From: Lamellibrachia columna
Taxonomy: Eukaryota > Annelida > Polychaeta > Sabellida > Siboglinidae
Reading direction: 5' to 3'
NCBI GenBank assembly: GCA_963662155.1
Contig: OY759267.1
Location: 11,717,623-11,781,622, forward strand
Length of the DNA: 64,000 bases
The translations under genes were made by a program, and so were the position numbers. Below, piece by piece: positions 1-64,000 of the stretch. Under the pieces are notes generated by a model, which had not been told where the DNA came from, did no database searches, and saw only the letters and a program-made list of their open reading frames with translations. The number at the start of each line of letters is the position of its first letter. Positions within the stretch are counted from its first letter, which is position 1.

Positions 1-2
1 CT

Positions 3-362
3 ACACACAAAGCCACATGGATATCCCCAGATTTACAGACGGAAAACCAAATTGACCACATAACAATCACCAAGAAATGGAGGAGAGTGCTTCTAGACGT
101 CAGAGTGAAAAGAGGAGCTGACATTAACTCCGACCACCACCTCCTTGTGGGTGAATTTAGGATGAAGCTAGCAGCAAAGAAGAAGACGGATAACAAGGTA
201 CAAAGAAGGTTTGAGATAAGAAAACTTCAAAATACTAAAATACGACAGGAACTGGGAATCGCACTACGGAACAGGTTCCAAGCTTTGGAAGAGGGAAAAA
301 CATTGATGAAAAGTGGACAAGATGCAAGAATGCAATTACCGACACCTGTGAACAAGTACTAG
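3..362 (+). pseudogene. Endonuclease domain C-terminal fragment of the non-LTR element
   Basis: The frame is open from base 3. It reads ENQIDHI and then SDHHLLV, the conserved end of the AP-endonuclease-like domain; the His of SDHH is catalytic in this family. A lysine-rich linker toward the RT follows. The frame is lost near 295 in an A-rich run. Homologous coding continues in another frame to about 478, with a Trp-rich stretch, and then slips again in an A-run into the RT frame. No initiation codon belongs here because the element starts outside the window. Confidence 0.75.
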
Positions 363-480
363 GCTGCTGGGAAGCTAGGAGGAAGGACTGGATTACAGAC
401 GACACCTGGGAAGCTATTGAGGCAAGGAAGGAGACTAAAATGAAACTCAACAAGGAAGCAGATGACACAAGGAAAAAAAA

Positions 481-1458
481 ATGCAGCAGGAATACCAGGA
501 AAGAAACAAAACAGTTAAAAAGAAGACAAAGAGGGACAAGAAAACATATGTCGAAAAACTAGCAAACGAGGCTGAGATCGCAGCTAGGCAAAATCACTCC
601 AGAGAGTTATACATGATCACCAGACAGCTAGCAGGGAAGAACAAGAGCACTAGTTGCCCCATCAGGGACAAACAGGGAAACCTTTTCACTAAGGAATCTC
701 TACAGTTACAACGCTGGAAAGAATATTTCCAAGATATCTTGATTAGGCCTCCACCAGCTTCAATCCCAGACATTGAGGAAGCAACTGAAGACCTTAACAT
801 TAATTGTGGTAGGATATCCAAACAGGTGATCAAGAGAGCCATCAAAAAGCTGAAGCTAGGCAAAGCACCTGGAATTGACAATATACCATCTGATGTCTTA
901 AAACCTGATATTGGGGCCACCACAGACGTTTTATACAGCGTGCTAAATGAGATATGGGATAAAGAGGAAATACCAACTGAATGGAAGACAGGTATGCTAG
1001 TTACAATCCCCAAGAAAGGCAACCTCAGTGAATGTAAGAACTGGAGAGGGATCATGCTTCTATCAGTGCCCAGTAAAATTCTCTGCCGTATCATCCTGGA
1101 TAGGATACAAGAAACAGTTGACAAGAAGCTAAGAAAGGAACAAGCTGGCTTTAGAAAGGATAAATCCTGCACAGATCACATTGCTACACTCAGGATTATC
1201 GTTGAACAATGCATTGAATGGCAGAGCTCCCTTTACATAAACTTTGTGGACTTCGAAAAAGCATTCGATAGTATAGATATGACAGTTCTATGGAAGCTCC
1301 TGAGGCACTATGGTTTACCCACAAAATTTGTAACCCTAATAAAGAACATGTACGAAGGTTTCACTAGTCATGTCATCTTTAATGGACAAGTTTCAGAAGA
1401 CTTAAGATTGGAACTGGAGTACGACAGGGCTGCTTGCTATCTCCACTGTTCTTTCTGA
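481..1458 (+). pseudogene. Reverse transcriptase, N-terminal two thirds, non-LTR element
   Basis: This 325-residue frame starts in the linker and runs through RT motifs 0-4. Visible are GKAPGIDNIPSDVL, IPKKGNLSECKNWRGI, EQAGFRKDKSCTDHI and NFVDFEKAFDSID, the first catalytic aspartate block. The last 15 or so residues after QVSEDLRLELE are out of frame. The true RT continues at 1428 in another frame. The enzyme would carry out target-primed reverse transcription in the nucleus. It is non-functional because of the frameshift. Confidence 0.8.
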
Positions 1459-2312
1459 TAGCCATAGACTGGACAATGAAAAGATCCACAGAACACCATC
1501 GTACTGGGATCCGGTGGAACTTGTTCTCACAACTAGAAGACCTGGATTTTGCAGATGATCTAGCACTACTCTCAGAAACCCATAAACACATGTAACAAAA
1601 AACAGAAAGGCTTCAAGAAAAAAGCAGCCAACTGGGTCTTAAGATCAATGTGGGAAAGACAAAGGTGATGAAAGTCAACAGCAGATCCTCCGAACCCATC
1701 TTATTAGAAAGTGGTACTGTTGAGGTAGTACAAGACTTCATCTACCTCGGGAGCAACATCAGTACAAATGGTGGAGCTGACAAAGATGTGTAGCTACGCA
1801 TCAATAAAGCTCGCCATGCCTTCAGAACCCTACGCCCTGTATGGCTCTCTTCCCAACTATCCATAAACACTAAGATCCGCATTTTCAACATCAACGTTAA
1901 ACCAGTTCTTCTCTATGGCTGTGAAACGTGGAAAACTACTCAGTCTCTCAACAACAAACTCCAAGTCTTCATCAACAGTCGCCTCCGATACATCCTCAAG
2001 GTATGGTGGCCTAACAAAATATCAAACAAAGAGCTCTGGAAGAAAACCAAACAGGAAGAAATAAGCACTACAATCAAGAGGAGAAAATGAAGCTGGATTG
2101 GCCACACACTCAGAAAAGATCTAACAAATACAACCAAATAAGCATTGGACTATAACCCACAAGGAAAGAGAAGACAAGGAAGGCCAAAAATCAACTGGAG
2201 ACGCTCCACACTACAAGATCTTGATAAAGTGGGGGTCACCTGGCAAGAGGTCAAAGCTCTAGCCCAGAAGAGAGTGAGGTGGAGAAACATGGTTGACGCC
2301 CTATGCTCCTGA
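1428..2312 (+). pseudogene. Reverse transcriptase C-terminal part with FADD box, several stops
   Basis: The frame starts at GCLLSPLFF and carries the catalytic FADD box at 1548-1559. Fingers and thumb segments follow (FIYLGSNIS, VLLYGCETW), then the C-terminal domain with WIGHTLRKD and GRPKINWRR. In-frame stops occur near 1592, 1791, 2088 and 2139, before the natural TGA at 2310-2312. The 885 bases keep frame throughout, so decay here was by substitution. The same C-terminal architecture recurs in the non-LTR copies at 24 and 54 kb. Confidence 0.75.
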
Positions 2313-2417
2313 AGGGGCCAAAGAGGATTAAGTAAGTAAGTAAATTGGTCAGAGGCAGGATTTTAAAGTAAGGTAGTTCCGGGACTCCGACAGGGAAGTC
2401 AGTGAGCGTTAATAGGG

Positions 2418-5110
2418 TTTAACAAGATTTAACAAGAGTTGCCATCCAAGCCAAAGGCCCAGATGGCAAGTTGACAAGGAAGCCATTGGCTTATCGAGAG
2501 TCCAACAATGGTCATCTACTTATAACCCGCCCTCCTGAGATCTGTGTCTACCTTGTTTTTAAACATATTCACGCTGCTAGCAGTTACACACTCTGTAGAC
2601 AATTTGTTCCATTCATTTATTGTCCTCTGTGAGAACGAGTGCTTCCTGATGCCAATCTACATTGATCCTTTACTAATTTTACCTCATGTCCTCTAGTTCT
2701 GCTATCCTTCTTGAGTGAGAAAAACATATTTCTATCAATATTTTCATACCCATTCAATTTCTTAAAAACTTCAATCTGATCTCCTCTTAACCTCCTTGTC
2801 TCTAGAGTTGTTAAACCACATTCTTTCAGGCGTTCTTCATAACTAAGGTCTCTCAGTTCTGGAATCATTTTAGTTGCTCTCCTTTGTATGCGTTCAAGCG
2901 TATCTATATCCTTCTTACGATATGGTCTCCATGCTTGTATACAGTATTCTAAATGAGGTCTAACTATTGCTTTATAAAGAGGTATAATTAACTTTTTTCC
3001 CTTGTATGTTATGTTTCTTCTAATCAATCCAAGAATTTTATTAAGCTGCAATACCACACTGCTCTGAAACTTTCATATCAGCGCTTATTGTAACTCCTAA
3101 GTCCTTTTCTTTTACAGTAGTACCCAGAACAGTATCTCCTATTTTATAGTTTACATTCAAGTTCCCATGTCCTGTATGTAGGCATTTACATTTCCCAAAA
3201 TTGAACATCTGCCATTTCTCAGACCATTTCACTAATCTGTCTAGATCGTTTTGTAAATGTTGTTTATCACCATCAGTATTAACTTTTCTAAACAGTTTTG
3301 TGTCGTCCGCAAATTTCAGTACGTTACTTGTTATACTGTCGTCCAAGTCATTGATATAAATTACGAATAATATAGGTCCTAATACTGATCCTTGAGGTAC
3401 CCCACTTAAAAACCGATTTCCAAGTTGAAACTTCTCCATCTACTACAACTCGTTGTCTTCTGTCAGTCAGCCATTGTTCTATCCAGTCAGTTATGCTATC
3501 CCCAATACCATGGGCTTTTAATTTAAGTAGTAATCTTTGATGTGGCACTTTGTCAAAAGCTTTCTGAAAATCTAAGTAGATAATATCTACTGGCGATCCC
3601 ACGTCTATCCACTTAGTGATTTCTTCCAAAAAACATAACATATTTGTTAAGCATGACCTCGCTTTAAGGAATCCATGTTGAGATGAATTTAATAATTTAT
3701 GCTTAACGAGGAAGTCCACCATATGGTCTTTAATTAACCTTTCTAATAATTACAAATCACTGACGTTAAACTCACTGGTCTGTAATTCTCTGACTTATTT
3801 CTCGAACCCTTTTTAAATAATGGTATGATGTTTGCTTCTTTCCATTCAAACGGAACAACTCCCTCTTTTAATGACAAGTTGAATACTCTTGCAAGTGGTA
3901 TACTGATTTGTTCTACTGTTTCCATTAGTAATTTTGGAGGAATCCCATCCACTCCCGGTGATTTGTTATCCTTCATTGCCTTTATTTTCTTAGCTACCAA
4001 TTCTGGAGTTACAACTAACGGACCTAAATAGTCAGATTTAGCCCCCTGAAATTTAGCATCAGCAACTGGTAATGAACTAATATCTTCTTTGGTAAACACT
4101 GAACTGAAGTAACCATTTAGGTCTTCCGCCATTAAAAACCCCTGTGATATTATATTTCCAGCACTGTCTTCTAGAGGTCCAACCTTGTCTTGTACGTTTT
4201 CTTTACTCCTGACATATGCATAAAAACTCTTGCTGTCATTTTTTATGTTACATGCTAGTTTTTGCTCATAGCTTCTTTTAGATTGTCTGATTTCAGTTGT
4301 AGCTTTGTATTTTGCATAGTCTTCTTCCTTTCTGGTACGCCTATAAACCCTCCACATAGTTTGTTTTAGCATTATTTTTCTAATAGCCTCTTTTGACAAG
4401 TGTTTCTTTCTACACCGTTTTCCTTGTTTTTGGAAGGGAACAAATTTATCGATGATACTCTCAATTTCATATTTTAGAATATTCCAACATTCAATTGCGG
4501 TCTTATTCATCAGCATGAAGTTTCTCTTGTACGTTTTCTTATTTTTATTTTCTGATTTTACATTGATGTCAAAATGTATTTGATTATGATCACTATTACC
4601 CAATGGTTCAAATATTTTTACATTGTCCACTAATTCTTTTTGTGATGACAGAACTATATCTAATACATTTTCTCCCCTGGTTGGTTCTAGTACGTGCTGA
4701 GTAAGAAAGCTATCCTAGTTTAAAAATAGAAATTGTTGGTCCTCAATCCCTGTACTCTCTAGAGAATTCCATTGTATGTGTCCATGGTTAAAATCTCCCA
4801 TTATGATACATTCCCCTTTACTAACTTCCTTTATAGCGTTTTTTATTTTTGTGTTGTCCTCTTCGTTTATGTTTGGACTTCGGTAAACTAATCCAACAGT
4901 TAATTTTGAATTTCCTGAAACAATTTTGCACCAAACAGCTTCATCGCAATCTGCTTCCCTTTCTAGTTTTATTTCATAAGCCTGAATAGATTCTTTAACA
5001 TATAAAAAAACTCCCCCGCCCCTTCTTCCTATTCTTTCCTAAACATTACATATCCTGTCAGTCCTAATTCCGCATCTGTTATATCTATGTTGGCCCATGA
5101 TTCAGTTATA
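2418..5110 (-). mobile_element. CR1-like non-LTR retrotransposon, 3' segment (copy A)
   Basis: On the minus strand, ORF2 begins inside the endonuclease domain (ITESWANID near 5100), and the 3' end is at 2418. The 3' terminus is a short direct repeat (TTTAACAAGA units), shared with copies at 14.12, 33.57 and 59.71 kb. The ORF1 esterase and the first residues of ORF2 lie just beyond 5110 in the opposite orientation. The whole of 2418-7041 is therefore best read as one insertion with an inverted 5' end. Confidence 0.8.
2516..5110 (-). pseudogene. CR1-like ORF2 (endonuclease plus RT), broken
   Basis: In order on the minus strand are the endonuclease (TESWANID, GRRGGGVFLYVKES, MGDFNHGHIQWNS, GNSDHNQIHFD), a basic linker, and the RT (NKSPGVDGIPPKLL, YLDFQKAFDKVPHQ, FADDTKLF at 3302-3313, KCKCLHTGHGN, RRATKMIPELRD). 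A C-terminal segment follows, ending FKNKVDTDLRRAGYK and a stop at 2516-2518. Several frameshifts (near 3060, 3400, 3740 and 4700) and an in-frame stop near 4720 inactivate it. Domain order and a 3' tail without poly(A) fit the CR1/L2 group of the jockey superfamily. Confidence 0.8.
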
Positions 5111-7041
5111 GGGTTGTTTACCATTCGAAAATTGAGATAGCACAGTGAATAGTCAGAAAGTGGAATATTGATTAGAATAAGTATTACTATTAATATATAC
5201 TATACACACAAACTTCTTATAGACATATGTTAAGAAACTGTTTTTGTTAACAGGGGCAGTATTTTTCCCGGACTCAAATTCAACGAGCGATAAGGGCCAG
5301 GGGGAGTTTGTTTACAGGTCGTGAATTAAACTGGTGTACCAAACTATTGTATTCATTGTTAAATATATATTAGATACAGTGATACATTTACATAAATTAC
5401 ATATATAAGGTCATATCTGACACAGTTGTAGTAAACGATTTCGGCAAAAAGGAATTAACAGCAGGATTTTAGCGTAAGTTCGTTTACACTGACTTCGTTG
5501 TTTTGTTTGCCCAGTGTTACAGTAGTCTCCGTATTCGCTAGGTGGCAAGCTTCTTCTTTGCTCGTGCGAGCTTAGTAGAAAAGACATAGTTAGCAAGTAT
5601 ATTAGCCTAAAGTGTTCTTTTGAATACAAAAACAGCCTTATTCAAGGCTACCGTAGCAATCAGGTTAAGTCTAAATTTTTTGATGGCGCCGTGCAAATGG
5701 CAGGTAAAGGCCACCAGACATTTAATATGCAGCAGTTATAGCCACTGGATGGACTTCGTCAAGCCCGGTTTGAGAAGTCCTGGGCTGAGGTTCAGACGGA
5801 TAGTTTTAGTTTTTAGTGTAGGGGATGTACGAGGATGAAGGAACTTGAGGTGGAGTTAGACCGTTGTGGCAGTGGTGGGAATGGAGCAGGTGGATTGTGC
5901 CAGTGGTTCTGGGGGGGGGGCAGTAGATGATAAAGTGGGGGGAAGACGACGAGAGAGATGCTAGGGAGACCTCACCTCAGCTTGAGAGGAGGCTGAGAGG
6001 AGGTAAGGTGACAGGTCATAGGGAGACAGGACGTAAGGAGACAAGAAGGAAAGCAATGGGAGGGAAGACAAATGAATCGAAGGAAAGGGGAGTGGGGGAG
6101 ACAGTATCGAAGGAGTCGGGGGAGAGACGATAGTTAAGGTGATGGGAGTGAGGAAGACGGGAGGGAAGGTGTCAGGAGGGGAAGGTGACGGGAGGGAAAG
6201 GTGACAGGTTGGTGTGTGAGAGAGAGCCTGATAACAGTCTGCCACCAAGTGACAAGACTGCAGGACAGAATGTAATGGAGGAGATCCATCGGAAGAGCTA
6301 TTCTGAGGCAGTGATAAACAGGGTGAGAAAGAGAGCGAGGGTATTTGTGGGGGACTCAATAGTTAGGACGACCGACAAAGTGTTAAACAAGGGAGATGGC
6401 GTGGTAGTTTGCTTGCCTGGGGCCAAAATAGAGGCGATAACTGAGAGGTAGAAAACATCGTGGGTTCGGGCAAGGGTGGATCTGTTTTTGTACATGTCGG
6501 GACAAATAACGTAGAGAGGGAGGTTACAAATGCTATAGTCATGACACTAAAGCATACGCGGGTTGAGCAGGTAATGAATGCTGTCATGGATTTTACCAGT
6601 AATAGGAAGGATGGTTAATAGATATTGAAATTGCCGGGGGATGGCAATTAACATGCTAGTCGAGAAGCTATGTAGGGAAGAGGAAGTTCGTTTTGTGGAT
6701 TTGTGGGGATGTTTTGTTGGAAGGGCTGATATGTACATGAAGGACGGGCTTCATCTAACTGGAAAGGGAGCAGCAGTATTTGCGGATGGACTCTCAGCAG
6801 CAGTAGACAGTGGCATGGGTAGCATATCAAATATTTTTGGTAGTAAACACTATTTAAACTAGAAGAGCAGGGGTGCTACTTGGAGATGCCTCAAGCAGGA
6901 CAAGAGGCCACTAGTACAGAGAAACCAATAACAGAATGTCCAAAAAACATGTCTGAAGCAGGTTATAAATGCGTGTGTTTAAATGCTAGGAGAATAGTAA
7001 ATAAGAAAAACGGATTAAACATTATGGTAGAAGATATTGAA
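5111..7041 (+). mobile_element. Inverted 5' segment of CR1 copy A (5'UTR, ORF1, start of ORF2)
   Basis: Reading forward, this stretch carries untranslated sequence, a broken ORF1 with an SGNH-esterase-like domain, and the first codons of ORF2 (VCLNARRIVNKKNG near 6969, to VEDIE at 7041). The adjacent minus-strand copy A begins at ITESWANID, only a few residues further along the same protein. The two parts complement each other almost exactly and meet head-to-head. That is the geometry of a twin-primed 5' inversion. The limit at 5111 is approximate. Confidence 0.6.
5690..6862 (+). pseudogene. CR1 ORF1 with SGNH/GDSL esterase-like domain
   Basis: An N-terminal Cys/Trp-rich region (HWMDFVKPGL) and a charged, Gly/Arg-rich linker (5900-6230) precede an SGNH-hydrolase-like fold. 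That fold shows VFVGDSIVR with the nucleophile serine (GDS at 6350-6358), VGTNN (6496-6510) and a DGLH block with the Asp/His pair (6743-6754). Esterase-type ORF1 proteins are known from CR1/L2 elements and are thought to help RNP or membrane handling. The frame changes between GDSI and GTNN at a stop near 6449, and again near 6600. The copy is dead. Confidence 0.7.
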
Positions 7042-7194
7042 AGTCCCAGAGGGTTTTCTGCGTGTAAACCTCACAGATTCTCTAACTTTACTAAAATCTG
7101 AAATCGAGTGCAAACAAATTGCTAGAAAACTGTTTTTTTTATATAAAATAAAAGTGCCTATGCTGAGTAGAGACGAACTAAAGAGGAATGTTCT

Positions 7195-7560
7195 TGAATG
7201 CCCTTGACCTGTATGACCCAAGTAGTGCCTCGAGCGACCAAATATACAATAACTTCACCTATATTCTGCCCGAGGAGCGTCCCTACTGACCGAATATGCA
7301 ATAACTTCAACTATATTCCTCCCATGTAGCACCTCTATCGACTCTATATGTATTAACTTTACCTATATTCTCCCAAATAGTGCATCTGACTACCAAATAT
7401 GCAATAACCTATATTCTTCCCACGGAGCTCCCATACCGACCAAATATGGAATAACATCACCTAAATTCCTTCCAAGAAGCACCCCTAGCGAATATATATA
7501 ACTTGACTCATTCTCCCCGAAATGATGCCCCTACCGACCAAATATGTAATACCTTTCCTT
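7195..7560. repeat. Degenerate ~60-bp satellite array, part 1
   Basis: The motif ACCAAATATGCAATAACTT, followed by CACCTATATTC, a CCAAGTAGC-like block and CCTCTA, recurs about every 60 bases with many substitutions. The same unit reappears at 8040-8150 and 9420-10330. No coding potential is visible. Confidence 0.7.
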
Positions 7561-7720
7561 AAAAGTTTTAAAATTTCCTTAAAAGTTTAACATTTTCCTT
7601 AAAAGTGTGACATTTTGGTAACATTTGAAGCAATGGTGCAGCAAAGCACCAAGACAACAAAATAGCAAGGTAAAGAAGTAGCGAGGTAATGATACAACAA
7701 AGTAACGAAACAAAGAAAGT
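7556..7720. repeat. Short repeats: 3x ~20-bp TTTCCTTAAAAG unit, then AACGAAACAA-type units
   Basis: Three copies of a roughly 20-bp unit (TTTCCTTAAAAGTTT) occupy 7556-7610. After them come degenerate 12-15-bp units rich in GCAAAG/AACAAAAT. These look like the reverse complement of the TTTTGCTACTTCAC units at 10745-10985. Confidence 0.6.
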
Positions 7721-8154
7721 GCTTCAAATCTCAAACTTCCATATCATAGAGTTTCAACTTACACATGGTCCATAGAACTAGATGTTGTTCAATCCAGACA
7801 TACTCGGTTGCCGACGAGGCAGTCAAACACCTCACTACCGTCGACTCATCCCGTCCGCTAGCATTTCCACCCATTACAAGCCACTCCATCCATTAACATT
7901 TGGTCGTCGGTGCCTCTTCAACCATTACAGAATAGCAAAAGAGCATATTAACGAAACAGCTAAGTAATGAAGCAGCAAATAGCCGTTCAACAAACATAAC
8001 GGTGTTGTAATTATATACCCACCCGTCAAGTTCAACCGTTATTAACCCCTAGCGGTCATGAAAATTTTTCCTACGTTGTGACGTCCCTAGCGACTCTGTG
8101 TGTTAACATTGACCTGTATTCTCCTCAAGTAGCGCCTCTACTGACTCTATATGT
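7720..8154. other. No gene seen; satellite remnants
   Basis: There is no coding signal. The short repeat AACGAAACAGCTAAG near 7950 and one to two satellite units at 8085-8150 are the only recognisable content. Confidence 0.5.
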
Positions 8155-8454
8155 ATTTATACCCTGCTGATGCTTAATGGCAGAACCCTGAGCTCGTTTG
8201 CTACAGGAACACACAAAGAGTGATTGTTGGTAAAGGTCATTTAATAATTGTACCAAAAGAAAATAATATGAATCAATGAAAAGTAGCTTGGCAGCTAGCA
8301 CAAACATACTCATCAAGAACAATACAATAAAATACAATACATGTATATCAAATGAGATATCGCTTAGTTGCCAATACAAAGTTGCTCATTGAGAAACAAT
8401 TATTAAATGACAGAAGTAGAAGTAGCAAAGGTGGGGCGGTCCTTTGTCCCACCA
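8155..8454. repeat. Direct repeat, left copy (300 bp)
   Basis: Begins ATTTATACCCTGCTGATGC and ends GTCCTTTGTCCCACCA. It differs from the right copy by a few substitutions and small indels. Confidence 0.85.
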
Positions 8455-9090
8455 CATAAACATAGAATATCATCATCATAACAATGCTATACAACGATCA
8501 ACTAACCAGTCAAATATGCATCTGAAAATTAAAGGTTATATACCACAATCCCCATTGGGAATCTCATGAAAGAAAAATTCAATTGCTAAAAGTTTGTCGT
8601 ACAGCATACATATTGCTGACCAAGACATTGTGTATACAAGTGAATACAGATTATACACACTAAAACCTTCTAAAAATCCTATGGGAAAATTATACATGAA
8701 TGAAAGCGTTAACGCACAATTGTGATTGTTTATCACAACCAAATTAGGAACAATATGGAGTTGAATGTACACATACAATACAGAATAATAACATGTTAAG
8801 CAATACGCGAACAATGGAGATAGACAGGGGAGGATGGTGGGAAGAAAAACTTCCAATGGGATGGCTCTGCAAAATACGTCTAGCGTGGCTCAGAGTTCCA
8901 ACACAAAGGGAATGACTCTCGTTTGCCACGTGATCACCTAGCGTCATTTGACCACGAACCGTTTCCCGTACTGTGGACTGTTTCCCAGGTTGCGGACTGA
9001 AGATCACAGACTAACACTACCGCAACAATTAAACCAGTCATTTTCACCTCACATTGTATAAACACTATTTTGACATGTGTAAAAATATTC

Positions 9091-9385
9091 ATTTATATCC
9101 TGCTGATGCTTAATGGCAGAACCCTGAGCTCGTTTGCTACAGGAACACACAAAGAGTGATTGTTGGTAAAGGTCATTTAATAATTGTACCAACAGAAAAT
9201 AATATGAATCAATGAAAAGTAGCTTGGCAGCTAGCACAAACATACTCAAGAACAATACAATAAAATACAATAAATGTATATCAAATGAGATCGCTTAGTT
9301 GCCAATACAAAGTTGCTCATTGAGAAACAATTATTAAATGACAGAAGTAGAAGTAGCAAAGGTGGGGCGGTCCTTTGTCCCACCA
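9091..9385. repeat. Direct repeat, right copy (295 bp)
   Basis: Begins ATTTATATCCTGCTGATGC and ends GTCCTTTGTCCCACCA, nearly identical to 8155-8454. Short indels (near 8330 in the left copy) explain the length difference. Confidence 0.85.
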
Positions 9386-9419
9386 GGAATCCAGTAATAG
9401 AGGCCCAACCCCCACCCAT

Positions 9420-10330
9420 TTTGACCTGTTTCATCCAAGTATTGCCTCTAGTGACCAAATACGCAATAACTTTATCTATATTCTCCCCAAGTAGCGTCCC
9501 TAGTGACCGAATATGCAATAACTTCACTTATGTTCCTTCCAAGAAGCGACATATCAACTGAGTGTGTATAAAATAGTTTGACCTATTTTCTGTCCAAGCA
9601 GCGCCTCTAGTTACTAAATATGTGCTAACTTTACCTACATTATGTCAAAGAAACGCCCCTATATGTACTAACTTGACTTTTTTCTTTTCAAAACAGCGCC
9701 TCTAGTAAGTATGTATGTAATAGCTTGACCTTCAGTATGTCCAAGTAGCGCGTCTAGTGACTAAATATGTACTAACTTAACCTACATTCTGTCAAAGAAG
9801 CGCTCCTATATGTACTAACTTGACCTGCTTTCCTTTCAAAACAGCGCCTCTAGTGAGCATGTGTGTAATAGCTTGAACTACTTTCTATCTATATAATGCC
9901 TCCAGTTAATATATATGTGTACTAACTTGACCTATTTTCTGTCCAAGTAGTGTCTCTATCAACTAAATATGTACTAACTTGAACTGTTTTCCTTCGAAGC
10001 AGCGCCTCTAGCGAACATTTATGTAACATCTTGGCTTAAATTTCATTCAAGAAGCGTCTCTAGTATCCAAACATGTAATACTTTGACCTATGTTTTCGCA
10101 AAGACAGTTTCTAGCCACCTGACATGTAAAACCTTGGCCTACATTTCGTTCAAGAAGCAATTCTAGCGACCGTATATGTTATGGCTTCACATACATTCTG
10201 TCCAAATAACGCCTCTACTGACCAAACATGAAATAACTTGACCTATGTTCATGACAAGCAGTGCCACTAGTGACACAAACATAACACTTTGACCTATATT
10301 TCTCCCAAAAACTGCCGCCTAGCGAACATA
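9420..10330. repeat. Degenerate ~60-bp satellite array, part 2
   Basis: About fifteen degenerate units carry the signature AGCGCCTCTAGTGAC, then AAATATGTACTAACTTGACCTA, then TTCTGTCCAAG. Units vary in length. No reading frame is conserved across them, so it is not coding. Confidence 0.75.
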
Positions 10331-10339
10331 TACAAAACA

Positions 10340-10985
10340 GTAACATGTAACAGTAGTGCAAAACAGAACCACATAACAGAAACATGGAACAATGACATGG
10401 AACAGTAACACAGAACATGGAGCAGTAACAAGGAACATGGAACTGTAACACTGTATTTTCAACTCAAACCTTTAAAAACATAAATGTTTCAATCGAAACA
10501 TAAACTTTTCAATCGAAACATAAACTTTTTAATCCTAGCATTAACTTTTTAAAACATAAACTTTTCAAAGTACAAACTTTCAACTTACAAATTTTCAAAG
10601 TACACACTTTCCACCTCATAATTTTTTTAACTCAAACTTTCAACTTATAAACTTTTCAATCCAAACATAAAGTTTCCAACTCATAAACGTTTCAACTGAT
10701 AAAATTTCACCTCACAAACTTTAAACTCATAAACTGTCAAAGCACAAATGTTACAAAATACAACTTTGGCTGTCTTGCTGTTTCATTGTTTTGCTACTTC
10801 ATTTTTTCACTACTTCACTGTTTCGTTACTTTGCTACTTCACCGTTTTGCTACTTCACTTCTTCTCTACTTTGCTAGTTCACTACTTTGGCTGTTTCGCT
10901 GTTTCATTGTTTTACTATTTCGCTGTTTTGCTACTTCACTGTTTCATTACTTTGCTACACCACTGTTTTTCTACTTTGCTACTAT
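10340..10985. repeat. Three successive degenerate minisatellites
   Basis: 10340-10450 has about 15-bp units around AACATGGAACAGTAAC. 10455-10745 has about 20-bp units around AAACATAAACTTTTCAA. 10745-10985 has about 12-15-bp units around TTTGCTACTTCACTGTTTC. The Phe/Leu-rich reading frames over the last part are products of the repeat. Confidence 0.75.
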
Positions 10986-11236
10986 AATACATTGGAATTG
11001 ATGTAACTGTAATTCATCCAAATTCTGGACTCAAATGAACATACAATGATGTACTCACAAATAATATATAATAGTGAATGCAAATTTAACAGTTCTCGTG
11101 ACTTTAAATTAATAGTTCTGGTGATGTTTACGGTTATTTGTTGAGATGAGATCCATTCACACATATCTTTGTAAACCCAATGTAATTCACTTCCAGTTTA
11201 CACATCGCACTTTTTGTACTTTACAGATATGGTTCC

Positions 11237-11520
11237 ATAGCCTTGGTTGTCACTTGAGCAGCAGATGAGTCATTATTACGAAGAAATCCATAGTTGGAAC
11301 AGCTATGCAAAGCAACTACATAATAGCCGGCGAACTGTGATGAAGCACCAGTTGTCCGACACCGTCTATGGCAGAGCTCGAGAGAAGATGACCGCTCACG
11401 AAGATCACGTTATCAACCAATGTTGGCTGATTGGAGGAACACATCTAAGCCATTGATAGGAGAGGTGCAGATAAACTTGAAGCTGAAAGGAATTCGTAGA
11501 ACATTAGAAATCTTCAGTTG
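11237..11520 (+). pseudogene. Tc1/mariner-like transposase N-terminal relic, copy 1
   Basis: A translated stretch contains YYEEIHSWNSYAKQLH, then a helix resembling a Tc1-type helix-turn-helix (SRRTVMKHQLS in this copy), then REKMTAHEDHVINQCWL, similar to the linker before the DDE domain. No catalytic domain follows. The same module, with the same downstream flank, recurs at 25705-26107. Both sit in a shared repeat rather than in separate genes. The assignment to Tc1 rests only on this HTH-like pattern. Confidence 0.4.
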
Positions 11521-11790
11521 GAAGATGTGTTTTGTTTAGGTGCGTCATGTGTTTATCAGTTGATTTTATGCATACTACACCTTGAAATATGTGTGATGCT
11601 CACTGCTTTTAACAAGGGTTCGACTCCATCCCAAGGTTATTACAGTGTAGTACCATTGCTGGTGCAAAAATGTGCACATTACCTTTTGGCTCCGCAAAAC
11701 ATTGGACAATATTGCATATAAAAATAATTGAAATTGAATATTGTGTTTGTAAATAAGCCCTAAAACAAAACATTGCCTAGCAAGTGTTGC

Positions 11791-11832
11791 TATTACTAAT
11801 ATGTCAACTGTTAAGTTGACATATTAGTAATA
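11791..11832. repeat. Perfect 19-bp-arm hairpin with 4-nt loop
   Basis: The left arm 11791-11809 (TATTACTAATATGTCAACT) and right arm 11814-11832 are exact reverse complements around the loop GTTA. The homologous repeat near 26215 keeps the right arm but lacks the left. Confidence 0.95.
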
Positions 11833-12289
11833 ACGGTCAATTGAATTCGATGTTTGAAGACATTACAAAAGGAAAAACTCATGAATTTAAAATAAAAAAT
11901 AAAGCATGACAATATTTTTTTTCTCCAAATGGTTTATAAATCAACGCTACTACTTTCGTAGTACCAACATATAAAAGACATGCAAAAAGTGACAAGGGGA
12001 AACACAACACGAATTTAATAATAACGGACACACCAGGGAAAACATACCCTTAATCATCTCTTTAAAATGTCTGATTTGCATGTGTTCAGCCTCATATTGG
12101 CACACAGCTATGGATCAGCATAATTGACACTGTTTGCGAACTGCATGTTTGATTGTAAGTTCCATAATGAGGTTTAGTACTCTACTGTACTGTTTTTCAA
12201 ATTGTGCTGTGTTTGTGGGTTTGGTGATTTTAATAGGCGGAACAATTTTTTGCAATTTTTTCGCTACAAGGTAAGAATGCGTAGTGATT

Positions 12290-14123
12290 CGTGCAGAAAT
12301 TGGTCAACATTGAGGGTATGGCACGTTCAGCCATTTTAAAAGAGTTAGAAATATGCGATTTATACAAAACTCAACAAGCATGTCAATGAGATGATGACAA
12401 CGGCAGGAAAAAAAGTTTTAGAATTTTTGATAGTCCGTTTTCTTATAATCATGCAAAATGTTAACATGGTCGCCAATGCCATGGGAAATGTAACCCAAAT
12501 AAACAGATGTCATGGTCACAGCACGGTTATAAAATTTTGATATGCTTATGTTTTGATCGTTGTTGTTAGCTTATTTGAGGATATTGCAGGAAATTTGGAT
12601 GAAATTATTAGTTTGTTATAACACATTTCTTAGAATTTTTATAATTTGCAATTCCGATAATATAATGAGGGGTCATATTTTCGAGAAAAAAAAAAAATGT
12701 GTGTTTGACTTAGGCAATTATCAGTGTCATGCTAGTTAATATTATATTATTATATATATTTTATTGATTTCATCTAGTCAACAAGATCATTATTTACTAA
12801 GCACCGTTATTATTTAAATGTTTTAACCATCTCCTTTAGGAGGTGTCCTATAACTGACCCACCATATAGCAAAAATGTACAATAAATATACATTTTAATG
12901 TTGTGCTGTAACGTTTGATGTGCATCAGTTGATATGTTATGCACTTTGATATTTAATAAGATATTTAATTATTAATAAGTACCATTTCTTTCATTGTCCA
13001 TGTGTTCAAATTTTATGAAAGAGCTTATCATAAGCTAAACACTTAAAATAGGCACTTTCTGAATAGAAAAGGCAGGCTTCATTGGTTCGCAATGATCTGT
13101 AAATCTAGTGTACATAATCTGTGATTTATCTAGTGTCAAAATCGACCTATAATTAAATTATGTGACTGGTTTTCAAATAATATTACGGGCAACGCATTGT
13201 TTAGACTTGGCTGTCAAACAAATTATAATGACTTATGTTTTGGTTGTTGTTGCTAACTTAATTGTGGATATTACAGGTAATTTGGATGAAATTATTAGCT
13301 TGGCATAACACGTTTCTTATAATTTTTATAATTTGCGATTCTGATAATATAATTAGGGCTCATATTTTTTTAATAAATAAATAAAACTGGCTGCTAACCT
13401 GTCTCATGTAGTGTAGGTTTGATTGAGAAAATTGTCAGTCTCAGACTGGATAATATAATATTATTATATATATGTCATTGATTCCATCTAGTCAACAAGA
13501 TCATTACTAATAAAATGCCGCTACTATTTAAAGTGTTTAACAATCTCCTTTAGAAGGTGTCCTATAACCGATCTACTAAATATAAAAAATTTCATAAATA
13601 AATGCAAATTTTTTATTTTGTACTATATTGCTTGATATTCACAACGTGATATTTTACGCAGTTTCGCGTTTAATATGATATTTAATTGTTAATAAACCCA
13701 ATTTTTTATTTGTAAAAATAGCATTAAAGAGTTAGTGGTAAGCTAAAATCTAAAATAAGCAATTTTTTAATATCGCCAATAACTGTTGCCTTTCCAAAAT
13801 GTCTATTCATCACATATCAATACCAATTTCATGTTGTGTGCAGTATTTTGTAAGTGCTTGTGCACAAGGAAATGAAAGTATGCAACCCTAACCTTAGCTA
13901 ACCACACATCTAGCTAACCATAACCCTAACCCCGAAGTGGTTTCCATAAGATATAGTCATTCCCATAGGCAGAGGTTGATAGGAAAAGTGAACAATTTGC
14001 TTGGAAAAGGCAGACAGCTGTACCATTCACAAACAGCATGGTACAGATCGGATGCCAAAATGGAAATTTGGTCAAAATTAGGGGGCATGGCACCAGTTTA
14101 TGAGGGAGCAAGTAGCTATTTTT
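12290..14123 (+). repeat. Interspersed repeat family R1, copy a (left part)
   Basis: A long non-coding repeat shared with 57970-59711. Landmarks are GCATGTCAATGAGATGATG, TGATATGCTTATGTTTTG, GATTCCATCTAGTCAACAAG and GCAACCCTAACC. A second sub-copy of the middle part starts near 13195. CR1 copy B splits it at 14124, and R1 resumes near 15580. Confidence 0.75.
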
Positions 14124-15575
14124 TTAACAAGATTTAACAAGATTGCCATCCCAAACAACAAGTTCCAGATGGCAAGTGGACACGGAAGCCATTAGCTTAT
14201 CGAGAGTCCAACAATTTTCTCATCTATGTGTAGCCCGCCCTTATCAAATATCTGTCAATTCTAATTTTAAACATATTCACACTACTAGCATTAACACAAT
14301 CATTTGGCAGTTTGTTCCATTAATTTATCACCCTCTGTGAGAAAGAGTACTTTCTCATGTCCAACCTACACTGTTCCTTAACTAATGCTGCTTTATGTCA
14401 TCTGGTTCTACTGACTTCTTTAAGTTTGAAGAACATATTCCTATCAACATCCTCATAACCGTTCACTATTTTGAACACTTCTATTTGGTCTCCTCTTAGT
14501 CTCCTGGTCTCTAGTGTTGTCAAACCACATTGTAATAAGCGACTTTCGTAACTATGGTCTCTCAATTCTGGAATCATTTTAGTTGCTTTTCGTTGTATTC
14601 TTTCTAGCTTGTCTATGTCCTTTTTTACGATACGGCCTCCATGCTCGAATACAATATTCAAAATGTGGTCTAACTATTGTTTTGTACAGTGGTACAATTA
14701 GCTGTTTCTCCTTATACATGATAGTTCTCCTAATTAGCCCTAGAATTTGATTTCCTTTCGTAGCAGCAATCCCACATTGCTCTGAAACTTTCATGTCAGC
14801 ACTAAATGTTACTCCTAAGTCCTTTTCTTGTGTGGTTCTACATAGTACAGCATCCCCCATTTTATATTCTTCATCCATGTTTCCATGTCCTATGTGTATA
14901 CATTTACACTTCCCAAAATTGAATAACATTTGCCATTTTTCTGACCATTTAATTAATTTATCTAGATCATCCTGTAAACTTTGTTTATCTGTATCATTAG
15001 TAACCTTTCTGAATACTTTTGTGTCATCTGCAAATTTGAGTACTTTGCTAGATATGTCATCTTCCAAATCATTTATATATACTAAAAACAGTATAGGGCC
15101 TAATACTGATCGCTGTGGTACCCCACTCAAAACCGATTTCCAGTTTGAAATCTCACCATCTACTATTACTCTATGTCTTCTGTGTGTAAGCCACTTTTCT
15201 ATCCAGGTGATTACATCATTACCTATACCATGGGCTTTTAGTTTAAGTAACAATCTTTGATGTGGCACTTTATCGAAACTTTCTGAAAATCTAACTGATG
15301 TTAAACTCACTGGTCTGTAATTTTCTGGCTTGTTCCTCGATCCCTTCTTAAATAGTGGTGTAATGTTTGCTTCTTTCCATTCTGAAGGAACTATTCCTTC
15401 TTCTAGTGACAAGTTAAACAATTTTGCATGTGGTATACTAATTTGCTCAACAATTTCCTTAAGCAGTTTTGGTGGCATCCCATCAACTCCAGGTGATTTA
15501 TTATCTTTCATCTTCTTAATTTTTTTGCTATCATTTCAGGTGTTACAAATAACTGCCCTAAGTGTTCTGATTTAT
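14124..15575 (-). mobile_element. CR1-like retrotransposon, 5'-truncated (copy B)
   Basis: It has the same 3' terminus as copy A (TTAACAAGATTTAACAAG, then GATTGCC) and matching ORF2 sequence up to about 15575. It is inserted into R1. The other R1 copy, near 59140, shows the uninterrupted sequence, so the insertion limits are well supported. Confidence 0.8.
14260..15560 (-). pseudogene. CR1 ORF2 fragment with internal deletion (copy B)
   Basis: The RT reads NKSPGVDGMPPKLL, FKKGSRNKPENYRPVSLTSV, FDKVPHQRLLLKLKAHG, LSGVPQRSVLGPILF, FADDTKVF (15023-15034) and KCKCIHIGHGN. The stretch present in copy A between SLTSV and FDKVPHQ (about 65 residues, holding LDFQKA) is missing, and the junction reads SLTSVRFSESFDKV. 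The first catalytic aspartate is lost, and a frameshift near 14620 separates the C-terminal part. The copy is dead. Confidence 0.8.
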
Positions 15576-15579
15576 TGCA

Positions 15580-16260
15580 CAAGCACAGTCATTGGTGATA
15601 TTTTTATGTGGGCCGGTGCATTGGTATCATTGTGTAGCAAATAGTTGTATGTTGGTTGCGTCACTGCCACTAGAAGCATTGCATAGATCAGCATTTTCAA
15701 GTCTGGCCACAAAGGGTATCTGTGTGATACCCCTTTATGGTGGCGTATCGAAATCAAGCAGTACGCATTGTATGTTATCAACTGGAGGCATGAAAGCAGT
15801 CACATAAACAATACAATTTGAAAACCTGACACATTGGAATTTACCTGAAATCCTGTTTAATGTGAACAATTTAAAATTTTCTTACAAAATTATGCCATGT
15901 TTGGTTAAAAATCATGCAATTATATGAATACTAATTTGAAAATAAACCCATTAATATGTTTAAAGAGAGAGTAAGCAGGCTTCATTGGTTCACAAAGCTC
16001 TGGAAATCTAGTGTACATTATGTATGATTTATCAAGTGTCAAAGTGCACCTATAATTAAATTACGTGATTGGTTTTCAGTTAATATTATGGGCAGGGCAT
16101 TGTTTTGATTTGGCTGTCAAATAAATAATGACGTGACAAACAGGAGTGTTCCATAATATATATTGTGCTGCAACTTGATGTAAAATTGGACACTTTCTAA
16201 AAAAAATAGCTACCCTATTTGGGGTCATGCCTCAGTTAGACTTCCTGGTGTGTTACACAC
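15580..16260 (+). repeat. R1 repeat, copy a (right part)
   Basis: It matches 59155-59640 after CR1 copy B is removed. Landmarks are CATTGGTGATATTT, CCCCTTTATGGTGGCGTAT, CATGAAAGCAGTCACATAAA and CCCTATTTGGGGT. Confidence 0.8.
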
Positions 16261-16369
16261 AGTAAGTTTAAAAAAAATCATATCATCTGACATAAGTGCC
16301 TTTGAGCAGGAATATTGCCATGTTTGCTGGTAGAACCTATTGACAGTGTAATTGTGGATGTTTAGATGG

Positions 16370-16620
16370 TTTTAATAGGCAGAAATTGGTCAACATTGAT
16401 TCATTGATTCATTAATTCATGCATAAATTGGTCAACATTGACGGTATGGCACGTTCAGCCATTTTAAAAGAGTTAGAAATATGCGATTTAAAAAAAAAAC
16501 TCAACAAGCATGTCAATGAGATGATGACAACGGCAGGTAAAAAGTTTTTTAATTTTTGATGGTCCTGTTTTCTTATAATCGTGCTAAACGTTAACATGGT
16601 CGCCAATGGGAAATGTAACT
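16370..16620 (+). repeat. R1 repeat, partial copy c
   Basis: It matches 12225-12490, including GGTATGGCACGTTCAGCC and GCATGTCAATGAGATGATG. A short ATTCATTGATTC repeat precedes it. Confidence 0.75.
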
Positions 16621-17204
16621 GTAGTCTGATCCCTAGTGCCATCTTCGAGACGGACGGTGTAAGATACCCACTAACCAGGTTGGAAGGTTCGAACTTTGGC
16701 GTGACGGTAATGTTTCGCCTCTGTTTGGTCTGTTCAGCTATGACCTTTACACCTACGTCTGGTCTGATCAGGTGAAGTCGGGATTTTAGTTGTCGGTGCA
16801 TTAATAGTTCAGCAGAGGCCCACTTCAAGGGGTGATTTCGGGGGGGGGCAATCCATCACTCCAAACCCGGTAGCATCTCATTTGTGAACAAAATACACGT
16901 TGCCAGGTAAACTAAAGAGCTAGAAGCGCCACTTTGCGGACACACATTGTGATGGATCTATCAATTAGCGTGATGCGTTGTGCCATCTTACTCAAGTGAG
17001 ATTGAAAATCATATATTCTACAGGTATCAAAAAGAGTATTGTGGCAAGATGTGTTTATATACCACGCTGTTGACGGGTTAAATAACGGTTTGCCTATATA
17101 TCGCTTAACAACGGGCAAAAGAAAATATAATTTATCTTAACAATGTGAACAAAATAGTGACAAATTAACTAGACACGTTGCTCTGCCTTACGTTCGAATG
17201 AAAA
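16621..17204. other. No gene seen
   Basis: No convincing coding region. A G-run lies at about 16840-16847. The GGTTCGAAC at about 16686 resembles a Pol III B box, but no A box was found upstream. Confidence 0.4.
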
Positions 17205-17206
17205 TC

Positions 17207-18061
17207 TCCCTCCCTCCCTCCCTCCCTCCCTCCCTCCCTCCCTCCCTCCCTCCCTCCCTCCCTCCCTCCCTCCCTCCCTCCCTCCCTCCCTCCCTCCCTC
17301 CCTCCCTCCCTCCCTCCCTCCCTCCCTCCCTCCCTCCCTCCCTCCCTCCCTCCCTCCCTCCCTCCCTCCCTCCCTCCCTCCCTCCCTCCCTCCCTCCCTC
17401 CCTCCCTCCCTCCCTCCCTCCCTCCCTCCCTCCCTCCCTCCCTCCCTCCCTCCCTCCCTCCCTCCCTCCCTCCCTCCCTCCCTCCCTCCCTCCCTCCCTC
17501 CCTCCCTCCCTCCCTCCCTCCCTCCCTCCCTCCCTCCCTCCCTCCCTCCCTCCCTCCCTCCCTCCCTCCCTCCCTCCCTCCCTCCCTCCCTCCCTCCCTC
17601 CCTCCCTCCCTCCCTCCCTCCCTCCCTCCCTCCCTCCCTCCCTCCCTCCCTCCCTCCCTCCCTCCCTCCCTCCCTCCCTCCCTCCCTCCCTCCCTCCCTC
17701 CCTCCCTCCCTCCCTCCCTCCCTCCCTCCCTCCCTCCCTCCCTCCCTCCCTCCCTCCCTCCCTCCCTCCCTCCCTCCCTCCCTCCCTCCCTCCCTCCCTC
17801 CCTCCCTCCCTCCCTCCCTCCCTCCCTCCCTCCCTCCCTCCCTCCCTCCCTCCCTCCCTCCCTCCCTCCCTCCCTCCCTCCCTCCCTCCCTCCCTCCCTC
17901 CCTCCCTCCCTCCCTCCCTCCCTCCCTCCCTCCCTCCCTCCCTCCCTCCCTCCCTCCCTCCCTCCCTCCCTCCCTCCCTCCCTCCCTCCCTCCCTCCCTC
18001 CCTCCCTCCCTCCCTCCCTCCCTCCCTCCCTCCCTCCCTCCCTCCCTCCCTCCCTCCCTCC
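17207..18061. repeat. Pure (TCCC)n microsatellite, ~855 bp
   Basis: About 213 uninterrupted TCCC units. One strand is homopyrimidine and the other homopurine (GGGA). The 306-residue Pro/Ser/Leu frame across it is only the translated repeat. Runs of three G every fourth base on the minus strand could form G-quadruplexes or triplex DNA. The purity suggests recent expansion. Confidence 0.97.
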
Positions 18062-18955
18062 TACATCGACGTTGTAAACATAATTATGATCTGCACTGTA
18101 TGGTTCGCAAGAGATTGATTTTGTGTGCGATGCCTATAAATTTTTACAAAAATAGCCATGTATTCATGCGCCCATGTGACCCATAGCAGTAAAATTCCAA
18201 TAAATCCCTCCGCCTGTTAAACTCTAAAAAAATGCACAATTTCACAGCCAATAACTTCTACAAACAAACCTCTGAATATACCTTCTCAATTGCACTTATG
18301 TCACATCATATGAATTGTTTAAATTCACATATCGCAATTTAATACGCCCTACATTCATGTGAAACAATAAACAGGAAGGTCAACTGTGGTCTTACCCCTA
18401 AAGCGTGGATGGGGATGTTGGGGTGGGGCGGATTGGTAGTATCTTTGCATGCAAGGCAGCTGCACCCTTGCTAGGTGGCTTTCAGCATTGGTCCACCCAA
18501 ACCACTCAACTTGCACATATGGCTCCAAGTAGCCGCATAAAGACCTCGGCGGCCCATCCCCGGACAACAGCCTCGGCTGGCTGGCTAAACTATGTACGGG
18601 TTAGCTGCCTCAGAGCAACGAACTGGGGACGTCTACCCCATTAAAATGCGTGGCAGAGCATGTACAGGGCAGCATGTATGGCTTGGCTAGACCAAGTGTG
18701 TGGGATAGATCTGCGCAAATCTACTCCACCTTAAACTTTCAGGCGCAGCTACAGAGTCAGTACCCTCCTTTCTCTCTCTCCTTTCTTCCTCTATCACTCT
18801 ACCAAAGTCGTGCGGCGATGGGGAGATGGCAACAGGGACAGGCGGAGGAAGCCGCTGGGAGTTCTTAGTCACGACCCTACACGTATGGCAGCCCTAGTGT
18901 GAAGGTCGTTTTGTCATTGACATGGAGTTCACAATGACGTCCGTATCCTGTTAGG
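18062..18955. other. No host gene seen; inverted R1 fragment and possible 5' region of the next element
   Basis: 18300-18390 is the reverse complement of part of the R1 end near 59650-59710 (AATACGCCCTACATTC, CAATAAACAGGAAG). From 18400 the sequence is more GC-rich and may be the 5' untranslated part of the non-LTR element that becomes recognisable at about 18970. Confidence 0.4.
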
Positions 18956-18972
18956 GCGACAGAGCAGCCTTC

Positions 18973-20358
18973 TTTAAGGGCACGATTTATAAAACAGCTC
19001 GCCACGACAAACTGATTATCCTAGGAGATTTCAATGCACGAGTACGAAGTGACCTCATCGCATGGGAAAGGGCCATCGGACACCACAGTGTTGGAAATGA
19101 GAACTCGAATGGGTCCCTCCTTCTAACAATGTATGCTGAATTTTAACCTGTCATCACAAACACCTTATTCCAACAAGCGGAAAAATACAAAACACCATGG
19201 ATGCACCCACACTCAAAACATTGGCATCTGATCGACTACATTATAATCAGACAACGCGACATCCATGACGTAAGAAAGACACGGGCCATGCGTTGCACAG
19301 ATGCTGGTCTGATCACAGAATGATAAGAAGCCAAATGTGCCTCAATGTACAACCCAGCAGGTACAGATGTAGTGCAAAACCACGGAAAAAGCTTGATGTT
19401 GCAATACTCAAGTCAGCAACCGTCCAACAGCAACTAGCGGAAAAACTTAACATCATATTCGAGGAAGATATTGAACCAGCACCAAATGCTGATACCGAAT
19501 GGGCACGTCTGAAAGATCCCCTATGAAATACTCGGTGTTACCCAGCGCAAGCACATATATTGATTTGACGAAAATGACACAGAGGCAATGAACATCCTCG
19601 ACAACATGCATACTTCACATCTCGCATGGATAAACGACAAGAATTCGCTATCGAAAGCAACATCCTATCGCCACTACAAGCAGCTAGCACAGGCCAGGCT
19701 ACGTGCTATGAAGGAGGCCTGGTGGTCTGATAGAGCTAGCGAGATTCAACAAGCATCTGATCAGAAGGACGCGAAACGCTTCTATGGTGGCCTCAAAGCA
19801 ATGTATGGGAACCAACCATGTGGGGTGACACCACTTATGAATGCCGACGCAACAACACGTATTACAGATCAAAGTGAAATTCTCAAACGATGGACTGAAC
19901 ATTTTAATGATGTGCTAAACCAACCATCAACCATCTCATTTGGCAGCATTCGATGAAGTAACACAACATCCAATCATCCATGAAATAGAAGCACGTCCAA
20001 ATATCGCGGAAACTACTCAAGCGATAAAGAAACTGACAAGTGGAAAAGCTGCGGGTTCAGATGCAATTGCTGCAGAAATATACAAACACGGAGGAATAAA
20101 CCTCACTAAACGACTTGTCCAACTCTTCACCATCATCTGGGACAGCAGATCCGTCCCGCAGGACTTCAAAGACGCATTGCTTGTACATATCTACAAGCGA
20201 AAGGGTGACAGAGCCATCTGCGACAACCACCGTGGCATATCCCTACTATGCACAGCTGGCAAAATGCTCGCCCGGATTATGCTAAATCTGCTGGCACACC
20301 ATATAGCTGACAATGTCCTACCAGAGAGCCAATGCGGCTTCCGGGCAGGGCGTGGTAC
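18973..20358 (+). pseudogene. Non-LTR endonuclease end and RT N-terminal half
   Basis: The endonuclease shows LIILGDFNARV (about 19014-19046), WHLIDYIII and WSDHRM (frame changed near 19300). A linker with a stop near 19524 follows, then the RT with GKAAGSDAIAAEIYKHGG, YKRKGDRAICDNHRGI and ESQCGFRAGRGT, where the insertion cuts it. Frames change near 19950, and an in-frame TAA lies near 19144. It encoded the replication enzyme of the element and is not functional. Confidence 0.75.
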
Positions 20359-21232
20359 TAGGGTATGGCGGGGGAATATACCCACCTTAAGCAAGAAATT
20401 TAATAGCAACAAATACTAAAGTTTAAACAGTTTGATACTCCGAAAGAGGTAGTTACACTCAGTTAGAATAAACAGTATTAAAAGTCTGATTACAAACAGT
20501 TTTCTAGTTAAAAGCATTCTAAAAAAGTCTTATGTAGGCATACTGCCCCTTTGCTGGGGCAATACGCCCACAGAAAGGGGTAAGTCGCCCAGTGGTAGGC
20601 GTTTCGCCCCACAAGAAATCAGGGAATTGTGTTGACATCACATATGTCTACGTATAACATATATTATATATCTGGGACCTACCAATTAAGCAAATCTATT
20701 TGCGTATTATACGACTATTAGCAATATGATATAATTTATACAATTAAACAAATGTGTCATGCATACTGGAAGTCGTCTCATTTATGTAAAGCCAGCACAG
20801 TTCCTATTATCGTGTATAACATTATATTGAAACAAATGTCATAATTGAAAGGCATTACGGTAATGTTTTCTCCGTTGCTGTGAGACATTACATGACATGA
20901 TGTGATTGTCCTAGTCCTCGTCTGATTCATGGTTGGGACAAATGAACCTGTTGTAGCCTGGTGTGTACTGCTCGTGGGCCCATTTCTTGCATATTTGACA
21001 CTGGACCCATTTCCCCGCGATTTGCTATTTAAAAAAGGCTCGCCACATACAAGGCAAGGCTATGTTTCGTCTTCGTTGTCGCTGCTTTCGGGTGTAGCTT
21101 GTTTCTTTGTCTTGCGTTTCTTTCCCGATGCAGTGCGGACGGCGGTTGTCTTCTGCCTTTTTTGGACGTCGTCCTTTTCCACCAAACTCATTTTGTATGG
21201 AGACGATGTGAGGCACGCTGCAGATTCAGCCT

Positions 21233-22152
21233 TCAGCGTACGAGCCCTGGGTGCTTCAATCCACGGAGAAGGACGTTGTAGGCGCTCTTCAGAGATTTGA
21301 AGAAGCATCGGTTGAGAGGCTGCATCATGTGGGTGCAGTGTGGAGGAAGAGTGGTCAGCTCGATTCCATGAGACCTGGCATAGTTTACAGCATCCAGGGT
21401 CTTGTGGCTGTGATGCCCGTCCAACACAATCAGGTGACGGTTCTGCGTTGATGCATTTGTGTAGAGAACAAAATGTTCCATCAACTTCAGAAAGAGTCCT
21501 GCATCTGTCCAACTGCTTGCACTGGCGTGGCCGACTGACTGTGGCTGGGCACTCTGCATGAGCTGGTCCACCATTCGCTTCCGGGGAAAAATCATGAATG
21601 GCAGAAGGTAGGCCCCGGCAGCACACCGCGCAGATCAAGGTCACGGTTGCTCCTCGTTCGCCGCTGGTCATTTTCGCTACCTTGGAAGCGACGACCTTGC
21701 TTGGCTGGTGGACACTGGTTATCCCAGTTTCGTCCATGTTCCACAACTTGGACGGTATGTATTCGTGGCCATTGTAGATCTTTGTAGATCCCAAAGAACT
21801 CGTTTACTTTCGCTTTGTTGAAACCAACAGCTCTTGATAAGTTTGTTCCTTGGGGCTGACGAACGCTCAGATCAGGATGTCTTCTTAGAAAGCTCTTCAG
21901 CCAGTCTTTCTCGGCCTACTTGTTTGTCTGGTTGAACGGGCGGTTTGTCCCCGTGGCCACTGCCACGTCATATGCCAGACATCTGACATCAGTAGGAGTT
22001 AGGCCGTACAAGGCCCTCTCCATTGTCTGGATGTGGTCATGAATGACCAACTCAACCTCCAGCGGCAGCACCGATGAGGAACCCAACTTCACCTTTCCAG
22101 GTGTGGCAAGGGCATCACGGTGTCTGCGAATAGTGCGAGCCGGAACTGACAT
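21233..22152 (-). pseudogene. Pogo-like DDE transposase, inactivated
   Basis: The N-terminal part reads PARTIRRHRDAL and GLTPTDVRCLAYDVA, a psq/CENP-B-like DNA-binding region, then WLKSFLRRHPDLSV. The catalytic domain shows NMDETGITSVHQPSK (first D), VLDGHHSHKT (second D) and PPHCTHMMQPLNR, where the third acidic residue expected in QPLD is Asn. A stop near 21918, a frameshift near 21605, and loss of frame after SAYNVL kill it. The protein would cut and paste the surrounding element at TA sites. Confidence 0.75.
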
Positions 22153-22318
22153 GGATGAGCGGCATGCCGTCTCTGACTAATCTCAACGCATCTTGCAAGT
22201 TGCCATCACCGTACACTCCTCTGTTTGTCTGCTTTACATTAAGTGGTGCACAGAGACTGGTATTAGTGGGATTGGTATTGGTAGTTGTATAATTATTATA
22301 CCGATGGTATGACTGTTC

Positions 22319-22364
<46 letters not shown>

Positions 22365-22432
22365 TATTTATGTATATATATATATATATATACGTATATA
22401 TATATATATATACGTATATATATATATGTTTA
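22319..22432. repeat. (TA)n microsatellite with TG interruptions
   Basis: About 110 bp of alternating TA with occasional GTA/CGTA. Tyr/Ile frames on both strands are products of it. Confidence 0.95.
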
Positions 22433-22775
22433 TATAGGTTAGCAAAATGGCCCAACCTGTTTGTAATTAAATTTGTGTATTGGTGGTGGAATGTCTGTAT
22501 TCGTTGCATTACATGTTCATGGCGACTTCTTGATGTATATATGCTATCGTCATGCTTGTAGGAATGTGGGCTCTGAGAAACTTGCCGGACGGAGCTGTAC
22601 ATGTGTTCAGTTCCTGTCTGGTTTGGTTTGAGGAGCTCACATTCCTGTTAATGTTCTTCCCAAAGTGGCTGCGTGATAAGCAGTCCACTTTGCAATAAAA
22701 AAACATCATTTATTTGGCCCGTTTAAATTCTCTACTACATTGGACTTGTGTTGGTTATTGCATAAACATATATAA

Positions 22776-22779
<4 letters not shown>

Positions 22780-22840
<61 letters not shown>
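22780..22840. repeat. (TG)n microsatellite
   Basis: About 30 uninterrupted TG dinucleotides inside the pogo-like element. Confidence 0.95.
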
Positions 22841-22843
<3 letters not shown>

Positions 22844-23234
22844 TGCCCCCTTGGTTGGTAGGCGTCTCGCCAATAGTACTATTTTGATGAATAGGTGGTG
22901 TACAATAAGCGTCCTTATTATCACCCACAACCAATGCTGCTAATGTGTTTACAAGTTAATTTTGATGATATATGCCTAGTGGCATAACAGCACTCTTGGT
23001 TACGATGACTTTATTAGCACAAAGGTAGACATTAAATGTTATATCAATAAAAAAACATGAAACATTGATCTTCATACTTACTTTCGAACATCCACTTTAG
23101 CGCTCTTGTCAGAAGAAAGTGAGAGATGGCAGCACTTCAAAAAGCATAATACGTGGTATACTGCATTAGGCGTTTGTTGGAAAAGTGCTATGGGCGTATT
23201 GCCTCATATGGGCATATTGCCCCGCCCTACCCTG

Positions 23235-24580
23235 CTGACATGATCTTCGCAATGCGACAAATACGAGAAAAGTGTCGCGAACAAAACCAAGACCTCTACA
23301 CAGTCTTCATATACCTTACAAATGCTTTTGATTCAGTCAATAGAACAGGGCTGTGGAAACTGTTAGCAAAAGTTGGCTGTCCAGACATGTTCGCTGACGT
23401 AATACGATAATATCACGATGGCATGATGGCCAGAGTGCAAGACCAAGGGACAGAATCAGATGTGTGATGGCGCCAATGCTGTTCTGAATTATATTTTCCA
23501 TCATGCTCCAAGATGCTTTCCGCGATAACGATCTAGGCGTTTACATTAAATTTCGCACTAACGGAAACATATTCAATCTACAGCGCCTGAAAGCCAATAC
23601 CAAGACTACTACTTGTCCGAGACCTGCTGTTTGCTGATGACTGTGCACTCATTGCACACTCAATCAACGATATAAAGAGAATCATCGACTCTTTTGCTAA
23701 AGCAGCCCGCCGATTTGGACTCGCAATCAGTCTAAAGAATATGGAAATTATGTTCCAACCAAAGCCTGGCACCAACCATGTACCACCAAATATTGCTATT
23801 GACAAATGCCGTGGATAAATTCACGTACCTGGGAAGTATGTTGTCCGAAAATGCAATGCTTGATGGTGACATCTCTGCCCGTCTTGGAAAAGCAAGTGCT
23901 TCTTTCGGCAAACTAACCAAGCACCTCTGGAATGAACGTGGCGTGTGCCTGAGCACGAATGTCAGCGTGTATTGTGCCGTCGTACTTACAACCCTGCTCT
24001 ACGGATGTGAGGCATGGACCCCATACCGACGACATATCAAATGACTAGATCAGTTTCACATGCGCTGCCTACGACAGATAGCAGACATCAAATGGCAAGA
24101 TATGGTGCCAAACACTGAAGTACTAGAACAATGGGGAATCGAGTTCCACATCAAACGAGCACAACTCCGATGGTCTGGTCACCTGGTCCGTATGAGTGAT
24201 GACAGCATACCCAATGCGCTGTATTATGGCCAACTGAAAACCAGTTGCCGAACAAGAGGCGGCCAAAGAAAAATATAAAAAGACGTAATAAAATCAACGC
24301 TGAAGTCCTGCTCCATCCCTCTTAACACATGGGAAGCGACAGCAACAAATCGCCCTCTCTGGCATCACACTTGCCACACCAGTCTACAGGACTTCGAGCA
24401 GAAACGACTACAGATAATCAAAGACCGGAGAACACAGCGGAAGAATGGTTAACCTCCGCAGGGACCTGCGACCACCTATGACTGTACTGTCTGTGGACGC
24501 CAATACGCATTGCGCATCGGCTTGCACAGTCACCAGAGAAAGCACAACTGACTCGGGACGAGATCCGTTGTTTGACGGCT
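23235..24580 (+). pseudogene. Non-LTR RT C-terminal half with C2H2 zinc finger
   Basis: It continues the RT with ADMIFAMRQIREKCREQNQ, TNAFDSVNRTGLW, FADDCALIAHS (FADD at 23630-23641, frame changed), FTYLGSMLSENAML, VVLTTLLYGCEAWTP and RWSGHLVRMSDD. Near the end is CTVCGRQYALRIGLHSHQRK (24483-24545), a C2H2 finger of the kind seen at the C-terminus of several animal non-LTR polyproteins. Several stops and shifts are present. The finger probably helped nucleic-acid binding; that is inferred. Confidence 0.75.
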
Positions 24581-24585
24581 CACTC

Positions 24586-24586
24586 C

Positions 24587-24648
<62 letters not shown>

Positions 24649-24702
24649 ATATGCGCGGACGTCTGAGTACAACGGCAGTAAGCGCGGACGTCTTACTACA
24701 AC
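24586..24702. repeat. (TA)n tail and a 2x GCGCGGACGTCT repeat
   Basis: 24586-24652 is a TA-rich microsatellite that probably serves as the 3' tail of the non-LTR element. GCGCGGACGTCT occurs twice, 35-36 bases apart, right after it. Confidence 0.8.
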
Positions 24703-25019
24703 GCAAAATGGTGTGGCGATTCTTCTCTTCTCCACCTGCCAGCTGCCAGTGTTCGGTTGCGTAACTCCGCAACATATACATATCATAATTATATATTATT
24801 ATGTAATCAAAGAACATAAATATAAGGAGGACGTCTCATGTGTTTGGCCACAAATTATGCAAGACAAATAGTTTATACATTTAGTCTGAATCAACAGCCC
24901 ACACAAATACTGATTATATGTAGTAAATATCAATGGATTTTAGTTGCTATTAAAGGGGGTTGTCTAAACAATTAAGCGAGCAACTCAACATATAAAATTT
25001 AGGGGTACATTTAAAATTT

Positions 25020-25645
25020 ACGACACTAAGAGGTAATCCCCAAAATAAAAGGGTAGTTTAAATTTAAAAGTGATCACCTCACTTCATTTTTGAGATGATC
25101 CCTTAATGTATAGCTAGTTAACTTGTTAATTACTTCTTACATATTTTGTGATGATCCTTTAACTTTTTTTTGAGAAAACCCATTCATTTTATGAGATGAC
25201 CCCTTAATTTATTTAACTTTTTCAAGACGACCACTTGATTTTATGAGTTGACCCCATAATGTTTTGAGATGATCAGCTAGTTCATTATTGAATTACCCCT
25301 TAATGACTCCTTTTTAAATTATACTTTAAATTGTTTTTTAATAAAATCCCTTAATTTTAGTAATATTTAAAAATACTTTAGTTACCTTTTAATCGTTGAA
25401 TATTTTAGTTGACTGAAATTACCCTTAACTTAATTTTTTTAGATAACCCCTTGATTGTTTCATCTGATCCCTTATTTTATTATTTTTGCTATCAGACTTA
25501 AGTTTCTAATATATCACATTGCATTTTGAGATTTCCCCTAAGTTGTTTGATCCCTTAATTTGATGAAATGATGATCAGGTATTTCTTTTTAAGCATTTTT
25601 AATGATCCCTTAAATAACTGTTTGAGATGATCCCTTAATTGAGCA
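25020..25645. repeat. Degenerate minisatellite, GATGATCCCTTAATTTT units
   Basis: TGAGATGATCCCTTAATTT and variants (ACGACCACTTGATTTTATG, TTGACCCCATAATG) recur every 20-60 bases. There is no coding potential. Confidence 0.7.
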
Positions 25646-25704
25646 TAGATTACCTCAGAGCTAGTGTATACCGAGCTGTGTCACTCCGACCTGCGTTAAG
25701 TTAA

Positions 25705-26107
25705 GGAACAGTGTAGATAGGACATGAGCAAGGTTGTTGTTACTTCCGCAGCAGATGAGAATCATTATTATGAAGAAAGCCATAGTTGGAACAGCATTGC
25801 AAAGCAACTACACATTTGCCGGAGGACTGTGATGAAGCACCAGTTGTCCGACACCGTTCATGAGAGGACAGGCAGAAATCGAGAAGATGACCACTCACGA
25901 AAATCACGTTATTAACCAATGTTGGCTGATTGGAGAAAGACATCTAAGACGTTGACAAGAGAGCTGCAGATAAACTTGAAGCTGCAAGGAAGTGCTGATT
26001 GGAGAAAGACATCTAAGACGTTGACAAGAGAGCTGCAGATAACCTTGAAGCTGCCAGGAAGAGCTAGAGCATTAGAAATCTTCAGTGGGAAGAAGTGTTT
26101 TGTTTAG
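25705..26107 (+). pseudogene. Tc1/mariner-like transposase N-terminal relic, copy 2
   Basis: Same module as at 11.2 kb: ENHYYEESHSWNSIAKQLH, ICRRTVMKHQLSDTV, then, after a frame change, ADWRKTSKTLTRELQINLKL. A 69-bp unit (23 codons) is tandemly duplicated in frame at 25925-25993 and 25994-26062. No DDE domain follows. HTH similarity is the only basis for the family call. Confidence 0.4.
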
Positions 26108-26745
26108 GTGCGTCATGTGTTTATCAGTTGATTTTATAGGTTTGACTCCATCCCAAGGTTATTACAGTGTAGTACCAATGAAAATAAACCCTAAAACATA
26201 ACATTGCCTAGCAACTGTTTAAGTTGATATATTAGTAATAACGGTCCATTGATTCATGTTTACAGATATTACAAAAGGAAAACTCACATAAGTTTACAAT
26301 AAAATGAAAAATAAAGCATGACAATATTGATTATAAGTTTTATATTTTTTTTAAAGTTGAATTTCAATGTTACACGAAATGCAAATTTCTTAAACTTTCA
26401 TTTCTTTTCAAAAATAATATAATTTTTATTATTTCGAAATGGTTTATAAATCAACACTACTACTTGTGTAGTACCAACATATAAAAGACGTGACATGCAA
26501 AATGTGACAAGGGGCAACACAACACCAATTTAATAATAATTGACACACCAGGGGAAACACCCTTAATGATCTCTTTATAATGTCTGATTTGCATGTATTC
26601 AACATCGGGTTTGCACACAGCTATGGATCAGTATAATTGACACTGCAAACTGCATGTTTGATAGTAAGTTCCATAATGAAGCTTAGTACTATATTGTACT
26701 GTTTTTCAAATTATGCTGTTTTTGTTTGTGGGTTTGGTGACTAAA
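25740..26745 (+). repeat. ~1-kb interspersed repeat, copy 2
   Basis: It matches 11260-12240 in the same orientation, with a roughly 100-bp extra AT-rich piece near 26330-26430. It lacks the left arm of the hairpin found in copy 1. Confidence 0.8.
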
Positions 26746-26749
26746 GATA

Positions 26750-27600
26750 AAGTTAAATGGATCATATCTTATTGTTTATATTACCCTGGGCATATTAAAT
26801 AAATATGTCACATAACTATTTGTTTTATCACAATTAACTTACCTCACTATGTTGTGTTATTACAGCGTGTACGAAAATGTCATACTGTTATGTAAACAGT
26901 CGTTATCAACTAAGAAAATTGTCCATTACTAAGTCTATTTCACACGCATCACACACGTAACTAAAAATGTGTCATACACGATTTTTTTTTTTTAAATAAC
27001 CCATCAGTCATATAAATATGCATAGTATACAAATACACGTGCTTAATTATGATAAAGCAACTTATTAACATGCTACAATAACTTCATAGACTTTGGCAAT
27101 ATTTGCTAATAACCAATTCACCCGTCTGAATTTAGATTTTTGTGCAACCCACATATATTTTTTCTTAAATCCATTACTTATCTAACTATTAAAAAACACG
27201 TAGAACAATGCAATGATAAAAATTAATGGTCGGCAATACTTTGATAAGGATCTGCAAAGTGGCAAAGATAAATAATGTTGTCTGAATGTCATACACACCA
27301 CACATAACGCTGCCACTGGAATAGTTTTCAATTTCTGATGGCTGCTGCCATATCATAAAAATATTAAACAAAATAGATCGAAACCCCCAATATCAACTGA
27401 CAACAATAACACTGCCACTGACTCTGTCACTCAGTCTCAGTGTCCTGTCACCGCCACCGGCGATGCGATGCGATGGTGATGTGTGCAATTGTTCGTTTGT
27501 GTTCTTGCCTTGATTCAACAGATGTCCAGTTGTATAACCACGTCAGTTGTGAAGACTACATTGCCAGGTTTAAGGAGGTTAGAATAATAATAAAGGACAT
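26750..27600. other. No gene seen
   Basis: AT-rich sequence with no recognisable coding region or family repeat. Confidence 0.4.
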
Positions 27601-27608
27601 TAAACGAG

Positions 27609-27690
27609 AAAAAAAACGCAATAAGATATACCGCGGATTGAACCCTGGCTACGAATGCTCTACCGCTAAGCCACGACAGCTCACACGGAA
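27609..27690 (-). ncRNA. tRNA-like sequence / tRNA-derived SINE head (pseudogene)
   Basis: On the minus strand an A-box-like TGGCTTAGCGG (27663-27673) and a B-box-like GGTTCAATCC (27635-27644) are followed by eight T (27609-27616), a Pol III terminator. The A and B boxes are only about 18 nt apart, closer than in a tRNA. The anticodon arm is therefore shortened and this is not a working tRNA. It could be a SINE head or a deleted tRNA pseudogene. Confidence 0.5.
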
Positions 27691-27718
27691 AGTTGCACTG
27701 AATTTGTTATGTATCTTC

Positions 27719-27765
27719 TGCAAGAACTCGGCGGTTCTCGCAGCGAGAACTCCACGGTTCTTGCA
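27719..27765. repeat. Quasi-palindrome, 23-bp arms
   Basis: Arms 27719-27741 and 27743-27765 pair at about 18 of 23 positions around a single base. The outer TGCAAGAAC/GTTCTTGCA and the inner GTTCTCGC/GCGAGAAC match perfectly. Confidence 0.85.
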
Positions 27766-28284
27766 GAACTCGACAGGTTTTGCCTCATACGGAACAATGT
27801 CTGTCCGGCTACCATTCGAAATCAATTAAGACCTATTGTCATGGTTGACGCGGCATACAATTTGGCGATGGGTGGTTACAATTAAACATATAGGCTGCCT
27901 ATTATTACAATGTCTATGTATTACCACCGTATTATCAAAACAAAATTATAATTACTCCAACTGGAACACGCAGCTGCGCGGACATACCCCATGCTACCAG
28001 TTAGCGACGCAATTATTTTGATAAACTCGGTATACAATAGTGAGATTTATTTGTGCTACGACAACAACAAAACATTAACTTTTACAATGGTTTCAGCACA
28101 TCTCATTGCATGTATTAGTGTATATGTGACTGTATTTCAGTACAAATGTAAAATTACATAAACATTTTGTATTTAAATGTTTTATTTGATAATTTCTTAC
28201 AAAGATAAAGGAATCAAATCGCAAGCACATATGTTAGTTGTGTGTCAGTGTGTGCTAGGTGCTATTGTGTGAAACGGTTCTGAA

Positions 28285-28361
28285 ACCACAAACCACATGG
28301 TGTGGTCAATAATAAGGTGTGCAGACATGCTTCAGCATGTGGACATGCCCCACCTTCCCCT
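28285..28361 (-). mobile_element. Terminal fragment of the pogo-like family found at 52.6 kb
   Basis: The end GTGGACATGCCCCACCTTCC, then CC and TA, plus the adjoining GGTCAATAAT, match the reverse complement of the left end of the 52554-54893 element. A small internal duplication (ACATGCTTCAGCATGTGGAC) adds a hairpin. No second end was found nearby. Confidence 0.55.
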
Positions 28362-29130
28362 ACACATTTTAACTGTCAATGCAAGCATGCAAGGACACAA
28401 TATGTGTATGTACACACACATGCTCACTTTCTTTAACCCAAGGTGTCATTTATTTTATTACAACCATGTCTCTGCACAACGCTGTATAGTTTTCAAGAGT
28501 GCCATGTTAATGTATTCATAAGAAGAATTACAGCACATCTACAATTATCGGATAATCTACTAACATCGCTGTTAAAAAAACCCGACAAAATGGGTCGTTG
28601 TGTAACATCTTAGTGCCATATTTGTACAGGATAATTCACTATTCAAGCTACCACAAGTTCTGCATGAAGCATGCATTTTAAATGACACCAACTTTACCAA
28701 CATGGAAACCACAATCTTCTACATACAGCCTGTAATTGGTCTCTGCAAACAAGGAATGTACACAAACCACACACTCGAACTACATGGCAGCTACAGAGCA
28801 ACAAGTGAATCAACAAGACATTTCCATCAGTAGCTTATATAATAAATCTCAACAAAGACTGTAGGCATTAGTCATCCCACTTAATTTTAACAGTTTCAAA
28901 AGTTATTATAAATAAACTACATTAAAGCATATAATTTACTGGTATCATCAATAGTATTATTACCATGCAGCAATCATTGGGTTTTTGTAAATCATTAAAA
29001 TCATTTAATTCCATATAATTATGTAACATTTTGCAACACCTGTAAAAAAATCTGAACTTGCACTGTTTCACAACAGTGATAAAACATGTATTGAATATCA
29101 TCACATATCCAATATAAACATTCAATGAAA
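28362..29130. other. No gene seen
   Basis: AT-rich, no recognisable coding exon or repeat family. It would lie downstream of the JmjC gene on the minus strand. Confidence 0.4.
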
Positions 29131-29154
29131 ACATTGTTAATAAAAGTTCAAAAC

Positions 29155-29160
29155 TTTATT
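29155..29160 (-). promoter_or_regulatory. Candidate polyadenylation signal AATAAA
   Basis: AATAAA on the minus strand about 295 bases after the candidate stop of the JmjC gene (29454-29456). Position fits; cleavage is not demonstrated. Confidence 0.35.
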
Positions 29161-29344
29161 GTTGGAAGCAATTCACTGACTTTTGGTGAATACGTTAAAA
29201 CACAAGATTCATTATGGGAGCTGCAAAGGTCACAATTTCAAATAGTGGAGACAACATTGATATGCATAGTTCTGTATATGGTGTGTATGGTGGAAGACAT
29301 CAGTGGGTGAAACCCGTTGATTTGGAGTCCATCCATCATACTAT

Positions 29345-29490
29345 AATTCAATCATCCAGTTGGGATGGGACACCTGGTAATTGGAGTTCTCCAAGTTACT
29401 GCACTTTTGTTGGGATGGGACCTGGTAACTGGAGTTCTCTGTGTTACTGCACTTCAGTCATCCAGTTGGGATGGGACCTGGTACCGAGAC
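29345..29490 (-). repeat. Small tandem repeat over the end of the last JmjC exon, 3 units
   Basis: On the minus strand TACCAGGTCCCATCCCAAC occurs at the exon end and twice more downstream, about 60 bases apart (the last copy with a GT insertion). If 29478 were a splice junction, this would be a third junction array. If the exon reads through to TGA at 29454, it is a repeat of coding tail and 3'UTR. Confidence 0.7.
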
Positions 29491-29588
29491 TGCCCTGGAT
29501 CAATGCCCATCTGCATGAGGACATCTTTCGTCACCTCAGCTCCTTTTGCCAGAAGATTTGTTGGTAGAACAGACATTACAACCTTCAC
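29454..29588 (-). CDS. JmjC oxygenase gene, last visible exon
   Basis: On the minus strand an acceptor GATTGCAG is followed by GTGAAGGTTG..., phase 0. It encodes VKVVMSVLPTNLLAKGAEVT, then KDVLMQMGIDPGQSRYQ and VPSQLDD, with a TGA at 29454-29456. It joins smoothly to the 36.4-kb exon (SPAEQ then VKVVMSVLP). A CAG/GTCCCA at 29478 could be a donor but is weak; read-through to the stop with AATAAA about 300 bases on is more likely. This is a helical C-terminal tail after the catalytic domain. The acceptor region is the founder of the 29.6-30.3-kb array. Confidence 0.7.
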   Translation of the reverse strand: MKVVMSVLPTNLLAKGAEVTKDVLMQMGIDPGQSRYQVPSQLDD

Positions 29589-30345
29589 CTGCAATCATAA
29601 AGCTACACTCAAAGAACATACATTACAAGCTTCACCTGCAATCACCATGCTACATTCAAAGAACAAACATTACAAGCTTCACCTGCAATCACTACATTCA
29701 AAGAACAGACATTACAACCTTCACCTGCAATCACAAAGCTCCAGTCAAAGAACATACATTACAAGCTTCACCTGCAATCACCATGCTACATTCAAAGAAC
29801 TTACATTACAACCTTCACCTGTAATCACCATGTTACATTAAAAGAACAGACATTGCAAACTTCACCTGCAGTCACATGGCTACATTCAAAGAACATACAT
29901 TACAACCTTCACATGCAATCACAAAGCTACAATCAAAGAACTTACATTACAACCTTCACCTGCAATCACCATGTTACATTCAAAGAATAGACATTGCAAC
30001 CTTCACCTACAATCACATGGCTACATTCAAAGAACATACATTACAACCTTCACATGCAATCACAAAGCTACAAACAAAGAACAGCTGTTGCAACCTTCAC
30101 CTGCAATCACATGGCTACATTCAAAGAACATACATTACAACCTTCACATGCAATCACCATGCTACAATCAAAGAACAGCTGTTGCAACCTTCACCTGCAA
30201 TCACATGGCTACATTCAAAGAACATACATTACAACCTTCACATGCAATCACAAAGCTACAATCAAAGAACTTACATTACAACCTTCACCTGCAATCACAT
30301 GGCTACATTCAAAGAACAAACATTATAACCTTTACCTCCAATCAC
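29566..30345 (-). repeat. Minisatellite made of the 3' splice junction (47-bp unit, ~17 units)
   Basis: The unit on the minus strand is about 24 intronic bases ending GGTGATTGCAG plus about 23 exonic bases starting GTGAAGGTTG. The first copy is the genuine exon border at 29588/29589. Further copies extend upstream into the intron every 47 bases (one gap of 42) to about 30340. About 13 of 17 keep AG/GT at the border. Those near 29908, 30050, 30145 and 30239 have TGCATGTGAAG instead. ORFs over the array are products of it. Confidence 0.9.
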
Positions 30346-31330
30346 AAGGGTGCACACAGTCATTAGTGGTGACTATTGTGGGTAGTTTTACTGTTGCGAT
30401 AGTATTGCTATAACTATCGAGATAGTATCATAAAAGCTTAAATTAATACAGACCTGCCTACACCAAAAATGTCTTGTCAGTAATGCTGCTCTCATACTAA
30501 TTATGCCATCATACTAATTATGCCATCATACTAATTATGCCATCATACTAATTTTCAGGATTACAGGCCTGCTGTCAGTAATAGTTCAAAACCATGTCAA
30601 GTATTGTCAGAAAAACGGCACCACTGTCAGTAATACTTTAATACTGGTTCATTCCTATGGCGATGGTTGCCCCAAAACCAAGCTATCATTAATAAACCAA
30701 GAGAGGTGTTTTGAAGTGTTCAGTTATCAGAACAGTAATGCAGTAATAACTCATAACCAGAATTAGTAGAAATGTGCAGAAGCGTAACTGTGTTTAATGC
30801 AAATGCATCTATAGCCAATTTACACTGTCTAGAACTGTTGTACTGTACTATCTTTTAAAGTCGAACTTTAAGCAACTGAAAGAACCTGAATAATTTTGTG
30901 TCTTTGAATATTAAATTAATCATTGAAACTTGAATTTAATGTAAAACATTCAAGACATCATGCTGACTCAAGCATAATTCCAAATTATAGTCAGATTATG
31001 TAAACAGCAAATAATAAATACCACTCTGAGATTTAAACTGAAAACTTTACTATGGAGAAAAGCAAAGGATAATCTGGGTGCCAATGTGTGGTAGTCTCTA
31101 AATTATAAGTTCAGAATCGACAGGTGCAATTTGTAACAAAGAACACATTGAATTTTACATTGCGACATCTAGTTTTATCAACACAAGACACATCTGATTA
31201 GGGTGCTGTTAGCCTACTTCAGGCCTGGTCTCCTTAGAGAGAGATCTGTGATAGGCACTTTTTAAGTCACAGCTGACTCAGTTCGACTTGACAACAAGTA
31301 GAGCTTCAAGGGTATCATCTACCAAGGAAT
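30346..31330. other. Intron sequence, no gene; short 17-bp repeat
   Basis: Apart from about four copies of ATACTAATTATGCCATC (30493-30555), nothing recognisable is present. It lies in the last intron of the JmjC gene. Confidence 0.5.
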
Positions 31331-32236
31331 TTCTCACGGGATCGTAAGAATGCCCAGCATAACATCCGAGACATCACGTAATGGCAGCTCTCCATTGTGG
31401 TAAATTTTGTGCCCAATGTTCTTCCAGATATGGTCCATTCTTGCAGCCATACAGTCAGCTATGTCTGCGTACTGGTAGAGGGAGAGTTATTCCAGCAGCG
31501 AGTTCTTCATCGATCCTGCAGGGATTAGAATTGTATATATGTCCAAGAAGAACAGAAAGTCAGCTGACTGTGTGTTCACCTGAAGTCTAGCATCGGCCAC
31601 TTCTGCATGCTTGAGCAACTCCTGTTGAAGTGGTAGCTTTGCAACAAGGTAATCACAGACTACAACACAGTACCTTTTGAAAACTCCTCCAGTCTGCTCT
31701 CTCGAAGGGCTCGCTTCTCTTTCTCTGCAATGAAGGCCCGGATGTCTTCACCAATGATGAGGTCTGCGTGTGATTTTTCGTGATATGGAAGCTTGTATTG
31801 GACCACTTCCATACTCGACTTGCCTTGGAGGGCGACAGGCTTGACAAATCCCACAAACATGTCAAGTAGCAATTTCTGCAAACTTCTGCACATTGAATGC
31901 ACTTTAGGTTCATCTGACTGCAAGCTGGGCAAAACTGCATTGAACACCTTATTGGTGTAGTGCAAGAAAATGCAGTATAGATGGTTAGTCAGGGATTTCA
32001 GGAACAACACAATCCTGTCCACTTGCTCATGCTGCGCAGATGTTCCTTTGTCCTAGGCAGACTTCTGCCTGCTCTTCCTCGAAGAAAGCCTTCAATGCTT
32101 CCCAATTCTTGAGCAATCATTCAAGGCATTTGTCAATGCCAAGCCATCGGATGCAAACATGTTTGAGCATCTTCAGTTGCTCAACACCATAGAGGTCTTG
32201 AAAGTCAGCAAATCGAGGCTTCCTTGTGGTACTCTT
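31330..32236 (-). pseudogene. hAT-type transposase-derived relic (ZNF862/DUF4371-like)
   Basis: On the minus strand, with stops and frameshifts, are MLKHVCIRWLGIDKCLE, KNWEALKAFFEEEQAEV, RIVLFLKSLTNHLYCIFLHY, LPSLQSDEPKVHSMCRSLQK, DYLVAKLPLQQELLKHAEVA and finally DVMLGILTIP. The arrangement and the closing ILTIP match the hAT-like proteins annotated as ZNF862/SCAND3-type in animals, where HSNA.CERVFS would follow; here it is cut off. It sits in the last intron of the JmjC gene, same strand, and its 5' side is cut by CR1 copy C. The family call is by motif resemblance. Confidence 0.6.
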
Positions 32237-33567
32237 CATTATTTAAAAAGGGTTCGAGAAATAAGTAAGAGAATTACAGATCAGTGAGTTTAACATCAGT
32301 GATTTGTAAATTATTAGAAAGGTTAATTAAAGACCATATGGTGGACTTCCTTGTTAGGCATAAATTATTAAATTCATCTCAACATGCTTAACAAATATGT
32401 TTTTTTGTGTGAAGAAATCACTAAGTGGATAGACGAGGGATCGCCAGTAGATATTATCTACTTAGATTTTCAGAAAGCTTTTGACAAAGTGCCACATCAA
32501 AGATTACTACTTAAATTAAAAGCCCATGGTATCGGGGATGGCATAATCGACTGGATAGAACAATGGCTGACTGACAGAAGATATCATGTTGTAGTAGATG
32601 GAAAGGTTTCAAACTGGACATTAATTTTTAGAGGGGTACCACAAGGATCAGTATTAGGACATTTATTATTTTTAATATATATCAATGACTTGGACGACAA
32701 TATAAAGCAACATACTGAAATTTGCGGATGATACAAGTCTTTAGAAAGGTTAACATGGTGATAAACAACATTTACAAAACGATCTAGACAAATTAGTTAA
32801 ATTGTCTTAAAAATGGCAGATGTTATTCAATTTTGGGAAATGTAAATGCCTACATACAGGACACAGGAACTTGGATATAAACTATAATATGGGAGATATT
32901 GTTTTAGGTACTACTGTAAAAGAAAAGCCTTAGGAATAACAATAAGTGCTGATATAGTTTCAGAACAGTGTGGTATTGCCTCTTCAAAGGGTAATCAAAT
33001 TCTTGGGTTGATTAGGAGAAACATAACATACAAGGAAAAAAGATAACCTCTGTATAAAGCAATAGTTAGACCTCATTTAGAATACTGTATACAAGCGTAG
33101 AGGCCATATCGTAAGAGGGATACAGATACGCTTAACTCAGACGACAGCAACTAAAATTATTCCAGAACTGAGAGACCCTAGTTATGAAGAACGCCTGAAA
33201 GAATGTGGTTTACCAACTCTAGAGACAAGAAGGTTAAGAGGAGATCAGACTGAAATTTTTAAGATATTGAATGGGTACGAAAATATTGATAGAAATATGT
33301 TTTTCTCACTCAAGAAAGATAGTAGAACTAGAGGACATGAGGTAAAATTAGTAAAGAATCAATGTAGATTGGATATCAGGAAGTACTCGTTCTCAGTCTC
33401 TCATTGTGTAACAGCTAGCAGCATGAATATGTTTAAAAACAAAGTTAACACATATTTCAGGAGGGTGGGTTACACGTAGATGAACATTGTTGGACCCTCG
33501 ATAAGCCAATGGCTTCCTTGTCCACTTGTCATCTGGGCCTTTGGCTTGGATGGCAAATCTTGTTAAA
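32237..33567 (+). mobile_element. CR1-like retrotransposon, 5'-truncated (copy C)
   Basis: Plus-strand copy beginning at LFKKGSRNK of ORF2 and ending with TGGCAAATCTTGTTAAAT, the common 3' end. Its 3' flank (CTAGGAAGTTC) is part of the T1 repeat family, matching 48080. Confidence 0.85.
32240..33478 (+). pseudogene. CR1 ORF2 fragment (copy C)
   Basis: RT motifs YLDFQKAFDKVPHQ, FRGVPQGSVLGHLLFLIYIN and LKFADDTS (frame changed near 32700) are followed by the C-terminal ENIDRNMFFSLKKDSRTRGH and a stop near 33476. Relative to copy A about 23 bases are missing after TCTCAACATG, bounded by CATG on both sides. Multiple shifts and stops make it inactive. Confidence 0.8.
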
Positions 33568-34520
33568 TCTAGGAAGTTCACTTATTGTATCTTCTGGCAA
33601 TGTATTGTTCCTTCTTTGATGTGCGACATGGACACCTAAATCATGCCATTGCTACTGTGTCTTTTAAATTGCACACAAGTCAAATGCGTTACTTTGCAAA
33701 TTCCAACAAATTGTTGTTGTTACAATGGCATTTTAGTTTTGTATTTGTTTGTACTTTACTCTTATAAGGCCACCCCTTCTATGTCTAGGTACAAGAACTG
33801 CAATGTGTGTGTTTGTATGCATTTGGTGTTTAAATCTTGCATTTTACAATATACTGCCATGAAATGACAAAAGGGAGCAAGTGACAATGTTTTTTTTTAA
33901 ATATCGGACAAAACATATATCGACCGGCCAACATACATTGCATTTATAGTGTATTTATAAAAATTATTAGTACTTTTTGTGGCACTGGTTATTTGGTGAC
34001 TTTGTGTCACTTGCACCCTTTTGTCATTTTACAAAGTTATTGACATAGAAACAATTTTGTAACATAAAGCAGCAAGTGCAATCAAATCACCCTTGAATAA
34101 CTCCCCTTAAGAAGCAAAGAGGCAGGTCATATGACAGAATTATGTGACCAGTTTTCGTAATCAATATACAATTTAAGAATCAAGTAATGCTTTGAGTTTT
34201 TGTTTAAATTTGGCAATGCTTGAAGTTCGGGCATGCGCCCTTTTCCAGTTTTTGTGTCAATAAGGTATCCTTAGTAGCCGTTGCTATTTGTTGTTGTGCA
34301 AAAATAGTTTCATAACTTTGTCACTCAGTTATGGTATATGGCCATGTCCGGACAATTTGAGAGAAAAGGTAATTAGACAGAACAATGATATTTCAGTTGC
34401 AATATAAACTACACGAGACAAAAAACATCCTAACATTTTAATATGTGTTTTACCTGATAAAGGACTGTGCATGATACAAATACGGTGATCATAAGACTAT
34501 CATAAGATATAGCAACTACA
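33568..34520 (+). repeat. T1-family fragment
   Basis: It matches 48080-49000 (CTTCTGGCAATGTATTGTTC, AAATATCGGACAAAACATAT, AAGCAGCAAGTGCAATCAAA) and the reverse complement of part of 55980-56210. It is non-coding. Confidence 0.75.
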
Positions 34521-36375
34521 TGTGTGTGAGAAAACACAGCTTTTGAGACATTGTATTGTCGTAACCGATTTTCACAGAAAAATTTTTTTATAACTCTATA
34601 TTATATGTATTATATGTATTCCTCTTCTTACTGCTATATATGATAGTTCTCATTCATGGAAGCTCAGCAATTATCAGCATGCCTGCCTTGCTGCTGGCAA
34701 AAAACACATCATGCTCAGTCAGCATGGCTGATGTCATGACATGAAGTTCTGAAATCAGCAAGTGAAGATATTCTAGAACTTAGAGGAGCTGCTCATTGGT
34801 GTTTGCTCAAATTAATTATATTATATTAAATTGTTGAGAAGGCTGCTTGGTGGTTGGATTGTGATATGTGTGTAAGCTATTGCGTTATGTTGTAAACCTT
34901 AATATTCGTGGTAGATTGCAGCACCTACAATTTGCATGTAAACAATTTGCATTTTTTTCAGTTGCCATTAAAGTCCAATGCCATTGTTTCCAGTTGTATC
35001 AATAAGTATCATGTATATAGGTTTTTATACAAATAATTATATGGTATGTGCAGGGCTGGTTATGTGTTTCATTTGATTATGCACATACGGCCTACTTACG
35101 GGAACAAGATGTTCCTGCTTGTCCGCTAGACATTGACATGTACCTTAGAGCCTAGTGAACTGGCTGTGAACCAGCCAAGTTCGTGTGCATCAACAAGGTC
35201 TAATAAAACTGCCGATCCGGTCTAGCCATATGTTTTACAGCATTCATATATAGTCCAACAGAAATAAAATACTGTGAAGATTTTAAGTGCATACCTTTGT
35301 ATGGGGGTTATATGACAGAAATGTATAAAATTGCGATTTTTGTTGTTGAATGTGAATTATTCCATGTTAGTTCACATGTTAAAACTAGGTGAATTTGTAG
35401 TATTCCGTTTGCCACCATGGTAGGCAGGCAGCCACTGTTGTAGATGCTGGTCCATGTTGTATTTATGCAAATGAAAAAAATGGGTGGCACCCACCTGATT
35501 CTAATTCAGGACATACATGAGAACACAAATACAAAATAAAATACAATTCATACGCAATTTCTAGATTCAACCAAAAATTACCCATTGGCTGCCTGACTAT
35601 TGGGTGCATCTCATAAGGAGTCTACAGCACCACCACAGTATGTCCATGGTTACCGGTAGTAAGCAGACTTGTGGTGCTACTTTAGAAATTATGTTATTAA
35701 ATGAAAGTAATAGGTCAATTGATCAAAGTAGTGTGTCTTAGATGGGTTATTATGGTTCCTCGAACCAAAGTCTGCTTGATGCTATAGCAAATTTGAGGTA
35801 ATAAAAATAAAGTAATGGGAAGTTTCAATAATAAAAAACATTTTAAAGCCTAAGAAAATAAGTGATAAATCATACTAGATATATCATCATGAGGTATTTG
35901 ACAAATATTGAATCTTTGCCCAACCAGTGGTGACAGTTGTGAAGTAATGCCAATATTGGAGTGCTATTTGTTTGATACCTCATTCGACCAAACCCTGGCA
36001 TTAAATATTAGATTTGTCTATATTAAGTATAATTGAAAGGCCTATACAAGAAACAACAACAACAAAGCAAAAATTATCACCAAAGTAACCATGAGAGAAA
36101 AGAAAAATGTTTCTAAGTCAAATTTCAGCTTGCACCTTTTGTTTTTCATTCATTGATATCATATAAGAATATTGTTCTGTCTCTGTAATCTGAAATAAAC
36201 GTAAATGGTCCTCGGTGATGCTGGACACTTGATGAAAATCATGTTCGACTTAATCTTTTCTGTCGTAACATATAAGTCAGTCATATTTTATGTGTATGTA
36301 CAATAGGAAAAAACTACAAACATTTTTAGGAATAATACATTTATTTTTTTAACTTTTACAACTCTATTTGTAGTT
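34521..36375. other. Intron sequence, no gene seen
   Basis: No exon, RNA gene or recognised element. TATATGTAT repeats lie near 34600. Confidence 0.4.
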
Positions 36376-36429
36376 TTAGGACATTGGCCTATATATATTT
36401 ATATTATCATTTATAAACAAAGTTATTAC

Positions 36430-36579
36430 CTGTTCAGCAGGAGACAGCATATGAATGGTGTTCGGAAGATCTCTGCGTCTAATGTTGCCGACTGTGATGA
36501 TCTCCTCAAGCACGATGCGGTAGTTGTTACAATTCATCATCTGACTGCTTACTGCAATTGTTTCTTCAAGGTTGAATGC
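36430..36579 (-). CDS. JmjC oxygenase gene, exon after the GWFHQ exon
   Basis: The acceptor TGTTGCAG precedes GCATTCAACC and the donor CAG/GTAATA follows. Both junctions are phase 0, and 150 nt give 50 codons. It reads AFNLEETIAVSSQMMN, then NYRIVLEEIITVGNIRRRDL and MLSPAEQ. In JmjC proteins the third iron ligand (GWWH) is followed by N-L-E-x-x-I-A-V, which this provides. It therefore completes the double-stranded beta-helix and starts the C-terminal helices. The splice-site array lies about 200 bases upstream in the preceding intron. Confidence 0.85.
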
Positions 36580-36793
36580 CTGCAACAGTGTTTGGTATTC
36601 ATAACTGTGTAATAATTATAAGTATTTATAAATTTATACCTCTCATCTTTATATAATTATATGTCTCGGTGTTTCATTCCACATTACTGGTACGCTATAT
36701 ACACAGCAAGCCTTATCAACTCAGAATGCTCCAACAGCATATTCCTCGAGTAAATGTTCAAATATGGACTGGATTGACTGTCATGAGATGTAT

Positions 36794-39700
36794 GGGATGA
36801 CTGAACTAGGTAAAGGTCATACATACTTGATGTTACCAGCCAGTGGGGATGACTGAACTAGATAAAGGTCATACATACTTCGTGGAACCTGCCAGTGGGA
36901 TGACTGAACTAAGTAAAGGTCATACATACCTGATGGAACCAGGGCATACATACCAGGTACAACTAGTCAGTGAGGATGACTGAACTAGATGAAAGGTTAT
37001 ACATAACTGATGGAACCAGTCAGTGGGATGACAAAAAACGGTAAAGGTCATACATACTTGATGGAACCAGCCAATGGTGATACCTGAACTAGGTAAAAGG
37101 TCATACACCTCATGGAACCAACCAATGGGGACGACTGAACTAGGTGAAAGGTCATACATATTTGATGGAACCAGCAGTGGGATGACTGAACTAGGTGAAA
37201 GGTTATATATACCTGATGGAACCAGCCAATGGGGACGACTGAACTAGGTGAAAGGTCATACATACTTGATGGAACCAGTCAGTGGGATGACTGAACTAGG
37301 TGATATGTCATGCATACCTCATGGAAGCAGCCAGTAGGATGACAGAACTATATAAAGGTTATACATACCTGATGGAACCAGCCAGTGGGGATGACTGAAC
37401 TACCGGTTAGGTGAAAGGTTATACATACCTGATGGAACCAGCCAGTGGGAACTGAACTAGGTGAAAGGTTATACATACCAGATGGAACCATCCAGTAGGA
37501 ACAACTGGACTAGGTGATAGGTCATGCATACTTGATGGAACCAGCCAGTGGGGACGACTGAACTAGGTGAAAGGTTATACATACCAGATGGAACCAGCCA
37601 GTGGGAACGACTGAACTAGGTGAAAGGTTATACATATCAGATGGAACCAGCCAGTGGGAACAACTGAACTAGGTGATAGGTTATGCATACTTCATGGAAC
37701 CAGCCAGTGGGGATGACTGAACTAGGTGAAAGGTTATACATACCTGATGGAACCAGCCAGTGGGGACGACTGAACTAGGTGAAAGGTTATACATACCAGA
37801 TGGAACCAGCCAGTGGAAACAACTGTACTAGGTGATAGGTCATGCATACTTGATGGAACCAGCCAGTGGGGATGACTGAACTAGGTAAAAGGTTATACAT
37901 ACCTGGCGGAACCAGCCAGTGGGGACGACTGAACTAGGTGAAAGGTTATACATACCAGATGGAACCAGCCAGTGGGAACAACTGGACTAGGTGATAGGTC
38001 ATGCATACTTGATGGAACCAGCCAGTGGGGATGACTGAACTACAAGGTAGGTGAAAGGTTATACAAACCAGATGAAACCAGCCAGTGGAAATGACTGAAC
38101 TAGGTGAAAGGTTATACATACCTGATGGAACCAGCCAGTGGGGATGACTGAACTACCAGGTAGGTGAAAAGTCATACATACCTGATGGAACCAGCCAGTG
38201 GGGACGACTGAACTAGGTGAAAGGTTATACATACCAGATGGAACCAGCCAGTGGGAACAACTGTACTAGGTGATAGGTCATGCATACTTGATGGAACCAG
38301 CCAGTGGGGATGACTGAACTAGGTAAAAGGTTATACATACCTGGTGGAACCAGCCAGTGGGGACGACTGAACTAGGTGAAAGGTTATACATACCAGATGG
38401 AACCAGCCAGTGGGAACAACTGGACTAGGTGATAGGTCATGCATACTTGATGGAACCAGCCAGTGGGGATGACTGAACTACAAGGTAGGTGAAAGGTTAT
38501 ACAAACCAGATGAAACCAGCCAGTGGAAACGACTGAACTAGGTGAAAGGTTATACATACCTGATGGAACCAGCCAGTGGGGATGACTGAACTACCAGGTA
38601 GGTGAAAAGTCATACATACCTGATGGAACCAGCCAGTGGGGATGACTGAACTAGGTGAAAGGTTATACATACCAGATGGAACCATCCAATGGGAACAACT
38701 GGACTAGGTGATAGGTCATGCATACTTGATGGAACCAGCAAGTGGGGACGACTGAACTAGGTGAAAGGTCATACATACTTGATGGAACCAGTCAGTGGGA
38801 TGACTGAACTAGGTGATAGGTCATGCATACCTCATGGAAGCAGCCAGTAGGATGACAGAACTATATAAAGGTTATACATACCTGATGGAACCAGCCAGTG
38901 GGGATGACTGAACTACCAGTTAGGTGAAAGGTTATACATACCTGATGGAACCAGCCAGTGGGAACTGAACTAGGTGAAAGGTTATACATACCAGATGGAA
39001 CTAGCCAGTAGGAACAACTGGACTAGGTGATAGGTCATGCATACTTGATGGAACCAGCCAGTGGGGACGACTGAACTAGGTGAAAGGTTATACATACCAG
39101 ATGGAACCAGCCAGTGGGAACGACTGAACTAGGTGAAAGGTTATACATATCAGATGGAACTAGCCAGTGGGAACAACTGGACTAGGTGATAGGTCATGCA
39201 TACTTCATGGAACCAGCCAGTGGGGATGACTGAACTAGGTGAAAGGTTATACATACCTGATGGAACCAGCCAGTGGGGACGACTGAACTAGGTGAAAGGT
39301 TATACATACCAGATGGAACCAGCCAGTGGGAACAACTGTACTAGGTGATAGGTCATGCATACTTGATGGAACCAGCCAGTGGGGATGACTGAACTAGGTA
39401 AAAGGTTATACATACCTGGTGGAACCAGCCAGTGGGGACGACTGAACTAGGTGAAAGGTTATACATACCAGATGGAACCAGCCAGTGGGAACAACTGGAC
39501 TAGGTGATAGGTCATGCATACTTGATGGAACCAGCCAGTGGGGATGACTGAACTACAAGGTAGGTGAAAGGTTATACAAACCAGATGAAACCAGCCAGTG
39601 GAAACGACTGAACTAGGTGAAAGGTTATACATACCTGATGGAACCAGCCAGTGGGGATGACTGAACTACCAGGTAGGTGAAAAGTCATACATACCTGATG

Positions 39701-40195
39701 GAACCAGCCAGTGGGGATGACTGAACTAGGTGAAAGGTTATACATACCAGATGGAACCATCCAATGGGAACAACTGGACTAGGTGATAGGTCATGCATAC
39801 TTGATGGAACCAGCCAGTGGGGATGACTGAACTAGGTGAAAGGTTATACATACCTGATGGAACCAGCCAGTGGGGACAACTGAACTAGGAGAAAGGTTAT
39901 ACATACCAGATGGAACCAGCCAGTGGGAATGACTGGTCTAGGTGAAAGGTTATACATACCGGTACCTGATGGAACCAGTCAGTGAGGACGACTGGACTAG
40001 GTAAAAGGTTATACATACCTGATGGAACCAGCCAGTGGGAATGACTGGTCTAGGTGAAAGGTTATACATACCGGTACCTGATGGAACCAGTCAGTGAGGA
40101 CGACTGGACTAGGTAAAAGGTTATACATACCTGATGGAACCAATCTGTGGGGACGACTGAACTAGGCGGAAGGTTATATATAATTGATGGAACCA
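36794..40195 (-). repeat. Minisatellite made of the 5' splice junction (~53-bp unit, ~60 units)
   Basis: On the minus strand each unit is about 26 exon-derived bases (PTGWFHQ codons, ending GGTTCCATCAG) plus about 27 intron-derived bases (GTATGTATAACC, then TTTCACCTAGTTCAG). The founder is the end of the 50305-50425 exon. Border variants are CAG/GTATGT, CTG/GTATGT and CAA/GTATGC, all plausible donors. Higher-order duplications are visible: 37939-38090 recurs at +435 and again at +1510, and 38497-38685 equals 39572-39760. T1 separates the array from its founder. Confidence 0.9.
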
Positions 40196-40476
40196 CACTG
40201 CCAAAAATAATTTTCTTAAGCAAGAAAATATTTATTTAAACAAGAAAATTTTCTTGAATTAAAAAAACGCAAAGAAATTTTTTCTTAGCAAGTTCCAGAT
40301 ATGTAATTGAATAAGGAAATTTTCTTGAATGAAGAAGATATTTCTTACTGAAAAAAGATTTAAGATAAATATTCTTAATGCTAGAATTTTTTTCTTGAAT
40401 TAAGAAAACATTTTCTTACTCAAGAAAAACATTTAAAATAAATATTCTAAATGAAGAAGTTTTTCTTGAGTTAAAG

Positions 40477-41462
40477 CTGCTTCCTCAAATGGTTTAACCC
40501 ATCGTGAATCCGGTTCATTCCAGGTGTGTAGTGTATGACTAGTTTAAGTAATGTGCGCAGTTTAATAAAAAATGCCTATTTTTTTTCAAATCATCGAAAG
40601 AATTGACTTCAGTCATTAGATCTGGTAAGGATCAAAATAGTGGATATCCAAAATTGTAAACGATGCGCGAGTCAATGCCAATCATGGGCATGACTTCAAT
40701 CCTCTCGTCGATCACACAACAAAGTTAAAAAATTTCACCAAGGGTGAAAATCATGGTTTTTCAGAATGTCGATTTTCACTTCACTTAATGCTTCAACAAT
40801 CAGTCAAGTAATTTAATAGTTTGTCTGATGATTTCACAAAAACTACATACAAAAGTTGCACAAATGAGGTAGAATGTTGCAGTGGATACTAGGTAGGTTT
40901 GTTTTTTTGTAAAATTACTTTGAAATGAGTCTAGCAAAAAATAAAAAAATCAAGGATGCACCTTTAAAACTGCTTCCTCAACTGATTTAGCCTGTCGCAA
41001 ATCCAGTTCATTTGTGTCCAAATATGTAGCGTGTGAATATTCTATGTAACATCTGTAGTCCATTTAATAAAAAATGCATATTTTTTTCAAATAATCGAAA
41101 GAATTGACTTCAGTCGTTAGATCTGGTAAGGATCAAACTAGTGGATATCCAAAATGGTAAACACTGTGTGGGTCAATGCTGATCATGGGCATGACCTCCA
41201 TCTTCTCGCCAATCACATGACACAGTTAACAAAATTCATCAAGGAAGAAAATTATGATTTTTCAGCATTTCGATTTTCACTTCAGTTAATGTTTGAACAA
41301 GCATTAACTAATTTAACAGTTTGTCTGATGATTTCACAAAAACTACATACAAAAGTTTTACAAATGAGCTAGCATGTTGCAGTGGATACTAGGTAGGTTT
41401 GTTTTTTTTGCTAAATTTATTTGAATTAAGACTAGCAAAAAAATCAAATTGATTAACCACCT
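40477..41462. repeat. Two ~490-bp tandem units inside T1
   Basis: Units start at 40477 and 40969 with ACTGCTTCCTCAA-like sequence. Both hold GAAAGAATTGACTTCAGTC, TCATGGGCATGAC and GCAGTGGATACTAGGTAGG. Divergence is moderate. Non-coding. Confidence 0.85.
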
Positions 41463-42050
41463 TTAAGAAAAAATTGTTTTTGAAGATATATATGTTAAAT
41501 AAATATTCTTTAAATGATTTTTTTTTGCAATTTGTGCACATTATTATTTTCTATCCACCCACAAGTTTATAATTTTATGCTTATTGGTAAAGGAAACAAT
41601 CTTGGCAAAATAATAAGATGAAATATGGCACATAATGCTATGCCAACAGCAGAGGTGTATTAGTTTAACGTGTACAGATTGGGTGAAAGTAATTCACCAT
41701 AGGGGGTTGCACTATTGCTAGCATGTTGTTCGTGTTAATTTGTTGGCTCAAACTTCATTAATTTTTATTTATTGATGAATAATGTCTGACTTGTCAACTG
41801 TGTGACAAGAAGGCCCTACACAGCTTTAAAACAGACTTGTTATCAAATGCATGTCAATGCAAATGCCATTTTCCAGGATCACATTCACATTCAAATACAA
41901 ATGTTTATGCATTATATATGCATCATAATTATATTAGCAAAGCTACATGTTCTAATATAAGCATCGTACAATGTAATACAACTATATACACCATGGTTTT
42001 ACTTAGAAAGTGGATTTACAGGTTATACAATGATTCTAAAATCTGCTGAG

Positions 42051-42224
42051 TATTCTGCTTACAGAGCACTTTATCAAAGTATTCTGCTTACAGAGCACTT
42101 TATCAAAGTATTCTGCTTACATAGCACTTTATCAAAGTATTCTGCTTACAGAGCACTTTATCAAAGTATTCTGCTTACAGAGCACTTTATCATAGTATTC
42201 TGATTACAGAGCACTTTATCAAAG
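42051..42224. repeat. 29-bp tandem repeat, 6 units
   Basis: Six copies of TATTCTGCTTACAGAGCACTTTATCAAAG-type units, with three substitutions in total. The related reversed T1 copy has a single divergent unit near 57465-57490. Confidence 0.95.
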
Positions 42225-42705
42225 TCGGACAAAGAGCATGTTTTGCAACTGTATTTACAATTCATACAATGTAAATGTAGATTTTATTAATGATGAATTT
42301 ATTAATGATGAATTTGGGCATTAGAAATATAAAATGTTTGGGGGTTGCATTCAAATACATATGCTCTCTGTTGAGTCTGGATTAATTTTTTAGCTATTGC
42401 ACAAATAGAACCATTTTAATGTAAATGTTTATGGTATGCAATCAAATGCACTGAAAATGTAACAACTGCCTTTGAATGTGCATGGCTACTGCATACCATC
42501 CAAAATGTGCATTCAAATGCATCTGTTAACAAGTCCGCTACCAAATAATATTTAAATGTAATATTACTGATTATCATTTTACTCAAATTGTTTTGATATA
42601 TTATCAGATCACGATATGAGTGAAATTTTCAACACAAGTTTTTGCTATCGACTCTTGGAGTAAATATATGTTGATTCTATTGCATTAATTATTTCTGATG
42701 GACAG

Positions 42706-42847
42706 TGTGTCAAGATGTGACTTGTACAAAAGACTGTAGCTACGATCATGCGCACTACTCTTGCCAGCCGGGTAACAAGGCCTGAATGCCGGAATTGTAA
42801 GGTGTACTAAACAATTCAATAGTGACAATAAATTACATATTGAAACA
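42706..42847 (+). repeat. 5' LTR (142 bp)
   Basis: TGTGTCAAGATG to TATTGAAACA. It differs from the 3' LTR at roughly ten positions, so the insertion is not recent. Confidence 0.95.
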
Positions 42848-42862
42848 TGGTGGCAGCGAGTG
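42848..42862 (+). promoter_or_regulatory. Primer-binding site
   Basis: TGGTGGCAGCGAGTG directly follows the LTR. It starts with TGG, the complement of a tRNA CCA end. The tRNA was not identified. Confidence 0.75.
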
Positions 42863-42952
42863 TATAAGGTGAGCCTAAGCCCCAGGATCGCAAACATGCG
42901 AGTAACGCACGCGGTTTTACCATCTATAGTCTTTTGTGAAAACACCGTCACG

Positions 42953-43790
42953 ATGGCAGTGGCAGAAACGGTGGCTGCGGCGCCGTTAGCTAATATAAAT
43001 CCACCGCCACAACTGTATTTAAAGGACAGCCCCAAAGAAGAATGGACGATGTTTAAGCGTTTGTTTAACAACTACACTCTCATTACAAGACTAAATCGGC
43101 AGGAGAAGCCATATTAACTGGCAGTGCTCCTCAACGTTATGAGGCTGACAGGTGTCAGACTGTATGATAACTTGACGTTCACCGAACAAGAAGACAAAGA
43201 AGACACTACTCTCATCATCAGAAAAATAGATGCTGCTATACAAGGCGAGATAAATGAAACGTATGAGCGGTACGTTTTCAATAGAAGAAACCAAGGTATC
43301 GAGGAATCCTTTGAATCTCGCAAAATCATGCAACTTTTGCGATTGTATGAGCAACTCACTTATCAGAGATAGGATTGTCATGGGCGTCTACGACGCAGGA
43401 ACGCGAAAACACCTGCTCCAAAAGCGGCAACTCACGTTACAAGCAGCCATGGACATATGCCGTTCCGACGAGGCGGCAACGGCACAGATGAAGTCAATCA
43501 ATGACTCTGCAGAGATACACAAAATTAAGAAATCTCACTCTGGTGATGCTGACAGACAAAATTCAGCTTGGAAACCTGGCAATTTACGCAGTCAAAGGAC
43601 AATGCAGCAAAGACAAAACGCCACATACAGTGACACTAAACGCACGTGTAATTTCTGTGGACGAGTTCACCAACAAAAGAAAGTCTGTTGTTCGGCATGG
43701 GGGAGAACGTGTAGTAGTAGTAAACTGCTGCAAGATGGGAAACAAGAAGGTGCATACAGTGGACCGGTGTGGACGCACCGATGAAGAATC
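42953..43790 (+). pseudogene. Gypsy gag, frameshifted
   Basis: The likely start is the ATG at 42953 (MAVAETVAAAPLANINPPP). A capsid-like stretch EEWTMFKRLFNNY is followed by a stop at 43115-43117. Coding resumes to about 43320, then changes frame (SCNFCDCMSNSLIRDRIVMG). A CxxC motif (TCNFCGRVHQQKK, 43648 on) marks the nucleocapsid, but the expected CCHC spacing is degraded. Gag would form the particle and bind the element RNA. Confidence 0.75.
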
Positions 43791-43799
43791 CATCATGGC

Positions 43800-44055
43800 T
43801 TTGGATAAAGGCAGATACACCAAAGGCCCAATATACGCCGAAATGTGGATGAACGACAAATCCGTGAAATTTCAAATCGACAGTGGCGCAACCGTGAATG
43901 TGTTACCGAAAAAGTTTGTCAGCAAAGATGACATTCACCCATCTGATGTCACATTACATATGTGGAATAGGACCACGAGAGAGGTCACAGGCAAAAGTTG
44001 GCAACGCTGGTCAACCCGGTCAATCAAACAAGTTACTCCGTGCAGTTCAAAGTAG
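43800..44055 (+). pseudogene. Gypsy aspartic protease region
   Basis: The frame carries VKFQIDSGATVNVLPKKF, with the DSGA catalytic motif at 43879-43890. A one-base shift in an A-run near 43995 separates it from the pol frame that starts by 43998. The protease would process Gag-Pol. Confidence 0.8.
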
Positions 44056-46862
44056 TCGAAGGAAACTTTACTCCTCTTCTGGGTCGACAAGCAGCAGAAA
44101 AGATGGAACTAATAACAGTGAATTATAACTGTTTCAAGCTACTTCATCAAGTCATGACAACAAACTTGTTGGATAAATATGCCGACGTATTCGATAGTGG
44201 ACTAGGAACCCTACCGGGAAAGGTACACCTTCACGTGGAAGAGGGTGCAAAACCTGTACAGTGTTCTGCCAGAAGAGTGCCAGTTACACTCAAACCGAAG
44301 CTAAAATCTGAATTTGACAGAATGGTTGAGAGGGGAGTCATATGTCCCATCGAGGAGCCGACTGAGTGGAGCAACCATATTTCAGTTCAGACAAAGAAGG
44401 ATGCATCGCTGCGAGTATGCATTGACCCGAGGCCACTCAACAAAGTTCTACAACGAGAACTGTACCCATTACCGACAATGGAAGAGGTGCTACCAGAGAT
44501 GTCAACTGCAAGAGTCCTGTCAAAGGTAGACCTACAATCGGGCTACTGGCACTGTGAACTAGATCACGAAAGCAGTCTGCTCACCACCATCATAACGCCG
44601 TTCGGTAGATACCGATGGAATCGTCTACCATTTGGAATGAATGTTAGTGCAGAAATCTTCCAGAGGAAATTGAACCAAACACTGGAGGGTTTGGACGGAG
44701 TCGTATGTGTCGCCGATGACATAGTGGTGTTCGGGTGTGACGAAGAAGATCATGACAAGAAGCTGCAGAGATGTAGAGAAACAGGCATGAAGTTGAACAG
44801 GAACAAATGCGAGTTCAGACTCGATGAAATCAACTTCATGGGACACAGGGTGACCAGTGAGGGTTTGAAACCTGACGAAAGGAAGATAGAGGCAATCCTC
44901 AAGATGGAAAACCCCACAGATGTCAAGGGAATTCAGAGGTTGCAGGGAACAATAGGATACTTATCGGAGTTCCTACCTGGCCTCTCCAGCACTATGGCGC
45001 CCATCAGGAGACTGACTCAGCCTGGTGTGCTATGGCAATGGACCAAAGAACAAGACGAAGCAATGGCGAAAGTAAAGAAGCTGACGACGGAGACCCCCGT
45101 TCTTGCATACTACGACCCACACAGCGAGTTAGTCGTAGAATGTGATGCTAGTGAAAGAGGACTGGGAGCTGCACTCCTTCAGAACGGGAAACCCATTGGG
45201 TATGCAAGTCGTGCGCTCACCAGCACAGAAACTCGATATGCTCAAATCGAGAAAGAATGTCTAGCCATTGTGTTTGCGTTGGAACGTTTCCATCAGTATA
45301 CGTTCGGGAGAAGAACAATCGTACACACAGATCACAAGCCATTGGAAATGACCGTGAAGAAACCGCTATACACAGCACCAAGGAGACTGCAAGGAATGCT
45401 CCTTCGCATGCTGCAGTATGACACTGAAGTCGTATACCACAAAGGGAAAGAGATGTATATTGCTGATACACTCTCAAGGTCATACCTGCCGCACAGTGGA
45501 GGTACTGACAACTTCGGTGCTGTGAATGCAGTGAGGCATCTACCAATCAGCACAGAACGCATGCAAATGCTCAAGACTTGCACGGACAGGGATGAGACAT
45601 TGCAGATGTTGAAACATGTGATACAGTGAGGTTGGCCAGAGTCGAGGCATGAAGTACCAGCTAGTGTCCATGCATACTTCAGCATGAGAGATGAACTTGC
45701 TGTCAGCGATGGACTGATATTCCGCGGTGAACGAGTTGTTATTCCCGAGGGAATGCGGAAACTCACGAAGGAATGTCTCCACAGATCACACCTTGGAGTG
45801 GAAAGTGTGCTACGAAGAGCACGTGAATGTCTGTACTAGCCGAACATGGCGGCAGACATCAGACAAGTCGTTGAGAAATGCGAGGCATGCAGATCGTATG
45901 AGAGGTCGCAACAGAAAGAAACCCTCATAACACGTGAAACACCGACGCTACAATGGGAGAAAGTTAGTGTAGACTTGTTCAGCTGGGAAGGACGAGACTA
46001 TCAAGTCATAGTCGACTACACAAGTAACTTCTGGGAAGTTGACAGAATGAACTCAACAACCACAACAAGCGTGATTAAACAGCTGAAGTCACACTTTGCT
46101 AGATTTGGCATACCATCTGTGGTCGTGAGTTATAACGGACCTCAGTACGTGTCGGAAGAGTTCTGCACATTCGCTGCAAAATGGGATTTCGAGCATCAAA
46201 CAAGTGCACTAGGGCACCAAAACGCCAATAGGAAAACAGAAGCGGCTGTCAAAGCTGCAAAGTTGATGGTCCGCAAATGCAAGAAATCGCAGACAGACCC
46301 CTATCTTGTTCTGTTAGAGATCAGGAACACACCAACACAAGGTCTGGGGAGCAGCCCGGCACAACGTTTACTGAACAGGAGAACCCGGACATTATTGCCG
46401 ACGTCCAGCAAGCTTCTAGCACTGCGAGGGGAAGAGTATCTGAACTAAGACAGAATCCGCCTCAAGGATTTGCAATGTAAACAGGCCAAACACTACAACA
46501 AGACTGCCAAAGATCTGCCCGTCCTAGAAGAAGGGGATGTGGTCCGAATGAAGCCATTTCGTCACGGACAAAAGGAATGGGAAAAGGCTGTTGTGCAAAG
46601 ATGACTGGATGAGCGTTCGTATGAGGTAGATACACCTGAGGGCACATACAGGCGAAATCAGGTGCATCTAAGAAGAACACGCGAGACAGTACCACCTGTG
46701 CCAGTTCTGTCACATGACCTGCAACGCTATGCAGCTGTTCCTTTCGCGAAAAATAGCATTACCCTGAACGAGACGGTGATTAGCCGTGAACCGCTGATCA
46801 TCAGACGATCAACCAGACAGAAGAAAAGACCTGCGCATCTGGCGGACTATGTACAAAAGTGA
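43998..46862 (+). pseudogene. Gypsy pol: RT, RNase H and integrase, four premature stops
   Basis: One frame is kept for 2.86 kb. The RT shows RVPVTLKPKLKSEFDRMVER, LSKVDLQSGYWH, PFGRYRWNRLPFG and CVADDIVVFG (VADD at 44709-44720). RNase H shows VVECDASERGLGAALL and HTDHKPLE. The integrase shows HRSHLGVE with CEACRSY (zinc-binding HHCC), VDLFSW, SYNGPQ where Asp of DNGPQ is Tyr, and KTEAAV. A C-terminal module with RRNQVHLRR follows. Stops are TGA 45627, TAG near 45837, TAA 46446 and TGA near 46602; the first two replace expected Trp codons. Confidence 0.95.
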
Positions 46863-47195
46863 TTGTACTGTGAAAACATTGATCGAAAATTGCACTGTGC
46901 AAGAATGATTGAACATTTAACAATAATTTCGGTTTAATTGACCAGTTTACCTGATTATTTAGAATATATGACGTTATAGTTCATAATTATTATTATTAAT
47001 CGTTAAGATGTTTGAGAACATTCAACATTTAATTCATAATTATTGATAGTCGTATATAGACGATATTACAATGAAGACTAATTGTGGGCATGTGTTTTTA
47101 CATGTTCATGCACTGCATACTACTTATAATTGTTTGCTGTGAATAGATTAAGAAGTAGAATACTCATAATTTAAAATGACATTAAGTTCTTTTAG

Positions 47196-47206
47196 AACAA
47201 AAGGGA
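47196..47206 (+). promoter_or_regulatory. Polypurine tract
   Basis: AACAAAAGGGA directly before the 3' LTR, the usual plus-strand primer site. Confidence 0.8.
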
Positions 47207-47348
47207 TGTGTCAAGATGTGACTTGTACAAAAGACTGTAGCTACGATCATGCGCGCTACTCTTGCCTGCCGGGTAACTAGGCGTGAATGCCGGAATTGTA
47301 CGGTGTATTAAACAATTCAATAGTGACAATAAACGACATATTGAAAAA
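47207..47348 (+). repeat. 3' LTR (142 bp)
   Basis: TGTGTCAAGATG to TATTGAAAAA. The terminal CA of the 5' LTR has become AA. GACAG follows. Confidence 0.95.
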
Positions 47349-50263
47349 GACAGGTGCTTATAAACTACTAGAGCTAGGATACGATACAAAATATCTGATC
47401 CAAGTCTAGTTTACAGTAATCAAGAATACATGAAATAAAAATGTATTAATCAGGTATTCAGCATAAGTGTAATCTTTGTTCAGCACACTTTGATTTTAAA
47501 ATAATGTCATTGTGTGTGCTCTATAAATGTATGCCCGACATGAGATTTAGATTTAGGTCAGTCTCCCATGACATAACACTTGTGACATATATGCAGTGAG
47601 ACCACACTCTCAGTGCCCCAGTGGTCTCATTAAAGGTCTGCTAATGAGGGTTGTGTGAGGGTCACCAGTTAGTTTCCACATCTGGACAATCTAGTACCAG
47701 GGTGGTAGTAGAAGCCATGCTGCTTATACAACTAGTGGGAGATACATAATAAAGAAGACCTCTGGATGATTTGATTTGTATCCTATTCATTCCATGAGAC
47801 AAAAGGTAAGAATGTTGTCCAGGTATATTCTTTTATAGCAATTTGACATATGGCCCGGCCATGCAATAAACACAGTGAGTACATTTTCGAATTTATGCAG
47901 CACCTGGGCTGTTTGAAAAATGGCAGTTTGCATATTCGGTACTTTCAACTTGTCAACTTGATCATGAATAGAAATGAAAATACTCATTAACATGTCATCA
48001 TTCTGACTGTTTTAACTTTTATGAAAGCTAATTTGTAATAAAATAAATCTATGGTTGAAATCCTTGGCTTTCACATACTAGGAAGTTCTCTAATTGTATC
48101 TTCTGGCAATGTATTGTTCCTTCTTTGATGTGTGCAGAATGACGTGGACATCTAAATCATGCCATTGCTACTGTATCTTTGAAATTGAACATAATTCAAA
48201 TACTTTTCAAATTTCAACTAATTGTTACTACAGCAATTTAGTTTTGAATTTGTTTGTACTTTACTGCGCCAGTAGTCCCCTCTTATAAAGCCACTCCTTC
48301 TGTAGAGGTACAAGGGCTGTAATGTGTGTGTTTGTGTGCGTTTGGTGTTTAAATCCGTGATCTTGCATTTTGTAATATATTGCCGTGAAATGTCAAAAGT
48401 GAGCAAGTGACGATGGTTTTTTAAATATCGGACAAAACATATTTTGGTTTGCTCTCTTGTGCATATTACAGAACAGTAATTGTACACCATTCTTTGGACT
48501 ATTTGACTAAGTGTATTTATACAAATTATTAGTACTTTTTTGTGACATGGTTATTTGTTGATTTTGTGTCACTTGCTCCTTTTTTGTTATTTTATTAATT
48601 AAGTTACTAACACAGAAAAATTTTGTGACATAAAGCAGCAAGTGCAATCAAATCACCCTTGAATAATTCCCCTTAAGAAACAATGAGGCAGGTCTTATGA
48701 CAGAATTATGTGACCAGTTGTCGTAATCAATTGACATTTTTAGAATTAAGTAATGCTTTGATTTGTTTTATTTGGCAATGCTCAAAGTTCGGGCATGCGA
48801 CCTTTTCCAGTTTTTGTGTCAATAAGGTATAACCATTGCTATTTGTTGTTGTGCAGTAATTTGTAATAGTTTCATAAATTTGTCACTCGCCAATTTGGGA
48901 CAAAAGATAATTAGACAGAACAGTGATATTTCAGCTGCAGTATGATAAAGGATTGTGCACAGTGCAAATACGGTGATCATAACACTTGTCTCACATTCTC
49001 ATTCTGAAAGTTGAAATTCGTAAAATATCGAGTTTAAGGCTGAATTTTTCTGAAGATATAGTAACTACATTCCTATTGAACAAAGCAGTCATTGCATGTA
49101 TCCCTGACAGTATACAGTAGCACTTTGGAACTTGTTCTATAAAATAACAATTTAAAATACAGACTGCTAAAATCACTCTCAGAAATAAAAATAAAATAAA
49201 AAAGTTAATGTTTGCACACTATGTACATACATTATCCTTCTCATTATCATTCTTTAATTTTGTGATGCACATCTGTACGAATATATCTAGACATTCAGCA
49301 AATTTAAGCTTTGTAGTTAGAGGCACCTGAAAATATAACAAGTGTGTTTACCCCTTAGCTTAGTTTTTCTGCAAAGTTGTTCAGATATAACCATTTGCTA
49401 ATTGGTTAAAATGTTAGGATATTCAGAGACATCACCTTTTTAAATTCCTGAAAATTGGTTGATTTGACAAGGAATAACCCTACTGGGTATGAGAGGTGCA
49501 GACTGATTGCATGGCTGTCACAATAACACGTGATACTATTGGTCACACTTACCCCCTTTTCTCATAATAAAACACTATTCCATTGTCACTTGCTCCTTTA
49601 TGCTGTGTCATCTGTAGAAAATCTGCCATCTAAAAGGTTTTATTATGTTAAAATATTGCTTATGGTCCCATCATTGTGAAAGTTCCATCATTGTGATGGC
49701 AAAAATATCACTTGCCCCTTTTGTCATTTCACGGTAGTATGTTCCTTGATAATTGATACTCTTCATCGCAATTTGCATTTTGTAGTAAATTTTTTTTCTT
49801 ATTTTCAATGTGAAAATGTTTCTTATTCCAATAAAATAAAGAAAGTCTTTCAGAAGGTTTTTCTTGTTTTCAGAAAAAATATTCTAACTAACATGAAACA
49901 TCCGAAATGACTACAAGAAAAATATTCTTATTAAATTTAAGAAAACATTTCTTGATTTACAAATTTTCTTGTGTGGCTTCCTAAAAGATAATTTAAGAAA
50001 TATATTCTTGTTTTTTTCTTGATTTAAGAAAATGCTTTTCTTATTTCAGAAAAACATTTCTTAGATAAGAAAAATTTTCGGGGATAAAAAAAATATTTCA
50101 ATAGCCTTTTCTTGATATTAGAAACTATTTTCTTAAGCCAAGAAAATGTTTCTTATGAAAAATTTCTTAAATCGCAAAAATTATTTTCTTATGTGGCTCT
50201 CTAGAAAAAATTTCTTGTTTTAAGTTTTTTCTTAAAACAAGAACATAATTTTTTAGCACTGCA

Positions 50264-50304
50264 GCCAGTGGGGATGACTGAACTAGGTGAACGGTTATAC
50301 ATAC
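50264..50304 (-). repeat. First, founder-adjacent unit of the 5'-splice-site array
   Basis: Directly after the exon donor come the 27-nt intron segment (GTATGTATAACC, ending CACCTAGTTCAG) and the start of a second exon-derived copy (TCATCCCCACTGGC), where T1 cuts in. This ties the array at 36.8-40.2 kb to this junction. Confidence 0.85.
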
Positions 50305-50425
50305 CTGATGGAACCAGCCAGTAGGAATGAGCAAGAGATCTCCTGCCTGCTGGTCAAAATCTATTGACTTTGCATGTTTGAACAATGGATACTTCTCGTA
50401 ATGAGGCTCGTATGCATTGACAGGG
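50305..50425 (-). CDS. JmjC oxygenase gene, exon ending at the third iron ligand
   Basis: The acceptor TATTTTCACAG precedes CCCTGTC; the donor is CAG/GTATGT, a near-perfect consensus. 121 nt give one base completing a Ser codon, plus 40 codons: PVNAYEPHYEKYPLFKHAKS, IDFDQQAGDLLLIPTGWFHQ. GDLLLIPTGWFHQ matches the JmjC strand that carries the distal iron-binding His. Upstream, phase 2 fits the 55.0-kb exon (KYN plus AG); downstream, phase 0 fits the 36.5-kb exon. Its last 26 bases plus the intron start seeded the large minisatellite. Confidence 0.9.
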
Positions 50426-50439
50426 CTGTGAAAATAAAA

Positions 50440-51000
50440 CATGAGATGCATGCTGAATCCAGTCTGAGGTTACAATGATACTTCTCACCTTTGACACTGA
50501 CATCTATCTAATTGTCTAGGTTTGCATTTGTGCAGTGCGCTGCAAATGTGGCATGACATTGTTTATTGATTACTGCATATGCAATATTTATTACATTATT
50601 GCAATATGAAGTTTATAGTTATTGCAAGTTGATATCTATATGAACATCTTCATACAAGTTCACATATGTGGCAAGTCAACCAATAGCGGCCTCATACAGG
50701 AACTTAAATTTCATTGGTAGTGGCACGGTCATCGCTGGTTGGATGGGTAATGATGAGTGGGAACGCTTTTTGAAGTTTGGGCATGGGCCAGTCTAGTTCC
50801 CAGAAACACATTGACCAAAACAAGAAGTGGGACGAAGTACATGGCATGGGATAAACTGACAAACCATGTTTCAACAGGTCAATCTGCGAGGGGTAGCATA
50901 GTACTACTACCACCCCTGGCTAGCGAGTATGGTGCCAACTGATGACATAGTAAGTTCTTTCACAACTAAATACATCTAAAACTGGTACAGTTTCACATCA
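50440..51000. other. Intron sequence, no gene seen
   Basis: No exon or recognised family. A moderately GC-richer block at 50700-50945 might be a repeat fragment. Confidence 0.4.
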
Positions 51001-51004
51001 ACTA

Positions 51005-52025
51005 ATGTTATTGTCAACTGACGATGTTGACAATGATTCTGTCCACTGTTGTACAGTGGGTAGTGCTGTCAAATGTTGTACAGTGAGCAGCACTGTCAAC
51101 TGTTGTACAGTGGGTAATGCTGTCAACTGTTGTACAGTGAGTAGCACTGTCAACTGTTGTATAGTGGGTAGCGCTGTCAACTGCTGCACACAGGGTAGCG
51201 CTGTAAACTGTTGTACACGGGGTAGCACTGTCAATGTTGTACACAGGGTAGCATTGTCAGTGTTGTACAGTGGGTAGTGCTGTCAAGTTTTGTACAGTGA
51301 GTAGTGCTGTATAGTGGGTGGTGTTGTCAGGTGTTGTGCAGTGAGTAGTGCTGTCAACTGTTGTACAGTGGGTAGCGCTGTAAACGTTTGTACAGTGGGA
51401 AGTGCTGTCAATAGCTGAGTAGCATTGTCAAGTATTGTACAATGGGTAATGGTGTCAAATTTTGTACAGTGAGTAGCACTTCAACTGATGTACAGAGGGC
51501 AGTGCTGTATAATGTTGTACAGTGGGTAGCGCTACTAACTGTTGTACAGTGGGTAGCGCTGTCAACTGTTGTACACAGGATAGCGCTGTCAATTGTTGTA
51601 CAGTGTGTAGTGCTGTGAAGTGTTATACAGTGTACAGTGTGGGAAGTGCTGTCAACTGGGGCACAGTGTTGTCAAATGTTGTACAGTGAGTAGTGCTGTC
51701 AACTGTTGTACAATGGGTAGTGCTGTATAGTGGGTAGCACTGTCAACAGTTGTACAGTGCATAGTGCTGTCCACTGTTTTACAGTGCAAAGTGTTGTCAA
51801 CTGTTGTACAGTGAGTAATGCTGTCAACTGTTGTACAGTGGGTAGTGCTGTCAACTGTTGTACAGTGAGTAGTGCATTTAACTGTTGTACTGTGGGTAGT
51901 GCTGTCAAGTGTTGTACAGTGGGTAAGTGCTGTCAACTGTTGTACAGTGGGTAGCATTGTCAAGTATTATACAGTGAATAGTGTTGTCAACTGTTGTACA
52001 TTGGTTAGTGTTGTCAAGTGCTCAT
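51005..52025. repeat. ~30-bp minisatellite, GTCAACTGTTGTACAGTGGG units
   Basis: About 30-35 degenerate copies of a unit around GTCAACTGTTGTACAGTG and GGTAGTGCT. It lies in the JmjC intron between 55.0 and 50.4 kb, but does not touch an exon border. Frames of Cys/Thr/Val repeats on both strands are products of it. Confidence 0.9.
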
Positions 52026-52553
52026 GGTGCTTTGCTCCATTATCAGAGCTAGTTTGGCAGCAGCGAATAAAGCACACATCCTACACACAATTGGTGGAGT
52101 GCATGTTAGAATTTGTGAGTTCATGACAATTTACATTTACTCCCTGGGTAGGATATACTACTTGCCCTGGCATAGACACCAGGTAGAAGGGACCAGCAGC
52201 TTTGTGTGTCTTTTTCGAAAGAACGAAGTTGCCTAAGCTGCAAAAAAGCGGCAGGTGGACCTGAAACATTTCCATAGTTTATACTAGCAATGTGCATCCT
52301 TGTTTAAAATATTTTTTGACTGCGTAATCTTTAATGTCCAACGTTTCTCTCAGAACCATTATTACTCATCACTTTTCATGTTTTTGTTCAATATAAATCT
52401 AAAAAAAAAAAAAAAAACATACAACAGGTGAAACTGGTGTGTTTGCTCAAAGTTACACCCCTTAAAAAAAATTTCATGGTGTGATATAGTGACCAAAACA
52501 GTAGCGTGGAAAATGTAGGTGGCATGCCAGTTGTGGCTGAAACAGAAAAAATA
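52026..52553. other. Intron sequence, no gene seen
   Basis: A poly-A run of about 17 lies near 52400. No coding exon. Confidence 0.4.
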
Positions 52554-52732
52554 GGGGAAGGTGGGGCATGTCCGCACACTCCATTATTGACCAAACCGCA
52601 TAGTATTTGGTTTAAAACCTGTGTTCTACAGTAGCATCAACTCATACATCAAACACTAGAACCAGCAAATTGAACTCGTTTGCATTAGTAAGAAATGATA
52701 AAATAAAAAGTTTGTGCAACATCTCATTTTGG

Positions 52733-52856
52733 GGCATATCCGCACACACCTGTGCGAATATGCCCCAAATGACCGGCGTGTGTGGATATGCCCCAAACGA
52801 CCAGCTTGTGTGAACATGCCCCAAACGACCGGTGTGTATGAATATGCCCCAGTGCA
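52733..52856. repeat. Subterminal repeats with TGGGGCATATCCGCACAC and reverse copies
   Basis: One forward copy and four copies of the reverse (AATATGCCCCAAATGACC type), about 34-37 bases apart. The first pair forms a potential hairpin. In DNA transposons such motifs can be transposase binding sites. Confidence 0.8.
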
Positions 52857-53024
52857 GTAAATTCATTTACATGATGTCATGATGTAGATGTTATTAAAAT
52901 ATAAATTTAATTTGGTTCATCCATATGTACGGATGCACGAGTCATTATGTGATACAGGACATACACCTTACGCCTATGGTGATACTCAGCAGCTAAACCA
53001 TCAGCTAACCCATGTGGCAGGAAG

Positions 53025-53108
53025 TGGGAGGTTGGTCCTAATAAATGGTGGGTGGTTGACCTAAAAATAGGTGGGAGGTTAGTCTAAAAATAGATGGGAG
53101 ATAGGACG
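53025..53108. repeat. ~24-bp repeat, GTGGGAGGTTGGTCCTAA units, 3-4 copies
   Basis: Degenerate copies of GTGGGAGGTTAGTCTAAAAA within the pogo-like element. Confidence 0.7.
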
Positions 53109-53559
53109 TATTAAAGACAATAATCTTATAACACAATAGTTAATGTGGGTTCATTATTCACGTATCTAGAATTGTATAATTATAATCTTGTATCTTTGTG
53201 CTCTGTAGTTCAGACAGAGCAATATCACGCATCCACTTTGCCAGATATTACCAAATTTAGGCAATATTATTATATAAACTACACCTGGTTATTATTTATA
53301 TGGGCGCATTTGACGCCCAAGTAATACTTATGGATATACCTAACAAGACATATGATGCTCAACAGCCTGACATTTATCATTGCAGTTCGTATTCTGCTCT
53401 TTAGCAAAGGACTGAAATATGTAAGGTTTGTTTAGCAGATACCTGTGCAGTTATGCCTCAGTACCCTGGAGTATATTATCCGCACACCAGTGATCAATAC
53501 ATATTGATAACATATACTTTTTTAGTGGAGTTGACATTTTTAAATTGGTAGTACACTAT

Positions 53560-54770
53560 ATCTAAATAGACTAAAATCACTAGCAGAAAACATCATCGCC
53601 GAGGAACAAACTGGCTTCCAGGCAGGAAGAAGTACAACTGAGCAAATCTTCAATGTTCGGATTTTGTGCAAAAAATATCTACAACACCAACAAGACACCA
53701 TGCTTTCATCGATTCCAGAAAGCATTTGATAGAGTATGGCATTCAGCTCTCTGGGCAACCATGAAAAAGTACAACATTCGCCATAGCCTTATTCATGTCA
53801 CTGAACAACTGTATACAAAGGCCAGCAGCGCAGTTCTTCTCAACAGTTCCGTAGAGGAATGGTTCCAGACCACAGCCAGAGTACGGCAAGGTTGTCCTCT
53901 TTCCCCAACATTCTTCAACATCTTCCTCGAACGCATCATGACAGATGCACTTGAAGGTTACATAGGCACAGTCAGCATTGGAGGAAGAACGATCACAAAA
54001 CTGCGATTTGCTGATGACATCAATGCCATAGCAGGTGATGAACAAGAACTGGCCAACATAGTAAAATGCCTGGACAAAACCTTTTCAGACTATGGGATGG
54101 AAATTAATGCAGAGAAAACGAAGCTCATGACTAACAACTCAAATGGCATACAAGAACGGATACTCGTCAATGGGAAAGAACTACAAACCATTGCTAACTT
54201 CAAATACCTCGGTGCAACGCTATCAGATGAAGGATCAAAATCAGAAATCCTTTCAAGAATTGCGCAAAACTCAGCTGCAATGGCAAGACTAAAACCAATG
54301 TGGAAAAACAACAACATCACCCTGAAAAACAAAATAAGACTGATGTGTGCACTTGTCATATTGATCTTACTATACGCTTGCGAGACTTGGACCCTAACAG
54401 CAGAATTAAAAAGAAGAATACAAGCTCTGGAGATGACCATATCACCAATGAAGTCAGAAAGATAATCAGTCGAAACATAGGACAACACAAACACATCCTG
54501 ACCACAGTCAGAAGACGCAAACTAAGATGGTATGGACACGTCACAAGATCTACTGGCTTGGTAAAAACCATCCTGCAAGGCACAGTAAGAGGGAAAAGAA
54601 GGAGAGGCAGGCAGAAAAAGAACTGGAATGACAACATCAGAGAATGGACAGGCCTCGACTTCTATGAATTACAAATGGCAACAAAAGACCAGCAGTGGAA
54701 ACAGATTGTGCGATTATCGTCAGAGGTGCCGCAACAGACGGTTACGGGATAGGTCAAGGTCAAGTACACT
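53560..54770 (+). mobile_element. 5'-truncated non-LTR retrotransposon inside the pogo-like element
   Basis: RT sequence begins abruptly at SLAENIIAEEQTGFQAGRST and ends after a C-terminal region with RWYGHVTRSTGL, GRQKKNWNDNIREW and SEVPQQT. The 3' end is near GGTCAAGGTCAAG. Its architecture matches the copies at 0-2.3 and 19-24.6 kb, but it is a different family. Confidence 0.8.
53574..54752 (+). pseudogene. Non-LTR reverse transcriptase and C-terminal domain
   Basis: After AEEQTGFQAGRSTTEQIFN the frame changes near 53640 and 53715. A long frame then reads QKAFDRVWHSALWATMKKYN, VRQGCPLSPTFFNIFLERIM, LRFADDINAIAGDEQ (FADD at 54007-54018), FKYLGATLSDEG and LILLYACETWT. It changes frame near 54440 and ends ILTTVRRRKLRWYGHVTRS to a stop at 54750-54752. 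About 1 kb of RT is well preserved, so the insertion may be younger than the other relics. Confidence 0.8.
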
Positions 54771-55000
54771 ATAGTGGTAAACTACTAAATATACAGATTA
54801 GCAAGGCAAAAATGTACCCTTCTGGCATAAACAGTTCACTAGTTATGACACATTACACCTTAGGTGTGTGTGCGGACATGCGCCACCTTCCCCTATTTGC
54901 TTTCACCAAGGACTGCCTTTTCTGATTTAATTACTGAAGTAAGTAAACATATCTTTGGAAACATCTACAATTAATGTGAGTTAAGAACGGAAGAATGCAC

Positions 55001-55086
55001 CTGTTATATTTGATGCACTCCAGGGGGAATCCTGATTTCATGCCTCTCCTCACATGCAGAAACTGGTCCTGCAGTGGTGGGTACAA
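55001..55086 (-). CDS. JmjC oxygenase gene, exon LYPP
   Basis: The acceptor TTATTTCAG precedes TTGTACCC; the donor is CAG/GTGCAT. 86 nt give 28 codons plus AG: LYPPLQDQFLHVRRGMKSGF, PLECIKYN. In JmjC proteins K-x-W-x-L-(Y/F)-P-P follows the 2-oxoglutarate-binding Lys; here KRWK ends the preceding exon and LYPP starts this one. Phases 0 (left) and 2 (right) match both neighbours. Confidence 0.85.
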
Positions 55087-55339
55087 CTGAAATAAGATGG
55101 AGGAAAATGACAATGGATATTTTATCACAGAAAATGTCATCGACATGCATCGGTGTTATATGTATAATAATTTAATATAATATTGTGCACACCAACCTAT
55201 ACATCAAGATGTTCTAAAGTTGATGGTTAAGTCACTAATTGATAATTTAAAGGAGTCTTTTTTACAGATATTTTAATGTTTCTTTCACAATTTGTGTCAT
55301 ATCAAAATGAAAGTATAAAAACAAAATGTATTACAACAC

Positions 55340-55501
55340 CTTCCATCTTTTTGTGCCAAACAGAACGGCATTGGTTCCGGTCCAGTTGTATGGGTCAATG
55401 TGTAGGGTAGAACGGGAGAAAGCAGTTCCCCACAGTAGCATGGCATTCCATGGTCGTAACTCATTGGGAAATAATTGGAAGAAGTCTTCTTCAAGGTACA
55501 C
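55340..55501 (-). CDS. JmjC oxygenase gene, exon with HxD iron ligands (first visible exon)
   Basis: The acceptor GTTATTTAG precedes GTGTACC; the donor is AAG/GTGTTG, phase 0. 162 nt give 54 codons: VYLEEDFFQLFPNELRPWNA, LLWGTAFSRSTLHIDPYNW, TGTNAVLFGTKRWK. HID supplies two iron ligands, T in TGTNAV and K in KRWK fit the 2-oxoglutarate-binding residues, and GTNAVLFGTKRWK is the typical JmjC strand. The partner exon at 50.3 kb supplies the third ligand. The protein is an Fe(II)/2-oxoglutarate oxygenase of the JMJD6/FIH/HSPBAP1-type small JmjC class; subfamily and substrate cannot be told. Confidence 0.9.
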
Positions 55502-55951
55502 CTAAATAACAGATGGCACAGATTGGTGGAAGGTAGGGAGTTAGGGAAGGAGGTGAGGGAACCAGGGACAAGGAATACGCGTTGTCATTCCATCACTCTT
55601 GTGGTGAAGTTTAACTTCGTTAGTTTTATTGATACTGCAATCGACATGGACCAAGGATGGCAGGATAGGTGTCAAAATGGACCTGAAAACCTCCAAATCA
55701 TATTTCTAACTCATGGTGATAAACAGAAGTCCTCCAGAGGTTTTTTCTTTCTTGTGGTTTCAGGTCTTTGGTATAAATGTTGTCGTTCAGGATATTTGAT
55801 GTGCCGTTCTTTACCTTTCTTCTTTGCATAGGAATATAAAAATAAAAAATGTTTGATGGATCCCAAAACAGGCATAATTGAATTCCATATACAGCAACTG
55901 ACCATTTTCAATACAGTTCAGACAGTAATCTTTGATGTCATTTTATTTTAT

Positions 55952-57965
55952 TGGTGTAAAAATATTTTCTCAATTCAAGAAAATTATACAGAAATGTTTT
56001 TTTTATTCAAGAAGGTATCCTGATGAATAGCCACTCCGAAACTAAATTGCCATAGTAACTTCAACAATTTGTTGGAAGTATTTGAATTGTGTTCAATTTC
56101 AAAGGCACAGTAGCAATGACATGATTTAGGTGTCCATGTCATTTTGCACACATCAAAAAAGGAACAATACATTGCCAGAAGATACAATTAGAGAACTTCC
56201 TAGTACAGGTCTGTATGTGAAAGCCAAGGATTTCATCCATAGATTTATTTTATTACAAATTAACTTTCATGAAAGTTAAAACAGTCAGAATGATGCCACA
56301 TGAATGCGTATTTTCACATCTATTTATGTTGAAAATGTGTCATTGACAAGTTGAAAGTACTGAATATAATAGCAAATGCAAACTGCCAAACAGCCTGGCT
56401 GCTGCACATATTTGAAAATGAACTCACTGTTTTTACTGAAGGCTGGGCCACATGTCAAATTGCTATAAAAGTATATGCCTGGAAAACATTCTTACCTTTT
56501 GTCTCATGGATTAAAAACGGTACAAGTCAAACCATCCAGAGGTCTTCTTTATTATGTATTCCCTACTACCTACTACCTACCTTGTATAAGCTGCATGCCT
56601 TCTACTACCACCCTGGTACTAGATTATCCAGATATGGAAGCTAATTGGTGACCCTCACATATACTAATCTCATTAGCACAGACCCTTAATGAGACCACTG
56701 GGAGTCTGGGCTCACTTATTGTGTGTCACAATTGTTATGTCATGGGAGACTGACCTAAATCTCATGTCAGCCATACATTCATAGAGCACACACATTGACA
56801 ATATTTCAAAATCAAAGTATGCTGAACAAAGATTACACTTATGCCGAATACCCGATTAATAAATAAAATTTTCATGTGTTGATTACTGTAAATTATGCTT
56901 GGATCAGAACTAGTAGTCTATAAGCACCTGTTCATCAGAAATAATTAAGGCAATAGAACCAATATATCTTTAATTCCAAGAGACTATACCAAAAACTTTT
57001 GTTGGTTATTTAACTAATATCATAATCTGATAATATATTTTTAAAAATTAGTCAAATGATAATCAGAAATATTACATTTAAATATTATTTGATAACAAAC
57101 TTGTTAACAAATGCAAATGCCCTTGAATGTACATTTTCAGTGCATTTGTATGCATACTGTAAACATTTACACTTAAATTTTTAAATTCATGTAATAGCTT
57201 AAATAATTAACCCAGACTCAACAGAGAACATAATATTTGAATGCAACCCCCAAACATTTCAACTGCCCAATCAAATGCAGACATGACTGTTTGAATAATT
57301 ATTATTGTTGGATTGTGCACCTGGTGTACTTATATCTAATAAGCCTCATATTGTATTATATGCAGTTGTTCAATACTTAAATTCATCATTAATAAAATCG
57401 ACATTTACATTGTATGAATTGTAAATACAGTTTCAAAACATGCTCTTTGTCAGACTTTGAAAAAGTGCTCTGTAGTTAGCAGAATCCTCCGCAGATTATA
57501 GAATCATTGTCTGTCCAGTGAATCCACTTTTACCACAAGTTCTTTCACATGTGTTAAAAAGACCATAGCATATATAGTTGTATTACAATGCTTATATTAG
57601 TACATGTAACTTTACTACTGCAATTATAATAGTTAATAATGTACTGTACATAATTGCTGTACATTTAATTTTTATCCAAATATAAAACAAATGATATATA
57701 CAAACAAAACATTTGAAATTAATTCAAATGCATTTACAAATGCATAACCAAAACATTTGCATTTGAATGTGATTCCTCGAAAATGGCATTGCACTGACAT
57801 GCATTTGATAACAAGCCTGTTTTATATTTGAATCATATTCACTGAGTCATGAAGCTGTGTAGGGCCTTCTTGTCACACAGTTGACAAGTCAGAAAGCCCC
57901 TTGTTTGACATTATTCACTAATAAATCATATGAAGTTTGAGCCAACAAATTAACATAAAGCAATA
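55952..57965 (-). repeat. T1-family copy, reversed (empty site for the gypsy element)
   Basis: Its reverse complement matches 41750-42705 joined to 47349-48230, without the gypsy element. The end at about 55952 (GGTGTAAAAATATTTTCTC) resembles the T1 terminus. The site at 56925-56945 reads TTTCTGATGAACAGGTGC on the minus strand. Confidence 0.75.
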
Positions 57966-59711
57966 TGCTAGCAATAGCTCTAGGGGTCAGACCACAGTTG
58001 AACTTCCTGTTTATCGTTTCACATGAACACATGGATATTTTTGTAAACATTGATGAGATCCCACGTGGGGGCATTTTGAAAGAGCTGGAGGTATGTGATT
58101 TTGACAAAACTTGGTCAGCATGTCAATGAGATGATGGCAGTTGTGTGAAAAAATTTCTGAATTTTTTATGGTCAAGTTTTCTTATAATCAGACAAAACGT
58201 TAACATGGCCACCAATGCAATTTTGTACTGTGGTTTTACCTCACATAAACAAAAGTTGTGGTCACAACATGGTTATAACATTTTGATATGCTTATGTTTT
58301 GGTCGTTGTTGTTAGCTTAATTGTGGATATTACAGGTAATTTGTGTGAAATTATTAGTTTGTTACAACAAATTTCTTATAATTTTTTTAATTTGCAATTC
58401 CGATAATATAATCAGGGCTCATGTTTTTGAAAATAAATAAATAAAAACAGTTGCTAACTTGCGTCACATTATGTGTTTGACTTTTTGGTATCAGGCTAGA
58501 TAATAATATATTATTATATATATTTTATTGATTCCATCTAATTAACAAGATTATTACTGGTTAAACACCATTATTATTTAAACTTTTTAACCGTCTCCTT
58601 TAGATGTCCTATAACTGACCTACTAATTATAAAAATTGTCAAATAAATGTACATTTTAGTTTTGTACTATAGTGTTTGATGTGCATGAGCTGATATTTAA
58701 TGATTAATGATATTTTTTTAATTTTCATATGTTAGCATGAAAGAGCTTGTGGTAAGCAAAAAGCTTAAACAAAGCACTTTTAATACTAACAATAATTGTT
58801 GCCTTTTCAACATGTCTAAACACAATATATCAATACCCATTTTGTGTTGTGTGCAGTACTTTATAAGTGCTTGGGCACAAGGAAATGAAGGTATGCAACC
58901 CTAACCGAAGTTAACGCCATACCTAGCTAACCCCATCCCTAGCTAACCATAACCCTGAAGTTTTTTTTACAGAATATATAACCATTCCCAAAGGCATAGG
59001 TTGATAAGAAAAGTGAACAGTTTGCTTGGAAAAGGCAGATAGCAGTAGCAATCTAGAATAGCATGGTACAGATTGGATGCCAAAATGGAAATTTTCTTCA
59101 AAATTAGATGACACCATTATATGAGGGAGTAGGTAGCCTTTTTGCACTAGAAGTGATTGGTGATATTTGTTATGTCGCACAGTTCATTGGTAATATTGTG
59201 TAACAAACAAACAGAACAGTTGTAAGTTGGTTGTGTCACAGCCCCTGGAAGCATTTTCAAATCCGGCCGCAATGAGTATCTGGTCATGTAACACCCCTTT
59301 ATGGTGGCGTATCCAAATCAAGCCATTTGCCATGTATCTTATCAACTAGAAGCATGAAAGCAGTCACATAAACAGTAAAATTTGACAAAAGTCTGACATG
59401 CTGGAATTTACCTGAAATCCTATTAAATGTGACAAATTGTAAATTTTCTGAAAAAGTGACTGGTTTTCAGCTGACAGTACGGGCAAGACATTGCTTAGAC
59501 TTGGCTGTCAAACAAATAATAATGACGTGACAAGCAGGAGTGTTCCAAAATGTCTACATATACATTGTGCCGCAACTTTATATAAAATTTAACACTTTCT
59601 CAGACATGAGTTTCCCTATTTGGGGTAAGACAGCAATTGAATTTCCTGTTTATTTTTTCACACGAACGTAGGGCGTATTAAATTGTGATATATGAAATTA
59701 ATAAATAAATA
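57966..59711 (+). repeat. R1 repeat, copy b
   Basis: It matches 12290-14120 joined to 15580-16250. The site of CR1 copy B is empty here (GGTAGCCTTTTTGCACTAGA near 59130-59150). It contains a few CCCTAACC motifs near 58900-58960. Confidence 0.75.
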
Positions 59712-60065
59712 ATTTTAGCAAGATTTTAACAAGATTGCCATGCAAGGCAAAGGCCCAGATGGCAAGTGGACAAGAAAGCCATTGGCTTATCGAGAGTCCA
59801 AAATTGTTTCATCTATGTGTAACCCGCTCACCTAAGATATGTGTTAAGCTTGTTTTTAAACATATTCACGCTGCTATCAGTTACACAATCTGAAGATAAT
59901 TTGTTCCATTCATTTGTTGTCCTCTGTGAGAACGAGTACTTCCCGATATCCAATCTACACTGATCCTTTACTAATGTGACCTTATGTCCTCTAGTTCTAC
60001 TATCTTTCTTGAGTGAGAAAAAAAAATTTCTATTAATAATATAATATCTCCATTTCATACCCATA
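59712..60065 (-). mobile_element. CR1-like retrotransposon, short 3' fragment (copy D)
   Basis: 3' end AGCAAGATTTTAACAAGATT and about 80 codons of the ORF2 C-terminus (NFFFSLKKDSRTRGHKVTLV, SFSQRTTNEWNKLSSDC). Severely 5'-truncated. Confidence 0.85.
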
Positions 60066-60079
60066 TTTTTACCCAATTT

Positions 60080-60690
60080 GGGAGAAATTTAGGAGAAAAC
60101 GCCACTGGATAGAACAGTGACTTTCAGCTGCAATATAAATTAAATGAGACAGAACACCATCCTGACATTTTTAAATGTTGTGTACCTAATAAAGGACTAT
60201 GCAAAGTTTAAAAAAAAATGGTAGTCATATGACTTGTCCCACATTCTCATTTTGGGAGCAGAAATGTGTAAAATATAAAACGTTTAAGGCTGAATTATTC
60301 TGAAAGTATAGCAACTAGAAGCCTACTGAACTAATAGTCATTGCCAGTATCCCTGACAATATATGGTAGCAATATGGACATTGTACTGTAACACAACAGT
60401 GAAATACAGGCTGCTGAAATCCTTATCAGAAAAAAAACATGTTCTTATCTTATATGTAGCTTGTAAACTTTAGTTAGTTAGAAGCACCTGAAAACAGATA
60501 AAAAATAATGGGTGTTTTTGGGTACTTACCCCCATTCACATTATAGGGTGCTACAGACCCAATTTGCATGCAAATCCTTAGTTTTTTGCATAAGTGCTCA
60601 GGTATAGCAACTTATTTGTTGTTTAAAATTTAAGCAAATTCTGAGACATCAACTTTTTGACCATTGGTTGATTTGACATGGAATGACCTG
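60080..60690 (+). repeat. T1-family fragment
   Basis: It matches 48900-49520 (ATAAAGGACT, CACATTCTCATT, GTTTAAGGCTGAATT, ATTGGTTGATTTGACA). Confidence 0.65.
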
Positions 60691-60933
60691 GGTAGGTGCT
60701 AATGCCTCAGTTTGTGTGGTTGGTTCGAATCTGACTGGTATACCACTTTGTGCAAAAATACCTGGAATGGGCATATTGACTGAAACATTGCATTTCCTCT
60801 TATAAATTTTATTCAGCCATTTGTTTTCAATGTTATTTGATTTACATAACTTCATAAATAATGCCTAACAATGATAACTATTTGTAGATGCTGGAGCATT
60901 ATTTACACCCCTCCAAACATGAACATACACCAG

Positions 60934-61084
60934 CAAATTATTACAAATGGTGATGAAAAGAACAAGATTATGTGGCAGATGCATTCTGCGCCACATGCTG
61001 GCTACAATGGCATCAATGCAATCGTAGAAAAAATATCACAAAGGTTCTACTGGAAAGGCCTAAAGGAGGACGTGAAGGCCTATG
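60934..61084 (+). CDS. Gypsy/Ginger-type integrase fragment, putative exon 1 (H2C2 zinc domain)
   Basis: After a possible acceptor (CACCAG) the frame reads QIITNGDEKNKIMWQMHSAP, HAGYNGINAIVEKISQRFYW and KGLKEDVKAY. It ends at TAT/GTAAGT, a good donor. The pattern HxxxxAGYNG, RFYWKGL, DV matches the H2C2 zinc-binding domain before retroviral-type integrases. The Cys pair comes from the next exon. The family fits Ginger/GIN1-like or KRAB-A-annotated integrases. No upstream exon was recognised. It could be a spliced DNA-transposon gene or a relic. Confidence 0.5.
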
Positions 61085-61448
61085 TAAGTGATAAAATATA
61101 TCTGCTGGATTTTATCTGTTATTTGAAATGTGTTGCCTAAATATATTGGTGTGTGTTTTTGTGTAGATCTAGACAATTTACTAGGGAAAACTGCGAGGTA
61201 TTTTATTGTCAAACAATGAAACAATCACTACTTCAATACACACATGCACGCACACACATGCGCACACACATAGTGCCATACGTGCATGCATATATGTACT
61301 GGAGAATTGTGGTGCATTTTCTTATATTTGTATAAGGTTGTCTTCTACACTGAGTACGTCTTACTTTTTTATATGTTGTGTTGCATTACATTCCAGTCTA
61401 ATAAATAACATATTTGTGTTTGCCATTTTTTTCTTCTGATATTTTAGG

Positions 61449-61573
61449 TTGCTAGATGCAATGTTTACCAATGGTATGAGAAGGTAAAGACAGTGGCTCT
61501 GAAGCTTACCCTAATCAAGATTGTGGAGCCCATTCATATGGTTGGGATGGACCTTACAAGTGGTTGTTATTAG
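61449..61573 (+). CDS. Integrase fragment, putative exon 2 (start of catalytic core)
   Basis: The acceptor TGATATTTTAG is followed by GTTGCTAGATGC, phase 0. It reads VARCNVYQWYEKVKTVALKL, TLIKIVEPIHMVGMDLTSGC. The Cys continues the zinc motif (the second Cys appears as Tyr in CNVYQ), and HMVGMDL is the first catalytic-Asp block of the integrase core (usually GMDLIGP). An in-frame TAG follows at 61571-61573. Either a further splice near 61560 or decay ends it. The remainder of the core was not found within the window. Confidence 0.45.
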
Positions 61574-61740
61574 ATGCTATAGTGAAATGCTTAATATTTT
61601 TGTTTACACTGAACAACTTCAGCAAACAAAATATATTTCACAAGTTTACAATTGATACATATTATATCATTCACATGTATTTACATTTTGAAACCATGCA
61701 AGCAGTTCGAAACTGTCAACTAGTGCCTGGCATGCTAACT

Positions 61741-63035
61741 TCTTCTTCTTCCCCGTGTTCCCTTGTGGGGTGGAGTCCAAGTCACTTGATTGCTTCTACT
61801 TTCGTTGTTAATGTTCTCCATTTCCCTCTATCTTCTGCGGTGGTCTTCCACTCTTGGCTGTTCGTACCTACCCTTTCCAGATCTCGTTACTACTTTCATC
61901 TTTAGGTGTTTTTTCATGCCAATCTCTTCTCTCAATGTCTTCATCTTCCTTCTATCTTCTTGGGTTACTTTGCATATTCTTCAGACCCAGTTGTTTTCTG
62001 CTATCTGCATCTTCTCCTCCTGTCTCTCTGTCAGTTCCAGTTTCCTAACCCATATATACAGGCTGGTACCACGCAGGCTTCCAACACTTTTCCTTTTATT
62101 TGTTTCTTCAGTTTTCTGTCCCACATAATGCCTTCCACTCTTCTCCATGCTGCTGCTCCTGCTTGCACTCTCCTCTGTATTTCCTTACTACTTCCTCCGT
62201 CCTCACACACTATGCCGCCCAAGTATACAAAACTGTTCACTTGTTAAAGGTCTTTCTATCAACAACTACATGCAAGTCAACCTCTTGTTCGCCTATCCAC
62301 ATTACTTCTGTCTTCTCCAGATTCATTTGGAGGCCATGTTTTTCTATGTGTTACTCCATTCTTGAAATGTTTTCTGTAAATCCTCTTTGTTATCAGCCAC
62401 CACTGCTAGGTCATCTGCATATAGTATCTTCTTAAATTCTTCCTGTTCAGGTACCTTTCCACTGATCAGGTTCATCACCATAATGAAAAGCAGGGGACTC
62501 AAGGCACTTCCCTGTCTAAGTCCTACGCCCACTCCAAATTGTTCCGATGTTTCTCTTTCAGCTCTCACCACTGCCGTTGTCTCCTTGTACATTTCCTCAA
62601 CCATTCTGATCTCTGCCTCTCCAACCTACATCCATCTCATGACTGCAAATGCAAGTTCTCTCGGCACAGTGTCGAATGCCTTTTCCAGATCGACAAAACC
62701 GAATTCTACATCCTTTCTAAATGCTCTCCTCTTCTCAATAATTTGTCTGATGGTAAACAATCCATCGTCCATTCCTCTCCCTTTCCTAAATCCCAGCTGA
62801 TTCTCTCTGATTTTGCTCTCCACTATATTCCTCACCCTAGCATCTAGTATTCTTTCCATAAATTTTTGGGATTGGCTCAGTAATGTGATGCCTCTGTATC
62901 TCCCTGGATCATGGATGTCCCCTTTCCCCTTCCATATCGGCACAATCACTCCTCTTCACCACTCTGTTGGTATCTCTCATGCTGTGAAGCACACATTAAA
63001 CAGTCTCGTCAGCCACTTGATTCATCTTCTTTAGA
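61741..63035 (-). mobile_element. 5'-truncated non-LTR retrotransposon with 10-bp target duplication
   Basis: CATGCTAACT flanks both sides (61731-61740, 63036-63045). The minus-strand 3' end is a GAAGAA-type tail at 61741-61750. Inside is an RT fragment. Truncation is just upstream of the first RT motifs. Confidence 0.9.
61760..63030 (-). pseudogene. Non-LTR reverse transcriptase fragment
   Basis: On the minus strand are VPIWKGKGDIHDPGRYRGIT, ENQLGFRKGRGMDDGLFTIR, FVDLEKAFDTVPRELAF, GVGLRQGSALSPLLFIMVMN, ILYADDLAVVADN (YADD at 62410-62421) and FVYLGGIVCEDGGSSKEIQ. The end is near VTWTPPHKGTRG. Stops and shifts near 62630, 62340, 62245 and 62030 break it. The YADD box and tail fit an RTE/I-type group distinct from the other copies. 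Confidence 0.8.
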
Positions 63036-63045
63036 CATGCTAACT

Positions 63046-63600
63046 ATAAGTTAGTAACTGTCCACAAACAGCTGTAATACAACGATTATACAGGATATAA
63101 GAATTCATTAAATATTAATATGGAATATTCTTGAATGTTGACTGCTATAGTATCTACGAGTTTAAAATGGTAAAAATATTCATTTTAATAGCTACTTAAC
63201 ATGCAAGTGATATATTGGGAAGTGGTCTAACATGTGTCATTATTTTTAGTATACTAGAGTTAATGGAATATTCACAGTTTGCATTTTGTCTATTTAGCAC
63301 AATGTCATTTTGTACTGTGCTATTATGTTATTGTTATGTTCCACGAACTGGTGTGAACATTGTGAAGAGCAAGGAGGCAGCCAGGATCAGCCTGGTCAAC
63401 TCTCCCCTGATGCCACGAATACCTTAGACTTAGCCAAGACGGCAGGTAGCATAAGGACTCAGTGAGGGCGTCAAGGAATTACATGAATGCGTTTGCACGT
63501 GGCATAGGCCTCCTGGCAGAAGCTCTTTATTACGATCACACAGTACAATGATCAGGCAGCCAAGTCATAGAAACTGCCCTGTCGTAATTGTGGTGTGCAT
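63046..63600. other. No gene recognised
   Basis: A short open frame (63335-63427, VPRTGVNIVKSKEAARISLV) in a more GC-rich block has no recognised family. Confidence 0.35.
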
Positions 63601-63618
63601 AACACAGTAATACAGTAA

Positions 63619-63790
63619 CATAGGCCTAAGTAAAAAGTAGCTATCAGATTGTATGTGAAACATAGAACATGTAAAGTCAACAAATTATAGCATGGTATAA
63701 TACATAGGCCTAAGTAAAAAGTAATATGATCTGTGGCTATCAGATTGTATGTGAAACATAGAACATGTAAAGTCAACAAATTAGCTATAT
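63619..63790. repeat. Tandem duplication, ~84-bp units x2
   Basis: CATAGGCCTAAGTAAAAAGT and GAACATGTAAAGTCAACAAA occur in both units (starting 63619 and 63703), the second with a short insertion. Confidence 0.9.
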
Positions 63791-64000
63791 AATATAGTAC
63801 GATATATTATAGTATGGTATAATACAATAAAGTAAACAGAATAATCTACACAATAAATGTTCAAAGTGACTGCCGAGTTAATAATGGTAAATAAAATAAG
63901 GTGTTTGTTCTATAAACATGGATTGTCTGACTCATTTCCCTAACTGTATTATTAAAGCTCTAGTTCATGTGAATAAGGCTGACATTTTAGCATGACACTA

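Follow-up and report, generated by a model that had tools for sequence, protein, structure and literature searches.

Why does an intron of a dioxygenase gene carry dozens of copies of the end of the preceding exon, splice donor included? The window, the 64-kb stretch of DNA analyzed here (C7:11717623-11781622, from an 880-Mb genome in 30 contigs), contains the gene only in part. Five of its exons lie inside the window, the other three fall within the 60 kb past it (L009-L014), and the eight exons, when joined, give an intact frame of 444 amino acids (aa). The gene lies on the minus strand, a correction to an initial annotation of the locus. Exon 4 (55340..55501, like all window exons on the minus strand) bears an HID motif, which we take to hold iron ligands on the basis of the JmjC motif. 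It is followed by exon 5 (55001..55086) and by exon 6 (50305..50425), the JmjC exon, which ends in LIPTGWFHQ at the donor CAG|GTATGT. Exon 7 (36430..36579) precedes the last coding exon, exon 8 (29457..29588), which ends in QLDD before the stop codon TGA. A short tandem repeat (29320-29483, minus strand; about three copies of a 48- to 56-bp unit) lies over the stop codon and the 3' flank. The 444-aa protein was 79% identical over 421 columns to P0001, a publicly available predicted protein that also has 444 aa. Pfam returned Cupin_8, JmjC, and JmjC_2 for an 89-aa two-exon piece, and JMJD6 entries were the best solved-structure matches.

The reading frame crosses CAG|GTATGT at 50305/50304 and continues into the exon at 36579. 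We collected 94 homologous proteins from 163 candidates with a 173-aa query (E <= 1e-10). The H and Q of GWFHQ were retained in 90 of them, the remaining four being gapped at that place. Residues on both sides of the exon 6/7 junction were present in 90/94 homologs, none of which had an insertion there, and none of 88 had an insertion at the last junction (exon 7/8). From frame and homology, we judge that exon 6 is spliced at 50305, as had been proposed, and presume that splicing in this animal is normal.

The junction-spanning minisatellite occupies 3.4 kb (36794..40195, minus strand; located by TRF, a wraparound split, and genome matches), and its distal edge lies 214 bp from the exon 7 acceptor. 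Its 53-bp unit corresponds to the last 26 nucleotides (nt) of exon 6 (50305-50330, minus strand) together with the 27 nt that open the following intron (50278..50304, minus strand). This source copy at the exon was identical to the array consensus at 50/53 positions, which supports the earlier proposal that the unit derives from the exon/donor border. By our reading, two of the three differences are synonymous third-codon sites in the exon. When the 69-bp junction was realigned with the array, the score was 118, while the best of 500 dinucleotide shuffles reached 30, so that the reported resemblance of the exon end to the array was borne out. TRF gave a period of 53 and 60.4 copies at 36946-40195, with overlapping rows reaching 36793. 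The wraparound split yielded 65 rows, the first and last of which are partial and the sixty-first poor, in agreement with the earlier count of about 60. Both sides of each of the five window exons, ten in all, were compared with the window by BLAST. Further copies were detected for the exon 6 donor (63, not counting itself), for the exon 8 acceptor (14), and for the stop-codon region (2), but for none of the other sides. In a genome search that skips very common words, 64/64 reported matches of the exon 6 junction were at this locus.

Most copies retain splice-site dinucleotides. GT stands in the donor position in 58/65 rows, AG in the acceptor-like position in 60/65, and both in 54/65; the acceptor-like form TTCAG, noted initially ahead of the exon-derived part, occurs in 45/65. 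The donor 9-mers were CAGGTATGT (21 rows), CTGGTATGT (13), CAAGTATGC (10), and others (21), and the three main ones reproduce the donor variants described in the initial annotation (CAG/GTATGT, CTG/GTATGT, and CAA/GTATGC). The middle units are homogenized (mean nearest-neighbor distance, 0.36) and the edge units divergent (4.5 for the first two and 4.1 for the last eight), and 38/64 rows are identical to another row. We also detected a higher-order shift of 1513 bp, with about 1.2 kb matching at 93-100% per 100 bp. Its two outer edges share one register: by our reading, the exon similarity starts from TCATTCC and the distal similarity extends to TCATCCC.

The array had been placed in the downstream intron. 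It does lie in intron 6, but the 10,066 bp between it and the exon (40196..50261) are a later insertion, which had been missed. The insertion has inverted ends, AAGAAA-rich subterminal repeats, and nested repeats. It begins 16 nt into the second unit, whose first 16 nt remain next to the source copy (50262..50277, minus strand), and the array picks up with the rest of that unit. TG, the last 2 nt of the cut piece, flanks the insertion on both sides as a 2-bp target-site repeat. Deleting the insertion together with one TG restored a whole 53-nt unit with 48/53 positions identical to the consensus. Since the insertion interrupts the second unit, the array originally started at the authentic donor. 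Intron 6 would measure 3,657 bp without the insertion, mostly array.

On the gene strand, the insertion starts with CAGTGCTAAAAA and finishes with TTTTTGGCAGTG; its ends read CAGTGC... and ...GCAGTG here and CACTGC... in relatives. A genome-wide search with the 150 bases at its exon-side end gave 40 scored matches from 203 candidates; these include the present copy, and the other 39 are on many contigs. As the query started at the presumed end, the sequence across that end was read in relatives, namely in 14 of the 39. CACTGC stood at the inferred end in 12 of these 14 and a changed form in two. Local similarity started at the first base in four relatives, at the fourth base in two, two to three bases ahead of the end in seven, and 22 bases ahead of it in one, and thus within 3 bases of the end in 13/14. 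Six of the 14 have a common flank and therefore represent one larger duplicated segment; the remaining ones have different flanks, giving nine separate sites. A Ty3/gypsy retrotransposon with frames for RT/RNase H and integrase is nested in the insertion (42706..47346, plus strand; 140-nt direct end repeats, 94%), and further stretches resemble other places in the window. The insertion is a candidate CACTA-type element, given its CACTGC ends, the 2-bp target repeat, and the AAGAAA-rich ends. A relative of the subterminal repeats, ending in TTTTTTGGCTGTG, is also present in an upstream intron of the host gene (L009:about 990-1260).

A second junction-spanning minisatellite was found at the last acceptor (29567..30358, minus strand; TRF, split rows, and BLAST). 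Its 47-bp unit comprises 25 intron nt ending at AG and 22 exon nt. The array has 17 copies, including the authentic border, and is joined directly to exon 8. AG is retained in 13/19 split rows, two of which are partial ends, and 16/16 reported genome matches of the exon 8 acceptor border were at this array. Sixteen further acceptor-like sites were listed, and splicing to any of them would lead to an early stop codon. In the most favored reading, this array arose in the same way as the donor array, and its exon-adjacent copy would be the real acceptor. Neither the insertion nor the second array had been noticed initially, nor had the prior description of such repeats as "mirages."

Taken together, these results led us to a probability of about 85% that the 53-bp array is a mirage-type minisatellite which arose by in-place tandem duplication at the exon 6/intron 6 border and most likely has no function. 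A 53-bp segment across the border would have been duplicated in tandem, in place. The first duplication may have occurred via a short match between TCATTCC in the exon and TCATCCC at +28 of the intron, which lie 53 bp apart; this match comprises 6 of 7 bp and could be due to chance. The array would have grown by slippage or unequal exchange, including the 1.5-kb block shift; that it did expand is evident from this shift, the rows identical to one another, and the divergent edge units. A mobile element with CACTGC-type ends later entered the second unit, moving the array 10 kb off. With both the end of the coding exon and the authentic donor retained in the first copy, the remaining copies can drift as intron. 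Most likely, splicing uses the outermost authentic sites and neither array is functional.

Does the donor array nevertheless influence expression of the gene? The initial annotation had suggested that it could compete with the true donor or regulate transcript output. The rows with both AG and GT would then act as decoy sites or as frame-shifting 26-nt microexons that lower the amount of productive mRNA. The frameshift itself was confirmed: insertion of one 26-nt copy brings a stop codon into frame 119 nt ahead of the last junction, and three insertions would restore the frame. The real exon 6 donor pairs with U1 at -10.2 kcal/mol, and 19 of the 58 array donors found by pattern equal it, compared to 2/616 GT sites in the inserted 10 kb; the three other donors of the window exons are weaker (-6.2 to -8.1 kcal/mol). 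Precedent for the use of repeat units comes from the human 6-16/IFI6 gene, two downstream repeat units of which are used as donors according to PMC4526556. However, most array units have weaker donors than the real one, and conservation does not support the idea. Among 37 distinct units, the nine donor columns had a conservation of 0.874, below the unit average of 0.911, and ranked tenth from lowest among the 53 circular windows. Exon-derived columns (0.888) were not better kept than intron-derived ones (0.933). With the donor nine this low and the exon columns not favored, no selection for splice sites is visible. The GT (0.93) and AG (0.97) columns exceeded the 0.91 average, which leaves room for weak constraint on them. 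Moreover, homologous proteins have no insertion at the exon 6/7 point, and splicing is reportedly undisturbed by the mirages of amphioxus (PMC3087553; PMC3902484). We therefore regard a regulatory role of the array as improbable.

An artifact of assembly, either in the array itself or in its distance from the exon, is less probable still. Assembled array length can be wrong, and the 1.2-kb stretch recurring at 93-100% invites caution. But the units vary in sequence and the edges diverge as usual, the insertion shows the ends typical of its family along with the 2-bp repeat, and the host gene holds a second, independent array of like type. Least credible is a dispersed satellite or element that picked up the end of the exon by chance and came to lie in the downstream intron. 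The 10 kb now separating exon and array would speak for such an origin, but these 10 kb are an insertion inside a unit, and the reported genome matches were all local for both arrays (64/64 and 16/16), on which grounds we reject it.

Minisatellites abound in this genome. Arrays with a period of 10 or more and no fewer than 2.5 copies account for 10.7% of the bases in the window, 3.6% in the next 60 kb, and 39% in 20 sampled 10-kb stretches at 1.0-6.7 Mb of C7 (L015-L034). Two of the 20 samples, L016 and L019, lie wholly inside arrays. In the window, a perfect CTCC array of 856 bp and 214 copies (17206-18061) was also observed. The gene body contains 10 arrays (period 20-200, at least three copies), two of which span an exon border, compared to 0.13 expected at random placement (P = 0.007). 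For the second border array, P is 0.11 once the first, which drew attention to the gene, is given. Border arrays thus occur at 2/14 borders of the host gene. An intronic 56-bp minisatellite of about 30 copies (L009:4132-5835) starts about 70 bp past the exon 3 donor. It was rejected as border spanning; two weak border matches start >30 nt inside the intron, and no exon sequence was found in the array. A 27-bp minisatellite with 54- and 81-bp higher order (51039-52017), about 600 bp before exon 6, showed no similarity to exon borders.

We further compared donor-like fit among 74 independent arrays (period 20-200, at least three copies, at least 75% match) from the window, the next 60 kb, and the 20 C7 stretches. 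Only 2/74 reached p < 0.05, and the median p was 0.62; therefore, a general enrichment of donor-like sites in the minisatellites of this genome was rejected. The two arrays of the host gene ranked second and third (p 0.04 and 0.07). The first-ranked array (L023:6809-7212) has a 37-bp unit with CAG|GTGAGT (ACAG|GTGAGTGG, an acceptor-donor look-alike); no exon was seen beside it, and LINE-like sequence adjoins. These ranks and the excess of border arrays in the gene body speak against a chance origin without function, yet overall the best fit is that both arrays are by-products of tandem amplification in a genome rich in minisatellites. It is doubtful, if somewhat less so than a function of the donor array, that tandem amplification in this genome favors splice borders, so that such arrays arise recurrently within single genes and feed new introns or microexons.

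Border-spanning minisatellites have been described before, though rarely. The term mirages is used for amphioxus repeats of this type in PMC3087553, which cites Adh3, describes BflGb6 and BflGb9, and proposes intron gain from mirages; PMC3902484 adds troponin C and compares PGBD5 as similar. In these accounts, mirage units span 5' or 3' borders, many keep AG/GT, and central units are homogenized while edge units are not. The arrays described here are similar in that the unit of each spans an exon-intron border judged authentic by frame and homology, and AG/GT is present in many but not all units. Likewise, the 47-bp array is contiguous with its border as it stands and the 53-bp array once the insertion is discounted, and the middle units of the latter are homogenized with divergent edges. 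In contrast to the amphioxus cases, two arrays occur in one gene, one of them split by a mobile element, and their copy numbers (about 65 and 17) compare with 6 and 3 in the two BflGb6 haplotypes. New here are the large size, the involvement of two borders of one gene, and the transposon-split array.

Other systems are related in part. In potato RdRp, an intron was gained by tandem duplication across an intron-exon border (PMC4974935). There, as here, a border-crossing tandem duplication carries splice signals along, but we saw no new intron, the copies lying inside an existing one. Earthworm metallothionein genes were rejected as a precedent, their intronic minisatellites not being border spanning in the portion of the literature covered. 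The minisatellite of the human interferon-induced gene 6-16 (IFI6) was reportedly described by Turri et al. in 1995. Two of its downstream repeat units reportedly serve as donors, whereas the array donors described here are candidates only. Our search of a limited library found no report of mirages outside lancelets, a weak negative.

A further difference from the amphioxus mirages is the affinity of the host gene. When a tree was built from the window protein and 27 homologs chosen from the 94, the host gene fell apart from Branchiostoma within a set of seven rows (SH-aLRT 97), consisting of the host gene, P0001, two further rows, and the annelids Paralvinella, Dimorphilus, and Capitella. However, forcing the host gene and P0001 beside Branchiostoma was not rejected (AU test, p 0.42), and identity to four Branchiostoma proteins was 59-61% over the 173-aa region. 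The host gene thus appears to group with annelids rather than Branchiostoma, an annelid placement being likelier but not proven.

If the host gene is annelid, as the tree favors without proving, mirages are not peculiar to lancelets. The approximately 65 copies amount to a naturally occurring set of rival donors and acceptors within one gene whose frame is intact. Should splicing be confined to the outermost sites, the locus would offer a clean test of splice-site choice among near-identical neighbors; if array sites are used, it would be a natural case of microexon birth.
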